Shown: positions 1 through 64,000 of the stretch, piece by piece
How positions within the stretch are numbered: the first letter of the stretch is position 1
How the letters are laid out: the number at the start of each line of letters is the position of its first letter
Source of the DNA: Shinella lacus
GTDB taxonomy: Bacteria > Pseudomonadota > Alphaproteobacteria > Rhizobiales > Rhizobiaceae
Assembly (NCBI RefSeq): GCF_010994755.1
Contig: NZ_WHSB02000006.1
Location: 1 to 64,000, forward strand
Length of the DNA stretch: 64,000 nt
Direction: 5' to 3'
The notes under the pieces: model-generated
What the model was told of the DNA's origin: nothing
The model's input: only the letters and a program-made list of their open reading frames with translations
Database searches by the model: none
Position numbers and translations under genes: made by a program

Positions 1-203
1 GCCTCGTGTTCTGCCACCATTCGAACGGCGCGGGCACGGACTTCAGGAGAAAATTTGTTCGTCGTTTTGCTTGTCATAGACCCTACTTCTCACGAGTTGG
101 GGTCTCCGGCAAAGCCGGGGCGGTTCAGTTCTACAACCTTGCAAGGCCGCATGGCGCTTTCAATGGAAAGGCACCTTACGAAATCCTCCGCGAACGCCTA
201 TAA
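1..203 (+). mobile_element. Transposase 3' remnant (IS3/IS481-like)
   Basis: The frame ending at 203 finishes in YNLARPHGAFNGKAPYEI, which resembles the last part of the rve integrase core of IS3/IS481-type transposases (consensus like YN..RPH..L.G.TP.E). The upstream codons in the same frame do not look like an integrase, so the fragment is either cut by the window edge, frameshifted, or decayed. No terminal inverted repeat could be identified. It is the only mobile-element trace in the window. Family assignment beyond the integrase tail is uncertain. Confidence 0.55.
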
Positions 204-526
204 TCCAAACAAGGATGTCTCATCGCCCTTCAGAAGATTACACAAGTCTCTGTGGACTCAGGCCCCCGCAACCAAATCATAACAAAAAGCCCTCCAAACA
301 TGGAGGGCTTTTGACGTTTCCGGGGGCCCCTTTTCTCACGTCCCACACCATCGAACAGCCGCGTCAAAACGTCTATTTTCTTGGGAACAAACAGCCCGTC
401 ATCCGGTTTCAAAATACGGCTGTCAGAGTTGCGCGCATTAAACCCGAAAGGTGCCTTTTTGGCCGTCCTTTGACAGAAAACGGGTGGTGGCGCGATGGGC
501 AGTCTTTTTCAGAAAGGGACATTCAG
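204..526. other. Gene-poor gap between transposase remnant and DUF2934 gene
   Basis: An open frame runs through this stretch but its translation has no family character and I do not regard it as coding. The only clear element is the hairpin at 285-312. An AG-rich ribosome-binding site (AGAAAGGGA) lies just before the ATG at 527. Confidence 0.5.
285..312 (+). terminator. Rho-independent terminator
   Basis: AAAAGCCCTCCA and TGGAGGGCTTTT form a perfect 12-bp stem around a 4-base AACA loop. The A-rich 5' arm and T-rich 3' arm allow it to work in both directions. What it terminates is unclear, because the upstream sequence is only a transposase remnant; it may have belonged to a gene displaced by the insertion. 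Confidence 0.75.
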
Positions 527-769
527 ATGGCTGATTTTGATGATCTGGTTCGCACCGAGGCCTATCTTATCTGGCAATCGGAAGGGCGGCCGCATGGGCA
601 GGATGCTCGGCATTGGGAGATGGCGACCGAGCGTGTCCGGTCGCGAATGCCTGTAAAGACCGTGAAGACCGTGGCGCCGGTCAAGCCGCTTCCCCTCCAG
701 CGCGTGGCGCTCCTGGCACGTGCGACGCGCAAGCCGCAGCTGGCGGAAACCTTTCGCGCGTCCGCTTGA
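527..769 (+). CDS. DUF2934 family protein
   Basis: Small 80-residue protein. Residues about 5-35 (LVRTEAYLIWQSEGRPHG followed by HWEMA) carry the pattern of DUF2934: an alternating aromatic helix ending in W..EGRP.G...HW..A. The C-terminal half is basic and rich in Lys, Val and Ala, with repeated VKTVKTV, and looks disordered. The function of DUF2934 is unknown. The start was chosen for the AGAAAGGGA ribosome-binding site and because the domain begins immediately after it; codons further upstream are not protein-like. It lies 82 bp before glgA on the same strand, so the two might be co-transcribed, but no functional link is known. Confidence 0.7.
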   Translation: MADFDDLVRTEAYLIWQSEGRPHGQDARHWEMATERVRSRMPVKTVKTVAPVKPLPLQRVALLARATRKPQLAETFRASA

Positions 770-851
770 CCGTTTCGCTATGTCGTCGCTTTGCACCTCG
801 CCGCCCGGCGGGGGCTTTCGATCCCTTCAGCGGAGTGGTATCTGACAGGCC

Positions 852-2312
852 ATGAACGTTCTGTCGATTGTTTCGGAGGTTTTTCCTCTCATCAAGACCG
901 GGGGATTGGCAGACGTGGCGGGCGCCCTTCCGAAGGCCCTGCGCCCGCTGGGTATCGACGTCCTGACCCTGGTTCCGGGTTATCCGCAGGTGCTGGACCG
1001 CCTGCCGGATCGGGTGGAAATCGGGTGCCTTGAAGGCCTGCTCGGGCACCGGGCCGTCGTTTCCCGCGCGACCACCGAGGGGCTCGATCTGCTGGCGCTG
1101 GAGATCCCCGAACTCTACCAGCGCACCGGCGGGCCTTATCTCGATGGCGCCGGTTACGACCATCCGGACAACTGGCTGCGTTTCGCCGCCTTGTCGCTGG
1201 CCGGGGCGCGCATCGCGCTCGGACACCTGCCGTTGGGCAGCGCCGATATCGTCCATGTGCATGACTGGCAGACATCGCTCGTGCCGGTCTATCTGCGGTA
1301 TCGGTTCCAGAGTTCGCTTCCCGTGGTCTGCACGGTTCACAATCTCGCCTTCCAGGGGCAGTTTTCCATCGATATCGCGCCCCGCCTGGAGTTGCCGGAC
1401 GCCGCCCTCGGCATGGATTGCCTCGAATATTACGGCGGCATCGGCTACCTGAAGGGTGGCCTCGTCTGTTCGGATATCGTGACGACGGTCAGCCCCACCT
1501 ATGCGCGCGAAGTCCTCTCGACGGAACTCGGCATGGGGCTCGACGGCGTGTTGCAGACGCGGCGCGCAGCCCTTTACGGCATCGTCAACGGCATCGATGC
1601 CGATATCTGGAATCCGGCGACCGATCCGCTGATCCCCAGGCCCTACGACGTCCGCTCGCTGGCGCGCCGGCAGGAGAACCGCGCGGCCGTGCTCCAGCAT
1701 TTCGGCCTGCCGGATGCGAATGGCCCGCTCTTTGCAGCGCTGACGCGGCTGACCTGGCAGAAGGGGGCTGATATGTTTGCCGAGGTCGCCGAGGAAATCG
1801 TCCAGCACGGTGGGCAACTCGTCGTCTGCGGGCAGGGCGATGCGGCCATCGAAGCGGCGCTCCGGGACTGCGCCTGGCGCTATCCCGACCGCGTGAGCGT
1901 CCATATCGGCTATAGCGAGGAGCTCGCGCATCTCATCGTTTCGGGCTGCGACGTGCTGATGCAGCCGTCGCGTTTCGAACCCTGCGGACTGACCCAGCTT
2001 TATGCCATGCGCTACGGCGCAATCCCGCTTGTCGGGCGGACCGGAGGGCTTTCGGAAACCATCATCGACGCCAACGAGGCCGCGATGGCCCGGGCGGTCG
2101 CCACCGGCTTTCAGTTCCACCCGGTCGATCCGCACAGTTTTCGCGAGGCGGTGCGCCGGGCCTGCGAGGCGTTCGAGGATCGCGAGGCCTGGAGCAGCCT
2201 GCAACGCCAGGCCATGAAGGCCGATTTCTCCTGGGAGCGCAGCGCCTCCCAATATGCCCAGCTTTTCGAGGCGTTGCAGACCGCGTGGCAGGCGACGGCC
2301 GAGCGGGCATAG
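852..2312 (+). CDS. glgA: Glycogen synthase (ADP-glucose type)
   Basis: Transfers glucose from ADP-glucose to the non-reducing end of an alpha-1,4-glucan in glycogen storage (GT5, GT-B fold). The 486-residue length fits bacterial GlgA. The N-terminal signature KTGGLADVAGALP is at residues 15-27, the sugar-nucleotide site. The C-terminal Rossmann half carries RFEPCGLTQLYAMRYG near residue 374, whose glutamate is the catalytic-domain acid/base position. In many rhizobia glgA lies in a glgB-glgC-glgA-pgm operon. Here none of those partners adjoins it, so this may be a second, stand-alone glgA copy or an operon broken by the insertion remnant upstream. Confidence 0.95.
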   Translation: MNVLSIVSEVFPLIKTGGLADVAGALPKALRPLGIDVLTLVPGYPQVLDRLPDRVEIGCLEGLLGHRAVVSRATTEGLDLLALEIPELYQRTGGPYLDGAGYDHPDNWLRFAALSLAGARIALGHLPLGSADIVHVHDWQTSLVPVYLRYRFQSSLPVVCTVHNLAFQGQFSIDIAPRLELPDAALGMDCLEYYGGIGYLKGGLVCSDIVTTVSPTYAREVLSTELGMGLDGVLQTRRAALYGIVNGIDADIWNPATDPLIPRPYDVRSLARRQENRAAVLQHFGLPDANGPLFAALTRLTWQKGADMFAEVAEEIVQHGGQLVVCGQGDAAIEAALRDCAWRYPDRVSVHIGYSEELAHLIVSGCDVLMQPSRFEPCGLTQLYAMRYGAIPLVGRTGGLSETIIDANEAAMARAVATGFQFHPVDPHSFREAVRRACEAFEDREAWSSLQRQAMKADFSWERSASQYAQLFEALQTAWQATAERA

Positions 2313-2390
2313 GCTCTCGGTTTTTGGCGAGACGCATCGTGGGGAACAATTGCCGCTGTCGCCGATTGGTTGGGTGAACAGGAGGGCATC

Positions 2391-2933
2391 ATGGCCATCA
2401 TCCCCAACGAGCCCACGCCCGGTCCGGTCCCCATTCCCGACCTGCCGCCGATCGACAATCCGAGCCCGCCGATTGAAGAACCGGAGCCCGACCGCCTGCC
2501 GGACGAAAACCCGGATCCCAATCCCGACGAGAACGACCGGCCGCCGAAACATGTGAATGGCGCGCGTATCGTCCTCTTTGAGAATTTTCCGCCGCCGGGA
2601 TTGCGGCCCTGCGGCTCAGTGCAGGGTGATGGCGATCTTCGCCTCGTGCGCGGCTTCCAGAAAGGCGTCACGCGCCTCGTTGTCCTCGACGTCGCCGTCG
2701 AGCGCGTCCGCACAGAGGCGGATTGCCTTGTAGAAGGCGATGCCGTGCTGTTTTGGCCAGAATTGCAGCAGATAGGCCGCCGCCTCGACGGAGCTTCGCA
2801 CGATGACGAAGGCTTGCGCTTCCGGATTGGCCAGAACGACGGGCATCTGCCAGTTGTGATCGCTGTCCATATCGAAACCTGCCTTATGCTTGTTCTCTTC
2901 CTACAATCGCAGATGGTGCAAAAAGTTCCGTAG
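2391..2933 (+). CDS. Small proline-rich protein with a doubtful C-terminal extension
   Basis: A strong AGGAGGG ribosome-binding site precedes this ATG. The first ~55 residues are almost entirely Pro, Glu, Asp and Asn in a repetitive pattern (for example PTPGPVPIPDLPP and PDPNPDEN), a style seen in short rhizobial proteins of unknown function. The frame does not stop after this segment. It continues to 2933, antisense through the DUF982 gene at 2616-2870, where its translation is not credible. The simplest reading is a short protein whose natural stop was lost by a point change or indel near 2555-2620. No function can be assigned. Confidence 0.4.
   Translation: MAIIPNEPTPGPVPIPDLPPIDNPSPPIEEPEPDRLPDENPDPNPDENDRPPKHVNGARIVLFENFPPPGLRPCGSVQGDGDLRLVRGFQKGVTRLVVLDVAVERVRTEADCLVEGDAVLFWPELQQIGRRLDGASHDDEGLRFRIGQNDGHLPVVIAVHIETCLMLVLFLQSQMVQKVP
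2616..2870 (-). CDS. DUF982 family protein
   Basis: 84-residue protein matching the DUF982 pattern of rhizobia: an N-terminal strand (MPVVLANPEAQAFVIVRSSV), an alpha-helix with AAAYLLQFWP, a central A...CADAL segment, and the characteristic end AR.AFLEAA.EA.I. DUF982 proteins occur as multiple paralogues in Rhizobiales and their role is not established. It is transcribed divergently from the TSUP exporter and lies inside the antisense of the uncertain proline-rich frame, which argues against that frame's 3' part being real. Confidence 0.8.
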   Translation of the reverse strand: MDSDHNWQMPVVLANPEAQAFVIVRSSVEAAAYLLQFWPKQHGIAFYKAIRLCADALDGDVEDNEARDAFLEAAHEAKIAITLH

Positions 2934-2992
2934 TGGAACCAAATCGGGCGGAAAGGCGTCTAGCGTTTCGCGTGAGAGGCGAGGAGAGGCCG

Positions 2993-3732
2993 ATGCTGGA
3001 TTACCTGACCGCGGACCTGCTGCTCTTTGTCGTGATCGGCTTTTTCGCCCAGATCGTGGATGGCGCGCTCGGTCTCGCCTTCGGCGTGCTCACCACCACG
3101 AGCCTGCTAGCCGTCGGCGTACCGCCGGCAACCGCCAGCGCCATGACGCATGCGACGGAATGTTTTACCACCGCGGCCTCCGGCCTGTCGCATGCCTATC
3201 ACCGCAATGTCGATTGGCGGCTGGTGGCGCGGCTGGCGCCCGCGGGCATGATCGGCGGGGCGATCGGCGCCTATCTGCTTTCCAACATCGATGCCAAGGC
3301 GATCGAACCCTTCGTTTCCGTCTATCTCATCGCCGTCGGCGTCTTCATCCTCTACAAGGCGTTCAGCCCCTCCTGGCCGCGCGACGTGCGCGACTGGATC
3401 ATCCCCTATGTCGGCGGCGCGGGCGGCCTGCTCGATGCGATGGGCGGCGGTGGCTGGGGGCCGATCGTCACCAGCACCCTGCTGGGGCGCGGTCACGACC
3501 TGAAAAAGGTCATCGGCTCCACCAACCTCACAGAGTTCGCCGTGACGGTGGTGATATCCATCACCTTCATCCTGGCGCTCGGCTGGTCGGAGCTTTCCTC
3601 GGCGGTCGGCCTGATCATCGGCGGCGTGCTCGCCGCCCCCTTCGGTGCCCTCCTCGTCAAGCGGCTGCCGACGAAACCGCTGATGATCGCCGTCTCCCTC
3701 GTCATCGCCGGCACCGCAACCATGCGGCTATT

Positions 3733-3736
<4 letters not shown>
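2993..3736 (+). CDS. TSUP (TauE/SafE) family membrane exporter/permease
   Basis: 247-residue polytopic membrane protein of the TauE/SafE (TSUP) family, linked to transport of sulfite, sulfoacetate and other small sulfur-containing anions. The N-terminal repeat shows the hallmark FFAQIVDGALGLAFGV, and a second copy appears as GGLLDAMGGGGWGPI, in line with the internally duplicated TSUP fold. About seven to eight hydrophobic segments are visible. The start at 2993 was preferred over an in-frame codon 20 residues upstream because GAGGAGAGG lies directly before it and the upstream residues are charged. The 3' end overlaps the end of the convergent ABC ATPase gene by 4 bp. Substrate unknown. Confidence 0.85.
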
Positions 3737-5520
<1,784 letters not shown>

Positions 5521-5521
5521 G

Positions 5522-6382
5522 TCAGCTTTCCTTCGCAAGGCGCGGATCGACCAGATCGCGCAGCCCGTCGCCGAGCAGTTGCAGGGCGAGCACGGAGAAG
5601 ACGATGGCCAGCCCCGGAAACACCATCAGCCAGGGGGCGTTGTTCATATATTCGCGGCCGGAGGCGAGCATGGTGCCCCAGGTCGGCATGTCGGTGGAAA
5701 CGCCCACACCGAGGAAGGAGAGGCTCGCCTCCGCCAGCATCGCCGAGGCGAAGACGAAGGTCGCCTGCACGAGGATGGGTGAGGCGAGGTTGAGCAGCAC
5801 ATGGCGCGTCAGGATCTGCCAGGTCGGCAGGCCCATGGCGACGGCGGCCTCGATATAGGGCAGTTCGCGCAGCACCAGCGTGGAGCCGCGCACGATGCGG
5901 GCAAGGCGCGGCGCATAGGTGATGCCGAGCGCCAGGATGACGGTCGTCAGCGACGGACCGAGTGCCGCGACGAGCGCGATGGCGAGCAGGATATCCGGAA
6001 AGGACATCATGGCATCGAGCAGCCGCGAGATCGGCGCGTCGAGCTTGCGGAAGAAGCCGGCGGTCACGCCCAAAAGCACGCCGAGCACGGTGGAGATGGA
6101 CACCACGCCAAGGCTGACGAGCAGCGAGATGCGGCCGGCAAAGATGGCGCGGGAGAAGATGTCGCGGCCGAATTCGTCCGTGCCGAAGACATGGGCGAAG
6201 GACGGCGCCTTCAGCTTGTTGACGATCGACAGCTTGTTCGGCGCATAGGGCGCGATCCAGGGCGCGAGGATCGCTGCCAAGAGCACGATCGCCAGGATGA
6301 TCGCGCCGAACAGGATGGCGCGGTTGCGGAAAAGCCGGCGCAGGCTGGCGGTGAAGGGCAGGGGGAGGGAGGCGGTCGTCAT
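5522..6382 (-). CDS. Peptide-type ABC transporter permease (DppC/OppC-like)
   Basis: 286-residue inner-membrane permease. It has the N-terminal OppC-type cytoplasmic leader and first transmembrane segment, the GTDEFGRDIFSR motif typical of DppC/OppC N-terminal regions, and about six transmembrane segments. The binding-protein-dependent transport motif (EAAVAMGLPTWQILTRHVL) docks on the ATPase. Its ATG overlaps the upstream permease stop by 4 bp. Forms a heterodimer with the neighbouring DppB-like permease. The substrate is probably a short peptide or a peptide-like compound, given the M81 peptidase in the same operon. Confidence 0.93.
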   Translation of the reverse strand: MTTASLPLPFTASLRRLFRNRAILFGAIILAIVLLAAILAPWIAPYAPNKLSIVNKLKAPSFAHVFGTDEFGRDIFSRAIFAGRISLLVSLGVVSISTVLGVLLGVTAGFFRKLDAPISRLLDAMMSFPDILLAIALVAALGPSLTTVILALGITYAPRLARIVRGSTLVLRELPYIEAAVAMGLPTWQILTRHVLLNLASPILVQATFVFASAMLAEASLSFLGVGVSTDMPTWGTMLASGREYMNNAPWLMVFPGLAIVFSVLALQLLGDGLRDLVDPRLAKES

Positions 6383-7329
6383 AGGCGCACCCGCGGGTCG
6401 ACGAGGATGTAGAGCATGTCCACGATGAAGTTGATGAGCACGTAGATCGCCGCGACGACCAGCAGCGCGCCCTGGATGACGGGATAGTCGCGCCGCAGCA
6501 CGGCCGAGACCACGAGATTGCCGACGCCCGGCAGGCCGAACACGGTTTCCGTCACCACCGCGCCTGCCACCAGCATGGCGATGGAGAGGCCGATGACGGT
6601 GATGATCGGGATCAGGGCGTTCTTCAGCGCGTGTTTCAGGATCACGCGCCGTTCGCTCGCCCCCTTGGCCCGCGCCGTGCGCACATAGTCGTCGCCGAGC
6701 ACGTCCAGCATCGCGGCGCGGGTGAAGCGGGTGATCAGCGCCGAATTGACGATGCCGAGCGCCACCGCCGGCAGCACGAGATGATGCAGCCGCTCCAGGA
6801 AGGACGTGTCCGGCCCGCCATAACCGGAGGCTGGAAACCAGCCCTGGCCGACGGCGAAGACCTGGATGAGGATGAGGCCGAGCCAGAAGCTCGGCACGCT
6901 TGCCGCCACCATGGTGAGCGTCACGACGACCTGGTCGAACAGCGTGCCGCGCTTGACGGCGGAGAAGATGCCGACCGGCAGCGCGATCGCCACCGCAATC
7001 AGGATCGAGAACAGCGTGAGGAAGAAGGTCGGCTCGGCGCGCGCCGCAAGCGCCGTCGTCACCGGCTGGTCGAGGAAGATCGACTGGCCGAGATCGCCCT
7101 TGAGAATGCCAAGCACGAACTGGCCGTACTGGGCGATCAGCGGCGCATCGAGCCCCATCTTGGTGCGCAGTTGCGCGATGTCCTCCGGGGTCGCATCCGA
7201 CCCCAGCATCACGGCGGCCGGATCGCCCGGCGTCACGCGGACGATGACGAAAACCACCGTCACGACCAGGGCGAGCACGATGGCCATGCCCCCCAGCCGT
7301 TTCAACAGTGCCTGAGCGATCCGAACCAT
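6379..7329 (-). CDS. Peptide-type ABC transporter permease (DppB/OppB-like)
   Basis: 316-residue inner-membrane permease of the DppB/OppB type. An N-terminal membrane segment is followed by the family motif VTPGDPAAVMLG and DLGQSIFLDQPV, then the permease core with EAA loop YVRTARAKGASERRVILKHAL. The ending YILVDPRVRL is the usual OppB terminus. It follows the solute-binding-protein gene by 11 bp and overlaps the next permease gene by 4 bp, so the four transporter genes form one transcription unit. Pairs with the DppC-like subunit to make the translocation channel. Confidence 0.93.
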   Translation of the reverse strand: MVRIAQALLKRLGGMAIVLALVVTVVFVIVRVTPGDPAAVMLGSDATPEDIAQLRTKMGLDAPLIAQYGQFVLGILKGDLGQSIFLDQPVTTALAARAEPTFFLTLFSILIAVAIALPVGIFSAVKRGTLFDQVVVTLTMVAASVPSFWLGLILIQVFAVGQGWFPASGYGGPDTSFLERLHHLVLPAVALGIVNSALITRFTRAAMLDVLGDDYVRTARAKGASERRVILKHALKNALIPIITVIGLSIAMLVAGAVVTETVFGLPGVGNLVVSAVLRRDYPVIQGALLVVAAIYVLINFIVDMLYILVDPRVRL

Positions 7330-7340
7330 GATCTAGGGCC

Positions 7341-8855
7341 TCACTTCTTCGGGGTTACGTTCCAGAAATGCGGCCAGTAGGTGGGCGTATAGCCGGAGAC
7401 CCCGGTGGAAACCCCCGTGACCGCATTGAAATTGCCGGCCTTGAAGAGCGGCGCATCGTCGTAGATCACCGCCTGGATGCCTTCCCAGGCCTTCTGCTTG
7501 TCCGCGTCGGAGACGGCGTCCATGTAGGTCGCGACGACCTTGGCTTTCTCATCGGAGACGTACCAGCCGGGATAGCTGTCGGTGATCGTGTTGATCGTCG
7601 TCGGGTCGCCCGGGAAGTTGGAATGGGTGATGAAGATGTCCCATTCCTTCGGGTCGGCGCGCCGCGTGGTCAGCGTTGCCCAGTCCACCACCTGCATGTC
7701 CACCTTGAAGCCGGCGGCTTCGAGATAGGCCTTGGCGACCTCGCCGATCTTGTAGTGGAATTCGTACTGGCGGCTGGTCATCAGGCGCAGCGGCGTGCCG
7801 TCGTAACCGGCCTCTTCGAGCAGCTTGGCGGCCGCCTCCGGATCGCCTTCGCCATACCGCGCGACGCCGGATTCCGTGTGCCAGAGCGAGCCCTTCGGGA
7901 AGATCGAGCCGTCGACGCTGAAGAAGCGCTCGTCGGAGAAGGCGGCGAGCATCATGTCGTTGGGGTTGAGTGCGGCCTGCACGGCCTGGCGCAGCGCCTT
8001 CTTGGTGAGCAGGCCTTCCTTCATGTTCATGTTGAGCGAGGCCCAGCCGGTGTTTTCGTAGATGACCGGCTTGGCATTGCCGCTCGCCTCGACGCGCTCA
8101 TAAGCGCTGACCGGAAGCGAATCGGCGAAATCGAACTGGCCGGAGATCAGCCCCTCGACGCGGGTATTGGCGTCCGGCACCGGCACGAAGCGGATTTCCT
8201 TGGCAATCGCCTCGCGTTTTCCCGCATAGTTGCTCGGCTCGCCCTCGGGCGACTTGTAGCCGTCGAAGCGCACGAGCTGGGTATATTGGTCGGGCTTGCG
8301 CTCCTTCAGCGCATAGGGTCCGGTGCCGATGAAGTCGGTCAGCGTGTCGGCGATCTTTTCCGACGGCATGATGATGGAGGCCTGCGAGAAGGTGGCGAGC
8401 AGCGGCGCATAGCGCGACTTCAGCTTGACGACGACGGCGTTCGCGCCGTCTTCCGAAAGGCTCTCGATCACTTCGGCGACCTGCTTGCCCTTGGAATTGA
8501 CCGCCATCCAGCGCGTCAGCGAGGCGGTCACGTCCTTGGCGTCGAGATCGCTGCCGTCATGGAACTTGATGCCTTCGCGAAGCGCGATGCGATAGGTGAG
8601 GCCGTCCTCGGAAATCTCCGGCATGGCGGCGGCGAGCAGCGGCACGGAGCGCCACTCGGTGTCATAGGTATAGAGCGTCTCGAAAATGTGCTGGTCGATG
8701 GTCAGCACGATGTCGGTCGGCGTCTGCATGGCGTCGAGCGTCGGCGGCTCGCCGATGGTCGCGACGGTCAATACGCCGTCGGTGGTCTGGGCGATCGCCA
8801 GGCTGCTGGTGCCGGCAAGTGCGGCCAATGTCATGAGAACCAATGCACTTTTCAT
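7341..8855 (-). CDS. Peptide-type ABC transporter substrate-binding protein (SBP family 5)
   Basis: 504-residue periplasmic binding protein. A Sec signal peptide covers about residues 1-22 with a likely cut after AIA. The mature part has the SBP_bac_5 layout, including TLDAMQTPTDIVLTIDQHIFETL near the N-terminus, LREGIKFHDGSDLDAKDVTASLTRW, and a C-terminal domain with the GDPTTINTITDSYP segment. Length is normal for DppA/OppA-type proteins. It sits between the M81 peptidase gene and the permeases on the minus strand. Substrate cannot be read from the sequence. Confidence 0.92.
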   Translation of the reverse strand: MKSALVLMTLAALAGTSSLAIAQTTDGVLTVATIGEPPTLDAMQTPTDIVLTIDQHIFETLYTYDTEWRSVPLLAAAMPEISEDGLTYRIALREGIKFHDGSDLDAKDVTASLTRWMAVNSKGKQVAEVIESLSEDGANAVVVKLKSRYAPLLATFSQASIIMPSEKIADTLTDFIGTGPYALKERKPDQYTQLVRFDGYKSPEGEPSNYAGKREAIAKEIRFVPVPDANTRVEGLISGQFDFADSLPVSAYERVEASGNAKPVIYENTGWASLNMNMKEGLLTKKALRQAVQAALNPNDMMLAAFSDERFFSVDGSIFPKGSLWHTESGVARYGEGDPEAAAKLLEEAGYDGTPLRLMTSRQYEFHYKIGEVAKAYLEAAGFKVDMQVVDWATLTTRRADPKEWDIFITHSNFPGDPTTINTITDSYPGWYVSDEKAKVVATYMDAVSDADKQKAWEGIQAVIYDDAPLFKAGNFNAVTGVSTGVSGYTPTYWPHFWNVTPKK

Positions 8856-8909
8856 CGTGTAACCCTCTCTTTTTTCGAAGTTGGCGCCGGCTCCCGTCCG
8901 GCAGGTGGT

Positions 8910-10391
8910 TCAGCTTTCCAGTCCGAGCGGATCGGCGACGCGCGGCCAGAGCGTAAGGCTCGCCTTGCGATAGGCCGTCGTGGCCGGGTCCGTCGGGTAG
9001 GAGGTCGGCGCGGCGACATAGACGATCTCGGAGGAGACCGGCTGGAAACCGGCATGGAAATGGTTGGTCGATTTCACCAGCAGGAAGGCTTTTCGCGTGA
9101 AGTCGATGCCCTGGTTGGCGAAGATGTCGGGCTGGTAGGTCTGGGTGCGGCTGGTGATGAGCACGATGTCGATGGTCGTGCCGAGCGGGCGCACCACGGC
9201 GGCGGCGCCGAGCGTCACGCGGCTGTTGCGAAAACTCTGCCAGCCGGCATCGAACACCGCCTGCACCGTCACGCGCAGGTCGAGCGGCTCGCCGCCCTCC
9301 GGCCCGGATTTTCCGCCGAAGCGCAAGGCAAGCTCCGCCCCTTCGCCCGCCGCATGGCAAAAGGATACGGCAATCGGATCCCAGATCGTCGCCACTGCAA
9401 CATTCTCGAAACCGCGCTCGATCATGCGGCGCAGGATATGGGTCGCATCCCCCGCCACCCCGCCGCCGGGATTGTCCCAGACATCGGCGATGACGACCGG
9501 CACATCCGGCCGCTCGGTGCGCACCGCCAAGGCCCGGTCGAGCCCGCCCTCGGTGTCGAGCATCGGCATCGCTGCCTGCCGGCGCAGGGCGTAGAGCTCG
9601 TGGCCGAGTGTTTCCGCCAGCGCGTCGCCCTTCGCCTTGTCGCCATCGGTGACAACGAGGATGCGGGTGCCCATGTCCGGCACGTCGCCGGCCATGAAGC
9701 CGTGGATGACGGAAATCGACAGGATGCCGTCGCGGCCCTCCATCGCCTTCAGCCGGTCGACGAAGGAGCGCATCGGCTCGCGGCTCGTCGGGTAGAGGGT
9801 GATCATGCGGCAGTCGAAGGTGGAGATGACCGGCCGGATTTCGCCGCGCAGCGTGCGCAGCGCGAGATCGACGACATGTTCGCCGCGCTCCTCGAAATCC
9901 GTGTGCGGAAATTCGAGGAAGGTCGCCATGAAATCGAGACTGGCGACGCGCAGCGCCGTCAGATGGCTGTGCGGATCGAACTCTGCAGCGACCAGCACCT
10001 TCGGCCCGACGATGGCGCGAACGCGGGACAACAGGTCACCTTCCGGATCGTCGTAACCCTGCGCCACCATCGCGCCATGCAGGCCGAGCACGACCGCATC
10101 CACCGGCAGCGCGGCCTTCAGTTCGTCAAGAATCTGGTCGCGCAGCGTTTCGTAGGTCCTGCGCTGGATGAGGCCTGCCGGCTCCGCCCAGCAGGAGGTG
10201 CCCTCGATGACGGTAAATCCTTCGGCGCGCCCGCGCCGGCGCAGGATCGGCACGACGGAGGAGCAGAGCGTCGGCGTGTCGGGATGTTCGCCCGGCCCCG
10301 CATAGAAGGCGGCCTTGAAGGCGTTCATGTCCGTCGGAACGGGGGAGAATGTATTGGTCTCGGTCGCCAGCGAGGCCGTGAAGATGCGCAT
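8910..10391 (-). CDS. M81 family metallopeptidase (MlrC-like)
   Basis: 493-residue protein of the M81/MlrC family, named after the enzyme acting in microcystin linear-peptide degradation. The N-terminus has the family pattern TASLATETNTFSPVPTD. Motifs LGLHGAMVAQGYDDPEGDLL and AEFDPHSHLT sit in the metal-binding domain, and the C-terminal half holds ADVWDNPGGGVAGDATHIL. Members are thought to be zinc-dependent amidases or peptidases. It is the first gene of the importer operon, 54 bp before the binding protein, which suggests that the imported compound is cleaved by this enzyme. It has no signal peptide and is expected to be cytoplasmic. Confidence 0.88.
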   Translation of the reverse strand: MRIFTASLATETNTFSPVPTDMNAFKAAFYAGPGEHPDTPTLCSSVVPILRRRGRAEGFTVIEGTSCWAEPAGLIQRRTYETLRDQILDELKAALPVDAVVLGLHGAMVAQGYDDPEGDLLSRVRAIVGPKVLVAAEFDPHSHLTALRVASLDFMATFLEFPHTDFEERGEHVVDLALRTLRGEIRPVISTFDCRMITLYPTSREPMRSFVDRLKAMEGRDGILSISVIHGFMAGDVPDMGTRILVVTDGDKAKGDALAETLGHELYALRRQAAMPMLDTEGGLDRALAVRTERPDVPVVIADVWDNPGGGVAGDATHILRRMIERGFENVAVATIWDPIAVSFCHAAGEGAELALRFGGKSGPEGGEPLDLRVTVQAVFDAGWQSFRNSRVTLGAAAVVRPLGTTIDIVLITSRTQTYQPDIFANQGIDFTRKAFLLVKSTNHFHAGFQPVSSEIVYVAAPTSYPTDPATTAYRKASLTLWPRVADPLGLES

Positions 10392-11060
10392 GTTGATCCG
10401 TCCGAATGGGTTGAAGCTCGCGGAAAAGCCCAGCCGCCATCAGCCACCGGTGAGGGCGTTGACATGTTCGGCCCTGAGGCTTTCCGATAATGTTCCCGTT
10501 GCTTGTTTCACCGCTTCTGCGATGTAATTTATTTTCCCGATAGTGCGATAATTTCACGAAAAGTCAAGATCGAGTGCGCTTTCAATAGCTCGATGTGTAA
10601 TCTGTTTTCTTATAGGTTGGAAAAGAGAGGAATTTTCACGTAGCCAAATTTTGCGGAGAGGTCAGCGGCGAAGCGAGCACTTCGAATCCTCTATGAATAT
10701 CAAGTCGTTCCGAAGCCAGCCCTTGGTTTCGCCGCATGCGAGCAGTGAAAATGGCCTGAAAATGCAAGGTGGCGAAGAGGGTCGGAATTTCACCGTCGTC
10801 TGCCGTCGCCTCGGCTTTGCAGCCGTGCGAGGTGAAATTATGAAAAAATATTTCTCCTCCGCTTGTAAAAATTAGATACATTGCGACGTCCGGAGTGCGG
10901 TGGGGATGGCTGTAAAGTCTGCTATACCGGCATTTCGCCTGGGTAAAGCAAGGCCCCAGCCGCGAAGCCTCATGCCAAACCCATTGATGCGACGCGGCAC
11001 TGTGTTATGACTACCGTATAAGAAATTCGTTTTCACGCATCGCGCAAGGGCGGAGAGCCG
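10392..11060. other. Divergent regulatory region between M81 operon and RpiR gene
   Basis: 669 bp, more AT-rich than its surroundings. Short open frames on both strands (for example 10636-10881) have no family character and I reject them as genes. It should hold promoters for the minus-strand importer operon and the plus-strand rpiR-like gene. Apart from the candidate promoter at 10539-10567 I found no convincing structured RNA or long repeat. Confidence 0.6.
10539..10567 (-). promoter_or_regulatory. Candidate sigma-70 promoter of the M81/peptide importer operon
   Basis: On the minus strand a TTGACT -35 box (10562-10567) is followed after 17 bp by ACTATC (10539-10544) as a weak -10 box, about 150 bp before the M81 start codon. 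The spacing is ideal but the -10 match is poor, so this is only a candidate. Confidence 0.35.
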
Positions 11061-11924
11061 ATGGACCTTTTTCACGCATTGTCGGATGAGGATGGCCGGC
11101 TTTCCGGGCTGGACCGCAGGCTCGCGCAACTCGCCCTGGAGGACGTGGATTTCGTCGTCAACTCGTCTATCGGCGAGCTTGCCGAGCGTGCCGGCGTGTC
11201 GCCGCCGACGGTCACCCGCTTCTGCCGACGGCTCGGCTGCAAGGGCTATCCGGATTTCAAGGTGCAGCTCGCCCGGCTCACCTATGTCGGCCTGCGCTAC
11301 GTCAAGCCGGAAGTGCCGACAGAGACGGCGGACGAGGTGGCCGAGGACATCATCGCCAAGGCGCAGAACGCGCTATTCCAACTGCACCGCCAGCTCGATT
11401 TTGCCGCCCTCGACACGGCGGCCCGCCTGCTGCGCGGCGCCGATTTCATCCAGGCCTTCGGCGCCAGCGGCAATTCGGCGATGATCGTCAACGAGCTGCA
11501 CAACCGGCTTTTCCGCCTCGGCTGCCGCGTCAATGCCTCCAACGACCACAATATGAACGCGATGATCTCGGCAGCCGCCTTGCCGGGCACGGTGGTGTTC
11601 GGCTCGTCCTTCACCGGGCGCGACCCCGCGCTGGTGCATTGCCTGGGCCTGCTGCGCAAGCGCGCCATCCCCACCATCGTCGTCACCCAGAGCGGCTCGC
11701 CCGTTGCCACCGCGGCGGACGTGGTCATCTCGGTCGACCTGCCGGAGGGCAAGAACATCTTCCGGCCGACCTCGACGCGCTATGCCTATCTGGCGGTCAT
11801 CGACATGCTGGCCAATCTCGTCGCCTATACCGATAGGGCCAAGGCGCTGAAGACGCTGCGCAGCATCAAGGAGGAACTGGTGAGCCGCCGCGACGGCGAC
11901 GACCGCCAGCTTCTCGGCGACTGA
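11061..11924 (+). CDS. RpiR family transcriptional regulator (HTH + SIS)
   Basis: 287-residue regulator. The N-terminal HTH_6 domain covers about residues 1-77, with helix-turn-helix ELAERAGVSPPTVTRFCRRLG. A SIS (sugar isomerase) domain follows from about 105 to 260, with the phosphosugar-loop-like AFGASGNSAM and SSFTGRDPALV. RpiR proteins usually sense phosphosugars or related metabolites. A GGAGA ribosome-binding site precedes the ATG. It is divergent from the M81/peptide-importer operon and is a likely regulator of it; that link is inferred from position only. Confidence 0.9.
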   Translation: MDLFHALSDEDGRLSGLDRRLAQLALEDVDFVVNSSIGELAERAGVSPPTVTRFCRRLGCKGYPDFKVQLARLTYVGLRYVKPEVPTETADEVAEDIIAKAQNALFQLHRQLDFAALDTAARLLRGADFIQAFGASGNSAMIVNELHNRLFRLGCRVNASNDHNMNAMISAAALPGTVVFGSSFTGRDPALVHCLGLLRKRAIPTIVVTQSGSPVATAADVVISVDLPEGKNIFRPTSTRYAYLAVIDMLANLVAYTDRAKALKTLRSIKEELVSRRDGDDRQLLGD

Positions 11925-11927
11925 ATG

Positions 11928-12221
11928 TCAGCGCCCCGTGCGCGGCGGCGCAGAGGGGATGACCTCGACGCGCTGCGTGCCGACGGTGCCGTCCGCCTCG
12001 ACGATCGCCTGCCAGCGCCGGTTTCCGCAGCGCACGGTGAGCCGCCAGCGGCCCGCATCCTCCCCCTCGCCACGCTCGACGCGCGACGCGACGAAGCCGC
12101 GCCGCATCATGTCGCGTAGCGTCTGCGTCGGCCAACCAAAACGCTCGGCCAGCATTTCCGCCGGCAGCAGGAATTCGCCCGCATCGTCACGGCTGAGAAT
12201 GATGGGCTGGGCGTCGGTCAT
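11928..12221 (-). CDS. DUF6522-like small protein
   Basis: 97-residue cytoplasmic protein with alternating hydrophobic strands, a central LAERFGWPTQTLRDMMRRG segment that could form a helix-turn-helix-like unit, and a C-terminal RLTVRCGNRRWQAIVEADG strand pair. It resembles the family named DUF6522; function unknown. It is the last gene of the minus-strand run headed by the MarR gene, 83 bp after the MOSC gene, and converges on the rpiR-like gene with only 3 bp between them. I assign the family by general resemblance, so it needs a profile search. Confidence 0.6.
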   Translation of the reverse strand: MTDAQPIILSRDDAGEFLLPAEMLAERFGWPTQTLRDMMRRGFVASRVERGEGEDAGRWRLTVRCGNRRWQAIVEADGTVGTQRVEVIPSAPPRTGR

Positions 12222-12304
12222 GCAGCGTCTCCCGGCGGCAGGGCGGTGAAGATCAGTCTTAACCCGCGCCGCATCCGGCCGAAAGGGCGATTGCGTCGCA
12301 GAGC

Positions 12305-12994
12305 CTAGGTGGAGCCGGTGAGGCGTCTTGTCCAGTCCTCGACCCGGTTGCTTTCCAGCCGCCGGGCGGCATGGGCCTGCCAGCCGGCGGCAAGCGGCTT
12401 CAGCGCCGCGATGCCGGCAAGTTCTTCCCGGTTGAGCGTGTCGATATAGAAGGCGCGCCAGATGCGCGCGAGCGTCCATTCCGGTGCCGCGCGGTCGAGC
12501 AGGGTCAGGCGGTCCGCGGGCGTGACGGTGCCGGGCTGGAGCACGCGATAATACCAGCCCGTGCGCCCGGTCGATTGAACCGTGCGCGCCATCTCGGCCC
12601 GGCCGAAACGCTCGTTCAGCTTCCAGCACGGCTGCCGGCCCTGGCTGACCTCGACGATGGCCGTGCCGAGCGCAAAGACATCGCCGACCGCCACCGTGTC
12701 TTCGGTCAGGCCGGCGGTCGAAATGTTCTCGCCGAAGGCGCCGGGGGAGGCCAGCAGCGGATGCGCGCCGAGATCGCGCGCCCAGGCGGCATAGTGCTCG
12801 AAGGGATAGTGGTGCACGGCCTTTTCCGGCCCACCATGCCGCATGGTATCGCCCTGCTCGTCGCCCCGGAAGCCGGTCAACGAGAGCGCAAGCGGCCCCG
12901 CCACCGCCGATTTCGCAATGCCGCTCGGCACGCCGCGGGCGCCAAGCGGTGCCACGGCGCCGACGCGAAGGCTGAGCAGGGGAAGACCCGTCAT
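12305..12994 (-). CDS. MOSC domain protein (YiiM-like)
   Basis: 229-residue protein with a MOSC domain, the sulfur-carrier fold shared with the C-terminus of molybdenum-cofactor sulfurases and with YiiM, which reduces N-hydroxylated substrates. The layout fits YiiM: GFRGDEQGDTMRHGGPEKAVHHYP, then SPGAFGENISTAGLTED, then EVSQGRQPCWKLN with the conserved cysteine C123, and a C-terminal YiiM-type helical extension (TLARIWRAFYIDTLN). Its ATG overlaps the redoxin stop in ATGA, so translation is probably coupled. Likely molybdenum-cofactor dependent; actual substrate unknown. Confidence 0.88.
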   Translation of the reverse strand: MTGLPLLSLRVGAVAPLGARGVPSGIAKSAVAGPLALSLTGFRGDEQGDTMRHGGPEKAVHHYPFEHYAAWARDLGAHPLLASPGAFGENISTAGLTEDTVAVGDVFALGTAIVEVSQGRQPCWKLNERFGRAEMARTVQSTGRTGWYYRVLQPGTVTPADRLTLLDRAAPEWTLARIWRAFYIDTLNREELAGIAALKPLAAGWQAHAARRLESNRVEDWTRRLTGST

Positions 12995-13548
12995 GAGAGC
13001 AACGGTGCCGCGCAACGGCCGCCGACGCACCCATCATCCGCATCCGTCGTCTCCGCGGCCCGCACCGGAACAGGGTCAGCGAGCGCCATGGCGATCCGCG
13101 CGCCCACGGCAATATCATCCTCGACGCCGAAAACCTGGTGCAGGATGGTGCCATCACGCCCGATCAGCACGGAAGACGGCGTGCCGCACAGCCCGAAGCG
13201 CCGCATCGTCACGGGAATGTCGGAACCCTCTTCCGCGAGGTCGACGGCGACGGGTGATTTCAGCCGGTATTCATGCAGGAATGCCTGAAGCGTCACCGGC
13301 GACATGGCCGCGTGATGCTCGAAGACCGTGTGGATGCCGATCACCTGCAGGTCGGTATGGGCGAAGACGCGCTCGATGCGCTGCACCTGCGGAATGGCCT
13401 GCGCCACGCAGCCGGGGCAGAGCAGCTGGAAGCTGTGCAGGAAGACCGGCCGGCCGCGAAGGCCTTGCAGCGTCAGCGGGCCGGGCGTGTTGAACCAGGC
13501 GCTGACGGCCAGTTCCGGGGCAAGAGGCCGGGCATCAGGCTTAGACAT
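12991..13548 (-). CDS. Redoxin/TlpA-like thiol-disulfide protein
   Basis: 185-residue thioredoxin-fold protein of the AhpC/TSA-redoxin group. The redox motif LCPGC has cysteines C44 and C47 after the strand PVFLHSF. The cis-proline region is the GTPSSVLI segment and the C-terminal strand is GTILHQVFGVEDD. The tail has a further cysteine pair (DGCVGGRCA) that could be a resolving or metal-binding pair. No signal peptide is seen, so it is probably cytoplasmic. It lies between an exported protein gene and the MOSC gene and overlaps the latter by 4 bp. Partner and physiological substrate are unknown. Confidence 0.8.
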   Translation of the reverse strand: MSKPDARPLAPELAVSAWFNTPGPLTLQGLRGRPVFLHSFQLLCPGCVAQAIPQVQRIERVFAHTDLQVIGIHTVFEHHAAMSPVTLQAFLHEYRLKSPVAVDLAEEGSDIPVTMRRFGLCGTPSSVLIGRDGTILHQVFGVEDDIAVGARIAMALADPVPVRAAETTDADDGCVGGRCAAPLLS

Positions 13549-13666
13549 GGTCGCCTCCTTGCTGGCGGGGGTCGATACGGGTAATCCTTGTCATGTTCTT
13601 TCTTTCCATTGCCTGGAGGGGAGGAATTGTCGGTCCGGCGATGGCAGTCGCCGGACCGACGCTCAA

Positions 13667-14383
13667 TCATTGGGCAGGCGCGACCTTGCCGGGCAGACTG
13701 AGATTGCCGGATGCCACCTTGAACACGTTGCTGACGCAGAGCAGCGGGGCATGCAGGTTGCCGTTGACCTTCAGGCCGGCCGTCACACCGTCATAGGAAG
13801 CACCCTTGATGCCGCCGATCAGCGACAGCGGAATGGCGACGTCGACCGTGTCGCCTTTGAAGCTGGTCGGATAGTCCGGGCTGTCGATCAGGAGCGGCAC
13901 GCCGGGCCAGGTCTCCGGCACCTTGGGCTTGGCGCCTTCCGGAATGTCGATGACCTTGAGGCCGCCGCCGCAGGCCTTGTCCTCGGCCAGCACCACCCAG
14001 TGCGGATGCCAGACATGGCGGTTCTTGCCGCCAAAGGCCGCATCGTCGAAATCCGGATGGAAGGTGACGGCGAGCGCGACGATGCCCTGTCCCTTGTCGA
14101 AGCCGATCTGGCCGCTATCGAGGCTCGTCGGCCAGACATAGGCATAGACGCTGGAGCCTTCGAACTTGCCCGTCGCATCGGGCTTGTCCTTGCCAGCCTC
14201 GCCGCGCACGCGGGTGGTGAAGATCGCGCTGTCGCCCTTCGTGGCGATCGTCGTCTCGATGATGTCGAAAGAGGCCTGAACAGCCTCCGTAGGCTCCGCC
14301 TTGATGGAATGGGCCGAGGCCGTCGCCAGCCATAGCGATGCCGTTCCGGCGATGAGCGCGCCGGTTAAAAATCTGCCGAACAT
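13667..14383 (-). CDS. Exported protein of unknown function
   Basis: 238-residue protein with a Sec signal peptide (residues about 1-24, cut after ASA). The mature part is beta-rich with no cysteine pairs other than two isolated cysteines (near ACGGG and LLCVSN). Repeated aromatic and histidine residues (NRHVWHPHWVV, AVTFHPDFDD) could bind metal or cofactor. I do not recognise the family. It follows the MarR gene by 36 bp and precedes the redoxin gene by 118 bp on the same strand, so it is likely to be a target of that regulator, acting in the periplasm. Confidence 0.7.
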   Translation of the reverse strand: MFGRFLTGALIAGTASLWLATASAHSIKAEPTEAVQASFDIIETTIATKGDSAIFTTRVRGEAGKDKPDATGKFEGSSVYAYVWPTSLDSGQIGFDKGQGIVALAVTFHPDFDDAAFGGKNRHVWHPHWVVLAEDKACGGGLKVIDIPEGAKPKVPETWPGVPLLIDSPDYPTSFKGDTVDVAIPLSLIGGIKGASYDGVTAGLKVNGNLHAPLLCVSNVFKVASGNLSLPGKVAPAQ

Positions 14384-14419
14384 GCGAATTGTCCTTTCGT
14401 TGCCTGGAGGGGGGGTGAA

Positions 14420-15067
14420 TTATCCCGTTTGGAATGCATCCCAGGTGGCAGCCCGGGAGGCGGGATCGGCTTCGACGTGATCGCGGCAATCGATGCGGAG
14501 TTCCCGTTGGCCGAAGGCCGCGTCGACGAATTTGCAATGGTGGGGCCGCGCCGCATCCGCATGGGCGAAGGGCGCGAAATAGCGACAGGTCACGCACATG
14601 CGCTGCACGGGGATCGCGTCGGCCTCCTGGAGGCGCCGGATCATCTTGATCAGGGTGACGAGCAGGTCTTCCTGCTCGCCGTGGTCGAGGGCGCCGATCG
14701 CTTGGGCGGCAAGGCCTTCCCCCGTGTCGGTCGCGTTGAGCGCCGAGGCTCCGTCGGCCGTCAGCACCACGCTGACCGCGCGTTTGTCGGCCGCGCCCTG
14801 CCGCTTTGCGAGAAAACCCTTGCGCTCCAGCGCATTGATCGAATCCGTCGCGGTCGGCTGCGAGACGCCGAGATGGGCGGCGATCTCCTTGACGCCGAGC
14901 CCGTCCTTCTCGCGCCCTTCCAGCAGTGTCAGGATCGAAAGCTGCGTCGGGTTCAGGCCGGTGGCCTTCGCCCGGTTCCACTCGTCGACGCGCAGGACCA
15001 TGCCCACGCGCGAAAGGCCTTCGCGAATGCGGGTGTCGATCGAAAGGGGGGTCTTCGGCGTTTCCAT
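14420..15067 (-). CDS. MarR family regulator with Cys/His-rich C-terminal tail
   Basis: 215-residue protein. Residues about 35-140 are a MarR winged helix: VKEIAAHLGVSQPTATDSI recognition region and a wing with KRQGAADKRAVSVVLT. An extra ~60-residue tail carries C158 and C161 (MCVTCRYF), H169, H176, H177, C178, then C194 and H197 (DCRDH). This looks like a metal or iron-sulfur binding site, or a redox switch, which is unusual for MarR proteins of ~150 residues. It is the first gene of the run that includes the exported protein, redoxin and MOSC genes. A perfect 23-bp palindrome 6 bp before its start codon suggests autorepression. Confidence 0.88.
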   Translation of the reverse strand: METPKTPLSIDTRIREGLSRVGMVLRVDEWNRAKATGLNPTQLSILTLLEGREKDGLGVKEIAAHLGVSQPTATDSINALERKGFLAKRQGAADKRAVSVVLTADGASALNATDTGEGLAAQAIGALDHGEQEDLLVTLIKMIRRLQEADAIPVQRMCVTCRYFAPFAHADAARPHHCKFVDAAFGQRELRIDCRDHVEADPASRAATWDAFQTG

Positions 15068-15073
15068 GCCGTT

Positions 15074-15096
15074 AATATATAGGAGTCCTATATATT
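15074..15096. promoter_or_regulatory. Perfect 23-bp palindrome, probable MarR operator
   Basis: AATATATAGGA, one central G, then TCCTATATATT: an 11-bp perfect inverted repeat. It begins 6 bp upstream of the MarR-type start codon and is the most AT-rich stretch locally, so it probably overlaps the promoter of that gene and its downstream operon. Size and symmetry match MarR dimer sites. Binding by this regulator is inferred from position. Confidence 0.7.
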
Positions 15097-15131
15097 TTCA
15101 AGGGGCGCAAAACAGCCCGAATGGGAAGGCG

Positions 15132-16526
15132 TCAGAACGACGCCTTCAACTGCCCGCCGATGTTCCAGTCAGGCTTGTCGTTTTCGCGGAAGGTAGCGGA
15201 AACCGCGGTATCGACCTGCCAGCGTTCGTCGAATTTCCAGCCGACGCGCCCGCCGACCGTCGCAAAATTCTGGTCCTCGGCCTTGCCCTTCACGTCGCCG
15301 ACCCAGTCGACGGACGCTTTGACGCCGTTGCTGCCGGCAAAGGTGCGGCCGACCGCGCCGAGCAGGGTATAGTCGAGCCTGTCATCCAGCCTACGGCTCC
15401 AAGCGAGTTCGGCACTTACCGTGTCCGAATGCGACCGGCCGCCCTTGATATGGGCCGCAAATAGGTTCTTGCCGGAGGCATCCTCGTCATAGCCGTCTAG
15501 GTCGAGCCAGGAGCGGGTGAAGCGGGTGGAAAGCGCGATCTCGTTGGCGTCGTCCGGCGCATAGATCACGCCGAGCCGCCCATAGGCGCTGACCAGCGAG
15601 CCGGAGGGGGTGCCGCTGGCGAAGACCAGCGAATCGAGGTTCACGTAGCTGCGCGAAAGCGAGGCCGAGACATCGGGCGATCCCCAGGCGCCGGCCTCGC
15701 CGAAAGCCCGCCAGGTGGTGGCGGGCGTGGTGTAGCGCACGGCGCCGGCAAGCAGCGCCAGCGTGTCGAGCGCGACCTCGGTGCGGTTCGGGTTGACGAT
15801 GGCGGCACCACCGAGAACGCTCACGCCGTTGCCGGCCTCCCAGCGCCCGTTGAAGCCCGCCGCCGCATCCGAGCTGGCGAAGGCGGCGAGGTAGCTTCCC
15901 TCGTCGAAGCGGCTCTTCTGGCCGAGCAGGTTCTGCGCGGTGTCCATCAGGTCGAGCGTGATCGATTGGCGCTGGCGCGCGATCTGGTTCATGGAGCCAA
16001 CGACCGAGGCCGTGGTGGTGAAGCCGATGCGCGCGAAATCGATCGAGTCGATGGAGAGGGTGGATTCGAAGCCGTTTTCGTCGAGCGGCCCCGTCGCATC
16101 GAGGATCACGGCGAGGTCGAGCGTATCGGACCCCGAAACGCCCACCCTGTCGGAGATGGCGACGTCGTCTTGCAGCGACCCCTTGATCTCGTATTTCAGG
16201 ATCTGCTTGCCGTCCTGCGTCGTGCGAAGGGAAGCGGTCTGGCCGTCCTCCGTCGAGGCGAAACCGCGATAATCCACGTTGTAGACCGAGTGCCCGTCCT
16301 TCTGCGTCACGGGCACGCTGAGCTTGCAGGAGCTGGTGGCGCGCCGCACGCCCGACGCTCCACCCGCCATGGCGGAAAAATCGTCGAACAGGATGCTCGT
16401 CGCGTTGCCATCCGGCGATTGCGTGGACGAGAACGTGCCATCCGCGCAGCCATTTGCCGCGAGCGCGAGCCCCGGAAGTTGAACCGAAGCGGCGGCGAGA
16501 AGGGCGAGGCGGAGGGGGAGACGCAT
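15132..16526 (-). CDS. DUF4360-like protein fused to an autotransporter-type beta-barrel
   Basis: 464 residues with a signal peptide (1-23). Residues about 25-150 resemble DUF4360: GCADGTFSSTQSPDGNATSI, then LFDDFSAMAGG, a conserved TSSCKLSVPV and YNVDYRGFAS, matching the neighbouring stand-alone DUF4360 protein position by position. The last ~260 residues have the alternating amphipathic strands of an autotransporter barrel (EAGAWGSPDVSASLSRSYV, AYGRLGVIYA, GGRVGWKF), ending in aromatic F for outer-membrane insertion. This predicts a surface-attached DUF4360 domain. The next gene on the same strand is its DUF4360 partner, 163 bp upstream. Confidence 0.75.
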   Translation of the reverse strand: MRLPLRLALLAAASVQLPGLALAANGCADGTFSSTQSPDGNATSILFDDFSAMAGGASGVRRATSSCKLSVPVTQKDGHSVYNVDYRGFASTEDGQTASLRTTQDGKQILKYEIKGSLQDDVAISDRVGVSGSDTLDLAVILDATGPLDENGFESTLSIDSIDFARIGFTTTASVVGSMNQIARQRQSITLDLMDTAQNLLGQKSRFDEGSYLAAFASSDAAAGFNGRWEAGNGVSVLGGAAIVNPNRTEVALDTLALLAGAVRYTTPATTWRAFGEAGAWGSPDVSASLSRSYVNLDSLVFASGTPSGSLVSAYGRLGVIYAPDDANEIALSTRFTRSWLDLDGYDEDASGKNLFAAHIKGGRSHSDTVSAELAWSRRLDDRLDYTLLGAVGRTFAGSNGVKASVDWVGDVKGKAEDQNFATVGGRVGWKFDERWQVDTAVSATFRENDKPDWNIGGQLKASF

Positions 16527-16591
16527 GCAAAGGATTCCCTGAAAACGGCCGGGCAGCGATCAACGCCGCCCGGCTTTATGCAAGATTAGAA

Positions 16592-16692
16592 GCAATTCCA
16601 GCAAAAGTGCGAAGCGGTTTTGCGTCCGGAATTGCGTAAGAAAACAATCGATAAAGCGTTTTCGTGATTCGGAGAAAAGCGGAAATGCTTTA
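16592..16692. repeat. Dispersed rhizobial palindromic repeat
   Basis: GCAATTCC...GGAATTGC bracket a 44-bp imperfect hairpin (16592-16635), followed by a second part with GCGTTTTCGTGATTCGG and AAATGCTTTAG. The combined ~100-bp unit has the look of the non-coding repeats scattered through Rhizobium and Mesorhizobium genomes. Its end overlaps the stop codon of the DUF4360 gene. Identification is from memory of such repeats, not a search. Confidence 0.6.
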
Positions 16693-17280
16693 GCGGCAGG
16701 TGCGCCATTGCAGCTGGTAGATGATCGCCGCCTTGACGTCCTGCGTGTCGACCGTCGCCATGGCTTCCTGGCCGCGCGTCGTGTTGACGCGAATGCTGGA
16801 ATTGGTGCGCAGGTTGACGTCCTCGCCGCAGGCCGACCAGATCAGCGATTCCGCCGTCAGCTTGTTGGAGATCAGGTAGTCCTTCTCCTTCGGGCCGGTA
16901 AACGTCTGGCGGAAGGCCGGGCCGCGTGTGCCGGCGAAGAAATATTCGACGTTGAACTGCGAGCGCGCGCCGCGCGGCAGTTGGTTGAAGCCGCGATAGT
17001 CGATCGCCAGCACCGAGACGCTGCGGCCCTGCGGCACGTGGACCGGGATCGCGACATTGCAGGTCTTGCGGTCGAAGGACTTGCCCGTCTCGCCGCCGGC
17101 TTCCACGACATACTCGTCGAACAGCAGGCTGAGCGCCTTGCCATCCGGGCTCAGCGTCGCCGAAACGCTGTCTGCCGGGCAGCCGCTGCCGCCGTAACCG
17201 GGCGTACCGAGCGAAATGTCGTCCGCATAGGCGGCCGTGGCAAGAAAGAGGGATGCGAGCACGATACCAACGGTTTTCAT
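16690..17280 (-). CDS. DUF4360 family exported protein
   Basis: 196-residue secreted protein. A signal peptide (about 1-19, cut after AYA) is followed by the DUF4360 pattern: GYGGSGCPADSVSATLSPDGK, SLLFDEYVVEAGG, the cysteine-containing RKTCNVAIPVHVPQG, AIDYRGF, FAGTRGPAF and a C-terminal cysteine (QWRTCR). The four cysteines suggest two disulfides. DUF4360 is otherwise best known from fungi and some bacteria; function unknown. A GAGGAAAA ribosome-binding site supports this start. The next gene downstream is a DUF4360-barrel fusion, so the pair may act together at the cell surface. Confidence 0.85.
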   Translation of the reverse strand: MKTVGIVLASLFLATAAYADDISLGTPGYGGSGCPADSVSATLSPDGKALSLLFDEYVVEAGGETGKSFDRKTCNVAIPVHVPQGRSVSVLAIDYRGFNQLPRGARSQFNVEYFFAGTRGPAFRQTFTGPKEKDYLISNKLTAESLIWSACGEDVNLRTNSSIRVNTTRGQEAMATVDTQDVKAAIIYQLQWRTCR

Positions 17281-17488
17281 GAGTTTTCCTCGATTTCGAA
17301 ACGAACCTGGTGTTCGTCTGAAGATATGACTGCCGTGACCTGAACCATCGCTGAGCACGACGTTCATTCTGGAGTCATCCGGCCCATGGCAATCTGTACG
17401 GTACGCAGTTAACAGCGTTTTAAAGAAAATTGTTCGCAAAGGTGTCATTCGAAGGCAAAACCGTGGCACGCGGGCACGGAGAGGTGAG

Positions 17489-17743
17489 ATGCATTCTATC
17501 CCGGCCATTTCCAAACTGCTGATGATCGGGCTGGCCGCCGGTTTCGTCCTCGCGGGCTGCACCACCCAGAGCGCCCCGGACATCCGCCCCGGCTACTCCG
17601 GTTCGGTCTCGCCGGCGCTGCGGGAACACCAGCGAAAGCAGCGCATCCGCTACGAAGAGGGCAACTACCGCCGGCTCTACCGCCAGAAGGGCTGCCGTCA
17701 GGCCGAACGCGGCTGCGACGGCTATGCGCGGTTCCGTCCCTGA
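17489..17743 (+). CDS. Small lipoprotein
   Basis: 84-residue protein with a hydrophobic leader and lipobox LAGC (Cys24), so it should be lipidated and anchored in a membrane. The mature part is short and strongly basic, with arginines and tyrosines (KQRIRYEEGNYRRLYRQKG) and two more cysteines near the end. The family is not recognised. An AG-rich sequence (GAGAGGTGAG) precedes the ATG. It stands alone, divergent from the DUF4360 gene. Confidence 0.7.
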   Translation: MHSIPAISKLLMIGLAAGFVLAGCTTQSAPDIRPGYSGSVSPALREHQRKQRIRYEEGNYRRLYRQKGCRQAERGCDGYARFRP

Positions 17744-18109
17744 CCGCCTTCTAAACTCGCCCACGGTACACGGCTGAGTTCTTCATGTGTAAACCCGTCG
17801 CCTGACAGGCGGCATGGGCCTCCCACGCTGCAACGACACGCCAGGTTTAATCCCGCCTTGATGCGTACAACGCACGGGTGCGGCGACCAATTTGTGACGG
17901 TTTTTCACCGTGATGAGGAGAATTCACGGTTCCATCCCTCTCGTGCGGTGAATTGCGCTCTATCTCAGCGTTTGCGTAGGTACTCTTGAACGGGATTCTA
18001 ATTTATCAATTTAAGAGGGAAGGCTGTGGCCGGCTGGCTCAGATGAGATGGCAGGTGCCTTCCCACGCCCAACGCGACCCGGAACGCCAAGGGATGAGGT
18101 GATGTAAGA
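17744..18109. other. Intergenic region upstream of the LysR gene with a candidate operator
   Basis: 366 bp without a credible gene. It contains an inverted repeat ACCGTGA (17907-17913) and TCACGGT (17924-17930) separated by 10 bp, and AT-rich sequence near 17995-18015 (TTTATCAATTTAAGAGG) that may hold the promoter. The repeat could be an operator for the downstream LysR-type regulator, but this is not more than a position-based guess. Confidence 0.4.
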
Positions 18110-19009
18110 ATGCAATGTAATATCAGGGCCTTACAGGTGTTCGAATGCGTGTTTCGCCACCGTTCCATTGCCAAGGCAGCCGATGAGCTGGCGATTACCC
18201 GTAGTGCGATCAGCCATCAGTTGCGCTATCTGCGCACCCAGATCGGCGAGGACCTGATCGAGAAGACCGGCCGCGACCTGTCCTTTACCGAGCGCGGCAC
18301 CAAGCTTGCAAAGTCCCTGTCCTTCGCCTTCGCCCAGATCGAGCACTCCATCCAGAAGAGCATCAGCGAGACGACGCCGGCGCTTCGCGTGGCGGTGTGC
18401 ACGTCCTTCGGCTCCGGCTGGCTCATCCCCCGGGTGAAACTCTATGCGCATGCCGCCGACTGTCGCATGCAGATCAAGCTGCAGGCCTACCAGCCGGATC
18501 TCAGCGACGCGATCGCCGACATCTTCTTCACGACCACGCCGATCAAGGACGGGTTCTGGAGCGTCAAGCTCCTGCCCGAGGATCTGGTTGCCGTGGGCAC
18601 GGCCGAGCAGATCCCGCCCGATCGCAAGCGCGGTTATGCGCTCATCACGACGGAAGTCGAGGAGCGCGGTTTCATGGCGGACTGGCAGGGTTATCTCGAA
18701 CTCGTCGACCGCAAGGATCTGCTCGACAATGCCGCCGTGCTCGGCGCGAGCCACTATCTCTTCGCCGTGGAAATGGCCGAGCAGGGCCTCGGCATCGCGC
18801 TGGTGCCGCATTTCCTGGCCGAGCAGCGGGTGTCCGAGGGCGGGCTCCAGGTGTGGAACGATGCGCGCATGCCGTCGGGCCGCGCCTATTATCTCAACGT
18901 CAAACACGCCCGCCGCAACGAGCCCGATATCCGCAACTTCGTGAACTGGGTGCGGCGCATGGTCGTCGATGCGCCAGCCGAACGCTTGAGCGTGCCGAAC
19001 GGCGCCTGA
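18110..19009 (+). CDS. LysR-type regulator (GcvA-like)
   Basis: 299 residues. The N-terminal winged HTH covers residues 1-65, with RSIAKAADELAITRSAISHQLRYL as the recognition region; the C-terminal inducer-binding domain covers about 90-285. Within the substrate domain, SGWLIPRVKL and ADIFFTTTPI follow the GcvA/AmpR subgroup style. Neither neighbour is an obvious divergent target: the lipoprotein lies upstream on the same strand and the GntR gene downstream is convergent. Its regulon is therefore unknown. Confidence 0.88.
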   Translation: MQCNIRALQVFECVFRHRSIAKAADELAITRSAISHQLRYLRTQIGEDLIEKTGRDLSFTERGTKLAKSLSFAFAQIEHSIQKSISETTPALRVAVCTSFGSGWLIPRVKLYAHAADCRMQIKLQAYQPDLSDAIADIFFTTTPIKDGFWSVKLLPEDLVAVGTAEQIPPDRKRGYALITTEVEERGFMADWQGYLELVDRKDLLDNAAVLGASHYLFAVEMAEQGLGIALVPHFLAEQRVSEGGLQVWNDARMPSGRAYYLNVKHARRNEPDIRNFVNWVRRMVVDAPAERLSVPNGA

Positions 19010-19021
19010 ACGGCGAGCCGG

Positions 19022-19723
19022 TCAGGCGAGGCCTTCCGCCGCCGCATAGGCGGTGAGCACGTCCTTGATATTGCGGTCGTCTTCGCGCGGCAGCAGGGCG
19101 CGGGTGGTGATCGAATCGAGATGGTGGGCCATCAGCTTCGAGGCATCCTCGGCCTTGCCGGCGATCAGACTGTCGAGCAGCTCCTGGTGCTCCGAAACGG
19201 CGCAGTCCGAGGAATGCGGCCGGCCGTAGAGCGCGAGGATCAGCGAACTGCGGGCGACGAGTTCGTTCACATAGCGGATGAGGCTGGCATTGTTGGTCAT
19301 CTGCGCCAGCATCGTATGGAACTCGCCGGCGAGCCGGATCGAGGTCGCATGTTCCTTCTCGGCATCTTCCGCCGCGATATGGGCGGCGAGGATGTCGATC
19401 TGCTCCTTGGTAAGCTTGCCCGCAAGCGTCTCGACGACGAGGCGCTCCAGCGCCATGCGCGTCAAAAACAGGTTACGGCCCTCTTCGAGCGTGGGGCGCG
19501 CCACCGTCGCGCCCTTGTTGGGGCGCAGGTCGACAAGGCCTTCTTCGCTGAGCCGCACCAGCGCCTCACGCACGAGGGTGCGGCTGACGCCGAGCCGTTC
19601 GCCGATCGAATCCTCGGGCAGCTTCGAGCCGGGCGAGAGCGCCTGGTCGAGGATGGCGCGCTTCAGCGCACGATGAACGGCCTGCGAGCGACCGCGGCCC
19701 AGATCGTCAACTTTCTTCGCCAT
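19022..19723 (-). CDS. GntR family regulator (FCD/FadR-type)
   Basis: 233 residues. The N-terminal GntR winged HTH (about 12-75) contains LPEDSIGERLGVSRTLVREALVRLSEEGLV. The C-terminal all-helical FCD domain (about 85-215) carries the Asp/His metal-binding pattern, including GEFHTMLAQMTNNASLIRYV and SEHQELLDSLIAG. FCD regulators normally respond to carboxylates or amino-acid derivatives. It is divergent from the amidohydrolase gene at 20004 and likely controls it. A TGCATACAATAATTGCAT stretch at 19908-19925 with two TGCAT halves is a possible site. Confidence 0.88.
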   Translation of the reverse strand: MAKKVDDLGRGRSQAVHRALKRAILDQALSPGSKLPEDSIGERLGVSRTLVREALVRLSEEGLVDLRPNKGATVARPTLEEGRNLFLTRMALERLVVETLAGKLTKEQIDILAAHIAAEDAEKEHATSIRLAGEFHTMLAQMTNNASLIRYVNELVARSSLILALYGRPHSSDCAVSEHQELLDSLIAGKAEDASKLMAHHLDSITTRALLPREDDRNIKDVLTAYAAAEGLA

Positions 19724-20003
19724 GCGGCAGTCTCCATAGTCATAAAATATATCGCGCAAATTGCACACAAAGGCCGATTCTGTCCACCTGTTCGCGCGCC
19801 ACGCGCGGGATCGTATGGGGCCGAAGACCAGCCCCGGGCGCATATTCCTTCTCGCCAATGGCGACGCCTCTTTATGCTCAAAGAAATGCGGCTTGCTTCG
19901 CGAAGATATGCATACAATAATTGCATCCCATAGATTAAAGCCATTGCATGCGTGCCCCGACAGCGAAAATGGCACCAAAGGCTAGAAGGATGGAACGAGC
20001 ATC

Positions 20004-21497
20004 ATGACGACACTTCCCGCATCCGGCCGCATCGACGGCCCGGTTCTCCTCACCGCCCGCTGGGTCGTCGGCCATCGTGAAGGCCGCCACGTTATCTTCG
20101 ATGACGGCATCGTGGTCTTCGAGGGCGACAAGGTCGTCTTCGTCGGGCACGATTATCCCGGCGAGGTCGCAGAGCGCATCGACTATGGCAATGCGATCCT
20201 CTCGCCCGGCTTCATCGATCTCGACGCACTGTCCGATCTCGACACGACCGTGCTCGCCTTCGACAACCAGCCCTCCTGGAAGAAGGGCCGGGTCTGGCCG
20301 AAGAGCTACATGGACCGCGCCTACGAGATGTACACGCAGCAGGAGCTGGGCTTCCAGAAGCGCTACGCCTTCGCCCAGCTCATCCGCAACGGCGTCACCA
20401 CCGCGCTGCCGATCGCCTCGCTGTTCTACCGCGAATGGGGCGAGACGGATGCCGAATTCTCCGCTGCCGCCGATGCGGCGCATGAACTGGGCCTGCGCGT
20501 CTATCTCGGCCCGGCCTATCGCACCGGCAACAGCTATGTCGACGAGAATGGCAAGATCGCCTTCCACTACGACGAGGAGCGCGGTTTCCAGAGCTTTGCC
20601 GCCTCGCTCGCCTTTGCCGAGCGCATCGAGGCTGAGGCCTCGCCGCTGGTACGCGCGATGCTGGCGCCCGACCGCATCGAGACCTGCACGCCCGAACTGC
20701 TGCGCCGCACCGCGGATGCCGGCCGCGACCTTGATATCCCGATCCGCCAGCATTGCTGCCAGTCGGAACTGGAATTCGACCGCATCACCAGCGCCTATGG
20801 CATGACGCCGCTGGAATGGCTGGAGTCGCTCGGCGTGCTGAACGAGCGGATGCTGCTGCCGCATGGCGAACTCGTCGCCGGCACGCGCAATGTCGACCGC
20901 GCCGGCCGCGACCTCGATATCCTGAAGAATGCCGGCGCGACGCTGGTGCATTGCCCGATCGTCTCGGCCCGCCATGCCGGCTTCATGGACAGCTTTTCGA
21001 AGTTCCGCGACATGGGCGTGCGCATCGGCCTCGGCACGGATACCTGGCCGAGCGACTTCATCCAGAACATGCAGGTCGGCATCCTGCTGTCGCGCGTCAT
21101 GGACGGCTCGATCGACAGCGTGCGCTCGGAACACTATTTCGATGCCGGCACGATCAGTGGCGCGGATGCGCTGCGGCGGCCCGATCTCGGCCGGCTGCAA
21201 GCGGGCGCGAAGGCGGATGTCATCGTCATCGACATGGGCCATGATCGCATCGGCCATGTCATCGATCCGATCCAGACGCTGATGATGTCGGGCTCCGGCC
21301 GCGACGTGACCAATGTCATCATCGACGGCCGCTTCGTCATGGTCGACGGCAAGATCCCGGGCTTCGACGCCAGGGCGGAGCAGGAGAGGGCGCAGCGCCA
21401 GTTCGATGGGCTTGTCGCGCGTTACCCTGAGCGTACCTATGGCCATCCGCCGGTGGAGGAGATTTTCTCCACCAGCTATCCGCGCGTTCGCCGCTAA
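20004..21497 (+). CDS. Amidohydrolase, chlorohydrolase/TrzN-like, with degenerate first metal motif
   Basis: 497 residues of the metal-dependent amidohydrolase superfamily. The beta-sandwich shell is followed by a TIM barrel. At strand 1, where most members have PGFID.H.H, this protein reads PGFIDLDALSDLDTT, so the usual HxH metal ligands are absent. The later ligand positions survive: RQHCCQSELEFD near 247-258, LLPHGEL near 286, and GLGTDTWPSDF near 345. That points to a single-metal or altered-centre enzyme rather than a dead one. Related proteins deaminate or dechlorinate N-heterocycles. It is divergent from a GntR gene and lies beside the pxp-type operon, so it may act on a related substrate. 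Confidence 0.85.
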   Translation: MTTLPASGRIDGPVLLTARWVVGHREGRHVIFDDGIVVFEGDKVVFVGHDYPGEVAERIDYGNAILSPGFIDLDALSDLDTTVLAFDNQPSWKKGRVWPKSYMDRAYEMYTQQELGFQKRYAFAQLIRNGVTTALPIASLFYREWGETDAEFSAAADAAHELGLRVYLGPAYRTGNSYVDENGKIAFHYDEERGFQSFAASLAFAERIEAEASPLVRAMLAPDRIETCTPELLRRTADAGRDLDIPIRQHCCQSELEFDRITSAYGMTPLEWLESLGVLNERMLLPHGELVAGTRNVDRAGRDLDILKNAGATLVHCPIVSARHAGFMDSFSKFRDMGVRIGLGTDTWPSDFIQNMQVGILLSRVMDGSIDSVRSEHYFDAGTISGADALRRPDLGRLQAGAKADVIVIDMGHDRIGHVIDPIQTLMMSGSGRDVTNVIIDGRFVMVDGKIPGFDARAEQERAQRQFDGLVARYPERTYGHPPVEEIFSTSYPRVRR

Positions 21498-21500
21498 GCT

Positions 21501-22403
21501 TCACCGCTCCGGCAGGTGGAAGGCCTGCTGGAAATAGGAGCGGAAGGCGAGCATCGGCGGGGAGAGTTCCATGTTGCGGCGCCAGGCGAGGCCGACATCC
21601 ATCGCCGGCACCGGATCGCTGATATTGACCGTCTCGATGCGCCGGCCCTCCAGCGACCAGGGCCGGTGCACCATGTCGGACAGGATCGCCACCCCCTGGC
21701 CGTTGGCGACGAGCGAACGCGTCGCCTCGACGGACGAGGTGCGCAAAATGACGCGCGGCTGGTAGGGCGTGGCGCTCCAGTATTTCAGCGCCGAATGCGC
21801 CGCTTCGTCCACCGTCAGCATGATGTAGGGTTCTTCCGCGATCTCGCGCAGTCCCACCGTCTCGGCCTGCAGCAGCGGATGCTGCGCCGGAAGCCAGAGA
21901 CGGCGCGTCGAACTCAGCACCTTTTCCGTGATGAGCGCCGGATTGAGGATGTTGGAGGTGAGCAGCACCGACATGTCGTAGCGGTTGCTCAAGAGCCCTT
22001 CCTCGATCGACTCGCGATTGAGCTCGAAAAGCTGAATTTCCAGCTTCGGAAACAGCCGTCGCAGCCGCTCGATATGCAGCGGCAGGAAGTAGCCGATGAC
22101 CGTATAGGTCGCGGCAACGGTCAGCGTGCCCTCGATCTCGCTGCTGACGACGTTCAAATGCATCGCCTCGTCGACCTTCTTCAGGATCTCATAGGCATGC
22201 GACAGGAACTGCCGGCCGGCGGACGTCAGGTCCATGCCATGCGGCGTGCGCAGGAACAGGCTGACGCCGACGGTGCGCTCCAGTTCCTTGATCGCCGTGG
22301 TCACCGCGGACTGGGAAATCGAGAGGTCGACGGCGGCCTGCGAGATCTGGCCGAGCTCGGCGGTCGCGACAAAGTAGCGGATCTGTCTGAGGCTGATCGT
22401 CAA
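21501..22403 (-). CDS. LysR-type regulator of the pxp/CUT2 operon
   Basis: 300 residues. The HTH lies at about 2-60 (QISQAAVDLSISQSAVTTAIKELERTVG), followed by an inducer-binding domain with TVAATYTVIGYFLPLHIERL. It is divergent from the eight-gene operon starting near 22661, and the 257-bp region between them holds a perfect TTCTGAT/ATCAGAA dyad of T-N11-A type. Together these make it the probable activator of that operon. Its 3' end is 3 bp from the convergent amidohydrolase gene. Confidence 0.88.
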   Translation of the reverse strand: MTISLRQIRYFVATAELGQISQAAVDLSISQSAVTTAIKELERTVGVSLFLRTPHGMDLTSAGRQFLSHAYEILKKVDEAMHLNVVSSEIEGTLTVAATYTVIGYFLPLHIERLRRLFPKLEIQLFELNRESIEEGLLSNRYDMSVLLTSNILNPALITEKVLSSTRRLWLPAQHPLLQAETVGLREIAEEPYIMLTVDEAAHSALKYWSATPYQPRVILRTSSVEATRSLVANGQGVAILSDMVHRPWSLEGRRIETVNISDPVPAMDVGLAWRRNMELSPPMLAFRSYFQQAFHLPER

Positions 22404-22557
22404 GGCTGTGTGCCCCTATCTGGTTTCTCGCGAAGCGGTATCAAAAAATCAGAACAGACGATATCGAAATGGGCACGAAGCCGCTCTATCCTGGGCATTA
22501 CCTGTCTATCCATCTGTTTTATCTTGTTTTTGCAGCGCAATAAAAATGGGCATCGTG

Positions 22558-22572
22558 TTCTGATTATCAGAA
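22558..22572. promoter_or_regulatory. LysR-type operator candidate (TTCTGAT-T-ATCAGAA)
   Basis: A perfect 7-bp inverted repeat around one base, with the T-N11-A core typical of LysR-type sites. It lies about 90-100 bp before the pxpA start. A second half-site ATCAGAA occurs at 22448-22454, closer to the LysR gene. This pattern suits a LysR tetramer controlling the divergent operon and itself. Confidence 0.6.
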
Positions 22573-22660
22573 TTCATATATGTAAAAATAGAATTTTTCA
22601 AATGAAGATAGATGGCCTAGCGTTTCCCTCGTCCGACAAAAGCATGTGAGGGAAGAGACA

Positions 22661-23437
22661 TTGCGTGAGGTAGTCGACATCAACTGCGACATGGGCGAGG
22701 CCTTCGGCCGCTGGCGCGTCGGTGATACCGATGACGCATCCCTCATGCCGCTGATCAGCTCGGCCAACATCGCCGCCGGCTTCCATGCCGGCGATCCGAG
22801 CCTGATGGACCAGACCGTCCGTCTTGCCACCCAGCACGGCGTCGGCATCGGCGCCCATCCGGGCTACAACGACCTCCAGGGTTTCGGCCGCCGCAAGATC
22901 GCCGGCACCGCCAAGGAACTCGTCAACGACATGGTCTACCAGGTCGGCGCCATCAAGGAATTCGCCCACCGCCACAGCGCCCGCCTCCAGCATGTGAAGC
23001 CGCATGGCGCGCTCTACATGGAACTGGCGGTCAATCCGGAACTGTCGCAGATCTTCGTGCAGTACATGCGCACCGTGGAGCCGAACGCCTACATCTTCTG
23101 CATGGGGGGCTCGGCTACCTGGCGCGCGGCGATGGAGGTCGGCCAGCCGGTCGTGCGCGAGTTCTACGCCGACCGTGACTATGACGACAGCGGCTCCATT
23201 GTCTTCACCCGTGATGCCGGCCGGCCGGACCCCGCGGCCATCGCCCGCAAGGTCGTGCGCGCCTGCAAGGAAGGCAAGGTCAAGACGGTCAAGGGCAACG
23301 ACATCGCCATCGATTTCGAATCCATCTGCTTCCATTCCGACACGCTCGGCGCGCTCGACATCGTGCGCCAGATGCGCGAGGCGCTCGTGGCCGAAGGCAT
23401 TCGCATAACGCCCGTTTCGGACGTGGCTGGGCACTAA
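22661..23437 (+). CDS. pxpA: LamB/YcsF family protein, 5-oxoprolinase subunit A-like
   Basis: About 258 residues, the usual PxpA length. The N-terminal motif is [15 protein letters not shown], followed by [13 protein letters not shown] with metal ligands, [17 protein letters not shown], and [13 protein letters not shown]. PxpA with PxpB and PxpC forms the ATP-dependent 5-oxoprolinase in many bacteria. TTG at 22661 is preferred because AGGGAAGAG lies just before it and it places the first conserved strand at the usual distance; the in-frame GTG at 22646 lacks a ribosome-binding site. First gene of an eight-gene operon. Here biotin-carboxylase genes sit between pxpA and pxpB, so the substrate may not be 5-oxoproline. 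Confidence 0.88.
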
Positions 23438-23457
23438 CATCTTAAGTGGAGAGAGAC

Positions 23458-23696
23458 ATGAGCAAGATCGAGATCAGATCGCCCCTGCCGGGCACCTTCT
23501 ACCGGGCCTCCTCGCCGGATGTGCCGCCGTTCAAGGCGGATGGCGCCAGCGTGGCGAGCGGCGATGCGATCGGGCTCATCGAGGTCATGAAGACCTTCCA
23601 GGAAGTGCCGGCCGGCGTCGATGGCAAGAACATCACCTTCCTCGTCGACAATGAAGAGCCGGTCATGGCCGGCCAGGTCATCGCCGAGGTGGAGGC

Positions 23697-23700
<4 letters not shown>
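23458..23700 (+). CDS. Biotin carboxyl carrier-like protein
   Basis: 80-residue biotinyl/lipoyl domain on its own, without the long N-terminal part of fatty-acid AccB. It starts IRSPLPGTFYRASSPDVPPF and has the attachment site as EVMKTF, with lysine in place, followed by EVPAGVDGKNITFLVDNEEPV and the final beta strand AGQVIAEVEA. EVMKTF replaces the usual EAMKM, as is common in carriers next to pxp-type genes. GGAGAGA lies before this ATG. The stop overlaps the next start in ATGA. The carrier would deliver carboxybiotin made by the downstream carboxylase. Confidence 0.88.
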
Positions 23701-25081
<1,381 letters not shown>

Positions 25082-25082
<1 letters not shown>

Positions 25083-25957
25083 TGAGCATCAGATACACAT
25101 TCGGGGGCGATGAGCACCTCTTCGTCGAATGCAGCGAGGACATGTCGCTCGAAGCCTTCTTCAAGAGCCTCTCCATGGCGAAGGGTGTGCGCGAAAGCGG
25201 CATCAAGGGTGTCACGGAAATCTGCCCGGCCAATGCCTCCTTCCAGATCAAGTTCAACCCCGACATCATCCATCCCGACGACATCCTGAAGGAAGTGAAG
25301 TCGATCGAGGGCGCGGCCGCCAAGGCCGAGCCGGTGCTGAAGACCCGCATCGTCGAAATCCCCGTCTTCTACAACGACCCGTGGACGCACGAGACGCTGA
25401 TGCGCTTCCGCGAGCGCCATCAGGACCCGACGGGCACCGACCTCGACTACGCCGCCCGCATCAACGACTACGGCTCGGTCGATGATTTCGTCGGCGCCCA
25501 TTCCGGCTCGCCCTGGTTCGTCTCGATGGTCGGCTTCGTCGCCGGCCTGCCCTTCATGTACCAGATGGTCGAGCGGCAGCGGCAGATCCAGGTGCCGAAA
25601 TATCTGCGCCCCCGCACGGACACGCCAAGACTGACAGTCGGCCATGGCGGCTGCTTCGGCTGCATCTATTCGGTGCGCGGTGCCGGCGGCTACCAGATGT
25701 TCGGCATCACGCCGATGCCGATCTTCGATCCGACGCAGACGACCAGTTATCTCTGCGATTTCATGGTGTTCTTCCGCCCCGGCGACATCGTGAAGTTCAA
25801 GCCGATCGACCGCGATGCCTATGACCAGGCGGTCGAGGATGTCGACAAGGGCCGCTTCGCCCCGCCGATCCGCGAGGTGAGCTTCGACCTCCGGGAATTC
25901 CAGAAGGATATCGACGGCACAAACGCCAAGCTGGAGGGCATGCTCTATGGCCATTAA
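25082..25957 (+). CDS. pxpB: 5-oxoprolinase subunit B-like / AHS1 domain protein
   Basis: 291 residues of the KipI/AHS1 family. It shows the AHS1 core: FGGDEHLFVECSEDMS at the start, IVEIPVFYNDPWTHETLM, and the C-terminal lobe GCFGCIYSVRGAGGYQMFGITP. The usual TGIYP..SPGGW motif is here GCIYSVRGAGGYQ, which is distinctly divergent. AHS1 and AHS2 are also fused as the carboxyltransferase part of urea carboxylase, which suits the biotin genes upstream. Start overlaps the carboxylase stop by one base; the 3' end overlaps pxpC by 11 bp. Likely forms a complex with the AHS2 protein. Confidence 0.85.
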
Positions 25958-26918
25958 GGTTCTCCACCACGGTCTTTCGACCACCGTCCAGGATCTCGGG
26001 CGCCCCGGCTATTTCCACCTCGGCATTCCCGTCGGCGGCGCGATGGACCGCTATGCGATGCGCGCCGCAAACCTGCTCGTCGGCAATGACGAGGGTGCGG
26101 CCGGCCTCGAAGCCGTCTTCATAGGCCCGAAGCTCGAATTCACCGAGGACGCGCTCGTCGCCATTACCGGCGCCGACATGCCGGCCAAGGTGGATGGCGT
26201 CGCGCAACCCGGCTGGACCGCTTTCAAGGTCAAGGCCGGCCAGACGCTGACCTTCGATTTCCTGAAGTCCGGCGCCCGCATTTGCATCGCCGTCTCCGGC
26301 GGCATCGACGTGCCGGAAGCACTCGGCAGCCGCTCGACCTATCCGATCGGCGCGCTCGGCGGCTTCAAGGGCCGGCCAATCGCCGCCAGTGACGAACTGC
26401 CGGTCGGCAAGGGCAGTCTTGCCAACGAGGGCAAGACGGTTGTCGAGGAACTGCGCCGCAAGCCAGGCATGCCGGCGGAACTGCGCGTACTGCCGGGCCT
26501 CTACTGGCACCGCGTCACCGAGGAATCGCAGGAAAACTTCTTCGCCGACGAATGGAAGGTGGCGAACGAGGCGGACCGCATGGGCTATCGCTTCAAGGGC
26601 GGCCGCAAGCTCGATTTCGTCGAGCGCGACCAGCCCTTCGGCGCCGGCTCCGACCCGTCGAACATCGTCGATAGCTGCTACCCCTATGGCTCGATCCAGG
26701 TGCCGGGCGGCACGGAACCGATCATCCTGCACCGGGATGCCGTCTCCGGCGGCGGCTATTTCATGGTCGGCACGGTCATCTCCGCCGACATGGACCTGAT
26801 CGGCCAGCTTCAGCCGCACACACCCACCCGCTTCGTCAAGGTGACGATGGAAGAGGCGCTCGCTGCCCGCAAGGACCGCGCCGCGTTGCTCGGGAGGTTG
26901 CGCGCCACCTTCGCCTGA
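25947..26918 (+). CDS. pxpC: 5-oxoprolinase subunit C-like / AHS2 domain protein
   Basis: 323 residues of the KipA/AHS2 family. N-terminal HHGLSTTVQDLGRPGYFHLGIPVGGAMDRYAMRAANLLVGN is the family's best signature (positions about 5-45). It continues with GAD.PAKVDG, an SGGIDVPEALGSRSTY core, and the C-terminal DRMGYRFKGG, PGGTEPIILHRDAVSGGGY. Length and motifs are typical. It partners pxpB. The start codon lies inside the end of pxpB, which implies coupled translation. Confidence 0.9.
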   Translation: MAIKVLHHGLSTTVQDLGRPGYFHLGIPVGGAMDRYAMRAANLLVGNDEGAAGLEAVFIGPKLEFTEDALVAITGADMPAKVDGVAQPGWTAFKVKAGQTLTFDFLKSGARICIAVSGGIDVPEALGSRSTYPIGALGGFKGRPIAASDELPVGKGSLANEGKTVVEELRRKPGMPAELRVLPGLYWHRVTEESQENFFADEWKVANEADRMGYRFKGGRKLDFVERDQPFGAGSDPSNIVDSCYPYGSIQVPGGTEPIILHRDAVSGGGYFMVGTVISADMDLIGQLQPHTPTRFVKVTMEEALAARKDRAALLGRLRATFA

Positions 26919-26950
26919 CAGCCATTCATCAAAACAAGAGAGGGAACATA

Positions 26951-28024
26951 ATGAACACGCTCGTTAGAACTGCACTCGCCACCACGGCCCTGGCCTTCGC
27001 GCTGAGCGGCGCGGCCATGGCCGAGACCTGGTATCCCTATGACGCCCAGGCGATCGAACCGCCCTTTGCCGCGGATGGCAAGCCGGTCGATGTGAAATAC
27101 GAGCCGCTCGCCAAGGCGGAAAAGCCCTGGAACATCTGCGTCTCCTTCCCGCACATGAAGGATGCCTACTGGCTTGGCGTCGATTACGGCGTCGCCGAAC
27201 AGGCGAAGGACCTCGGCGTCAAGATGAACCTCGTCGATGCCGGCGGCTATACCGAACTCGCCAAACAGATCAGCCAGATCGAGGATTGCGTCGCCGGCGG
27301 CGCGCAGGCCGTGGTGATTGGCGCCATCTCGTTCGATGGCCTCAACAACCTCGTCTCGGAAGTCACCAAGAAGGGCATTCCGGTCATCGACGTCATCAAC
27401 GGCATTTCCTCGCCGGACGTGACGGCCAAGTCGCTCGTCTCCTTCTACACGATGGGCCACGAGACCGGCGCCTATCTCGCCAAGAAGCACCCGGCGGGCA
27501 GCGATCCGGTCAAGGTCGGCTGGTTCCCCGGCCCGGCCGGTGCGGGCTGGGTGGAAGCCGCCAACAAGGGTTTCATGGAAGCCGTTGCCGGCTCCGCCGT
27601 GCAGGTGCTCGATCCGAAATTCGGCGATACCGGCAAGGAAGCCCAGCTCAAGCTCGTCGAGGACGTGCTGCAGGCCGAGCCCGACGTGCGCTACATCGCC
27701 GGCACGGCGGTGACGGCGGAAGCCGCCCAGGGCCTCATCCGCGAACGCGGCCTCAAGGGCCAGGTCGAGCTTCTCGCCTTCTACATGACGCCCGGCGTCT
27801 ACGAGGGCATCAAGCGCGGCTTCATCCTCGCCGCACCCGCCGATTCCATGGTCATCCAGGGCCGCATCGCCATCGACCAGGCGGTGCGCGCGCTGGAAGG
27901 CAAGGAACTTACCAAGCATGTCGGCCCGAAGATCTTCGTCGTCGATCCGTCGAATGTCGAGACCGTGCCGCAGACCAACATCCTGCCGCCGGATGGCTTC
28001 AAGCCGGTCTTCGGCGTGAACTAA
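26951..28024 (+). CDS. TorT-like periplasmic substrate-binding protein
   Basis: 357 residues with a signal peptide (about 1-24, cut after AMA). The mature protein has the type I periplasmic-binding fold. The N-terminal WYPYDAQAIEPPFAADG segment and CVSFPHMKDAYWLGVDYGVAEQA are features of the TorT group, which otherwise senses trimethylamine N-oxide for TorS. Here it is encoded with a CUT2-type ATPase and permease and no sensor kinase, so it acts as the importer's binding protein. It follows pxpC by 32 bp. The ligand is unknown but may be a small N-containing compound processed by the upstream enzymes. Confidence 0.85.
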   Translation: MNTLVRTALATTALAFALSGAAMAETWYPYDAQAIEPPFAADGKPVDVKYEPLAKAEKPWNICVSFPHMKDAYWLGVDYGVAEQAKDLGVKMNLVDAGGYTELAKQISQIEDCVAGGAQAVVIGAISFDGLNNLVSEVTKKGIPVIDVINGISSPDVTAKSLVSFYTMGHETGAYLAKKHPAGSDPVKVGWFPGPAGAGWVEAANKGFMEAVAGSAVQVLDPKFGDTGKEAQLKLVEDVLQAEPDVRYIAGTAVTAEAAQGLIRERGLKGQVELLAFYMTPGVYEGIKRGFILAAPADSMVIQGRIAIDQAVRALEGKELTKHVGPKIFVVDPSNVETVPQTNILPPDGFKPVFGVN

Positions 28025-28089
28025 GCGAACCCAAGACGACCGCATGCGGTCCCGGCACGCGCCGGGGCCGCCATTGAGGAGGGACGAGG

Positions 28090-29607
28090 GTGACCGGTTC
28101 CGCGATACCGCTCGTCGAGATGACGGGCATTACCAAGACATTTCCGGGGGTGAAGGCGCTGGATGGCGTTTCCTTCACGCTGATGCCGGGCGAAGTGCAT
28201 GTGCTGTTCGGCGAGAACGGTGCCGGCAAGTCGACGCTGATTTCCATCCTGTCCGGCGTCTATCCTCAGACGGCAGGCACGCTGATGCTGAACGGCGACG
28301 CGGTGTCCTTCGCCTCGGTGGGGGACGCCAAGAAGAACGGCGTCGCCGCCGTCTTCCAGGAATTTTCGCTCGTGCCGACCATGAGCGTGGCGGAAAACAT
28401 CTATCTCGGCAGCGAGCCGAAGCGCGGCCCCTTCACCGACAAGGGCGCCATGCGCCGCGGTGCCGAAAAGCTCTTCGCCGATCTTGGCTTCCCGATCGAC
28501 GTGCGCCGCTCCGTCGTCAGCCTCTCGCGCGCCGAGCAGCAGATGACGGAGATCGCCAAGGCGATCCATTCCGAGGCGCGCATCCTCATTCTCGACGAGC
28601 CGACCGCCTCCTTGACGGAGCGCGAGACGGAAACGCTGTTCCGCATCGTGCGCGAGGCGAAGGCCCGTGGCGTCGGCATCGTCTATATCTCCCACCGCAT
28701 CCAGGAATTCTCACAGATCGCCGACCGCATCACGGTGCTGCGCGACGGCAAGCTGATCGGCACGGTCGGCGTCGATGCGCTCTCTCCCAAGGCGCTCGTC
28801 GAGATGATGACCGGCCGCGCCATCGACGAGATTTACCCGACGATCGCCCGCAAGCCGGATGGCGACGTGCTGCTGTCGATCCGCGGCTTGAAGGCCTGGG
28901 GTGTCGGCGGCGTGGATATCGATGTGCGCGCAGGCGAGGTGCTCGGCGTCGCCGGCCTGGTCGGCAGCGGCAAGTCGCGCACTTGGCGGGCCGCCGTCGG
29001 GCTGCTGCCGATCAAGGCCGGCTCCGTGACGCTGAAGGGCAAGGACGTGACCCACGCGCCGACCCGCCGCTTCGTCGGCGACGGCGTCTTCTATCTGCCG
29101 CCGGACCGCAAGTCCGAAGGGCTGATGCTCTCCGCAACGACCCGCCGCAACATCGATCTCGGCGCGCTTGAACGCGATGAGGCCTCCGGCTTCCTCGGCG
29201 CGCTGTCGCCGGCAAAACTGCGCACCATCACCGATGGCATCGCGCGCCGCGTCGATATTCCCGAAAACTACATGGGCCGCGCCATCTCGACGCTCTCGGG
29301 CGGCAACCAGCAGAAGGCGCTGTTCGGCAAGGGTTTCGGCCGCGACTACGACCTCTACATCTTCGACGAACCGACCGTCGGCGTCGACATGGGCACGCGC
29401 GCCGCCCTCTACCGGTTGATCAAGGAACTGGCGGAGGCCGGCAAGGCCGTCGTGGTCATCTCCTCGGACCTGCCGGAAGCCATGAACCTCGCCCACCGTC
29501 TCGTCGTCTTTTCCGCCGGCCGCATTTCGGCGGAGCTTGAGGGCGACGCCATCAACGAGGAAACCATCCTCGCCTCCTTCTTCTCCCATGAAAGGCCAGA
29601 CGCATGA
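28090..29607 (+). CDS. CUT2-type ABC transporter ATPase (RbsA-like)
   Basis: 505 residues with two ABC modules in one chain, as in sugar ABC importers of the RbsA/XylG type. Module 1: GENGAGKST near residue 40 and DEPTASLTE. Module 2: degenerate Walker A GLVGSGKSR near residue 295, then STLSGGNQQKALFGKGF and DEPTVGVDMGT, a pattern typical of the group. The start is GTG at 28090 after GGAGGGACGAG. Overlaps the permease start by 4 bp. Supplies energy for the TorT-like importer. Confidence 0.92.
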   Translation: MTGSAIPLVEMTGITKTFPGVKALDGVSFTLMPGEVHVLFGENGAGKSTLISILSGVYPQTAGTLMLNGDAVSFASVGDAKKNGVAAVFQEFSLVPTMSVAENIYLGSEPKRGPFTDKGAMRRGAEKLFADLGFPIDVRRSVVSLSRAEQQMTEIAKAIHSEARILILDEPTASLTERETETLFRIVREAKARGVGIVYISHRIQEFSQIADRITVLRDGKLIGTVGVDALSPKALVEMMTGRAIDEIYPTIARKPDGDVLLSIRGLKAWGVGGVDIDVRAGEVLGVAGLVGSGKSRTWRAAVGLLPIKAGSVTLKGKDVTHAPTRRFVGDGVFYLPPDRKSEGLMLSATTRRNIDLGALERDEASGFLGALSPAKLRTITDGIARRVDIPENYMGRAISTLSGGNQQKALFGKGFGRDYDLYIFDEPTVGVDMGTRAALYRLIKELAEAGKAVVVISSDLPEAMNLAHRLVVFSAGRISAELEGDAINEETILASFFSHERPDA

Positions 29608-30641
29608 ACACCAGCGCCCAACCGGTGGCGGAGACACAAGCTTCGGCCGGCTCGCCGATCCTCGCCTTCCTGCGCACCGTCTTCGTGCGCGCCGGCGTCC
29701 TGCCGTTCTTCCTCGTCGCCGCCCTCATCATCTTCACGCTCGCCTCGACGCAGTTCCTGTCGGTGCAGAACCTCACCAATGTCGCGCGCCAGTCGGTCTA
29801 CCTGATCCTGGTGTCGCTGGGGCAGATGCTGGTGCTCATCACCGGCGGCTTCGACCTTTCCGTCGGCACGGCGATCGCGCTGACCTCCGTGGTTTCCGCG
29901 ACGGCGATGGTCGCGGCGTCCGGCATGTTTCCGGATGCCGTCTGGCTGGTCATCGCGCTTGGTCTTGCCGCCGGCTTTGGCTCGGCGCTCCTGATCGGCA
30001 CGCTCAACAGCATCGGCATTGCCGGCTTCAGCGTCTCGCCCTTCATCATGACGCTCGGTGTGCAGTCGGTCGGTGCCGGCATCGCGCTGTTCATCACCGG
30101 CGGCGTGCCGGTTTCGGGCCTGCCCTATGAGTTCGGAGAATTCTTCGGCTTCGGCCGCATTTTTGGCGTACCCGTGCCGGTGCTCGTCGCGCTTCTGGCG
30201 ATCGCCGCCATGTGGATCCTGATGAACCGCACCCGCACCGGCGCGCAGATCTATGCCGTCGGCGGCAATATCAAGGCGGCGCATCTGTCCGGCATCAATA
30301 CCCGCCGCACGCTGTTCATCGCCTATGTCGTTTGCGCGCTGCTCGCTTCGCTTGCCGGCATCCTGCTGACGGCGCGTGTCGAAAGCGGCGAGACCAATCT
30401 CGGTGGCACCATCGCGCTCGAATCGATCGCCGCCTGCGTCATCGCCGGCGTATCCTTGCGCGGCGGTATCGGGCGGGTGGAAAGCGTCGTGCTCGGCGCC
30501 TTCTTCATCGTGCTGGTGCAGAACGGCATGAACATCATGCAGATCGGCTCCTACATGCAGATGGTCCTGCTCGGCAGCCTGCTGGTGCTCGCGGTCGTCA
30601 TCGACCAGTTGCGCTACCGCATGCTGGTTGGCAGCCGCTAA
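29604..30641 (+). CDS. CUT2-type ABC transporter permease (RbsC-like)
   Basis: 345 residues with about eight to ten transmembrane segments. The N-terminal half has the QSVYLILVSLGQMLVLITGGFDLSVG block typical of RbsC-type permeases. The conserved cytoplasmic loop GAQIYAVGGNIKAAHLSGIN contacts the ATPase. A further family mark is CVIAGVSLRGGIGRVE. It is the last gene of the pxpA-to-permease operon; no strong terminator is evident after it. Confidence 0.92.
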   Translation: MNTSAQPVAETQASAGSPILAFLRTVFVRAGVLPFFLVAALIIFTLASTQFLSVQNLTNVARQSVYLILVSLGQMLVLITGGFDLSVGTAIALTSVVSATAMVAASGMFPDAVWLVIALGLAAGFGSALLIGTLNSIGIAGFSVSPFIMTLGVQSVGAGIALFITGGVPVSGLPYEFGEFFGFGRIFGVPVPVLVALLAIAAMWILMNRTRTGAQIYAVGGNIKAAHLSGINTRRTLFIAYVVCALLASLAGILLTARVESGETNLGGTIALESIAACVIAGVSLRGGIGRVESVVLGAFFIVLVQNGMNIMQIGSYMQMVLLGSLLVLAVVIDQLRYRMLVGSR

Positions 30642-30713
30642 AAAAGGGGGCGGGAACCTTGCGGAACCCGCTCCGCGTCTTCGCCGTTTCCCTTGCAGAT
30701 TTTGGCCGATAAT

Positions 30714-30748
30714 AGTCTATAGATTTACTGGATAAATCTGATTAGACT
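30714..30748. promoter_or_regulatory. Nested dyad upstream of FAD protein gene, possible Rrf2 site
   Basis: AGATTTA (30721-30727) and TAAATCT (30733-30739) form a 7-bp dyad around CTGGA, flanked by AGTCTA (30714-30719) and TAGACT (30743-30748). It lies 30 bp before the gene at 30779. The TTTACT core is loosely similar to the TCTACTAA motif found at 32669 and 34252, suggesting one regulator, perhaps the Rrf2 protein encoded at 32199. It is 35 bp long, in an AT-rich patch, so it also marks the probable promoter. Confidence 0.5.
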
Positions 30749-30778
30749 GCCGGCCACGGTCTTCGCAGGAGGGAATGC

Positions 30779-32134
30779 ATGACGCTCAAAACGGATGTGG
30801 CCGTCATCGGCTCCGGCCTTTCGGCCGTTGCGCTGACACTCAACCTCATCGACCAACTGCCGCCGACCGCAAAGGTCAGCCTTGTCGGGAAAGCGGCCGC
30901 GCAGGGCAGGGGCATCGCTTATGCCACCAAGGCCGAGTGCCACCTCCTGAACGTGCCGGCCGGCCGCATGAGCCTCTTCGCCGACCGCCCGAATCACTTC
31001 CTGTCCTGGCTGGCCGAAGAGGGCTATCCCTGGTCGGCGGACGATTTCGTGCCGCGCCGGATTTACGGCAACTACGTCCGCGACTGCCTCGATGCTGCGC
31101 TGAAGCGCACCGGCAATCGCGCGGCCCTCACCCTCGTCGATGCCGAGGCGCTGAGCGCCGAAGCGGAGCAGGATGGCGGGCTGTGTTTCGCCCTGTCGGA
31201 TGGCACGCGCCTGTCCGCGCGCGCTTCGGCGCTGTGTACGGGCGCGGGCACGCGCCGCCTGCCTTTGCCGGAAGAGGCGCTGTCGCCCGCGGTGCGCGGG
31301 TCCGTCGTGCACGATCCCTGGGCCGATGCCTGGTGGGAGCGCTTGCCGGCGGATGCGGACGTGCTCTTCGTCGGCACCGGCCTCACTACGGTCGACCAGT
31401 TGCTGCTTTTGAAGCGCCGCGGTTTCCGCGGCACCCTGCATGCCGTGTCGCGGCATGGCCTGCTGCCGCAGGCGCATCTCGCGCACCGTGCCGATCCGGT
31501 GGAGACCGTGCTTGTCCCGGGCCAAAGCGAGATCAGCGCCATGCTCGCGGCGCTGCGCGCCCAGGCCACCGCCGCGCCCGACTGGCGGGCCGTCATGGAT
31601 GGCCTGCGCCACACGACGCATGAATTCTGGCAGACCCTGAGCGAGGCGCAGCGCAGCCGCTTCCTGCGTCATGCCGCCTCCTTCTGGAATGTCCACCGCC
31701 ACCGCATGGCGCCCGCCGTTGCGCAGGAGATCGACGACCTTCGCCGCTCCGGCCAGCTCGTCATCCACCGCGGACGGCTGGAGGCGCTGCGCCGGGAAGA
31801 TGGCCGGCTGGCCGTCGATCTGCGCGGGGGCGCGTCCGTGACGGCCGACCTCGTGGTCAACTGCACCGGGCTGGACCGATGTACGGTCAGCGCCTCGCCC
31901 CTGCTGAAGAGCCTCGCGGAAAGGGGCCTCGTGCGGGCCGATCCGCACGGCCTCGGCATCGCCGTCGACGACGAGGACAGCGTTCTTGCCGCCGATGACA
32001 CCAGCAACGCGCGTTTCTTCGCGCTCGGGCCGCTCACTGCCGGCCGCCATTGGGAGATCACCGCCGTTCCCGATATCCGCGTCCAGGCCCGCGCGGTTGC
32101 CACCCGCATCGGCGCATTGGTCGCGGCCGGATGA
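30779..32134 (+). CDS. FAD/NAD(P)-binding protein (first copy)
   Basis: 451 residues of the FAD-NAD(P)-binding protein family. The FAD Rossmann motif is VAVIGSGLSAVALTLNL at residues 7-23, followed by GRGIAYATKAECHLLNVPAGRMS (a family-typical block) and a second dinucleotide-type motif VLFVGTGLTTVDQLLLL near 200. The end carries an LGPLTAGRHWEITAVPD strand usual for flavin monooxygenase-like folds. No close characterised relative is known to me; a second, diverged copy lies at 32753. Sitting with an Rrf2 regulator and a sulfate importer, it may serve sulfur or redox metabolism, but that is inference. Confidence 0.78.
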   Translation: MTLKTDVAVIGSGLSAVALTLNLIDQLPPTAKVSLVGKAAAQGRGIAYATKAECHLLNVPAGRMSLFADRPNHFLSWLAEEGYPWSADDFVPRRIYGNYVRDCLDAALKRTGNRAALTLVDAEALSAEAEQDGGLCFALSDGTRLSARASALCTGAGTRRLPLPEEALSPAVRGSVVHDPWADAWWERLPADADVLFVGTGLTTVDQLLLLKRRGFRGTLHAVSRHGLLPQAHLAHRADPVETVLVPGQSEISAMLAALRAQATAAPDWRAVMDGLRHTTHEFWQTLSEAQRSRFLRHAASFWNVHRHRMAPAVAQEIDDLRRSGQLVIHRGRLEALRREDGRLAVDLRGGASVTADLVVNCTGLDRCTVSASPLLKSLAERGLVRADPHGLGIAVDDEDSVLAADDTSNARFFALGPLTAGRHWEITAVPDIRVQARAVATRIGALVAAG

Positions 32135-32198
32135 GCAGGCGGCGCCGGCTCCAGGAATGGCAAGCCGGTTCCGCGCCTGCAACGCGTGGCACCCCGCC

Positions 32199-32684
32199 AT
32201 GATCGCACAGAAATCCAAATATGCCCTGCGCGCGCTCCTGGCGCTCGCCCGGGCCGGTCCCGGCGAAACGGTGCAGATCGGCACGATCGCGGCGCGCGAG
32301 GCGATCCCCAAGAAGTTCCTCGAACAGATTCTGCTCGACCTCAAACATGCCGGCCTCGTGGTCAGCCGGCGCGGCCAGCATGGCGGCTACCGGCTGCTGC
32401 GGCGCCCGGAGGATATCGCTTTCGGCGAGGTGCTGCGCATCCTGGAAGGCCCGTTCGTGCCGCTCGCCTGCCTTGCCAATGATGGCGACCAGCGCTGCGC
32501 CGATTGCCGCGACGACCGCTTCTGCGCCGTGCGCCGGGTCTTTGCCAAGGTCGCCGCCGCTTCCGGCGAAATCCTCGACGGCACGACGCTGGCGGATTTC
32601 CTGCATGAACCCCCGGAAACCGCCGCCGGCACGCCGGATTCTCCCGGCGGCAAGCGGGCTTCCATTATTCTACTAAAAAGGTAG
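32199..32684 (+). CDS. Rrf2 family transcriptional regulator
   Basis: 161 residues. N-terminal winged HTH MIAQKSKYALRALLALARAG, recognition region AIPKKFLEQILLDLKHAGLV, wing SRRGQHGGYRLLRRP. The C-terminal part has a cysteine group CLANDGDQRCADCRDDRFC that could bind an iron-sulfur cluster as in IscR, NsrR and RirA. The start was set at the ATG giving the standard Rrf2 N-terminus; upstream codons overlap the flavoprotein gene in another frame. Rrf2 proteins control sulfur (CymR), iron-sulfur and iron genes. The neighbours suggest a sulfur-related regulon. Confidence 0.9.
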   Translation: MIAQKSKYALRALLALARAGPGETVQIGTIAAREAIPKKFLEQILLDLKHAGLVVSRRGQHGGYRLLRRPEDIAFGEVLRILEGPFVPLACLANDGDQRCADCRDDRFCAVRRVFAKVAAASGEILDGTTLADFLHEPPETAAGTPDSPGGKRASIILLKR

Positions 32685-32686
32685 AA
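32668..32686. promoter_or_regulatory. TTCTAC-N7-GTAGAA dyad, candidate Rrf2 operator
   Basis: TTCTAC (32668-32673) and GTAGAA (32681-32686) are a perfect 6-bp dyad spaced by 7 bp, sitting over the Rrf2 stop codon and 67 bp before the second flavoprotein gene. Its left part, TCTACTAA then TAG after 5 bp, recurs exactly in the promoter of the sulfate-binding-protein gene. Confidence 0.55.
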
Positions 32687-32752
32687 AATTATATCGAGCC
32701 GCGCTATCATGGTGGCCTGGCTTCTTGTTCACCGTGAGGGAAAGGACAGGGC

Positions 32753-34063
32753 ATGTTCTTCGAAAGGGCCGTGAGGGAAGAGGGGGCTTCGTCCGTGCCG
32801 GCGATGCGCATTGCGGTCATCGGCGCCGGGCCGTCGGGTCTTGCCACGACGATCGCGCTGATGCGGCGGGTTCATCGCCCCTTCGAGGCCTGGCTGATCG
32901 ATGCCGAGGATGCGCCGGGCGCTTTCGGTGATGGCCCTGCGGGCAAGGCGCTGACCACCGAGCCGGCCCGCGACCTCTCCGTCCTGCCGGATCGCCCGGA
33001 TGATTTCGCCGAGTGGCTGAAGGGCAGCCTGCTTGCGGGCGGCGCCGTTGCCGCGCTGCGCGGGCCGCAGGATCTGCATGTGCCGCGCGCCGTCTTCCGT
33101 GATTATGTGATGGCCCGCTTCGGCGAGGCGCTGAGCCTGCGCCGCGACGTGCGCATCCGCACCTTCCGCGGCGCGGTGCGCCATATCGGGGTGGCGGGAA
33201 CGGGCCTGCGCGTCGCCTTCCGCGATGGCGAGAGCGCCGAATTCGACCATGTCGTGGTCGCCACCGGTTTCGGCATCGCCGAGCGCGAGGCCGCCTCCTG
33301 GCGGGGCGCCGCAGCCGCAGCCGAGCGGCTGTCGCAGCAGGCAGACCCGTCGCCGCTGACGCTGGTCGGCAATGGCCCGCGCCTTGCCGCCATCCTCCTC
33401 GACCTGCGGGCGCGCGGTTTTGCCGGTGAGATCAATGTCGCCGCCGCCTCCGGCCGCCTGCCGCAGCCGCATGGCCGCGGGCATGAGGGCATGGCCTTCG
33501 GCGAACCGCCGGCCACCCGTTCGCTGAAGGATGCCTTTCGCTATATCCGCAACGAGTGTAGCGCCGCGGAGGCGCGCGACGGCGGCCAGTGGCAGACCGT
33601 CGTCGATGCAGCCTCCGCCCGCCTGTCCGTCGTCTGGCGCAACCTGCCCCAGGCCGAGCGCAACCACTATCGCCGCCATCTTCTGCGCCTGCACCGGCAC
33701 TTCTCCGTCCGCATCGCCCGTGACGTACACCGCCGCCTCGGCGCCGAATTCGAGACCGGCCGCACCCGCTTCGTGCCGTCCTGCGATCCCAGATCCGCCG
33801 ACGAGAACACCATCGATTGCCGCGAGATGCCGTCCGCCCGCGCGCTCGCCGGGCTCATCGGCCGCGACGCAGCGGCACTGACGGTCGACGATTGCGGACG
33901 CCTGCTCAGCCATAGCGAGGCGCTGTGCGGGCTGTCCGTGGTCGGCGCCATCGCCTCCAGCCTGCGCCCCGGCCCGTTCACCTTCGCCGAAACGGTGCGG
34001 CAGACCTACCGGGCCGTGCTCGACATCGCGCCGCAGGGCCTCGCCCGCGTCTCGCACCGCTGA
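32753..34063 (+). CDS. FAD/NAD(P)-binding protein (second copy)
   Basis: 436 residues, of the same family as the protein at 30779 but clearly diverged. Residues about 18-35 hold the FAD motif RIAVIGAGPSGLATTIALM. The family block appears as GPAGKALTTEPARDLSVLP, and a second nucleotide motif is LTLVGNGPRLAAILLDLRARG. C-terminal SRSADENT-like turns and a VVGAIASSLRPGPFTFAETV strand complete the fold. The pair flanks the Rrf2 gene, and this copy precedes the sulfate importer by ~240 bp. Reaction unknown; an oxidase, monooxygenase or reductase role is possible. Confidence 0.75.
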   Translation: MFFERAVREEGASSVPAMRIAVIGAGPSGLATTIALMRRVHRPFEAWLIDAEDAPGAFGDGPAGKALTTEPARDLSVLPDRPDDFAEWLKGSLLAGGAVAALRGPQDLHVPRAVFRDYVMARFGEALSLRRDVRIRTFRGAVRHIGVAGTGLRVAFRDGESAEFDHVVVATGFGIAEREAASWRGAAAAAERLSQQADPSPLTLVGNGPRLAAILLDLRARGFAGEINVAAASGRLPQPHGRGHEGMAFGEPPATRSLKDAFRYIRNECSAAEARDGGQWQTVVDAASARLSVVWRNLPQAERNHYRRHLLRLHRHFSVRIARDVHRRLGAEFETGRTRFVPSCDPRSADENTIDCREMPSARALAGLIGRDAAALTVDDCGRLLSHSEALCGLSVVGAIASSLRPGPFTFAETVRQTYRAVLDIAPQGLARVSHR

Positions 34064-34242
34064 AGCCTACCTGCTGAAAAAAGTTTGGGCGGCGCGGCAA
34101 AAACAGCGGTTTTCCGCGGATGCATTTTGCGTGGTCGTCGGCATCGTGGGATGAACCGTTCGCCTGCGGCAGGACTCCGCAGGTCTTCCATTGCGCCTTT
34201 ACGGCTCGTTTGGAACCCGTTTTGCAAGTTGCTGGGGCGTTG

Positions 34243-34270
34243 TTGACTAACTCTACTAATTCACTAGGGT
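34243..34270 (+). promoter_or_regulatory. Promoter with overlapping Rrf2-type box for the sulfate importer
   Basis: A TTGACT -35 box (34243-34248) and a TAGGGT -10 box (34265-34270) are 16 bp apart, with TCTACTAATTCACTAG (34252-34267) filling the spacer. TCTACTAA-N5-TAG is shared with the box at 32669-32684. An operator placed in the spacer would let an Rrf2 repressor block RNA polymerase. The start codon is 33 bp downstream, after a GGAGG ribosome-binding site at 34291. Confidence 0.55.
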
Positions 34271-34302
34271 TTATGAGGGATAACGATCCAGGAGGTTGGA
34301 GA

Positions 34303-35328
34303 ATGTCGATATTGGCTAAACGTTTTGGGGCTCTCGTGGTGGGTGTCGGGCTTGTGCTCGGCGGGGTGACGGGGGCGTTTGCACAAACGACGCTGCTCAA
34401 CGTCTCCTATGACCCGACGCGCGAACTCTACAAGGAATATAACGAGGCCTTCGCAAAACATTGGAAGGCTGAGACCGGCGAAGACGTGACGGTGCAGCAG
34501 TCGCATGGCGGCTCCGGCAAGCAGGCACGTTCGGTGATCGACGGGCTGGAAGCGGACGTGGTGACGCTGGCGCTCGAAAGCGACATCAACGCGATCGCCG
34601 AAAAGACCGGCAAGATCAACAAGGACTGGCGCGGCCGTCTGCCGAACAATTCTTCGCCCTACACCTCGACCATCGTCTTCCTGGTTCGCAAGGGCAATCC
34701 GAAGGGCATCCATAACTGGGGCGACCTGGTGAAGGGCGACGTGCAGATCGTCACCCCGAACCCGAAGACCTCGGGCGGTGCCCGCTGGAACTACCTTGCA
34801 GCCTGGGCCTGGGCGAACCAAGAATACGGCGGCGACCAGGACAAGATCAAGGCTTACATCGCCGAACTCTTCAAGCGCGCGCCGGTTCTCGACACGGGTG
34901 CACGCGGTTCGCTGACCACCTTTGCACAGCGCCAGATCGGCGACGTGCTGCTCGCCTGGGAAAACGAGGCCTATCTGGCCGGTGCCGAGTTCGGCGCGGA
35001 TGCCTTCGACATCGTCGCTCCACCGATCTCGATCCTCGCAGAGCCGCCGGTCGCCGTGGTTGACGGCAATGTCGATGCCAAGGGCTCGCGCAAGCAGGCC
35101 GAAGCCTACCTCACATATCTTTACTCGGAGGAAGGCCAGAACATTGCGGCGAAACACTTCTACCGTCCGTCGAAGCGCGAATTGGTGAAGCCTGAGTTGC
35201 TGCAACAGCTTCCGGACATTAAGCTGGTGACGATCGACGATCCGATCTTCGGCGGCTGGGTGAAGGCACAGCCCGAGCATTTCGGTGACGGCGGCGTGTT
35301 CGACCAGATCTACAAGCCGGGGAACTAA
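34303..35328 (+). CDS. Sulfate/thiosulfate-binding periplasmic protein
   Basis: 341 residues, Sbp/CysP type. A signal peptide of about 27 residues ends before [14 protein letters not shown]. Binding-site blocks are [46 protein letters not shown] and [20 protein letters not shown], all signatures of sulfate-binding proteins. It starts the sbp-cysT-cysW-cysA operon and is preceded by a promoter with a candidate Rrf2 box. Brings sulfate or thiosulfate to the CysT/CysW channel in the periplasm. Confidence 0.95.
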
Positions 35329-35333
35329 GTCCT

Positions 35334-36197
35334 TTGACGACATCTGCTGCTGCTTCGGTGCGGTGGCGCGTGAGACAGCCGAGTGTCATTCCGGGTTTCG
35401 GACTGACGCTCGGCTTTTCGCTCGCTTATCTGACCCTCATCATCCTCATCCCGCTCGCCGGCCTCGTCTGGCGCTCCGCCTCGCTTTCCGGTGCGGAGTT
35501 CCTGGCTATCCTCACCGATGAGCGCACGATCAACGCGCTGGAGGTGTCCTTCGGCACGGCCTTCATCGCGGCGCTCGTCAATGTGGTCTTCGGCGTCATC
35601 GTCGCCTGGGTCATCGTGCGCTACGAATTCCCCGGCCGGCGCATCGTTGACGCGGTGGTGGACCTGCCCTTCGCGCTGCCGACGGCGGTGGCGGGCATCG
35701 CGCTTGCCGCGCTCTATGCGCCGAATGGCTGGGTCGGCCAGGTGCTGAACGTCTTCGGCATCAAGGCGGCCTTCAACCCGACGGGCATCGTCATCGCGCT
35801 CGTCTTCATCGGCCTGCCCTTTGTGGTGCGCACGGTGCAGCCGATCATGGAAGAGATCGACCGCGAGGTGGAGGAGGCGGCCGCAACGCTGGGTGCCAAC
35901 CGCTTCCAGACCGTCTATCGCGTGCTGCTGCCCGGCCTGTCTCCTGCGATCCTGACGGGCTTCGCGCTGGCCTTCGCTCGCGGCGTGGGCGAATACGGCT
36001 CAGTCATCTTCATCGCCGGCAACATTCCCTATGTGTCCGAGATCGCGCCGCTCCTCATCGTCATCCGGCTGGAGGAGTTCAACTATGGTGCGGCGACAGC
36101 GATCGCCACGATCATGCTGAGCATGTCCTTCGCCATGCTGCTCGTCATCAACCTCATCCAGGCTTGGAGCCGCAGGAGGTACGGTCATGGCGCCTAA
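35334..36197 (+). CDS. cysT: Sulfate/thiosulfate ABC transporter permease CysT
   Basis: 287 residues with a TTG start 5 bp after the stop of the binding protein; a GTG eight codons later is an alternative start. Marker blocks are [22 protein letters not shown] at the first membrane segment, [19 protein letters not shown], and the EAA loop [23 protein letters not shown]. About six transmembrane segments. Overlaps cysW by 11 bp. Forms the channel with CysW. Confidence 0.94.
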
Positions 36198-37050
36198 TTC
36201 ATCCCGCCGCCTGCGCTCGCCGACGACGGAAGCGCCCTTCGCCCGCTACGCGCTGATGACCGCTGCCTTCCTGTTCCTGGCGCTCTTCCTGCTCCTGCCG
36301 CTTGCCGCGGTCTTCATCGAGGCCTTCCGCAAGGGGCCGGGCGAATTCTTCGCCTCGATGAACGACCCGGATACGCTCGCCGCCATCCGGCTGACGCTGC
36401 TCGTCGCCGTCATCGCCGTGCCGCTCAACCTCGTCTTCGGCATGGCGGCGGCCTGGGCGATCGCCAAGTTCGAGTTCAAGGGCAAGGCGTTCCTCACCAC
36501 GCTGATCGACCTGCCGTTCTCGGTCTCGCCGGTCATTTCCGGCCTCGTCTACGTGTTGTTGTTCGGTGCGGGCAGCGTGCTCGGGCCGTGGCTGAAGAGC
36601 CATGGCATCGAGGTGCTCTTTGCCGTGCCCGGCATCGTGCTCGCCACCGTCTTCGTCACCTTCCCCTTCGTCGCGCGCGAACTGATCCCGCTGATGCAGG
36701 AGCAGGGCACCGGCGACGAGGAGGCGGCACTGTCGCTCGGCGCTTCGGGCTGGCAGACCTTCTGGTACGTGACGCTGCCCAATATCAAATGGGGCCTGCT
36801 CTACGGCGTGCTGCTCTGTAATGCGCGCGCCATGGGCGAGTTCGGCGCGGTCTCGGTGGTTTCGGGCCATATCCGTGGTCTCACCAACACCATGCCGCTG
36901 CATGTTGAGATCCTCTACAACGAGTATAATTTCGTCGCCGCCTTCGCTGTGGCGTCGCTGCTCGCGGCACTCGCTCTCGTCACACTCGTCGTCAAGACGG
37001 TCCTTGAACTTCACTACGGCGCGGAAATCGCTGCCGGCCGCAAGCATTGA
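36187..37050 (+). CDS. cysW: Sulfate/thiosulfate ABC transporter permease CysW
   Basis: 287 residues, six predicted membrane segments. Blocks typical of Cys[42 protein letters not shown], and the coupling loop [24 protein letters not shown], then [20 protein letters not shown]. Its start lies inside the cysT end, so translation is probably coupled. Followed by cysA after 16 bp. Confidence 0.95.
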
Positions 37051-37066
37051 AAGGCTAAAGCCCTCC

Positions 37067-38119
37067 ATGGACGTCAGGGTTTCCAACATCCGCAAGGAAT
37101 TCGACCGCTACCCGGCACTGAACGATGTCTCGCTCGACATCCGTTCCGGCGAACTGATCGCGCTGCTCGGCCCCTCCGGCTCCGGCAAGACGACGCTGCT
37201 CCGCCTCATTGCCGGCCTCGAACAGCCCACCCTCGGGAAGATTTTCTTCGGCAACGAGGACGCCTCCCACCGCACCGTGCAGGAGCGCCATGTCGGCTTC
37301 GTCTTCCAGCACTACGCGCTGTTCCGCCACATGACGGTCGCCGACAACATCGCCTTCGGCCTGACCGTGCGCCCGCGCGGTGAACGCCCGCCCAAGACGG
37401 AAATCCGTCGCCGGGTCAGCGATCTTCTCGACATGGTGCAGCTCTCCGGTCTCGAAAAGCGCTATCCCAACCAGCTCTCCGGCGGCCAGCGCCAGCGCGT
37501 GGCGCTCGCCCGCGCCATGGCGATCGAGCCGAAGGTGCTGCTGCTCGACGAGCCGTTCGGCGCGCTTGACGCCAAGGTGCGCAAGGAACTGCGCCGCTGG
37601 CTGCGCGAATTCCACGACCGCACCGGCCACACCACCGTCTTCGTCACGCATGACCAGGAAGAAGCCCTCGAACTCGCCGACCGCGTGGTGGTGATGAGCC
37701 AGGGCCAGATCGAGCAGGTCGGCTCGTCCGACGATGTCTACGACCGGCCGAACTCGCCCTTCGTCTTCTCCTTCATCGGCGATAGCGCCAGCCTGCCGGT
37801 CACCGTCGCGGACAATGCCGTGCGCTTCCAGGACGAGCCGATCGGCATCGCCCCGAAGGCGAACGACATCCAGAGCGGCAGCGGCACGCTGTTCTTCCGC
37901 CCGCAGGACGTCACCCTCGTCACCGACCCGGCGACACCGGCGCTGGAAGGCCGCGTCGCTACCTCCCGTCGCCTTGCCGGCACCCGCATCGCCGACCTCG
38001 ACATCTCCAGGCAGGGTGAATCCCACCATGTCGAGATCGAAATTCCCCTTGATGCCCAGGCTGCGACCGGAACCATCATCCGCTTCAAGCCGACACGCTG
38101 GAAACTCTTCGCCGAATAA
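37067..38119 (+). CDS. cysA: Sulfate/thiosulfate ABC transporter ATPase CysA
   Basis: 350 residues. Walker [10 protein letters not shown] at about residues 34-42, Q-loop FVFQHYALF, signature [16 protein letters not shown], Walker [12 protein letters not shown], and H-loop [15 protein letters not shown]. The C-terminal ~110 residues make the TOBE-type regulatory domain ([11 protein letters not shown]). The ATG was selected because it gives the standard CysA N-terminus ([12 protein letters not shown]). A strong terminator follows at 38123. Confidence 0.95.
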
Positions 38120-38122
38120 CAA

Positions 38123-38147
38123 AAAGGCCGGCTTCAAGCCGGCCTTT
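38123..38147. terminator. Bidirectional terminator after cysA
   Basis: AAAGGCCGGCTT and its complement around a single C make a stem of about 12 bp with A and T tracts on the two sides. It lies between cysA and the convergent amidohydrolase gene, so it can end transcription from both directions. Confidence 0.85.
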
Positions 38148-38166
38148 CTGCACTCAGTCTTGGCGA

Positions 38167-39564
38167 TCAGGCCTTGCCGACGCCGCCGGCAACCAGCCGC
38201 CCCTTATGGAACGTCGCGCCGCGGGGCGCCACGCGGGCGACGGCTTCCGCCGAGCAGCTGGCGGCGGCCAGCGTGAAGCCCGCCTCGTCGCCGGCCTTCG
38301 GCCAGGCGCGGTTGCCGTCATTGTCGAGCGGCAGGATGCCACCGGTGGAAATGGCGAGCGAGCGGGACAGGTGGAACTCGTCCGAGCCGCGATAAAGTTG
38401 GGCATAGAGATAGGCCTTTTCCAGCATGTCGCCGCTGCCGAAGGGCGACCAGTGGTCGATGACGCTGTCGGTGCCGGTCATCACGAAGACGCCGGCCTTG
38501 GAAAGCTGCGGCAGCGGCATCATCAGCCCGCCGATCGGCACGGTGGAGGCGATCGTCATGCCGTTTGCCGCCAGCCGCGCGGCGGTCTCCTCCAGCTGTT
38601 CGGGTGTCAGCGTCGTCAGTGCGAAGGCATGGCTGATCGTCACCTTGCCCTTCAGCGCCGGGTTCTTCTCGACCGTATCGATCATGTAGTTGACCGCCGC
38701 AACACCGGCCGGGCTCGTCTCATGCAGGTGGATATCGACGCCCTTGCCGGTGTCGAGCGCGATCTGGAACATCGCGTCGAGCGACTTTTCCATGGCGCCG
38801 TCGACATTGGTCGGGTCGAGGCCGCCGACATATTCGACGCCCATCTGCATCGCTTCGCGCATCAGCCCGTCGACCTTGGAATGCAGGAGGCCGTGCTGCG
38901 GGAAGGCGACGATCTCGCAGACGAAGTCGTCCTTGTGCTTCTCCAGCGCCAGTTTCAGGTGTTCCAGGCTCTTCAGCCCGCTCACCGGATCGATGTTGCA
39001 ATGGCTGCGGGCGACCGTGCTGCCCTTGGATTGCAGCAGCGCGATCAACCCCTCCGCACGCTCGACGGAGGTCGGCAGCAATTGCGGCAGCAGCTTTTCC
39101 TCCAGCGCGATCATGTCCATGATCGTCTTGCCCTGCCGCGGGCGCGGTGCCTGCCAGGGGCCGCCGTAAAACGTCTTGTCGAGATGGATATGCATGTCGC
39201 GCATGGTGGGCAGCGCAAGCTGGCCGTTCGCCTGGTAGGTCGGAAGGCCCGTCGGCAGCGTCGCGCCTGCGCCATGCAGCGCGGCGATCTTGCCGTCCTT
39301 GATTTCCAGCGTGTGAAGCGCCGTGCGGGTGGCGATGACGACATCGCCGTCGCGCTCGAAACCCTCTTCGAGGCGCACGTCGGCGAGCAGGTAATGGCTG
39401 TCTTTCACGGCTGTCACGGCACTCTCCGGGGCACAATCGGTCGTCTGCGCCGCGGCCTTGCGGCTCATGCCGCCGGTCAATCCGGCGACGGCGGCGGCGG
39501 TGGTGAACTGGCCGGTGCGGCTCAGAAAAGCCCTGCGGCTCTGCGATATGGCATGTTGCAACAT
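38167..39564 (-). CDS. Exported (Tat) cytosine-deaminase-like amidohydrolase
   Basis: 465 residues. The N-terminus has a twin-arginine leader, SRRAFLSRTG followed by a hydrophobic stretch and a small-residue cut region near AAAQ, so the enzyme should be exported. The catalytic part belongs to the CodA-like amidohydrolases: HIHLDKTFYGG with the HxH ligands near residues 125 and 127, ARSHCNIDP, GVDIHLHETSPAG, ISHAFALTTL and the late Asp in MTGTDSVIDHW. All metal ligands look intact. ATG 39564 is preceded by GGAGA; an in-frame ATG six codons upstream has none. Follows a LysR gene on the same strand. Substrate probably a cyclic amine or pyrimidine-like compound. Confidence 0.85.
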   Translation of the reverse strand: MLQHAISQSRRAFLSRTGQFTTAAAVAGLTGGMSRKAAAQTTDCAPESAVTAVKDSHYLLADVRLEEGFERDGDVVIATRTALHTLEIKDGKIAALHGAGATLPTGLPTYQANGQLALPTMRDMHIHLDKTFYGGPWQAPRPRQGKTIMDMIALEEKLLPQLLPTSVERAEGLIALLQSKGSTVARSHCNIDPVSGLKSLEHLKLALEKHKDDFVCEIVAFPQHGLLHSKVDGLMREAMQMGVEYVGGLDPTNVDGAMEKSLDAMFQIALDTGKGVDIHLHETSPAGVAAVNYMIDTVEKNPALKGKVTISHAFALTTLTPEQLEETAARLAANGMTIASTVPIGGLMMPLPQLSKAGVFVMTGTDSVIDHWSPFGSGDMLEKAYLYAQLYRGSDEFHLSRSLAISTGGILPLDNDGNRAWPKAGDEAGFTLAAASCSAEAVARVAPRGATFHKGRLVAGGVGKA

Positions 39565-39663
39565 CGTCTCCTGGTCAAGCATGGAAGGGATGACGCATTC
39601 TAGGAGACGGGGCTGCCGCATGGCAGCGACATTTGGCAATGCTGGCTATTCGATTCGCCAATG

Positions 39664-40521
39664 TCAGCGCGAAAGACCGCAGAAGGCAATGAGCCGTTCG
39701 GCGAGATCCAGCGCCACCGCCGAGGCCGTATCGCGGTAGAACAGGGCAAGCTCGAAATCGTCGACCGGCGGCAGGTGCTCGGCCGCGCCCAGCACCCGAT
39801 GCCCCGGCAACCGGCAGCTTGCGGGCAGCAGGCTGACGCCGAGCCCTGCCGCAGAGGCCGCGGCAATGGCCGCCAGCCCCGCGCCGCTATAGCTGACGCG
39901 CCAGCGCATGCCGAGCCCGTCCAGCGTCTGGCACAGTTCCTCGCGGTAGAGCCCGTTCACCGGAAAGACCGCGAGCGGCACCGGCGATTGTTCGATGGCC
40001 GGATGCTCCTGGCTGTCGAGCCAGAGCAGCGGCTCCGGCCGGGCGGCGCGCGGCAGGTGCACGCGCCGCTGCTTGACGAGCACCAGATCGAGCTCTTCCT
40101 GAAGATAGGCGCGGTGCAGGTCGGGGCTGAGCCCGCTGGTGACGTCGAGCCTCAGATGCGGGTGCTCCCGCTTGAAGGCCGCCAGCAGGTCGACCGTCGG
40201 CACGGTAAAATCTTCCGGCATGCCGAGCCGCAGCACGCCGTCTCGCCACGGCCCCGTCAGCGCATCATGCGCCTCCTCGTTGAGCGCGATGATGCGCCGC
40301 GCATAGCCGAGCAGCTTGATGCCCTCTTCGGTGAGCCGCACCTCATGCGACGTGCGCTCGAACAGCGCCTTGCCGAGCAGTTCCTCCAGCCGGCGTACCT
40401 GCTGGCTGACGGTCGATTGCGACAGCGACACACGGTCTGCCGCGCGCGTAAAACTGCTGGTCTCTGCGACGGCCACGAAGCTGACCAGAAGCTGCGGGCT
40501 GAACATGGGATACCGATTCAT
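39664..40521 (-). CDS. LysR-type regulator
   Basis: 285 residues. HTH near 7-66 (SFTRAADRVSLSQSTVSQQVRRLEELLG); the inducer domain has LRLGMPEDFTVPTV and the FERTSHEVRLTEEG link. It precedes the exported amidohydrolase gene by ~100 bp on the same strand and probably controls it. The spacer holds an imperfect ACATTTGGC ... GCCAATGT dyad around 39628-39657, a possible site. Confidence 0.88.
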   Translation of the reverse strand: MNRYPMFSPQLLVSFVAVAETSSFTRAADRVSLSQSTVSQQVRRLEELLGKALFERTSHEVRLTEEGIKLLGYARRIIALNEEAHDALTGPWRDGVLRLGMPEDFTVPTVDLLAAFKREHPHLRLDVTSGLSPDLHRAYLQEELDLVLVKQRRVHLPRAARPEPLLWLDSQEHPAIEQSPVPLAVFPVNGLYREELCQTLDGLGMRWRVSYSGAGLAAIAAASAAGLGVSLLPASCRLPGHRVLGAAEHLPPVDDFELALFYRDTASAVALDLAERLIAFCGLSR

Positions 40522-40620
40522 CGTCCGCTGCCCAAGTGTTGGCGGTCGCTTGTTGTAGTGAATGCCGACCTCGCTTCCAAGGGGCCGGCCGCACGCGAGG
40601 CGCGGCCGGTTTTGTCAGGC

Positions 40621-41859
40621 TTAGAAGCTGACGGCGCGGTCGCCGTCCTCGTCCTGGATGCGCGTCGGCAGGCCGATGCGGTTCAGCAGATTGATGAACG
40701 GCTTCGGCGGCAGCTCCTCGACATTCGCCATCGTCTTCACGTCCCACTCGCCCGTGGCGACCAGCATCGCGGCGGCGACCGGCGGCACGCCGGCGGTGTA
40801 GGAAATGCCCTGGCTGCCGACTTCTTCATAGGCTTCCTTATGGTCGGCCACATTGTAGATGAAGACGGTCTTTTCCTTGCCGTCCTTCAGGCCCTTCACG
40901 TAATCGCCGATGCAGGTCTTGCCCTCATAGTTGGGTGCCAGCGACGACGGATCCGGCAACACCGCCTTGACCACCTTGAGCGGCACGACCTCCAGCCCTT
41001 CGGCGGTCTTCACCGGCTGCTCGGAGAGCAGGCCGAGGTTCTTCAGCACGGTGAAGACGTTGATGTAGTGCTCGCCGAAGCCCATCCAGAAGCGCACATT
41101 CGCGCCGTCCATGTTCTTGGCCAGCGAGTGCACCTCGTCATGGCCGCAGAGATAGGCGCGGCGCGTGCCGACGACGGGCAGGTCATAGTCCTTGCCGATC
41201 TCGAACATCTTGTTGGTCTGCCACTGGCCGTTCTGCCAGGAATAGACGACGCCGGTGAATTCGCGGAAATTGATCTCCGGGTCGAAGTTCGTGGCGAAAT
41301 ACTTGCCGTGGCTGCCGGCATTGATGTCGACAATGTCGACGTCCGTCACCGTGTCGAGATATTCGTCCTTGGCTAGCTTCGCATAGGCGTTGACGACGCC
41401 CGGATCGAAGCCGGCGCCGAGGATGGCGGTGATGCCCTTCTCCGCGCACTCGGCCGCGCGCTTCCACTCGTAGTTCCCGTACCACGGCGGCGTCTCGCAG
41501 ATCTTGCCGGGCTCCTCGTGGATCGCGGTGTCGATATAGGCGACACCCGTATCCATGCAGGCGCGCAGCACCGACATGTTGAGGAAGGCGGTGCCGACAT
41601 TGATGACGATCTGGGATTTGGTGGACTGGATGAGCGCCTTGGTCGCCTCGATGTCCAGCGCATCCAGCGCATGGCCTTCGAGCACGCCGGCCTGCTTCAT
41701 GGCCTTCTTCTCATGGACCGACGCGATGATCCTGTCGCACTTCGCCTTGGTGCGCGATGCGATATGGATATCGCCGAGCACGTCGTTGTTCTGGGCGCAT
41801 TTGTGCGCCACGACCTGTGCGACGCCGCCAGCGCCGATGATGAGCACGTTCTTTTTCAT
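40621..41859 (-). CDS. Carboxynorspermidine/carboxyspermidine dehydrogenase
   Basis: 412 residues of the saccharopine-dehydrogenase-like family. The N-terminal Rossmann motif is VLIIGAGGVAQVVAHKCAQN (residues 4-23), with HIASRTKAKCDRI after it. The body has VINVGTAFLNMSVLRACMDTGVAYIDTA, and GAGFDPGVVNAYAK, which is very characteristic. It makes carboxy(nor)spermidine from aspartate semialdehyde and a diamine with NADPH, the alternative spermidine route used by rhizobia. Paired with nspC 34 bp upstream on the same strand. Confidence 0.93.
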   Translation of the reverse strand: MKKNVLIIGAGGVAQVVAHKCAQNNDVLGDIHIASRTKAKCDRIIASVHEKKAMKQAGVLEGHALDALDIEATKALIQSTKSQIVINVGTAFLNMSVLRACMDTGVAYIDTAIHEEPGKICETPPWYGNYEWKRAAECAEKGITAILGAGFDPGVVNAYAKLAKDEYLDTVTDVDIVDINAGSHGKYFATNFDPEINFREFTGVVYSWQNGQWQTNKMFEIGKDYDLPVVGTRRAYLCGHDEVHSLAKNMDGANVRFWMGFGEHYINVFTVLKNLGLLSEQPVKTAEGLEVVPLKVVKAVLPDPSSLAPNYEGKTCIGDYVKGLKDGKEKTVFIYNVADHKEAYEEVGSQGISYTAGVPPVAAAMLVATGEWDVKTMANVEELPPKPFINLLNRIGLPTRIQDEDGDRAVSF

Positions 41860-41893
41860 GTCGGGGGATATCTCCTTCTACCCGGTAGAAGCC

Positions 41894-42994
41894 TCAGGAG
41901 AGGCATTCTTCGTAGTCCGCGTAGGTGAATTCGCGGACCGTTCTGATGCTGCCATCCAGCTCGCGGATGGCGATCGCCGGCATTTTCACGCCGTTGAACC
42001 AGTTCTTCTTGACCATGGTGTAGCCGGCCGCATCCTGGATGGAGAGGCGGTCGCCGACCTTTAGCTCGGTCTCGAAATTGAACTCGCCGAAAATATCGCC
42101 GGCGAGGCAGGACTTGCCGCAGACCATTGTGCGGTGCGGCCCGGTGTTGGGGGAAATCTTGGCGCTCTCGCGGTAGATCAGCAGGTCGAGCATATGCGCC
42201 TCGATCGATGAGTCGACGATGGCGAGGTGCTTGCCGTTGTTAAGCGTATCGAGCACCGTCACTTCCAGCGTGGTGGACTTGGTGATCGAGGCCTCGCCCG
42301 GCTCCAGGTAGACCTGAACGCCAAACGCGCCGGAAAACCGCTTCAGCCGCTCGGCAAACTTTTCCAGCGGATAGTTCTCGCCCGTGAAATGGATGCCACC
42401 GCCAAGGCTCACCCAGTCCGCCTTTTTCAAAAGCGGCGCGAACTTCTCCTCGATCGTGCCGAGCATGCGGTCGAACAGGTCGAAATCGCCGTTTTCGCAA
42501 TTGTTGTGGATCATGAAGCCGGAGATGCGGTCCATCACGGCCTCCACCTGCCGCACGTCCCATTCGCCGAGCCGCGAGAAGGGGCGGGCGGGGTCGGCGA
42601 GGTCGAAGCTGGAGGAGGAGATGCCGGGATTGAGCCGCAGGCCCCGCACGATGCCGGCCGCCTTGTCGGCGAAACGGTCGAGCTGGCCGATCGAGTTGAA
42701 GATGATCTTGTCGGCGTGCGACACGACCTCGTCGATCTCGTAATCGGCATAGGCGACGGAATAGGCGTGCGTTTCCTTGCCGAAACGCTCGTGGCCGAGG
42801 CGCACCTCGTTGAGCGACGAGGAGGTCGTGCCGTCCATGTAGTCGCGCATGAAATCGAAGACCGACCAGGTGGCGAAGCATTTCAGCGCCAGCAGCGCCT
42901 TGGCGCCGGAGAGTTCGCGCAGGCGCGCGACCTTCTCCATGTTGGCGAGAAGCTTCGACTTGTCGATAAGGTAATAGGGCGTGGTGAGGGACAT
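41894..42994 (-). CDS. nspC: Carboxynorspermidine/carboxyspermidine decarboxylase
   Basis: 366 residues, fold type III PLP decarboxylase. The PLP lysine lies in LLALKCFATW (K38). The family block GTTSSSLNEVRLG, IHNNCENGDFDLFDRML, SLGGGIHFTGENYPLEKF and the C-terminal CGKSCLAGDIFGEF are all present. It decarboxylates carboxyspermidine to spermidine (or the nor- form). First of the two-gene operon with the dehydrogenase. Confidence 0.94.
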   Translation of the reverse strand: MSLTTPYYLIDKSKLLANMEKVARLRELSGAKALLALKCFATWSVFDFMRDYMDGTTSSSLNEVRLGHERFGKETHAYSVAYADYEIDEVVSHADKIIFNSIGQLDRFADKAAGIVRGLRLNPGISSSSFDLADPARPFSRLGEWDVRQVEAVMDRISGFMIHNNCENGDFDLFDRMLGTIEEKFAPLLKKADWVSLGGGIHFTGENYPLEKFAERLKRFSGAFGVQVYLEPGEASITKSTTLEVTVLDTLNNGKHLAIVDSSIEAHMLDLLIYRESAKISPNTGPHRTMVCGKSCLAGDIFGEFNFETELKVGDRLSIQDAAGYTMVKKNWFNGVKMPAIAIRELDGSIRTVREFTYADYEECLS

Positions 42995-43400
42995 GGCGGG
43001 ACCTCTTTTGCGGTTGGATTGGGGGCAATGCCGACGGAAACGCGCATAGCGGAGGCGAAAACCTCCTGCTTCACGCTATTCGGAACTGGGAAAACCGTGG
43101 TTACGGGATCGTCGTGCGGACACGGCGATGCGGCAGCGCTTTTGCGCTGTGGGCCGCACGCAGGGAGCCTGTCGGCAAAACGGCATAAAAGCCCGACTGT
43201 GCCGCAAGGGCACCGATCAAAAAGCGTTCTTCCGTTCGGGGGGCATCGAGAGCGCCCATCCCCGATTGGAAGAGGGCGTCGCAAGACATGGCGTCCTCCC
43301 CAACCAGCAGATGAAACCTGCATTCAGTGGCGGCTCTCTAACATGGCTGCGCCGCAGATTTCAATGCGCCTCTTTGTCTCGAAATTTCTGAATTTCCCTC
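42995..43400. other. Intergenic region with hairpins between nspC and the metal ATPase
   Basis: 406 bp without a credible gene. On the nspC leader side (minus strand) GGAGG-TTTTCG-CCTCC forms a small hairpin at 43051-43066 and CAGCGC-TTTT-GCGCTG another at 43134-43149, with GC-rich flanks that extend it. These could be a structured 5' leader of the polyamine operon, but I recognise no known riboswitch. Confidence 0.4.
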
Positions 43401-43431
43401 TTGCACCTCTAGTCGCTAGAGGTCGTAGAAC
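43401..43431 (+). promoter_or_regulatory. MerR-type promoter/operator of the metal ATPase
   Basis: TTGCAC (-35, 43401-43406) and TAGAAC (-10, 43426-43431) are separated by 19 bp, the long spacer of MerR-activated promoters. The spacer holds the perfect dyad ACCTCTAG-TCG-CTAGAGGT (43405-43423), very close to ZntR/CadR/PbrR sites. It is 30 bp before the ATPase start. The cognate regulator is almost certainly the MerR-family protein at 46273-46689. Confidence 0.85.
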
Positions 43432-43460
43432 ATCCTCGACAGATTAAAGAGGATTGTACG

Positions 43461-45713
43461 ATGTCCGATGTGAAAGAGACGCGTTTCCGGGTTGGCGGCA
43501 TGGATTGCGCCTCCTGCGCCAGAAAGATCGACACCGCCGTGCGCCGCATGCCGGGCGTTTCCGATGTGTCCGTTTCCGTGACCGCCGGCACCATGCGCGT
43601 GCAGCACGATGCGGCAAGCGACCTGGAAGCGATCGCCCGCAAGGTCACCGGCCTCGGTTACGCGGTGACGCAGGCAGCAGCCATCGCGGAAAAGCCGGCC
43701 GCGAAACATGAGCACGGCGCCGGCTGCTGCGGCGGACACGACCACAATCATTCGCTCGGCCATGACCACGATCACGACCATGCCGGCCATGACCACAAGC
43801 CGAAGGCGGCCGCCGTCGAAGGCCTGCACGGCCACGATCATGGCCCGTCCGAAGGCCCCTGGTGGAAGGGCAAGAAGGGCCGTCTGACCATTCTCGCCGG
43901 CGCGGCGCTGGTCGTCGCTTACGGCATCGGCCATCTCTTCCCGGCGATCGAGACCTATGCCTTCGTCATCGCCATGTTCATCGGCCTCGTGCCGATCGCG
44001 CGCCGCGCCGTCATGGCCGCCCTTGCCGGCACGCCCTTCTCCATCGAGATGCTGATGACCATCGCCGCCGTCGGCGCCGTCATCATCAATGCGACCGAAG
44101 AGGCCGCCGCGGTGGTCTTCCTGTTCCTCGTCGGCGAACTGCTGGAAGGGGTCGCCGCCGGCAAGGCGCGCGACAGCATCCGCTCGCTCTCCGCCCTCGT
44201 GCCGAAGACGGCGCTGCTCGAAGAGAACGGCAAGACCCGGGAAGTCCCGGCCGAATCGCTGGCAGTGGGCGCCGTCATCCTCGTGCGCCCGGGCGATCGC
44301 ATTTCCGCTGACGGCACGATCATCGACGGCGACAGCGCCATCGACGAGGCGCCCGTCACAGGTGAAAGCACGCCGGTGCGCAAGGAGATCGGCGACACCG
44401 TCTTCGCCGGCACGGTGAATGGCGATGCAGCGCTGCGCGTGCGCGTCACCGCGGCGGCGGCGGACAACACCATCGCCCGCGTCGTCAAGCTGGTCGAGGA
44501 AGCGCAGGAATCCAAGGCCCCGACGGAGCGCTTCATCGACCGCTTCTCGAAATATTACACGCCCGGCGTGGTCGTCGTCGCGGCGCTCGTCGCGATCATT
44601 CCGCCGCTCTTCCTCGGCGGCATCTGGAGCGAGTGGGTCTACAAGGGCCTCGCCGTGCTGCTGATCGGCTGCCCCTGCGCGCTGGTCATCTCGACGCCGG
44701 CCGCCATTGCCGCCTCGCTATCCGCCGGCGCCCGTCGCGGGCTGCTCATGAAGGGCGGCGCGGTGCTGGAAGGCCTCGGCAAGCTCACCGCCATCGCCTT
44801 CGACAAGACCGGCACGCTGACGGAAGGCAAGCCGAAGGTCACCGACATCATCGCCTTCGCCACGCCGGCCGACGAGGTGCTGCGCCTCGCCGCGGCGCTC
44901 GAAGCCGGCTCCAGCCACCCGCTGGCGCTCGCCATTCTCGGCAAGGCCGCAGAAGACGGCATCGTCGCCCCGGTGGCAAACGGTTCGAAGGCACTTGGCG
45001 GCAAGGGCGTCACGGCCACCGTCGAGGGCAAGGAGGTCTTCCTCGGCTCGCCCAAGGCAACGGCCGAACGCGTCGCGCTTTCCGACGAGGTGAAGGCCGC
45101 CACCGCAACGCTCAACGATGATGGCAAGACCGTCTCCATGCTGATCGTCGACGGCGTGCTCGCCGGCGCCATCGCCATGCGCGACGAGCCCCGCGCAGAC
45201 GCTGCTGCCGGCCTCAAGGCGCTGAAGGATGCCGGCATCAAGACCATCATGCTCACTGGCGACAATGCCCGCACGGCAAAGGCCGTGGGTGCCGAACTCG
45301 GCATAGAGGTGCGCGCCGAGCTGATGCCGGAGGACAAGCAGCGCATCGTCGGCGAACTCCAGCGCGAAGGTTATGTCGTCGGCAAGATCGGCGACGGCAT
45401 CAACGACGCCCCGGCGCTCGCCGCCGCCAATGTCGGCGTCGCCATGGGCGGCGGCACCGATGTGGCGCTGGAAACGGCGGACGCCGCCATCCTGCACGGC
45501 CGCGTCGGCGACGTCGCGCTGATGACGGATCTTTCCAAGCGCACCATGCGCAATATCGTGCAGAACATCGTGCTCTCGCTCGGTCTCAAGGGTGTGTTCC
45601 TGGTGACGACCATCGTCGGCATCACCGGCCTTTGGCCGGCGATCCTCGCCGATACCGGCGCCACCGTGCTGGTCACGCTGAACGCGCTGCGCCTGCTCCG
45701 GCCGATCAAATGA
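43461..45713 (+). CDS. zntA: Heavy-metal P1B-type ATPase (Zn/Cd/Pb efflux, ZntA-like)
   Basis: 750 residues. N-terminal metal-binding domain with GGMDCASC (C16, C19), then a His/Asp-rich linker of about 45 residues (repeats of HDHDHDH type). The pump core has the CPC motif of P1B-2 pumps (CPCAL near 404-408), the phosphorylated aspartate in DKTGTLTEGK (D448) and the hinge GDGINDAPAL near 643. CPC plus the MerR-type zinc/cadmium/lead promoter argue for Zn(II), Cd(II) or Pb(II) export rather than copper. Overlaps the SCO1-like gene by 4 bp. Confidence 0.93.
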   Translation: MSDVKETRFRVGGMDCASCARKIDTAVRRMPGVSDVSVSVTAGTMRVQHDAASDLEAIARKVTGLGYAVTQAAAIAEKPAAKHEHGAGCCGGHDHNHSLGHDHDHDHAGHDHKPKAAAVEGLHGHDHGPSEGPWWKGKKGRLTILAGAALVVAYGIGHLFPAIETYAFVIAMFIGLVPIARRAVMAALAGTPFSIEMLMTIAAVGAVIINATEEAAAVVFLFLVGELLEGVAAGKARDSIRSLSALVPKTALLEENGKTREVPAESLAVGAVILVRPGDRISADGTIIDGDSAIDEAPVTGESTPVRKEIGDTVFAGTVNGDAALRVRVTAAAADNTIARVVKLVEEAQESKAPTERFIDRFSKYYTPGVVVVAALVAIIPPLFLGGIWSEWVYKGLAVLLIGCPCALVISTPAAIAASLSAGARRGLLMKGGAVLEGLGKLTAIAFDKTGTLTEGKPKVTDIIAFATPADEVLRLAAALEAGSSHPLALAILGKAAEDGIVAPVANGSKALGGKGVTATVEGKEVFLGSPKATAERVALSDEVKAATATLNDDGKTVSMLIVDGVLAGAIAMRDEPRADAAAGLKALKDAGIKTIMLTGDNARTAKAVGAELGIEVRAELMPEDKQRIVGELQREGYVVGKIGDGINDAPALAAANVGVAMGGGTDVALETADAAILHGRVGDVALMTDLSKRTMRNIVQNIVLSLGLKGVFLVTTIVGITGLWPAILADTGATVLVTLNALRLLRPIK

Positions 45714-46276
45714 AGCGCAGGGCAGTCATAGGCCTTGCCGTGCTTGCCGCGATCGTCGGAGCGACGGTCGCGGCAAAGGCGCCGGTCGGCGGCGGGGCGC
45801 AAGAGCGGGTCTTCACCTTGCAGACGGTCGACGGAGAACCCTTCCGCTCGGCCGATCTGGCGGGAAAACCCTATCTCGTCTTCTTCGGCTTCACCCATTG
45901 CCCGGATGTCTGCCCGACCGCACTCTTCGAGCTGACGGGCCTGTTGAAGGACATCGGGCCGGCGGCAGACCGCATCACGCCGCTTTTCATCTCGATCGAT
46001 CCCGAGCGCGACACGGCGGAGCTTCTAAAGCTCTACATGACCTCCTTCGACCCGCGCATCATCGCCTTGCGCGGCGATGCGGCCGAGACCAAAACGGCGG
46101 CAGACGCCTTCTCGGCCTTCTACAAGAAGGTGCCGACAGCATCGGACAGCTACACGATGGACCACACCGCCGGCCTCTTCCTCATCCGCGCCGATGGTCG
46201 GCTCCAGGGCATGCTCGACATGCACGAGCCGCGCGAGACGCAGCTCCAGAAGCTGAAGCTGCTCGCCGGCACCTAG
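45710..46276 (+). CDS. SCO1/SenC family protein
   Basis: 188 residues. A membrane anchor or signal segment covers about 5-24, then a thioredoxin fold with the copper-binding CPDVC pair (C64, C68) after FFGFTHC and a downstream histidine in TMDHTAG. SCO1/SenC proteins deliver copper to cytochrome oxidase or act in periplasmic redox balance. The ATG lies in an ATGA overlap with the ATPase stop, so it should be expressed with the zinc/cadmium pump; a copper chaperone in such an operon is uncommon. Its end overlaps the convergent MerR gene by 4 bp. Confidence 0.9.
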   Translation: MKRRAVIGLAVLAAIVGATVAAKAPVGGGAQERVFTLQTVDGEPFRSADLAGKPYLVFFGFTHCPDVCPTALFELTGLLKDIGPAADRITPLFISIDPERDTAELLKLYMTSFDPRIIALRGDAAETKTAADAFSAFYKKVPTASDSYTMDHTAGLFLIRADGRLQGMLDMHEPRETQLQKLKLLAGT

Positions 46277-46689
46277 TCGTGCTCGTCGTGGCAGAGATCG
46301 TGGTTGGCGAGCGCGCGGATCACGTAGCAGTCGCGCACCTGGTTGGTATGGCAATGGGTGGTGATGCGCTCAAGCTCGGCCTCCAGCTTGCGCAGGCGGG
46401 CGATCTTCTGCCGCACGGTCGCAAGCTGCTCGGCGGCGATGCGATCGGCATCCTGGCAGGGGCGTTCCGGGTGCTGGCTGAGCTCGATCAGCGCGCGGAT
46501 GGCATCGATGGTGAGGCCGAGATCGCGCGCATGGCGGATGAAGGCGAGGCGCTCGCGCTCGCCGTTCGAATAGCGCCGCTGGTTGCCCTCGGAGCGTTCG
46601 GCGTGGGAGAGCAGCCCCATCTGTTCGTAATAGCGGATGGTCGGAACCTTGACGCCCGTCGCCTTGGAAAGATCGCCGATCGTCAGCAT
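46273..46689 (-). CDS. MerR family metal regulator (CadR/ZntR-like)
   Basis: 138 residues. HTH_MerR LTIGDLSKATGVKVPTIRYYEQMGLL at residues 2-27, then LAFIRHARDLGLTIDAIRALIEL. A dimer helix is followed by the metal loop with C79 (PCQDAD) and a C-terminal run of Cys and His (THCHTNQVRDCYVI and DLCHDEHD). This ending resembles CadR and ZntR regulators that respond to Zn(II), Cd(II) or Pb(II). It is convergent with the SCO1 gene and should act on the dyad promoter at 43401. Confidence 0.92.
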   Translation of the reverse strand: MLTIGDLSKATGVKVPTIRYYEQMGLLSHAERSEGNQRRYSNGERERLAFIRHARDLGLTIDAIRALIELSQHPERPCQDADRIAAEQLATVRQKIARLRKLEAELERITTHCHTNQVRDCYVIRALANHDLCHDEHD

Positions 46690-46797
46690 GCGCTTCTCCT
46701 AACCCGCCACCCGCGACATTTTCGACCCTCACGAAATCCTGAAGAGAAGCCGCGTGCAATGGCCTTACAGTGATCCCACACAAATGTGAGGAGAATC

Positions 46798-47292
46798 GTG
46801 CCAAATCAAGCATGCCTTCTGTCGCTGTTCTCAATCTTGACCGCCAGCGCCGCCATTGCCGCGCCGATGAGCGCCGGAGGCGCGATCGTGCCGCATGAAG
46901 CGGTGCTGTCGGGCCTTGCCATCGAACATGCGGATATCGTCGCGGGTGCAGATGGCGCGCCGGCGCGAGCCTATCTGACGCTCTACAATGCCGGCACCGC
47001 CGACAAGCGCATCCTGGACGTCTCCGTCGATGGTTTTGGCGCGCCGATGGTGAAGCGGCAGGGCGAAACCCTCTCCGTGGAGGACGCCTTCCTGGTCATC
47101 CCCCGGCAGGCCGAACTGTTCATGGCGCCGGGCGCGCTGTTCCTTGAACTCGACGAGACGCTGGACGTGGAAGGCGAGCGCATGATCTCCGTCACCCTCG
47201 ACGATGGCAGCATGCTGGTGGTGCCGGTGACGCTGCACCCGCCCGGCGGCGTGCGTACCGCGCATCACCACGGCATCGGCGACTTCGAATAG
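46798..47292 (+). CDS. PCuAC-like periplasmic copper chaperone, divergent
   Basis: 164 residues with a signal peptide (about 1-22, cut after AIA). The mature domain looks like PCu(A)C: SGLAIEHADIVAG, ARAYLTLYNAGTADKRIL, and FLVIPRQAELFMAPG, then a C-terminal strand. The usual Met/His copper motif (H..M with HxM) is not intact; Met residues at GAPMVK and LFMAPG remain, and a His cluster THHHG sits near the end (written AHHHGI). GTG at 46798 is chosen because GAGGAGA lies directly before it. Divergent from the MerR gene. Copper role is inferred from family resemblance and from SCO1 next to it. Confidence 0.65.
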   Translation: MPNQACLLSLFSILTASAAIAAPMSAGGAIVPHEAVLSGLAIEHADIVAGADGAPARAYLTLYNAGTADKRILDVSVDGFGAPMVKRQGETLSVEDAFLVIPRQAELFMAPGALFLELDETLDVEGERMISVTLDDGSMLVVPVTLHPPGGVRTAHHHGIGDFE

Positions 47293-47557
47293 GGCTGCTG
47301 ACGAATTGTTGTTCGCCGCGTGTGCCTTCGTGATCGCTTCGCGCAAGAAAGCGGCGATAAGGGTCTTGATGCTCCAGCCGCTTGAGGTTTTATGCTTGCG
47401 AAAATCGGATTTGCCCGGATTCGGGGCGCCAAAGCGACGAGTGAGGCCAAAGGGGCCTTAAGATTAACGAAGTTCTAAGCAATCGCTTGGAGTCTAAGCC
47501 CGAGATGCGCCGTCCCTGTTTGGCGCCCCCCGGATCCCTAACAACCGAAAACGCACC

Positions 47558-48589
47558 ATGTTTCGCAATCGCTTTTCTCTTGAAACCGCCCGTCCGCGTC
47601 TTTCGCTCCTCGCGCGGCTTGCCGCCGCGACCATCGCCGGCGGCCTGCTTGCCGGCTGCATGGCCATGGACGTCGCGTCGTTGGCCGAGGCGCCGCAGCT
47701 TTCCAACAAGGTGAAGGCTGAAATGTCGAAGAAGAAGATGCGGCCGGAAAGCCCCGTGCTGGTGCGCATCTTCAAGCAGGAAAGCGAGCTGGAAGTCTGG
47801 AAGGTCGATGCGAGCGGCAAATATGCGCTCTTCAAGACCTATCCGATGTGCCGCTGGTCCGGAAAGCTCGGCCCGAAGACGAAGAGCGGCGACCGCCAGG
47901 CGCCGGAAGGATTTTACCATGTCTCCGAGGGCATGCTGAACCCGAATTCGCAATATTACGTCTCGTTCAACCTCGGTTATCCGAACCGGCTGGAATCCGC
48001 TCTCGGCTATACCGGCGAAGCGCTGATGGTGCACGGCGCCTGCTCGTCGTCCGGCTGCTACGCCATGACCGACCAGGGCGTGGGCGAAATCTATGCCATC
48101 GTGCAGAAGGCGCTCGATGGCGGCCAGCAGCGCTTCCAGGTGCAGGCCTATCCCTTCCGCATGACGACGCAGAACATGGCCAAGCACAAGGGCGATCCGA
48201 ACATGCCGTTCTGGCGCACGCTGAAGGAAGGCTACGACGCCTTCGCCTTCACCCGCAGCCAGCCGAAGGTTTCTGTCTGCGGTGGCCGCTACGTCTTCAA
48301 CAGGGAGTTCGTCGATGGCGAGCCGAGCGACCCGCTGGCGCAATGCCCGGCGGCCGTCGGAGAAAATGATCTGATGGCGAAGATCGGCGCGGAACAAAAG
48401 AAGCTGGATGCGGCTTTTGCCGGCGCCACACCGGTTTCGAGCTTCGCCTATGTGGACGGCGGCATGCATCCGAGCTTCCGCACGCTTCTGAAGAAGCAGG
48501 GCGCGAAGGGCCTGGCGGCCCAGATCTCGCGCACGAAATATCCGGTCAGCCGGCCCGATGCGGCCCTGGCTGACCCCTATGACGATTGA
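47558..48589 (+). CDS. L,D-transpeptidase lipoprotein (YafK/YkuD-like)
   Basis: 343 residues. Signal peptide with lipobox LAGC near residue 33, so it should be a lipoprotein. The YkuD catalytic pattern is HGACSSSGCY: His159 with Cys167 as nucleophile. The core runs from LVRIFKQESELEVWKVDASG to about residue 190, where YafK-type transpeptidases keep it, with a long C-terminal part of unknown role. It may crosslink peptidoglycan or release lipoprotein links. The next gene, 16 bp away, is a second YkuD lipoprotein. Confidence 0.88.
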   Translation: MFRNRFSLETARPRLSLLARLAAATIAGGLLAGCMAMDVASLAEAPQLSNKVKAEMSKKKMRPESPVLVRIFKQESELEVWKVDASGKYALFKTYPMCRWSGKLGPKTKSGDRQAPEGFYHVSEGMLNPNSQYYVSFNLGYPNRLESALGYTGEALMVHGACSSSGCYAMTDQGVGEIYAIVQKALDGGQQRFQVQAYPFRMTTQNMAKHKGDPNMPFWRTLKEGYDAFAFTRSQPKVSVCGGRYVFNREFVDGEPSDPLAQCPAAVGENDLMAKIGAEQKKLDAAFAGATPVSSFAYVDGGMHPSFRTLLKKQGAKGLAAQISRTKYPVSRPDAALADPYDD

Positions 48590-48605
48590 AGTGTGAGGAC
48601 ACGCA

Positions 48606-49310
48606 TTGACGGGTGAAAGCGTAAGCCGCCGTTCCTTCCTGCTCGGCAGCGCCGGATTGGCAACCACGGTTCTGGCCGGCTGCACCACGCCGGTGCGCGA
48701 ACGGGTCGCGATAGAACCGGAACCGGTCGATACCAGCATCTATGCCGGCATGTACGGCGCGCAGTTCGATGGCCAGTACGAGCTGCCGGCCATTCCTTAC
48801 CAGAAGATCGATCGGCGCTTCTATCGCCAGATGGTGCCGAACCCGACAGGCGAACGCCCCGGCGTGCTCGTCGTCGATACGGCAAGCCACTTCCTCTATC
48901 TCACCTATGAAAACGGACAGGCCATGCGCTACGGCGTCGGCCTTGGCCGTGCGGGCTTCGAATGGGCCGGCCGCGGCGTCATCCAATACAAGCGTCAATG
49001 GCCGCGCTGGACCCCGCCGGACGAAATGGTCGCCCGCCAGCCGGAGCTGGAACCCTACAGCATAGCCAATGGCGGCATGGAGCCGGGCCTCAAGAACCCG
49101 CTCGGCGCCCGCGCGCTCTACATCTTCCAGAACAACGAGGACACGCTCTACCGTATCCACGGTTCGCCGGAATGGTGGACGATCGGCAAGTCCGTCTCGT
49201 CGGGCTGCGTGCGCATGATGAACCAGGACGTGGTCGATCTCTTCAACCGCGTGCAGAACGGCACGCCCATCCTCGTGCTCGGCAATGCCGCGGTCGCTGC
49301 CGCCTATTGA
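48606..49310 (+). CDS. L,D-transpeptidase lipoprotein (ErfK/YbiS/YcfS-like)
   Basis: 234 residues. The N-terminus combines a twin-arginine-like SRRSFLLG with a lipobox LAGC, so it looks like a Tat lipoprotein. The YkuD domain spans about 85-225, with IHGSP (His185) and SVSSGCVRMMN (Cys201) as catalytic residues. This matches the enzymes that link peptidoglycan stems or attach envelope proteins. It starts with TTG after GAGGAC; the pair with the preceding transpeptidase forms a short operon. Confidence 0.9.
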   Translation: MTGESVSRRSFLLGSAGLATTVLAGCTTPVRERVAIEPEPVDTSIYAGMYGAQFDGQYELPAIPYQKIDRRFYRQMVPNPTGERPGVLVVDTASHFLYLTYENGQAMRYGVGLGRAGFEWAGRGVIQYKRQWPRWTPPDEMVARQPELEPYSIANGGMEPGLKNPLGARALYIFQNNEDTLYRIHGSPEWWTIGKSVSSGCVRMMNQDVVDLFNRVQNGTPILVLGNAAVAAAY

Positions 49311-49401
49311 CTGCATACGATTTTCGCGCGTTATTGCGCACAATTCTTGATCTGCCCTTCAGGCGGTGGATCGAGCTGTGCGCAAACGGAGACGCGATAT
49401 C

Positions 49402-50601
49402 ATGGCCGGGATCGAGACGCTTTTCACCAATGCGACGCTGGCGGACGGCTCGCTGAAGGATATCGGCGTTGCCGGCGGCCGCATCGTCGCAATTGAGCCG
49501 GCCGGTACGACCCCGAAGGCGTCCGCCACGGTCGATATTGCCGGTGCCCTGCTGGTGCCGGCCTTCGTCGAGGGCCATATCCACCTCGATACCAGCTTCT
49601 ACGGCGACAAATGGATCCCGCACAAAGCCTGCACCAATGGTTTTGACGTGCACGAGCGCGTCGCCTTCCAGGCGCAGAACATGGCGCAAGCGGCCCCGAT
49701 AGACGAGCGCGCGCGAAAACAGCTCGAACTCTGCGTCGCCAACGGCTCCCTCCAGATGCGCAGCCATGTCATGGTGGATGGCTCGGTCGGGCTGAAGTCG
49801 CTGGAAACGATCCTGAAGATCCGCGAGGAATACCGCGATATCATCGACATCCAGCTCGTCGCCTTCCCGCAGAACGGCATCCTGAAAAGCCCTGGCACGC
49901 CCGAACTGCTGGACGAGGCGATCGCGCTCGGTGCCGATCTCGTCGGCGGGCTCGACCCGGCAAGCTTCGACCGCGACCTCCAGGGCCATCTCGACGTCGT
50001 CTTCGGCGTGGCGGAAAAGCATGGCGTCGGCGTCGATATCCATCTGCACGATTTCGGCTCGCTCGGCGCCTTCACCGTCGAGGAAATCTGCGCCCGCACG
50101 GCGGCGCTCGGCATGCAGGGCAGGGTGGCGATCAGCCACGCCTACGGCCTTGGCGATCTCGACCCCGATTCCGCCCGCCGCATCGGCGGAAAAATCGCCA
50201 GGGCCGGCGTCTCCATCATGACCAACGCCCCCGGCGACCACGTCTTCCCGCCGGTCGCCCTGCTGCGTGGCGAGGGCGTCACCGTCTTCAGCGGCAGCGA
50301 CAATATCCGCGATTCCTGGTGGCCCTATGGCGATGGCGACATGCTGAGCCGCGCCATGATGATCGGCTACCGCTCCGGCTTCTACACCGACGACGAACTC
50401 ACCGCCGCCTTCGACGTGGTCACTACCGCCGGCGCCAAGGCCCTCGGCCTCGAAGGCTACGGCATCGCGCTCGGCGCCAAGGCCGATTTCGTGACGCTCG
50501 CCGCCGAACATGTGCCGGAGGCCGTGGTGGCGGTGCCGAAGCCGCGTCGGGTGTTCAAGGAGGGGCGGCTTGTGGCGGAGAATGGGGCGGTGGTGCGGTA
50601 G
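49402..50601 (+). CDS. Cytosine-deaminase-like amidohydrolase
   Basis: 399 residues, cytoplasmic (no leader). Metal ligands: HIHLDTSFYG with H59 and H61, SHVMVD, GVDIHLHDFG, ISHAYGLGDL, and the Asp in FSGSDNIRDSWWP. This pattern fits the CodA-like branch that deaminates cytosine, creatinine or related rings, and is the cytoplasmic counterpart of the Tat-exported enzyme at 38167. The ATG at 49402 was chosen as it yields the usual family N-terminus; 12 codons upstream is another, unlikely start. Confidence 0.88.
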   Translation: MAGIETLFTNATLADGSLKDIGVAGGRIVAIEPAGTTPKASATVDIAGALLVPAFVEGHIHLDTSFYGDKWIPHKACTNGFDVHERVAFQAQNMAQAAPIDERARKQLELCVANGSLQMRSHVMVDGSVGLKSLETILKIREEYRDIIDIQLVAFPQNGILKSPGTPELLDEAIALGADLVGGLDPASFDRDLQGHLDVVFGVAEKHGVGVDIHLHDFGSLGAFTVEEICARTAALGMQGRVAISHAYGLGDLDPDSARRIGGKIARAGVSIMTNAPGDHVFPPVALLRGEGVTVFSGSDNIRDSWWPYGDGDMLSRAMMIGYRSGFYTDDELTAAFDVVTTAGAKALGLEGYGIALGAKADFVTLAAEHVPEAVVAVPKPRRVFKEGRLVAENGAVVR

Positions 50602-50613
50602 CAGCGAAGAATG

Positions 50614-50734
50614 CGCCCCCTCATCCGGCCCTTTCGGGCCACCTTCTCCCCGAGGGGAGAAGGGAAACGGGACGCCGGTGCTCTTCCCCTTCTCCCCAGC
50701 GGGGAGAAGGTGCCGGCAGGCGGATGAGGGGGCG
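50614..50734. repeat. Rhizobial palindromic repeat element
   Basis: CGCCCCCTCATCCG (50614-50627) and CGGATGAGGGGGCG (50721-50734) are a perfect 14-bp inverted repeat enclosing shorter CCTTCTCCCC / GGGGAGAAGG hairpins. Elements of this style occur in many copies in rhizobial chromosomes. It sits between two genes whose 3' ends face each other. Confidence 0.75.
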
Positions 50735-50742
50735 GCTGTCGC

Positions 50743-53304
50743 TTACGTCCGCGGCTTCAAGTTCTCAGGGTCGTACAGCGGCTTGTAGCCGATGCTGACC
50801 ACCTCGACCGGATAGGTCTCGGCAAAATATTCCACATTCAGCTTGCGGCCTTCCTGGCAATAGGCCCAGGGCAGGTAGGCGAGGGCGATGTTCTTGCCGA
50901 TGGTCGGGCCGAAGGCGATGGAGGTCGTGTAGGAGCGGCGGCCGAGTTCGTCGACCAGCACTTCGCCGGTCTCCGGGTCCATGACCGGCAGCGTGCCGAC
51001 CGGATAGCGCTTCACGCCGGCCTTGTCGGTGTTTTCCGTCATGACGAGCGTGCAGAGCATGGCGGGCTGGTGGTCGCGCGCCTTGTATTCCAAGTGTTTT
51101 GCCTTGCCACGGAAGTCGGCCTCTTTCACCTTCGGGCGGGCGAGGTCGGCTTCGATGAGGTTGTACTGGGTCAGCAGGTCGGCGTTCTGCAGGCGCAGGC
51201 TCTTTTCCATGCGGCGCGAGTTGGCATAGGTCTCGACGCCGAAGGCCATCACGCCGGTGGCGCGCAGCGCATCCCAGACGGCGAGGCCGTCCTCGTATTT
51301 CATGTGCAGTTCCCAACCCTGCTCGCCGACATAGGAGATGCGGAAGGCGGTGACGTTTTTGCCGCCGATCTCGATCTGCTTGATCTGGGCGAAAGCGAAA
51401 TTTTCGGGATCGAGCGCGGCCGGGTCGGACACGGCCTTCTTCAGAGTATCGCGGGCATTCGGCCCCCAGATGCCGATGGTGATGAATTTTTCCGTCACGT
51501 CGGTGATGGTGACGTCGAGGCCGCGGTCTTCGGCGACGCGCTTCATGTAGTGGAAGTCGCGCGGGCCGGCGTCCGCACCGTTGATCAGCCGGCAACGGTC
51601 CGCCATGCGGATGACGGTGAAGTCGGCGCGCACCATGCCCTCGTCATCGAGGAAATGGGTATAGATGCCCTTGCCGATATTGCCGTCGCCGCCGATTTTC
51701 GCTGCGCAGAGCCATTCGAGCAGCGCGACATGGTCCGGCCCCTCGATGTCCACCATGTGGAAATGCGAGAGGTTGACGATGCCGCAATCCTCGCTCATCG
51801 CCATATGCTCGGCATTCGAGACGCGCCAGAAGTGGCGGCTGTCCCACTCATTCTCGCGCACCGGAACCTTGTCGGCGTATTTTTCCAGAAGATGCTCGTT
51901 GGCCTTGTAGCCATGCGCACGCTCCCAGCCGCCGAGCTCCATGAAGTAGCCGCCGAGTTCCTTTTCGCGCTCATGGAAGGGCGAGCGCTTGGCGCCGCGG
52001 CCCGATGCATAGGGTTCGCGGGTGTGCACGGCCGGGAAATAGATCTTCTGGGCAGCCTCGAAGCAGCGGCCTTCGATGAATTCTTCCGTCAGCTGGTGCG
52101 GGTAGAAGCGGGCATAGTCGATCGAGTTGTGGTCGATCTCGGTGCGTCCGTCCGTCATCCAGTCGGCGATCAGCTTGCCGTAGCCGGGGCCGTCCTTCAC
52201 CCAGATGGCGACGCAGTACCACAGGCCGCGCACCTTCTGGCTCTCGCCGCAGGACGGGCCGCCGGCAGCCGATACCTGAAGCAGGCCGTTGAAGGAGTGG
52301 CTTTCATTGTAGCCGAGCTCGCCGAGGATCGGCGTCAGCTCCATGGCGCGTTCCAGCGGCTCGATGATCTGTTCCATTTCCAGATCGCGCTGTGAGGGCG
52401 AAAGGCGTGCCTCGTGCTTTTCGAGAATGTTGCGCGGGTGGCAGAGGCGCGGATTGGTGGTCTCGTAATAGCCCCACTCGATCTGGCCGCCTTCGGTGGT
52501 CTTCGGGTCGCCGGTGTCGCGCATATAGGCGGAGTTGCCCTGGTCGCGCAAAAGCGGGAAGCCGATGTCCTTGCCGGTGTTCTCGAATTCGTTGTACGGA
52601 CCGAAGAAGGTCAGCGGATGATCGACCGGCATGACCGGCAGGTCTTCGCCCACCATTTCGGCAATGAGACGGCCCCAGATGCCGGCGCAGACGATGACAT
52701 GGTCCGCCATGATCGTGCCGCGATGCGTGACGACGCCCTTGATGCGGCCGCCCTCGACGATCAGCGATTGGGCCGGCGTGTTGCCATAGACCTGGAGCTT
52801 GCCGGATTTTTCCGCCGCATCCACCAGCTTGCCGGCAACCGTCTGCGAGCGCGGCACGACGAGGCCGGCGTCCGGATCGAACATGCCGCCCATCACCTGA
52901 TCTTCCTCGATCAGCGGGAACATTTTTTTGATCTCAGCGGGCGAAACATAATGCGCGCGCGTGCCGAAAGCCTTGGCGGAGGAAAGCTTGCGCTTGATCT
53001 CCTCCATCCAGGTGTCGTCGCCGGTGCGCGCCACTTCCAGGCCGCCGATACGGGCGTAATGGCCCATCTTCTCGAAGAAATCGATCGAATACTGGGTGGT
53101 CCAGACCGAAAGATAGTCGTGGCTCGTCGTGTAGCAGAAGTCCGAGGCATGCGCCGTCGAACCGATATCGGTCGGCACGCCCGACTTGTCGATGCCCACG
53201 ATATCGTCCCATCCGCGCTCGATGAGATGATGGGCGATCGATGCGCCCACGATGCCACCCAAACCGATGATGACGACCTTCGCCTTTTGCGGAAACTCTG
53301 CCAT
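50743..53304 (-). CDS. Dimethylglycine dehydrogenase/oxidase-like (FAD + GcvT domains)
   Basis: 853 residues. The N-terminal FAD domain has GLGGIVGASIAHHLIERG at residues 14-31, and GSTAHASDFC gives His52 in the spot where DMGDH-type enzymes bind FAD covalently. Residues about 440-850 are the folate-binding GcvT type, with GIVNLSHFHMVDIEGPDH and SYVGEQGWELHM. It should oxidatively demethylate dimethylglycine or a related N-methyl amine, passing the one-carbon unit to tetrahydrofolate. Length is usual. The adjacent genes give no pathway context. Confidence 0.9.
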   Translation of the reverse strand: MAEFPQKAKVVIIGLGGIVGASIAHHLIERGWDDIVGIDKSGVPTDIGSTAHASDFCYTTSHDYLSVWTTQYSIDFFEKMGHYARIGGLEVARTGDDTWMEEIKRKLSSAKAFGTRAHYVSPAEIKKMFPLIEEDQVMGGMFDPDAGLVVPRSQTVAGKLVDAAEKSGKLQVYGNTPAQSLIVEGGRIKGVVTHRGTIMADHVIVCAGIWGRLIAEMVGEDLPVMPVDHPLTFFGPYNEFENTGKDIGFPLLRDQGNSAYMRDTGDPKTTEGGQIEWGYYETTNPRLCHPRNILEKHEARLSPSQRDLEMEQIIEPLERAMELTPILGELGYNESHSFNGLLQVSAAGGPSCGESQKVRGLWYCVAIWVKDGPGYGKLIADWMTDGRTEIDHNSIDYARFYPHQLTEEFIEGRCFEAAQKIYFPAVHTREPYASGRGAKRSPFHEREKELGGYFMELGGWERAHGYKANEHLLEKYADKVPVRENEWDSRHFWRVSNAEHMAMSEDCGIVNLSHFHMVDIEGPDHVALLEWLCAAKIGGDGNIGKGIYTHFLDDEGMVRADFTVIRMADRCRLINGADAGPRDFHYMKRVAEDRGLDVTITDVTEKFITIGIWGPNARDTLKKAVSDPAALDPENFAFAQIKQIEIGGKNVTAFRISYVGEQGWELHMKYEDGLAVWDALRATGVMAFGVETYANSRRMEKSLRLQNADLLTQYNLIEADLARPKVKEADFRGKAKHLEYKARDHQPAMLCTLVMTENTDKAGVKRYPVGTLPVMDPETGEVLVDELGRRSYTTSIAFGPTIGKNIALAYLPWAYCQEGRKLNVEYFAETYPVEVVSIGYKPLYDPENLKPRT

Positions 53305-53487
53305 TTTCTGGACCCCGATGAAATATTGAAGCCGATTTTAGGGCCTCGTTCGGTGCCAGTGCAGCCTGTCTGCGACGGGCCAGCGACCAGTTCCGACAGT
53401 CGCGGGAACTGGTCGTGTCGCAAGGGCTCTGCGCCGGCCGGGAGACCCTAGCCGATCATCGGGCCGGCGCAACGCTTTTCGTCGGGT

Positions 53488-54089
53488 TCATGCTGCCGCG
53501 CCAAGCGGCGCGACAGCCTCATGCGAAAGCACCGCCTGCACCGAGGGCCGCGCCTCCACGCGACTGCCGAGCGCACGAAGCGTGTCCGGCACGGCGATGC
53601 CGCACATGGCCGCCCAGCGCAGCATGACATAGAGGAAGGCATCGGCCGCGGAAAAACGCCGGCCGAACAGGAAGTCGCCTTCGATGCGGGAGGCGATCCA
53701 GTCGAAACGCAGCGCAAGGGTCTCGCCCAGCCATGCCTTCTCCTCGACACTTTCCGTGAAGAAAGCCGCACGAAGGGTTTTTGCACCTCGGTGGAAAGGA
53801 AGGCGAGCATTTGCAGGTGGCGCGTGCGGCCGAGGGGGCCGTCGGGGATGAGGCCGTCACCCTGCATGGCGATCCAGTCGAGAAGCGCGACATTTTCCGT
53901 CAGGAGCGTGCCGTCGTCGAAGACGAGGGCGGGCACGTAGCCGCTCCGATTGACCGCCTCATAAGGGCTGCCGTCCTCCAGCACATGCCGGAAGATATCG
54001 ACCTTGTGCGGCCGGAAGGGCAGGCCGGTTTCGACCAGCAGGATATGGGCGGCCTGGCTGCAGGCGGTGGGCGTGTAATAGAAGTCCAT
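53488..54089 (-). pseudogene. Glutathione S-transferase, frameshifted
   Basis: The N-terminal thioredoxin-like domain reads correctly (FYYTPTACSQAAHILLVETG, then YVPALVFDDGTLLTENVALL) to STEVQKPFVR near 53768. The same frame then becomes nonsense. Restoring one base near 53766-53767 gives AFFTESVEEKAWLGETLALR and a normal GST C-terminal domain to a TGA at 53488-53490. So there is a one-base deletion, either a real mutation or a sequencing error. In the current sequence the protein would be truncated and aberrant. Confidence 0.85.
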
Positions 54090-54181
54090 CTCTCGTCTCC
54101 TCGTTTTCGATGAGCCGAGTGTGAAGGCGGTTGCCCAACGGGGTCAGAGGCAAACGGGCTGCCTTCGGGGCAAATACGCCA

Positions 54182-55189
54182 CTATTCTCCGAGCGTACGA
54201 AGGCGGTTGCGCTGGCGGTATTGCGCGGGTGTGATGCCGACACGGCGGCGGAAGAGTTTGCGAAAGAAGGTCGGGTCCTCGTAGCCGACCGCGACCGCGA
54301 TCTCTTCGATCGCCATGGGTTCGGTCTCCAGCATCTGCTTGGCCTCTTCGATGCGCATGGCCTGCACATAATCCACCGGCGCATAACCCGTCGCCGCCTT
54401 GAACTGCCGCTTGAAGGTGCGCTCCGCCAGGCCCGAACGCGCGACCATCGCCGTTACCGGATTGCTGCTCGCATAGTGGTCGGCAAGCCAGGTCTGCACG
54501 TCGGCGATCGCGGCATTGTCGTGCTGGCGGGGGCGGGTCATGGAGGCGAAGGGAAGCTGGCCGTAAGCCCGGTCGCCAAGCAGGAAGAGCCTCGCGATGC
54601 GGGCGGCTTCCTCCGCCCCGCAGAACCGGCCGATCAGATAGAGCGCCAGATCCTGCCACGACGACGCGCCGCCGGTGGTGATCAGCCGCCCGGCACGCCC
54701 GCTGTCGCAGAGAATGCGTTCCGGCCGGAATTTGACGTTCGGATAACGGTCGCGAAACAGGTCAGCCATGATCCAGTGCGACGCCGCGTCCGCGCCATCG
54801 AGCAGGCCGGCTTCCGCCAGCAGCACCGCGCCGCTGCAGGCCGAGCAGACGAGCACATCCGCCGCGATATGCCGGTGGACCCAGGCGATTTCCTCGCTCC
54901 AGCGCCCTTCCGGCGAAAGGCCCGGTTCGAGGTGGATGTCGCAGACAACGACGATATCCGCCGTGCTGTCCTCAAGCCCCTGCTGCGGCGTCACCCGTAC
55001 GCCGCTGCCCGTCTCGTAGGCGCCGGTCTCCGCTGCGACGAGCGTCGGGTGCAGGCTGCGCAGCGCATTGGGTCCGCGGCCGGCTTCGCCCAGCACCTCA
55101 TGCAGCCCATAGGGCGCCATGGTGCCGCTTTCCGGCAGCGAAAGAATGGCGATGGTCAGCGGGCTTGTGGGCTTCGGGCGGGACGGCAT
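54182..55189 (-). CDS. AraC family regulator with GATase1/DJ-1-like domain
   Basis: About 335 residues. The N-terminal DJ-1/PfpI (GlxA-FtrA type) domain covers about 1-185 and has VCSACSGAVLLAEAGLLDG, its nucleophile-elbow-like cysteine segment. A double HTH of AraC type ends the protein, with RIEEAKQMLETEPMAIEEIAVAVGYEDPTFFRKLFRRRVGITPAQYR. Divergent from the SRPBCC gene at 55296. Start at 55189 is tentative; an in-frame ATG lies six codons upstream. Confidence 0.9.
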   Translation of the reverse strand: MPSRPKPTSPLTIAILSLPESGTMAPYGLHEVLGEAGRGPNALRSLHPTLVAAETGAYETGSGVRVTPQQGLEDSTADIVVVCDIHLEPGLSPEGRWSEEIAWVHRHIAADVLVCSACSGAVLLAEAGLLDGADAASHWIMADLFRDRYPNVKFRPERILCDSGRAGRLITTGGASSWQDLALYLIGRFCGAEEAARIARLFLLGDRAYGQLPFASMTRPRQHDNAAIADVQTWLADHYASSNPVTAMVARSGLAERTFKRQFKAATGYAPVDYVQAMRIEEAKQMLETEPMAIEEIAVAVGYEDPTFFRKLFRRRVGITPAQYRQRNRLRTLGE

Positions 55190-55295
55190 GGGGCAAGTTT
55201 GGCACATTTGCCCCGAATCTGTCGAGAACGTCTCTACGAAGGAATGGCAATCTCCACCATGGTTTCACCGTCAGCAACCCGGAAAGGAGAAAGCC

Positions 55296-55766
55296 GTGAG
55301 CATCGAACAGGGAACCGTCGACATCATCAAAACCTTTGCCGCGCCGGTCGCCGCGGTCTTTGCGGCCTGGTCGCAGGAGACGGCCCAACTGGCCTGGGGC
55401 GATCCCGGCCCGGACTGGCAGATAAGCTTCGAGCGTTTCCGCTTCACCGTCGGCGAAAGCGACCTCTGCCGCTTCGGCCCGAAGGACGGGCCGACCTATC
55501 TCAACGAAAACCGCTATCTGGAGATCACCCCGGACAGGCGTATCGTCTATGCCAGCACCCTGCGGGAAGCCGGCATTCTCGGCTTTTCCGGCACGGTGGT
55601 GGTGACCTTCGAGCCGGCGGACGGCGGCACGCGCATGCGGCTCGTCGAGCAGGGCCTCTATTTCGATGGTCGCGACAGGGCCGACGACCACCGCGAAGGC
55701 TGGCGCGCTATGCTGGAGGCAATGGCCGGCTATCTCAAAGATGTGCCGTATAGGGCGGCGGGTTGA
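55296..55766 (+). CDS. SRPBCC/AHSA1 family protein
   Basis: 156 residues of the START-like SRPBCC fold (AHSA1/polyketide cyclase group). N-terminal strand VDIIKTFAAPVAAVFAAWSQ; further strands RYLEITPDRRIVYASTL, GTVVVTFEPADGGTRMRLVEQG, and a C-terminal helix DDHREGWRAMLEAMAGYL. GTG start after AAAGGAGA. Divergent from the AraC gene, which may control it, and its end overlaps the convergent GFA gene by 32 bp. Ligand unknown. Confidence 0.88.
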   Translation: MSIEQGTVDIIKTFAAPVAAVFAAWSQETAQLAWGDPGPDWQISFERFRFTVGESDLCRFGPKDGPTYLNENRYLEITPDRRIVYASTLREAGILGFSGTVVVTFEPADGGTRMRLVEQGLYFDGRDRADDHREGWRAMLEAMAGYLKDVPYRAAG

Positions 55767-56154
55767 AGAAATCGTCCGCCAGGCCGTTTTCATAGATCAC
55801 CGGCGCGGCGCTCATCTCCTCCTCGGAAATGTCCTCCAGCGTGCCCGCATTGATGCAATAAAAGTGCCCCATGAAGTCCTTGAGATAACCGCGCGAGAAG
55901 GGGCGGATGCCACAGCGTTTGCAGAAATAGTGGTCGACATCGCCCACCGGCCAGCCGGATTTGTCGGCGCGATAGCTGACGAGATGGTCCTCGCCGGAGA
56001 GCAGCTTGAAATCCTCGCGCGGGGTAAAGGTCTTCAGCATGCGCGTGCGCCGGCAGAAGGAGCAGTTGCAGCGGCGCAGGCCCTCATCGAGATCGAGCAC
56101 CGCTTCATAGCGGATGGCGCTGCAATGGCAGCGGCCGTGATAGGTCTTTTTCAT
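55735..56154 (-). CDS. GFA (CENP-V/GFA domain) family protein
   Basis: 139 residues. The zinc-binding cysteines read GRCHCSAIRYEA, RRCNCSFCRRT and FCKRCG, the standard GFA pattern of paired CxC and CxxC ligands. GFA proteins bind glutathione adducts or related small molecules, but most members are not characterised. Last gene of the ArsR-AHSA1-GFA operon; its ATG overlaps the upstream stop in ATGA. Confidence 0.92.
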   Translation of the reverse strand: MKKTYHGRCHCSAIRYEAVLDLDEGLRRCNCSFCRRTRMLKTFTPREDFKLLSGEDHLVSYRADKSGWPVGDVDHYFCKRCGIRPFSRGYLKDFMGHFYCINAGTLEDISEEEMSAAPVIYENGLADDFFNPPPYTAHL

Positions 56155-56609
56155 CGTCCTTCTCCTCGGGCTTGCAGGATATAGGCGACCAGCCGGTCGA
56201 GGCATTCGCCCCAGCCTTCGGCATGGCTGTCGCGGGATTCGACGGTGTCGAACGGTGTCTGGGCGAAGGTCAGCCGCGTCTTGCCGTCCCGGTCCTCGAA
56301 GGTCACGGTCACCAGAGTGTCCGGGTCGTCCTCGCCGGTCCAGCGGAAGGTGAGGACGATGCGGCGGTTATCTTCGATCTCGCGATAGGTGCCGCCCATC
56401 GGATAATCCTTGCCCTCCGGCGAGCGGATGACCGCCGACCAGGCGCCGCCGGGGCGGAAATCCACGTGGATCGCATGGGCCGAAAAACCCTTCGGCCCGA
56501 GCCAGCGGGCCATGTGTTCGGGCGTCGTCCAGACCTTGAAGACGAGCGGGCAGGGCGCGTCGATCAGCCGTTCGATGAAAAGGCCGATGAGTTCGGCGGT
56601 CTGCTGCAT
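56151..56609 (-). CDS. SRPBCC/AHSA1 family protein
   Basis: 152 residues, START-like fold. Blocks: IERLIDAPCPLVFKVWTTPEHMARWLGPKGF, PGGAWSAVIRSPEGKDYPMGGTYREI, VTVTFEDRDGKTRLTF, and the C-terminal helix RDSHAEGWGECLDRLVAYI. It is the usual partner of a small ArsR regulator in proteobacteria. Preceded by the ArsR gene (11 bp) and overlapped with the GFA gene by 4 bp. Confidence 0.9.
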   Translation of the reverse strand: MQQTAELIGLFIERLIDAPCPLVFKVWTTPEHMARWLGPKGFSAHAIHVDFRPGGAWSAVIRSPEGKDYPMGGTYREIEDNRRIVLTFRWTGEDDPDTLVTVTFEDRDGKTRLTFAQTPFDTVESRDSHAEGWGECLDRLVAYILQARGEGR

Positions 56610-56620
56610 GGTTTTTCTCC

Positions 56621-56962
56621 TCAGCTCTTTTTGTCCGGGTCGCCGGCCTGCAATTCCCGGAGATAGTCGTCGAGCCGGTCGAAGCTCGCGTCCCAGAAGC
56701 GGCGGTAGCGGGCAATCCAGCCGTCGGCATCCTTCAGGGGTGCTGCCTCCAGATGGCATGGGCGCCACTGGGCGCTGCGGCTGCGGGTGATCAGCCCAGC
56801 GCCCTCCAGCACCTTCAGGTGCTTGGAGACGGCCGGCAGGCTCATCTCGAAGGGGGCGGCAATGTCGTTCACCGTCGCGTCTCCTTCGGAAAGCCTGGCG
56901 AGGATCGCGCGGCGCGTGGGATCCGCAAGGGCGGCGAAGGTCAGGCTCAGCGGATCGCTCAC
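56621..56962 (-). CDS. ArsR family regulator
   Basis: 113 residues. Winged HTH of the ArsR fold, ALADPTRRAILARLSEGDATVNDIAAPFEMSLPAVSKHLKVLEGAGLI, with no Cys metal site (only C69, in WRPCHLE), so it is of the AHSA1-linked type rather than a metal sensor. First gene of the operon with the AHSA1 and GFA genes. A palindrome AGTTAATTAACT 14 bp before its start codon is the likely operator. Confidence 0.92.
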   Translation of the reverse strand: MSDPLSLTFAALADPTRRAILARLSEGDATVNDIAAPFEMSLPAVSKHLKVLEGAGLITRSRSAQWRPCHLEAAPLKDADGWIARYRRFWDASFDRLDDYLRELQAGDPDKKS

Positions 56963-56976
56963 GTATTTATCCGTTC

Positions 56977-56988
56977 AGTTAATTAACT
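56977..56988. promoter_or_regulatory. 12-bp palindrome, candidate ArsR operator
   Basis: AGTTAATTAACT is a perfect palindrome 14 bp upstream of the ArsR ATG, in an AT-rich patch between ArsR and the divergent chrA. Position and size suit autorepression of the ArsR operon. Confidence 0.5.
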
Positions 56989-57088
56989 TATCGGTTTAAT
57001 AATGCCATCCACATCGTCCGTCAAGCCCCCGTCGCCTTGACAGGGCAGGGTGCCGCTGCGATCGATCGCGACGGCAACGGGGAGAACC

Positions 57089-58495
57089 ATGCAGATGACA
57101 GAACGAGCGGCCGAGCCCGGCCATGCGCCCGAGGCGCACGGCCATGGCGTGCCCTTCGGCGAGGCGCTCAAGGTCTGGGCGCGCGTGGCGGCATTGAGTT
57201 TTGGCGGCCCGGCCGGGCAGATCGCGCTGATGCACCGCATCGTCGTCGATGAAAAACGCTGGATCGGCGAGAGCCGTTTCCTGCATGCGCTGAACTATTG
57301 CATGCTGCTGCCCGGCCCGGAGGCCCAGCAGCTCGCCGTCTATATCGGCTGGCTGATGCACCGCACGCTGGGCGGCCTCGTCGCCGGCCTGCTCTTCATC
57401 CTGCCCGGTTTCCTGTCGATCCTGGCGCTGAGCTACATCTATGTGCTCTTCGGCGATGCGAGCCTCGTCGAGGGCCTGTTCTTCGGCCTGAAGGCGGCGG
57501 TGCTGGCGGTCGTCGTGCAGGCGGTGTTCCGCATCGGCAGCCGCGCGCTCACCAATCCAGCGATGATCACGATCGCCGCAGCCGCCTTCATCGCCATCTT
57601 CGCCTTCAAGGTGCCGTTCCCGCTGATCATTCTGGTGGCCGCCGTTGTCGGCTATGCCGGTTCCAGATCCGGTTCCCAGCTGTTCCGCACGTCAAACGGC
57701 CACGCCTCGGCCAACGGCAGGGTGTTGCAGGATCGCGATTCGCTGCTCGGCGAGGCGACGCCGGCCCATGCAAGGCCGGCGGTGGGCTGGTCGCTGAAGA
57801 TCTCGGGCGCGCTCACCTGTCTCTGGCTCGGGCCGGTGGCGCTGATCTGGTTCGTCGCCGGCGGCAACAGCGTGTTTGCCGAGATCGGCGTATTCTTCAG
57901 CCAGATGGCGGTCGTCACCTTCGGGGGCGCCTATGCAGCGCTCGTCTATGTCGCGCAGGAGGCCGTGCAGCACTATGGCTGGCTGAAGCCGGGCGAAATG
58001 CTCGACGGTCTCGGCATGGCGGAGACGACGCCGGGGCCGCTGATCATGGTGCTGCAATTCGTCGGCTTCCTCGCCGCCTGGCGCGACCCCGGCAGCCTGA
58101 ACCCGCTGACGGCGGCGACGCTCGCCGCGATCCTCACCACCTGGGTCACCTTCGTGCCCTGTTTCCTGTGGATTTTCCTCGGCGCGCCCTTCATCGAAAA
58201 GCTGCGCGGCAATGCGGCGCTTTCCGGCGCCATGTCGGCAATCACCGCCGCCGTTGTCGGCGTCATCCTCAACCTCGCGGTCTGGTTCGCCGTGCACACG
58301 CTGTTTCGCGAGGTGACGGTTTTCGCCGCCGGGCCGCTGCACCTCGAACTGCCGGTGCCGGCAACGCTCATCCTGCCCTCGGCGCTGCTGGCGGCCGCCT
58401 CCGCCTTCGCGCTCTTCCGCCTCAAGGCATCGGTGCTGCTGACGCTCGGCCTGTCGGCGCTTGCCGGCATGGCCTGGACGCTGGCTGTCAGCTAA
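57089..58495 (+). CDS. chrA: Chromate transporter ChrA
   Basis: 468 residues with two CHR domains, the long bidomain ChrA type. The first domain has SFGGPAGQIALMHRIVVDEKRWI and LPGPEAQQLAVYIGWLMHR; the second has TFGGAYAALVYVAQEAVQHYGWLKPGEMLDGLGMAETTPGPLIMV. About ten membrane segments. These proteins pump chromate out of the cytoplasm using the proton gradient. GGGGAGA precedes the ATG at 57089. Overlaps the convergent XRE-cupin gene by 8 bp. Confidence 0.94.
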   Translation: MQMTERAAEPGHAPEAHGHGVPFGEALKVWARVAALSFGGPAGQIALMHRIVVDEKRWIGESRFLHALNYCMLLPGPEAQQLAVYIGWLMHRTLGGLVAGLLFILPGFLSILALSYIYVLFGDASLVEGLFFGLKAAVLAVVVQAVFRIGSRALTNPAMITIAAAAFIAIFAFKVPFPLIILVAAVVGYAGSRSGSQLFRTSNGHASANGRVLQDRDSLLGEATPAHARPAVGWSLKISGALTCLWLGPVALIWFVAGGNSVFAEIGVFFSQMAVVTFGGAYAALVYVAQEAVQHYGWLKPGEMLDGLGMAETTPGPLIMVLQFVGFLAAWRDPGSLNPLTAATLAAILTTWVTFVPCFLWIFLGAPFIEKLRGNAALSGAMSAITAAVVGVILNLAVWFAVHTLFREVTVFAAGPLHLELPVPATLILPSALLAAASAFALFRLKASVLLTLGLSALAGMAWTLAVS

Positions 58496-59057
58496 CCACG
58501 TTTCGCACGAAACGCACCGGCGTTTCGCCGGGGTTTACATAGGCATAGGCCTGGTCGGTGCCGTAGACGGCGAAGCTGCCGGCCGGAAAATCCTTAGCCG
58601 CGCCGGAGAGTTCGAGCCGCAGCATGCCCTCGGTCACGAAAACCATTTCGTGCCACCCGGCCGGGTCCGGCTCGGCATCGTAGCGCTCGCCGGGGCCGAG
58701 CGACCAGAGCCACATCTGCGCCTCCGTCGTCGCCGGCGCCGAGCCAAGCAGCACCGCGGTGCTCTCCGCATCGCCCCCGCGCCACGTCACCTCGTTGATC
58801 TCGGCGGATGGCGCGCGTGCCGGATCGCGCACAAGATCGACGAAGCCGACGCCGATCGCGGCGGCGAGCTTGTCGAGGCTCGACAGGCTGATATTCGCGT
58901 CACCCCCCTCGACCGCCACGATCATGCGCCGGCTGATGCCGGACGCCTCCGCCAGCGCCGCCTGGCTGAGGCCGGCCTGCTGGCGCAAGCGGCGCAGATT
59001 GCCGGAGACATGGGCGAGCACGTCGCCGCGTTCTTGACTGTGCAATATATTGCTCAT
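58488..59057 (-). CDS. XRE-cupin transcriptional regulator
   Basis: 189 residues. HTH_3 at about 16-75 (LRRLRQQAGLSQAALAEASGISRRMIVAVEGG) and a cupin_2 domain at about 110-185 (SLGPGERYDAEPDPAGWHEMVFVTEG). Such proteins control catabolic or amine-handling genes. It is divergent from the aminotransferase with 64 bp between them; a GCAATATATTGC palindrome covers its first codons. Confidence 0.9.
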   Translation of the reverse strand: MSNILHSQERGDVLAHVSGNLRRLRQQAGLSQAALAEASGISRRMIVAVEGGDANISLSSLDKLAAAIGVGFVDLVRDPARAPSAEINEVTWRGGDAESTAVLLGSAPATTEAQMWLWSLGPGERYDAEPDPAGWHEMVFVTEGMLRLELSGAAKDFPAGSFAVYGTDQAYAYVNPGETPVRFVRNVVS

Positions 59058-59062
59058 ATCGT
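59034..59062 (+). promoter_or_regulatory. Aminotransferase promoter with palindromic operator
   Basis: TTGACT (-35, 59034-59039) and TATCGT (-10, 59057-59062) are 17 bp apart, and the perfect palindrome GCAATATATTGC (59042-59053) sits between them. The palindrome also overlaps the start of the divergent XRE-cupin gene, so that regulator could repress both. The -10 match is weak. Confidence 0.45.
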
Positions 59063-59121
59063 TCCGTCATCAAAAGGGCGGCCTGTCCGCCTGCCGCCTT
59101 CTAACCCGAAAGGACCCCGCC

Positions 59122-60258
59122 ATGAAGATACGCGATTTCGGCGTCGAGATCTGGATGAACCGTTACGAGAACCGCTGCGAATTGAACCTTGCGGAGACCT
59201 GCGTCGAATCGCTGACGGTGGAAGAGCTGCTCGACATGGCCGGCAAGAAGGAGACGATCCTCGCTGAACTCCTGCCGATGAAGCTTACCTATGGCGCGAT
59301 CGAGGGCAGTGAGCGCCTGCGCCGCCTCATCGCCGCCATGTACGATAAGCAGGCGATGGAAAATGTCGTCGTCACCCACGGCGCGATCGGCGCCAATGCG
59401 CTGGTGCACGAGACGTTGGTGGAGCCCGGCGACCGCGTCATCTCGGTCCTGCCAACCTACCAGCAGCACTATTCCATCCCGGAAAGTTTTGGCGCGGACG
59501 TGCAGATCCTGAAGCTCACCGCCGAGCACGGCTTCCTGCCGGACCTCACGGAACTGCGCCGCCTCGCGACGCCGGGCACCAAGCTCATCTGCCTCAACAA
59601 TCCGAACAACCCGACCGGATCGCTGATGGACCGGGATTTCTTGCTTCAGGTTGTCGAGATCGCGCGGGCCTGCGGCGCCTGGATCCTCTGCGACGAGGTC
59701 TATCGCGGCACGGACCAGGAGGGCGACGGCATGACGGCGTCGATCGCCGACCTCTATGAAAAGGGCATCAGCACCGGCAGCATGTCGAAGACCTATTCGC
59801 TGGCCGGCCTTCGCCTCGGCTGGATCGTCGGCCCGAAGGACCTGCTCCACGCCGTCTCGATCCATCGCGACTACAACACGATCAGCGTTGGCATGCTGGA
59901 CGACCACTTTGCCGCCATCGCCCTTGAGAACCGCGACAAGATCCTCGCCCGCAGCCAGGCGATCACCCGGACAAACCTCGCCATCCTCGCCGAATGGGTG
60001 GAGGGCGAGCCGCTGATCTCCTGGGTCAAGCCGAAATCGGGCACGACGGCGCTCCTGAAATACGACCTGCCGCTCACCTCCGAGGCCTTCTGCATCAAGC
60101 TGCTGGAGCGCACCGGCGTCATGCTGACACCCGGCAGCGCCATGGACATGGAAGGCCACCTGCGCATCGGCTACACGAACGGTGAAGCGGTGTTGCGCGA
60201 GGGTTTGGGGCGAATTTCCGCATTTTTGCAGGAGGAACAGGCCGTTTTGGCGGCCTGA
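59122..60258 (+). CDS. Fold-type I PLP aminotransferase
   Basis: 378 residues, class I/II aminotransferase. Marker blocks: THGAIGANALVHETLVEPGDRVI, NNPNNPTGSLMD, WILCDEVYRG and SMSKTYSLAGLRLGW, where K223 binds PLP, then the arginine near RIGYTNGEAVL. A normal complete enzyme. Its N-terminus, which starts MKIRDFGVEIWMNRYENR, is not that of AspC. The divergent XRE-cupin regulator probably controls it. Substrate not predictable. Confidence 0.88.
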   Translation: MKIRDFGVEIWMNRYENRCELNLAETCVESLTVEELLDMAGKKETILAELLPMKLTYGAIEGSERLRRLIAAMYDKQAMENVVVTHGAIGANALVHETLVEPGDRVISVLPTYQQHYSIPESFGADVQILKLTAEHGFLPDLTELRRLATPGTKLICLNNPNNPTGSLMDRDFLLQVVEIARACGAWILCDEVYRGTDQEGDGMTASIADLYEKGISTGSMSKTYSLAGLRLGWIVGPKDLLHAVSIHRDYNTISVGMLDDHFAAIALENRDKILARSQAITRTNLAILAEWVEGEPLISWVKPKSGTTALLKYDLPLTSEAFCIKLLERTGVMLTPGSAMDMEGHLRIGYTNGEAVLREGLGRISAFLQEEQAVLAA

Positions 60259-60299
60259 AGCCCCTCGGCGGCCCGTTTTCGTTAACGGAGGCTTACCAG

Positions 60300-60322
60300 A
60301 CCCATGCGCGATCTGCATGGGT
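60300..60322. other. Hairpin in the leader of the DUF1127 gene
   Basis: ACCCATGC and GCATGGGT are a perfect 8-bp inverted repeat spaced by 7 bases, in the 178-bp gap between the aminotransferase stop and the DUF1127 ATG. No T-run follows, so it is more likely a structured leader or regulator site than a terminator. A TATAAA box at 60364-60369 could be part of the promoter. Confidence 0.45.
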
Positions 60323-60436
60323 GGCTTGCCAGCTTAGCGCTGTTCCGCAGTGCAGCATAAGCCTATAAAGGGGCCATCGAAAGACGCGGCGCCACGGACC
60401 GGTGCCGAACAGAGAGCCTAACGAAAGGGGATCATC

Positions 60437-60583
60437 ATGAACATGGCACGTTCCTTCAACAATTGGCGCAAGTACCGTCAGACCGTAACCGAACTCGACC
60501 GCATGACTGCCCGCGAACTGCGCGATCTCGGCATCGAGCGCTCGGAAATCAAGGCAGTCGCCCGCGCTGCCGTCGGCTTCTGA
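60437..60583 (+). CDS. DUF1127 small protein
   Basis: 48-residue basic protein (NNWRKYRQTVTELDRMT then ARELRDLGIERSEI). DUF1127 proteins, such as CcaF1 of Rhodobacter, bind RNA and affect RNA turnover and stress. AAAGGGG precedes the ATG and a strong terminator follows 33 bp after the stop. Immediately downstream on the same strand are four hairpins with CCTCCTCCC loops, the same order as the ccaF1-CcsR locus. Confidence 0.9.
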   Translation: MNMARSFNNWRKYRQTVTELDRMTARELRDLGIERSEIKAVARAAVGF

Positions 60584-60615
60584 TAAACACGCCGAAAAAT
60601 AGCAGAATTTCGAAG

Positions 60616-60640
60616 ACGCTCGCCTCCGGCGGGCGTTTTT
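60616..60640 (+). terminator. Terminator after the DUF1127 gene
   Basis: ACGCTCGCC and GGCGGGCGT form a 9-bp stem (one G.T pair) with a 3-base loop, followed by TTTT. It would end the DUF1127 mRNA, with readthrough possible into the small-RNA array. Confidence 0.85.
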
Positions 60641-60769
60641 GCATCTGCGAAGGTGGTGCCTGCGTGGGGATAATTCAACCCAGTTGAGGTACCCGTTAAG
60701 CGCATAGCGCATAGCTGCCTTGCAAAACAATGCCTATCAATTGAGCAAGAATCGCGTATAGTCATACTT

Positions 60770-60805
60770 ATCGAAGCAACGTACCTCCTCCCACGAAGCT
60801 TCGAT
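60770..60805 (+). ncRNA. Cuckoo/CcsR-like small RNA hairpin 1
   Basis: ATCGAAGC (60770-60777) pairs with GCTTCGAT (60798-60805); an inner CGT/ACG pair narrows the loop, leaving ACCTCCTCCC exposed (CCTCCTCCC at 60784-60792). A weak TTGAGC (60741-60746) and CATACT promoter would start transcription about here. The CCUCCUCCC loop is the defining feature of the cuckoo RNA family. Confidence 0.75.
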
Positions 60806-60808
60806 GTT

Positions 60809-60843
60809 GCAGAAGGCCCACTCCTCCTCCCAGGGCCAACTGC
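60809..60843 (+). ncRNA. Cuckoo/CcsR-like small RNA hairpin 2
   Basis: GCAG and CTGC form the base, an AA/AA internal loop follows, then GGCCC (60815-60819) pairs with GGGCC (60833-60837). The 13-base loop carries CCTCCTCCC at 60823-60831. Confidence 0.75.
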
Positions 60844-60845
60844 GG

Positions 60846-60878
60846 GAATGGCGACACTCCTCCTCCCAGTCGTCATTC
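60846..60878 (+). ncRNA. Cuckoo/CcsR-like small RNA hairpin 3
   Basis: GAATGGCGAC (60846-60855) pairs over 10 bp, with one G.U pair, with GTCGTCATTC (60869-60878). The 13-base loop ACTCCTCCTCCCA is the same as in hairpin 2, while the stems differ in sequence, so the loop is what selection has kept. Confidence 0.78.
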
Positions 60879-60889
60879 GGTTCTATCGG

Positions 60890-60923
60890 AAAGCCTGCCG
60901 CACCTCCTCCCGCGGCAGGCTTT
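60890..60923 (+). ncRNA. Cuckoo/CcsR-like small RNA hairpin 4 with terminator
   Basis: AAAGCCTGCCGC (60890-60901) pairs perfectly over 12 bp with GCGGCAGGCTTT (60912-60923); loop ACCTCCTCCC. The T-rich tail after it makes this hairpin double as the transcript's terminator, a natural 3' end for the array. Nothing further is seen to 61008. Confidence 0.8.
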
Positions 60924-61008
60924 TCCAATTCTGGACCATGTTTTTCCCAAAATATTGAAATCGCTGACGCAATTGGCATGCCGGCAAGCCGCGTGCCGCA
61001 CATTCTTG

Positions 61009-61084
61009 CGTCATCCTCGGGCTCGACCCGAGGATCCATCATTCGCGGCGTGGAGGGATGGTCGGGTCAGGCCCGACCATGACG
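61009..61084. repeat. Dispersed alphaproteobacterial palindrome
   Basis: CGTCATCCTCGGG, CTCGACCCGAGGAT, then GGTCGGGTCAGGCCCGACC and TGACG: two hairpins flanked by a CGTCA/TGACG pair. This style of repeat is scattered in alphaproteobacterial genomes. It separates the small-RNA locus from the ParA-like gene. Confidence 0.65.
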
Positions 61085-61102
61085 AAGGGGAGGGAGCCCC
61101 CG

Positions 61103-61810
61103 TCAGGCGACGCTGCGAAGGCTCGGCGCTTGGGCCTGGCGGGCGGCCGGGATCTGCTGGAGTACTTCGAGCGCCAGCGCGCGGGCATTTTCCTGTGCCT
61201 TGTCGAGATTGCTGACGCGTTTGGCGTCCATCGAATAGAGCGTGCCGCCGCAGCCGAACATGTCGCGGAAGGCGGAGCGTTCGATGATCGGCGTTTCGAG
61301 CAGGTGCACGCGGCGTGCGGCGAGCAGGTCCTTCACGGCGTTCATCGCGCGCGTCGTCACCATGGAGTTCACCCGGGTGAGCACGACGGAATGGCGGATG
61401 CGGATATTCGCCTTGTCTTCCAGATATTGCAGCAGCTCGATGACATTGGCGCCGCCCTGCGCGTCCATGGCGGAGCCCTGCACGGGGATCAGCACGTAGT
61501 CGGAATAGCCGACCGCCTTGGCGAGCAGCGAGCTGCGCGAGCCCGGAAGGTCGATCAGCACGAAATCGGCACGCGCCTTCTCGTCGCTGAGCTGCCGGTC
61601 GATCGAGCTCATGGTGACATAGGGCACGACATTCAGCCGGTTGCCCAGCGCGCCTTCGGAATTTTCGAACCAGCGGGTGATCCAGTGCTGCGGATCGGCA
61701 TCGAGCACCGAGACGCGGTAGCCGAGGCGGGCGAGTTCGGTCGCAAGCAGCAGCACGGCGGTGGTCTTGCCGGCGCCGCCCTTGGTGTTGGCGAAGGTGA
61801 TGACAGGCAT
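61103..61810 (-). CDS. ParA/MinD-family ATPase near chemotaxis genes
   Basis: 235 residues, a short ParA-like Walker ATPase with no N-terminal HTH. The deviant Walker A is NTKGGAGKTT (K10, K15), with VSVLDADPQHW and VLIDLPGSR for Walker A' and B. It lies 107 bp after cheB on the same strand. In Rhodobacter (PpfA) and Vibrio (ParC), similar proteins encoded with chemotaxis genes position chemoreceptor arrays. That role is inferred from position; the usual alternative is plasmid or chromosome partition, but there is no ParB here. Confidence 0.85.
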   Translation of the reverse strand: MPVITFANTKGGAGKTTAVLLLATELARLGYRVSVLDADPQHWITRWFENSEGALGNRLNVVPYVTMSSIDRQLSDEKARADFVLIDLPGSRSSLLAKAVGYSDYVLIPVQGSAMDAQGGANVIELLQYLEDKANIRIRHSVVLTRVNSMVTTRAMNAVKDLLAARRVHLLETPIIERSAFRDMFGCGGTLYSMDAKRVSNLDKAQENARALALEVLQQIPAARQAQAPSLRSVA

Positions 61811-61917
61811 GATGGTCCCCGGATCGGTTCGTGAGCCGGTCATCGCTCCTGAAGAAACACCTTGCATGGTGCTTCGTCATCCTCGCCATTTATGGTTAAC
61901 GGCGCGTAAAAATCGCC

Positions 61918-63006
61918 CTATCGGCGCCGGTCGGCGGCGAGGATTTCGCGGGCGATCTGGTCGAGCGGCAGGATGCGGTCGACGCCGCCATGCGCGATCG
62001 CCTCCTTCGGCATGCCGAAGACCACGGACGTCGCCTCGTCCTGCGCCACCGTATAGGCGCCGGCCTGGTGCATCTCGGCCATGCCGCGCGCGCCGTCATC
62101 GCCCATGCCGGTCATGATGACACCCATGGCGTTGCCGCCGGCCGAACGCGCGGCGGAGCGGAACAGCACATCGACGGAGGGCCTGTGGCGCGAGACGAGG
62201 GGGCCTTCGCGCACCGCCACATGGTAGCGCGCGCCCTGCCGCTCCAGCATCATGTGCCGGTCACCGGGCGCGATCAGCACATGGCCGCGCAGCACGGGAT
62301 CACCATGCACGGCCTCCTTGACCTCGACTTCGCAGAGACTGTTCAGCCGCTTGGCGAAGGCGGCGGTAAATTTTTCCGGCATGTGCTGCACGATGACGAG
62401 GCCGGGGGAATTGGCCGGCAATTGTTCGAGCATGACGCGCAGCGCCTCGGTGCCGCCGGTGGACGCGCCGACGCAGGCGACCATTTCCGTCGTCTTCGCC
62501 ATGGCGCGGCCCGACGGCGGCGGCAGCACGGCATCGGCAGTGAGTTTTGCCGTGGGACCGGTCGGCACGGCCGCGCGGCGGTGGGAGCCGATGCGGGCGA
62601 CGGCCGCACCCTTGACCGCCTCGCGGATGCGCGTGCCGGATTCGGCGAGGTGGTCGGCAGCGCCGATCTTCGGCTTCAGGATGATATCGACGGCGCCGGC
62701 CTCCAGCGCCTGCATCAAGGTTTCCGAGCCTTCTTCCGTCAGCGACGAGCACATGACGACCGGGATCGGCCGCTGCGACATCAGCTTGCGGAGGAACGTG
62801 ATGCCGTCCATGCGCGGCATTTCCACGTCCAACGTGATGACGTCGGGCATTTCCTCCTGGATTTTCTTGGCAGCCATGAAAGGGTCGGAGGCCGCCCCCA
62901 TCACCTCGATCTCCGGATCCTGCTCCAGCACATGGGTCAGCGCCTGGCGCACGCTCGCCGAGTCGTCGATGATGAGAACGCGGATTTTCTTCACCGGAAG
63001 GGGCAT
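61918..63006 (-). CDS. cheB: Chemotaxis response regulator methylesterase CheB
   Basis: 362 residues. Receiver domain at about 8-125, with phospho-acceptor D60 in [10 protein letters not shown], then a linker and the methylesterase domain with [10 protein letters not shown] (nucleophilic Ser), [12 protein letters not shown] and [13 protein letters not shown]. Removes methyl groups from chemoreceptors to reset the signal. The ATG overlaps the cheR stop by one base. Confidence 0.95.
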
Positions 63007-63857
63007 CAGATCTTCTTGAAAACCGTGTTGGCGACCTGGCGCACCGGCAGGGTGATGCCGGTGACCGTTTCGGAATGGCCCACATAGAGGTAGCCGCCGG
63101 GCACGAGGCAGTCGCAGAGCCGTGCCAGCACCTTCGCCTGCGTCGGTTTGTCGAAATAGATCAGCACGTTGCGGCAGAAGATCATGTGCATCGGATCGCC
63201 CACCTTGTAGGCGCTGTCCATGAGGTTCATGCGGGCAAAGCCGACCGTCGCGCGCAGGCGCGGATGGATGCGCACCTCGCCGCGCGCGGCATCGCGTGAC
63301 GTCATCACGTAGCGCCGCTGCATCTCGGCCGAGACAGGCTGGATCATGTCGCGCGGATAGACGCCACGGCGCGCCGCCTGCAGCACGTCCGTCGAAAGAT
63401 CCGTGGCGAGGATTCGGTAGTCGATGCCGGATGTCGCATCGGCAAAATCCTGCAGCACCATCGCCATCGTATAGGGCTCGGCGCCGATCGAGCAGGCCGC
63501 ACTCCACAGCCGAAGCCGCTTGTGCCCGGCCGCCACCATTTCCGGCAGGCCGGTCCTCGACATATATTCGAAATGCTTCGGCTCGCGGAAGAAATCCGTC
63601 TTGTTGGTCGTCACGGCATCGATCAGGAAGATCGCTTCCTTCTCGATGCCGCCACGCTTGAAGAGATAGTCGCAATAGTCGTTGAAGTTGGAAATGCCGG
63701 TTGCACGCAGGCGTCGCCGCAGGCGGCCCTCCAGCATCGTCAGCTTCGAAACCGGCATCTTGATGCCGCTATAATCATAGATGTAGCGCGACAGGGCGTC
63801 GAAGTTCCGGCTGCTCAGCCCGTCCTCCGTCCCTTGCGCCCGCAATGCTGCTCCCAC
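63006..63857 (-). CDS. cheR: Chemoreceptor methyltransferase CheR
   Basis: 283 residues with a GTG start preceded by AGGAG. N-terminal CheR helices ([28 protein letters not shown]), an SAM-binding domain with [18 protein letters not shown] (usual form CSTGEEPY), [11 protein letters not shown] and [12 protein letters not shown]. Methylates glutamates of chemoreceptors with S-adenosylmethionine. Follows the cheW gene by 16 bp. Confidence 0.95.
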
Positions 63858-63873
63858 GCCCGTACTCCTGAAA

Positions 63874-64000
63874 TTATGCCGTGGCGGCGAGGCGGTTTGC
63901 CGTGCCCATCATCGCGACCTCGGCGCCGGAAAACAGGCGCGCGAGATCCACGATGACGACGAAGGCGCCGTTGCGGCGCACCACGCCGGCAATGTAGTCG
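63874..64000 (-). CDS. cheW: CheW, C-terminal part (runs off the window)
   Basis: The minus strand ends with 41 residues DYIAGVVRRNGAFVVIVDLA... to a TAA at 63874-63876, which matches the last strands of CheW (YI.GVVRR...F..ILD...LF). The 5' part lies beyond position 64000. CheW links receptors to CheA. It shows the cheW-cheR-cheB order. Confidence 0.85.
   Translation of the reverse strand, partial: DYIAGVVRRNGAFVVIVDLARLFSGAEVAMMGTANRLAATA

Follow-up and report, generated by a model that had tools for sequence, protein, structure and literature searches.

A four-hairpin RNA array of the cuckoo/alpha-r14 type and its DUF1127 neighbour carry matching predicted LsrB-type promoters

Introduction

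The small RNA SmelA099 of S. meliloti, for which a transcript length of 160 nt has been given (PMC2873474), is described as a four-hairpin RNA with CCUCCUCCC in its loops, a sequence identified as the anti-Shine-Dalgarno sequence, and a single family uniting the forms with three and with four hairpins was proposed in 2011 (PMC3927594). NfeR1, the founding alpha-r14 RNA, is reported to act on mRNAs by means of its anti-Shine-Dalgarno motifs (PMC10746234, PMC8844928). The same RNA requires LsrB, an oxidative-stress-responsive LysR-type activator described as indispensable for it, and its box has been given as TGCA-N6-GCAT, from -72 to -57 (PMC10746234).

The LsrB/VtlR box has been formulated as GCAT-N3-TG-N3-T (PMC7486931, PMC8844928). 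In S. meliloti, LsrB binds PabcR1, where the box is located at -61 to -49, and AbcR2 of the same species does not depend on LsrB (PMC8844928). VtlR directly activates atu1667, which is orthologous to VtlR target genes of Brucella (PMC7486931); atu1667 has been described as DUF1127, VtlR controls DUF1127 genes in Brucella, and the Brucella VtlR motif has been given as CAATGCAGCCATGCA (PMC12595884). We noticed that CAATGCAGCCATGCA holds GCAT-N3-TG-N3-T on the opposite strand. It has been called a puzzle whether the targets of DUF1127 proteins are RNAs or other proteins, with CcaF1 being RNA binding and a DUF1127 protein of Agrobacterium interacting with the sensor kinase PhoR (PMC12501420).

DUF1127 genes were already known to occur in association with RNAs of the cuckoo type. 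In the ccaF1-CcsR1-4 locus of R. sphaeroides (CIN1 locus), the RNA array is described as the 3' UTR of the DUF1127 mRNA, with one RpoHI/RpoHII promoter and a precursor cut by RNase E. Here, we analyze a DUF1127 gene and an array of four hairpins located in a 64-kb stretch of DNA, the whole of which is referred to as the window.

Results

Four hairpins share one loop motif. The motif CCTCCTCCC occurs four times in the window, on the plus strand only and at the four loops listed in Table 1, compared to a mean of 0.80 occurrences per window expected by chance; four or more occurrences anywhere in the window were obtained in 1 of 100 shuffles. The region from 60760 to 60935 folds into four separate hairpins, with CCTCCTCCC unpaired in every loop (-69.4 kcal/mol; z, -5.77; 0 of 200 shuffles), and the hairpins folded one by one gave z values of -5.36, -2.35, -4.56, and -6.79 for hairpins 1 to 4, hairpin 2 being the weakest of them, since its folding was equaled by 5 of 200 shuffles. 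Hairpin 4 is GC rich and has TTTT within its 3' arm, and it is the probable terminator of the array small RNA. A preliminary description, made from the letters of the window, had placed here four plus-strand hairpins with motif loops, the last of which ends in a T-rich stretch; the four hairpins are present at 60769 to 60925, with coordinates that differ by a few bases at most, and they form with the motif unpaired in each.

A protein-coding reading of the array was rejected, given that the loop spacing shifts by single bases among relatives (e.g., 36 to 40 nt). As a separate observation, five arrays (L084, L080, L110, L121, and L178) contain an extra CCT unit in one loop, where the motif starts are 3 nt apart, as if the loop repeat were slipping by whole triplets.

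TABLE 1 Features of the DUF1127-array locus, with positions in the window
Feature	Position	Strand	Details
Aminotransferase gene	Upstream flank	+	Profile searches
Dyad ACCCATGC-N7-GCATGGGT	60300-60322	+	Perfect; right half overlaps box GCATGGGTGGCTT
Predicted LsrB/VtlR box GCATGGGTGGCTT, DUF1127 gene	60315-60327	+	Exact GCAT-N3-TG-N3-T
Predicted -10 TATAAA, DUF1127 gene	60364-60369	+	Position between box and ATCGAA
Predicted start, DUF1127 gene	A60376	+	ATCGAA; inferred
DUF1127 gene	60437-60583	+	48 aa, arginine rich; Pfam PF06568, E 1.4e-15, 57.1 bits
Terminator-like hairpin	60611-60641	+	GC rich; -21.3 kcal/mol, z -4.92; 3' arm into TTTTT (60636-60640)
Predicted LsrB/VtlR box GCATAGCTGCCTT, array	60709-60721	+	Exact GCAT-N3-TG-N3-T
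Predicted -10 TATAGT, array	60757-60762	+	Consensus GTATNNT there across loci listed
Predicted start, array	A60770	+	ATCGAA
Hairpin 1	60769-60806	+	Loop CCTCCTCCC 60784-60792; two-sided changes in 2 of 8 pairs
Match to RF02344 (ar14)	60803-60927	+	Covariance model, hairpins 2-4
Hairpin 2	60807-60845	+	Loop motif 60823-60831; two-sided changes in 10 of 10 pairs
Hairpin 3	60846-60878	+	Loop motif 60859-60867; two-sided changes in 8 of 9 pairs
Hairpin 4	60888-60925	+	Loop motif 60903-60911; two-sided changes in 4 of 13 pairs, 8 invariant
ParA/VirC1-like ATPase gene	Downstream flank	-	Profile searches

Family assignment and covariation of the stems. The Rfam covariance model RF02344 (ar14) covers hairpins 2 to 4 with 103.3 bits, against a gathering score of 58.8 (E, 5.7e-18), and the cuckoo-family membership proposed in the preliminary description is borne out by this match above the cut-off, together with the four motif-loop hairpins. 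The joined family of three- and four-hairpin forms is the one that we take to be the cuckoo family. At an E value of ≤0.001, the genome to which the window belongs contains four ar14 matches, of which one is in the window, a tandem pair is on contig C13, and the fourth is on contig C15; at the same threshold, 45 of 61 genomes have an ar14 match, and 37 of 61 have one above the family cut-off. Several Shinella species are represented among the matches listed for contigs carrying hairpin 1 of the locus.

At least 120 named loci were found by means of a hairpin 1 pattern that includes ATCGAA, and the conservation of ATCGAA and of the 5' stem of hairpin 1 in those loci is thus by construction. Four exact loops were present in 89 of 120 loci among the matches listed; thinning by similarity and complete ends yielded 39 loci, which, with the window, make up an alignment of 40 four-hairpin arrays where loop invariance is likewise by construction, exact loops having been required. 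Standard pairs occupy 97.0% of the cells in the 40 arrays, compared to at most 50.4% in slid versions, the tested consensus structure having been predicted from the same alignment, which favors it over the slid versions. Changes on both sides were found in 24 of the 40 pairs, and 0 of 500 shuffles were as high on any of five measures. In the outer stem of hairpin 1, two-sided changes occur in none of the five pairs, with the 5' side fixed by the search pattern. Among the stems proposed earlier, covariation in the 40 arrays gives strong support to those of hairpins 2 and 3 and moderate support to that of hairpin 4 and, in hairpin 1, to the inner stem. Cuckoo/SmelA099 RNAs are characterized by a row of at least two CCUCCUCCC-loop hairpins, of which there are four here, and by stems that vary while pairing is kept, as the two-sided and paired fractions above indicate. 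The locus is, as judged from these alignments and folds, a putative four-hairpin cuckoo/alpha-r14 small RNA of the SmelA099 kind.

The DUF1127 gene and the intervening hairpin. The gene ahead of the array on the same strand had been described as a DUF1127 gene, and the Pfam match (Table 1) agrees with this; a search of the 48-aa protein in NCBIfam returned no family. The terminator that had been noted after this gene corresponds to a terminator-like hairpin of low z score, with the 3' arm running into TTTTT. A simple terminator scan lists this hairpin, but 1.1 such sites are expected by chance, and the listing therefore adds nothing alone. Among the matches listed, 52 of 61 loci (window included) have a similar T-run hairpin between gene and array, against 33 of 305 mononucleotide-shuffled gaps.

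Predicted promoters in the window. Both units present an exact LsrB/VtlR box located exactly 61 nt ahead of ATCGAA, with a TATA-like -10 between the two elements, so that, relative to the predicted starts, the box occupies at both units the position of about -61 to -49 that characterizes the LsrB/VtlR regulon. The dyad that overlaps the box of the DUF1127 gene would be fitting for a LysR-type T-N11-A site, and the -10 of this gene is largely kept in a 22-locus alignment. The window contains 11 copies of the short box, two of them ahead of the units of this locus, versus 7.74 expected; as many were obtained in 17 of 100 shuffles, and the box therefore means little alone. The composite of box, N46-50, and ATCGAA was found twice, versus 0.01 expected. 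In the whole 7.04-Mb genome, this composite has just three matches, the third of which has spacing one base longer and falls within long open frames, and we consequently rejected the notion that it is a common genome pattern. Since the composite box patterns were composed after inspection of the window, the independent part of these tests is provided by the other genomes and by the starts of the Rfam models.

Other promoter types were considered as well. A plain sigma-70 promoter was rejected, the scan having found no consensus sigma-70 promoter for the array, and so was an RpoH promoter for the DUF1127 gene, as no CTTGAA-like -35 was recognized by eye 16 nt before CCTATAA.

Controls in the same genome. 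A pattern of box, N33-37, and TATA occurs at six places in the 7.04-Mb genome, versus one in a reversed control; four of the six are upstream of DUF1127/ar14 units at two loci, and two are in long open frames. In two of the three ar15 (AbcR) copies (C33:368949 and C50), the box is located exactly 61 nt ahead of the start of the Rfam model. The C33 copies are in tandem beside a LysR-type gene, which, by position and family, looks like lsrB. No box was found at the second tandem copy, as expected if it is AbcR2, described as LsrB independent in S. meliloti (PMC8844928). The C50 copy (L191) can be regarded as an extra AbcR-like copy that is distant from lsrB and has an LsrB-type box of its own at 61 nt.

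A second DUF1127-cuckoo cluster was observed on contig C13 (L050; G000:C13:607121-608385), comprising a pair of ar14 RNAs with three hairpins each and, after them, a pair of DUF1127 genes. In the second ar14 copy of this contig, the box is 61 nt ahead of the model start; the DUF1127 gene that follows immediately, the first of the pair, shows a box at 61 nt as well, here ahead of ATC, with TATATT between. The strict box is absent at the first ar14 copy of C13 (C13:607121) and at the C15 copy, and none was found near the remaining five DUF1127 matches in this genome.

Conservation across relatives. The presence of DUF1127 was evaluated by tblastn with the window protein (E, 1e-3) in the loci with at least 600 nt upstream, which are 109 of 121 (window included, among the matches listed). 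A DUF1127 gene was found upstream of the array in 61 of the 109, again among the matches listed and by a criterion that would miss more divergent genes. Of the 119 loci with enough sequence (window included), 99 have the array box between -63 and -58; in particular, it occurs in 56 of the 61 loci with DUF1127 upstream and in 35 of the 48 where no upstream DUF1127 was detected, all among the matches listed.

On the side of the gene, and among the matches listed, the strict box was found in 46 of 61 DUF1127 promoters (window included), at -121 to -128 from the start of the tblastn match; box plus ATCGAA at 60 to 61 nt was found in 40 of 61 promoters, and the dyad core ATGC-N7-GCAT was found in 52 of 61 related ones. 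Up to 700 nt before the 121 arrays among the matches listed, there are 151 strict plus-strand boxes, of which 100 are at -62 to -60, 49 are at -480 to -425, in the region of the DUF1127 promoter, and 2 are elsewhere. The strict box is absent from 20 of 119 array promoters and from 15 of 61 DUF1127 promoters among the matches listed, several of which carry a sequence that nearly matches it, e.g., GTATAGCTGCACT or GCATGGCCGACCT. Since the loci share descent, these counts are not independent events.

A stricter promoter pattern gave 42 matches in the 21 genomes of the genus (the window's own included), versus none in the reversed control. Twenty of these are located at a four-hairpin array, in 20 of the 21 genomes; 14 are beside an ar14 pair that corresponds by coordinates to the one on C13 (genes checked in the window's genome only), 2 are beside other ar14 matches, and 6 are elsewhere, probably by chance. 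Over 61 genomes, the same pattern gave 68 matches, compared to 3 in the control, and outside the family (24 genomes), it gave 11, compared to 3, which is barely above the control and hardly a signal.

A different arrangement was observed in L058, L059, and L067, from other genera of the family, where five or six CCTCCTCCC loops occur in two groups and the first loop is only 23 to 92 nt past the DUF1127 gene; this arrangement is perhaps closer to the Rhodobacter operon.

Discussion

With a probability that we put at roughly 0.75, the array would be a small RNA of some 160 nt that acts in trans and is activated by LsrB from a promoter of its own, and the DUF1127 gene would be promoted separately, being coregulated and not cotranscribed with it. 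According to this reading, the LysR-type regulator LsrB (VtlR) would bind the array box at -61 to -49 and activate transcription, giving an RNA predicted to extend from 60770 to about 60929. Its loops, with their anti-Shine-Dalgarno sequence, would pair with ribosome-binding sites of mRNAs, and translation would be blocked, as reported for NfeR1. The DUF1127 gene would have a distinct promoter, in which this box recurs with identical spacing, and a terminator of its own; separate promoters sharing a box, together with such a terminator, would imply that gene and array are coregulated side by side. LsrB would then switch on both units in parallel, and the coregulated set may also include the AbcR-type RNAs and the second DUF1127/ar14 cluster of the genome. 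The preliminary description regarded the whole unit as one stress-regulated locus; stress regulation, in response to oxidative or nutrient stress, is plausible, through LsrB rather than RpoH.

The other half of that proposal, a single cotranscribed unit like ccaF1-CcsR1-4, is not supported by the sequence, where a terminator-like hairpin and the array's own conserved predicted promoter are found between the gene and the hairpins. An operon of this type would entail one stress promoter and the cutting of the array from the 3' UTR with RNase E and the DUF1127 protein, as reported for R. sphaeroides. We consider it unlikely, even though gene order and the four units match and, in seven loci belonging to other genera of this family, just 23 to 95 nt separate the DUF1127 stop from the first loop motif, because the gap hairpin recurs in 52 of 61 loci and 35 of the 48 loci without a detected upstream DUF1127 retain the array promoter (both among the matches listed). 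Some read-through of the gap terminator from the DUF1127 gene into the array may occur.

The hairpins could also function chiefly as a sponge, sequestering ribosomes or an RNA-binding protein, and not as a repressor of mRNAs, a role to which we give slightly less credit than to the operon. The anti-Shine-Dalgarno sequence in the loops (PMC3927594) is compatible with it, and several identical modules per RNA would, as we infer, suit titration, but the alpha-r14 RNA NfeR1 is described as acting on mRNAs through those very motifs (PMC10746234, PMC8844928). Finally, the array might be a copy that is silent, or a region where transcription terminates in an unusual way; this is very improbable in view of the compensatory stem changes in the 40-array alignment, of the array promoter conserved in 99 of 119 loci among the matches listed, and of the listing of SmelA099 as a 160-nt transcript (PMC2873474), notwithstanding the terminator-like hairpin 4 and the reliable detection by Northern blotting of just one of six NfeR1-like copies in S. 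meliloti (PMC7143759).

Returning to an LsrB-activated array beside a separately promoted gene, the control of NfeR1 and AbcR1 by LsrB and that of the Brucella DUF1127 genes and atu1667 by VtlR are already known; the separate, matching LsrB-type promoters predicted on the RNA and on the gene appear to be the new part. A partial literature search found no report of matching LsrB promoters on a neighboring DUF1127 gene and cuckoo array, which is a weak sign of novelty. It is possible to hypothesize, tentatively and with somewhat more doubt than belief, that the DUF1127-cuckoo locus of the Rhizobiaceae is a rewired Rhodobacter operon, in which the LysR-type redox regulator LsrB/VtlR would drive the small arginine-rich protein and its possible RNA partners as a module, through two promoters having the same geometry, and would do so at two loci of the genome. 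Should a single regulator control gene and array alike, the association of DUF1127 with cuckoo RNAs becomes a testable regulon, for which exact predicted starts and boxes are given here (Table 1), and LsrB would, if this is true, connect the redox state with DUF1127 proteins and with small RNAs blocking ribosome-binding sites.

Compared to SmelA099 (four hairpins) and SmelA075 (three hairpins) of S. meliloti, which belong to another genus, the array shares consecutive CCUCCUCCC-loop hairpins and variable stems, and its predicted length of about 160 nt is close to the 160 nt given for SmelA099. With alpha-r14 (RF02344; founder, NfeR1/Smr14C2), it has in common the model match over hairpins 2 to 4 and the anti-Shine-Dalgarno loops; however, alpha-r14 has three hairpins, whereas the array has four and a DUF1127 neighbor, and the box of the LsrB-activated NfeR1 is described at -72 to -57 (PMC10746234), different from the -61 to -49 predicted for the array. 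As for the LsrB/VtlR regulon (AbcR1, atu1667, and VrsA, with AbcR2 and three DUF1127 genes in Brucella), its box is common to both units of the locus, the position at -61 is the same as that of AbcR1, and its targets include both DUF1127 genes and small RNAs. Lastly, ccaF1-CcsR1-4 and the locus presented here are alike in having a DUF1127 gene followed by four homologous units, but, different from the one promoter and the processing of the Rhodobacter operon, two predicted LsrB-box promoters are found here, with a terminator-like hairpin between them.
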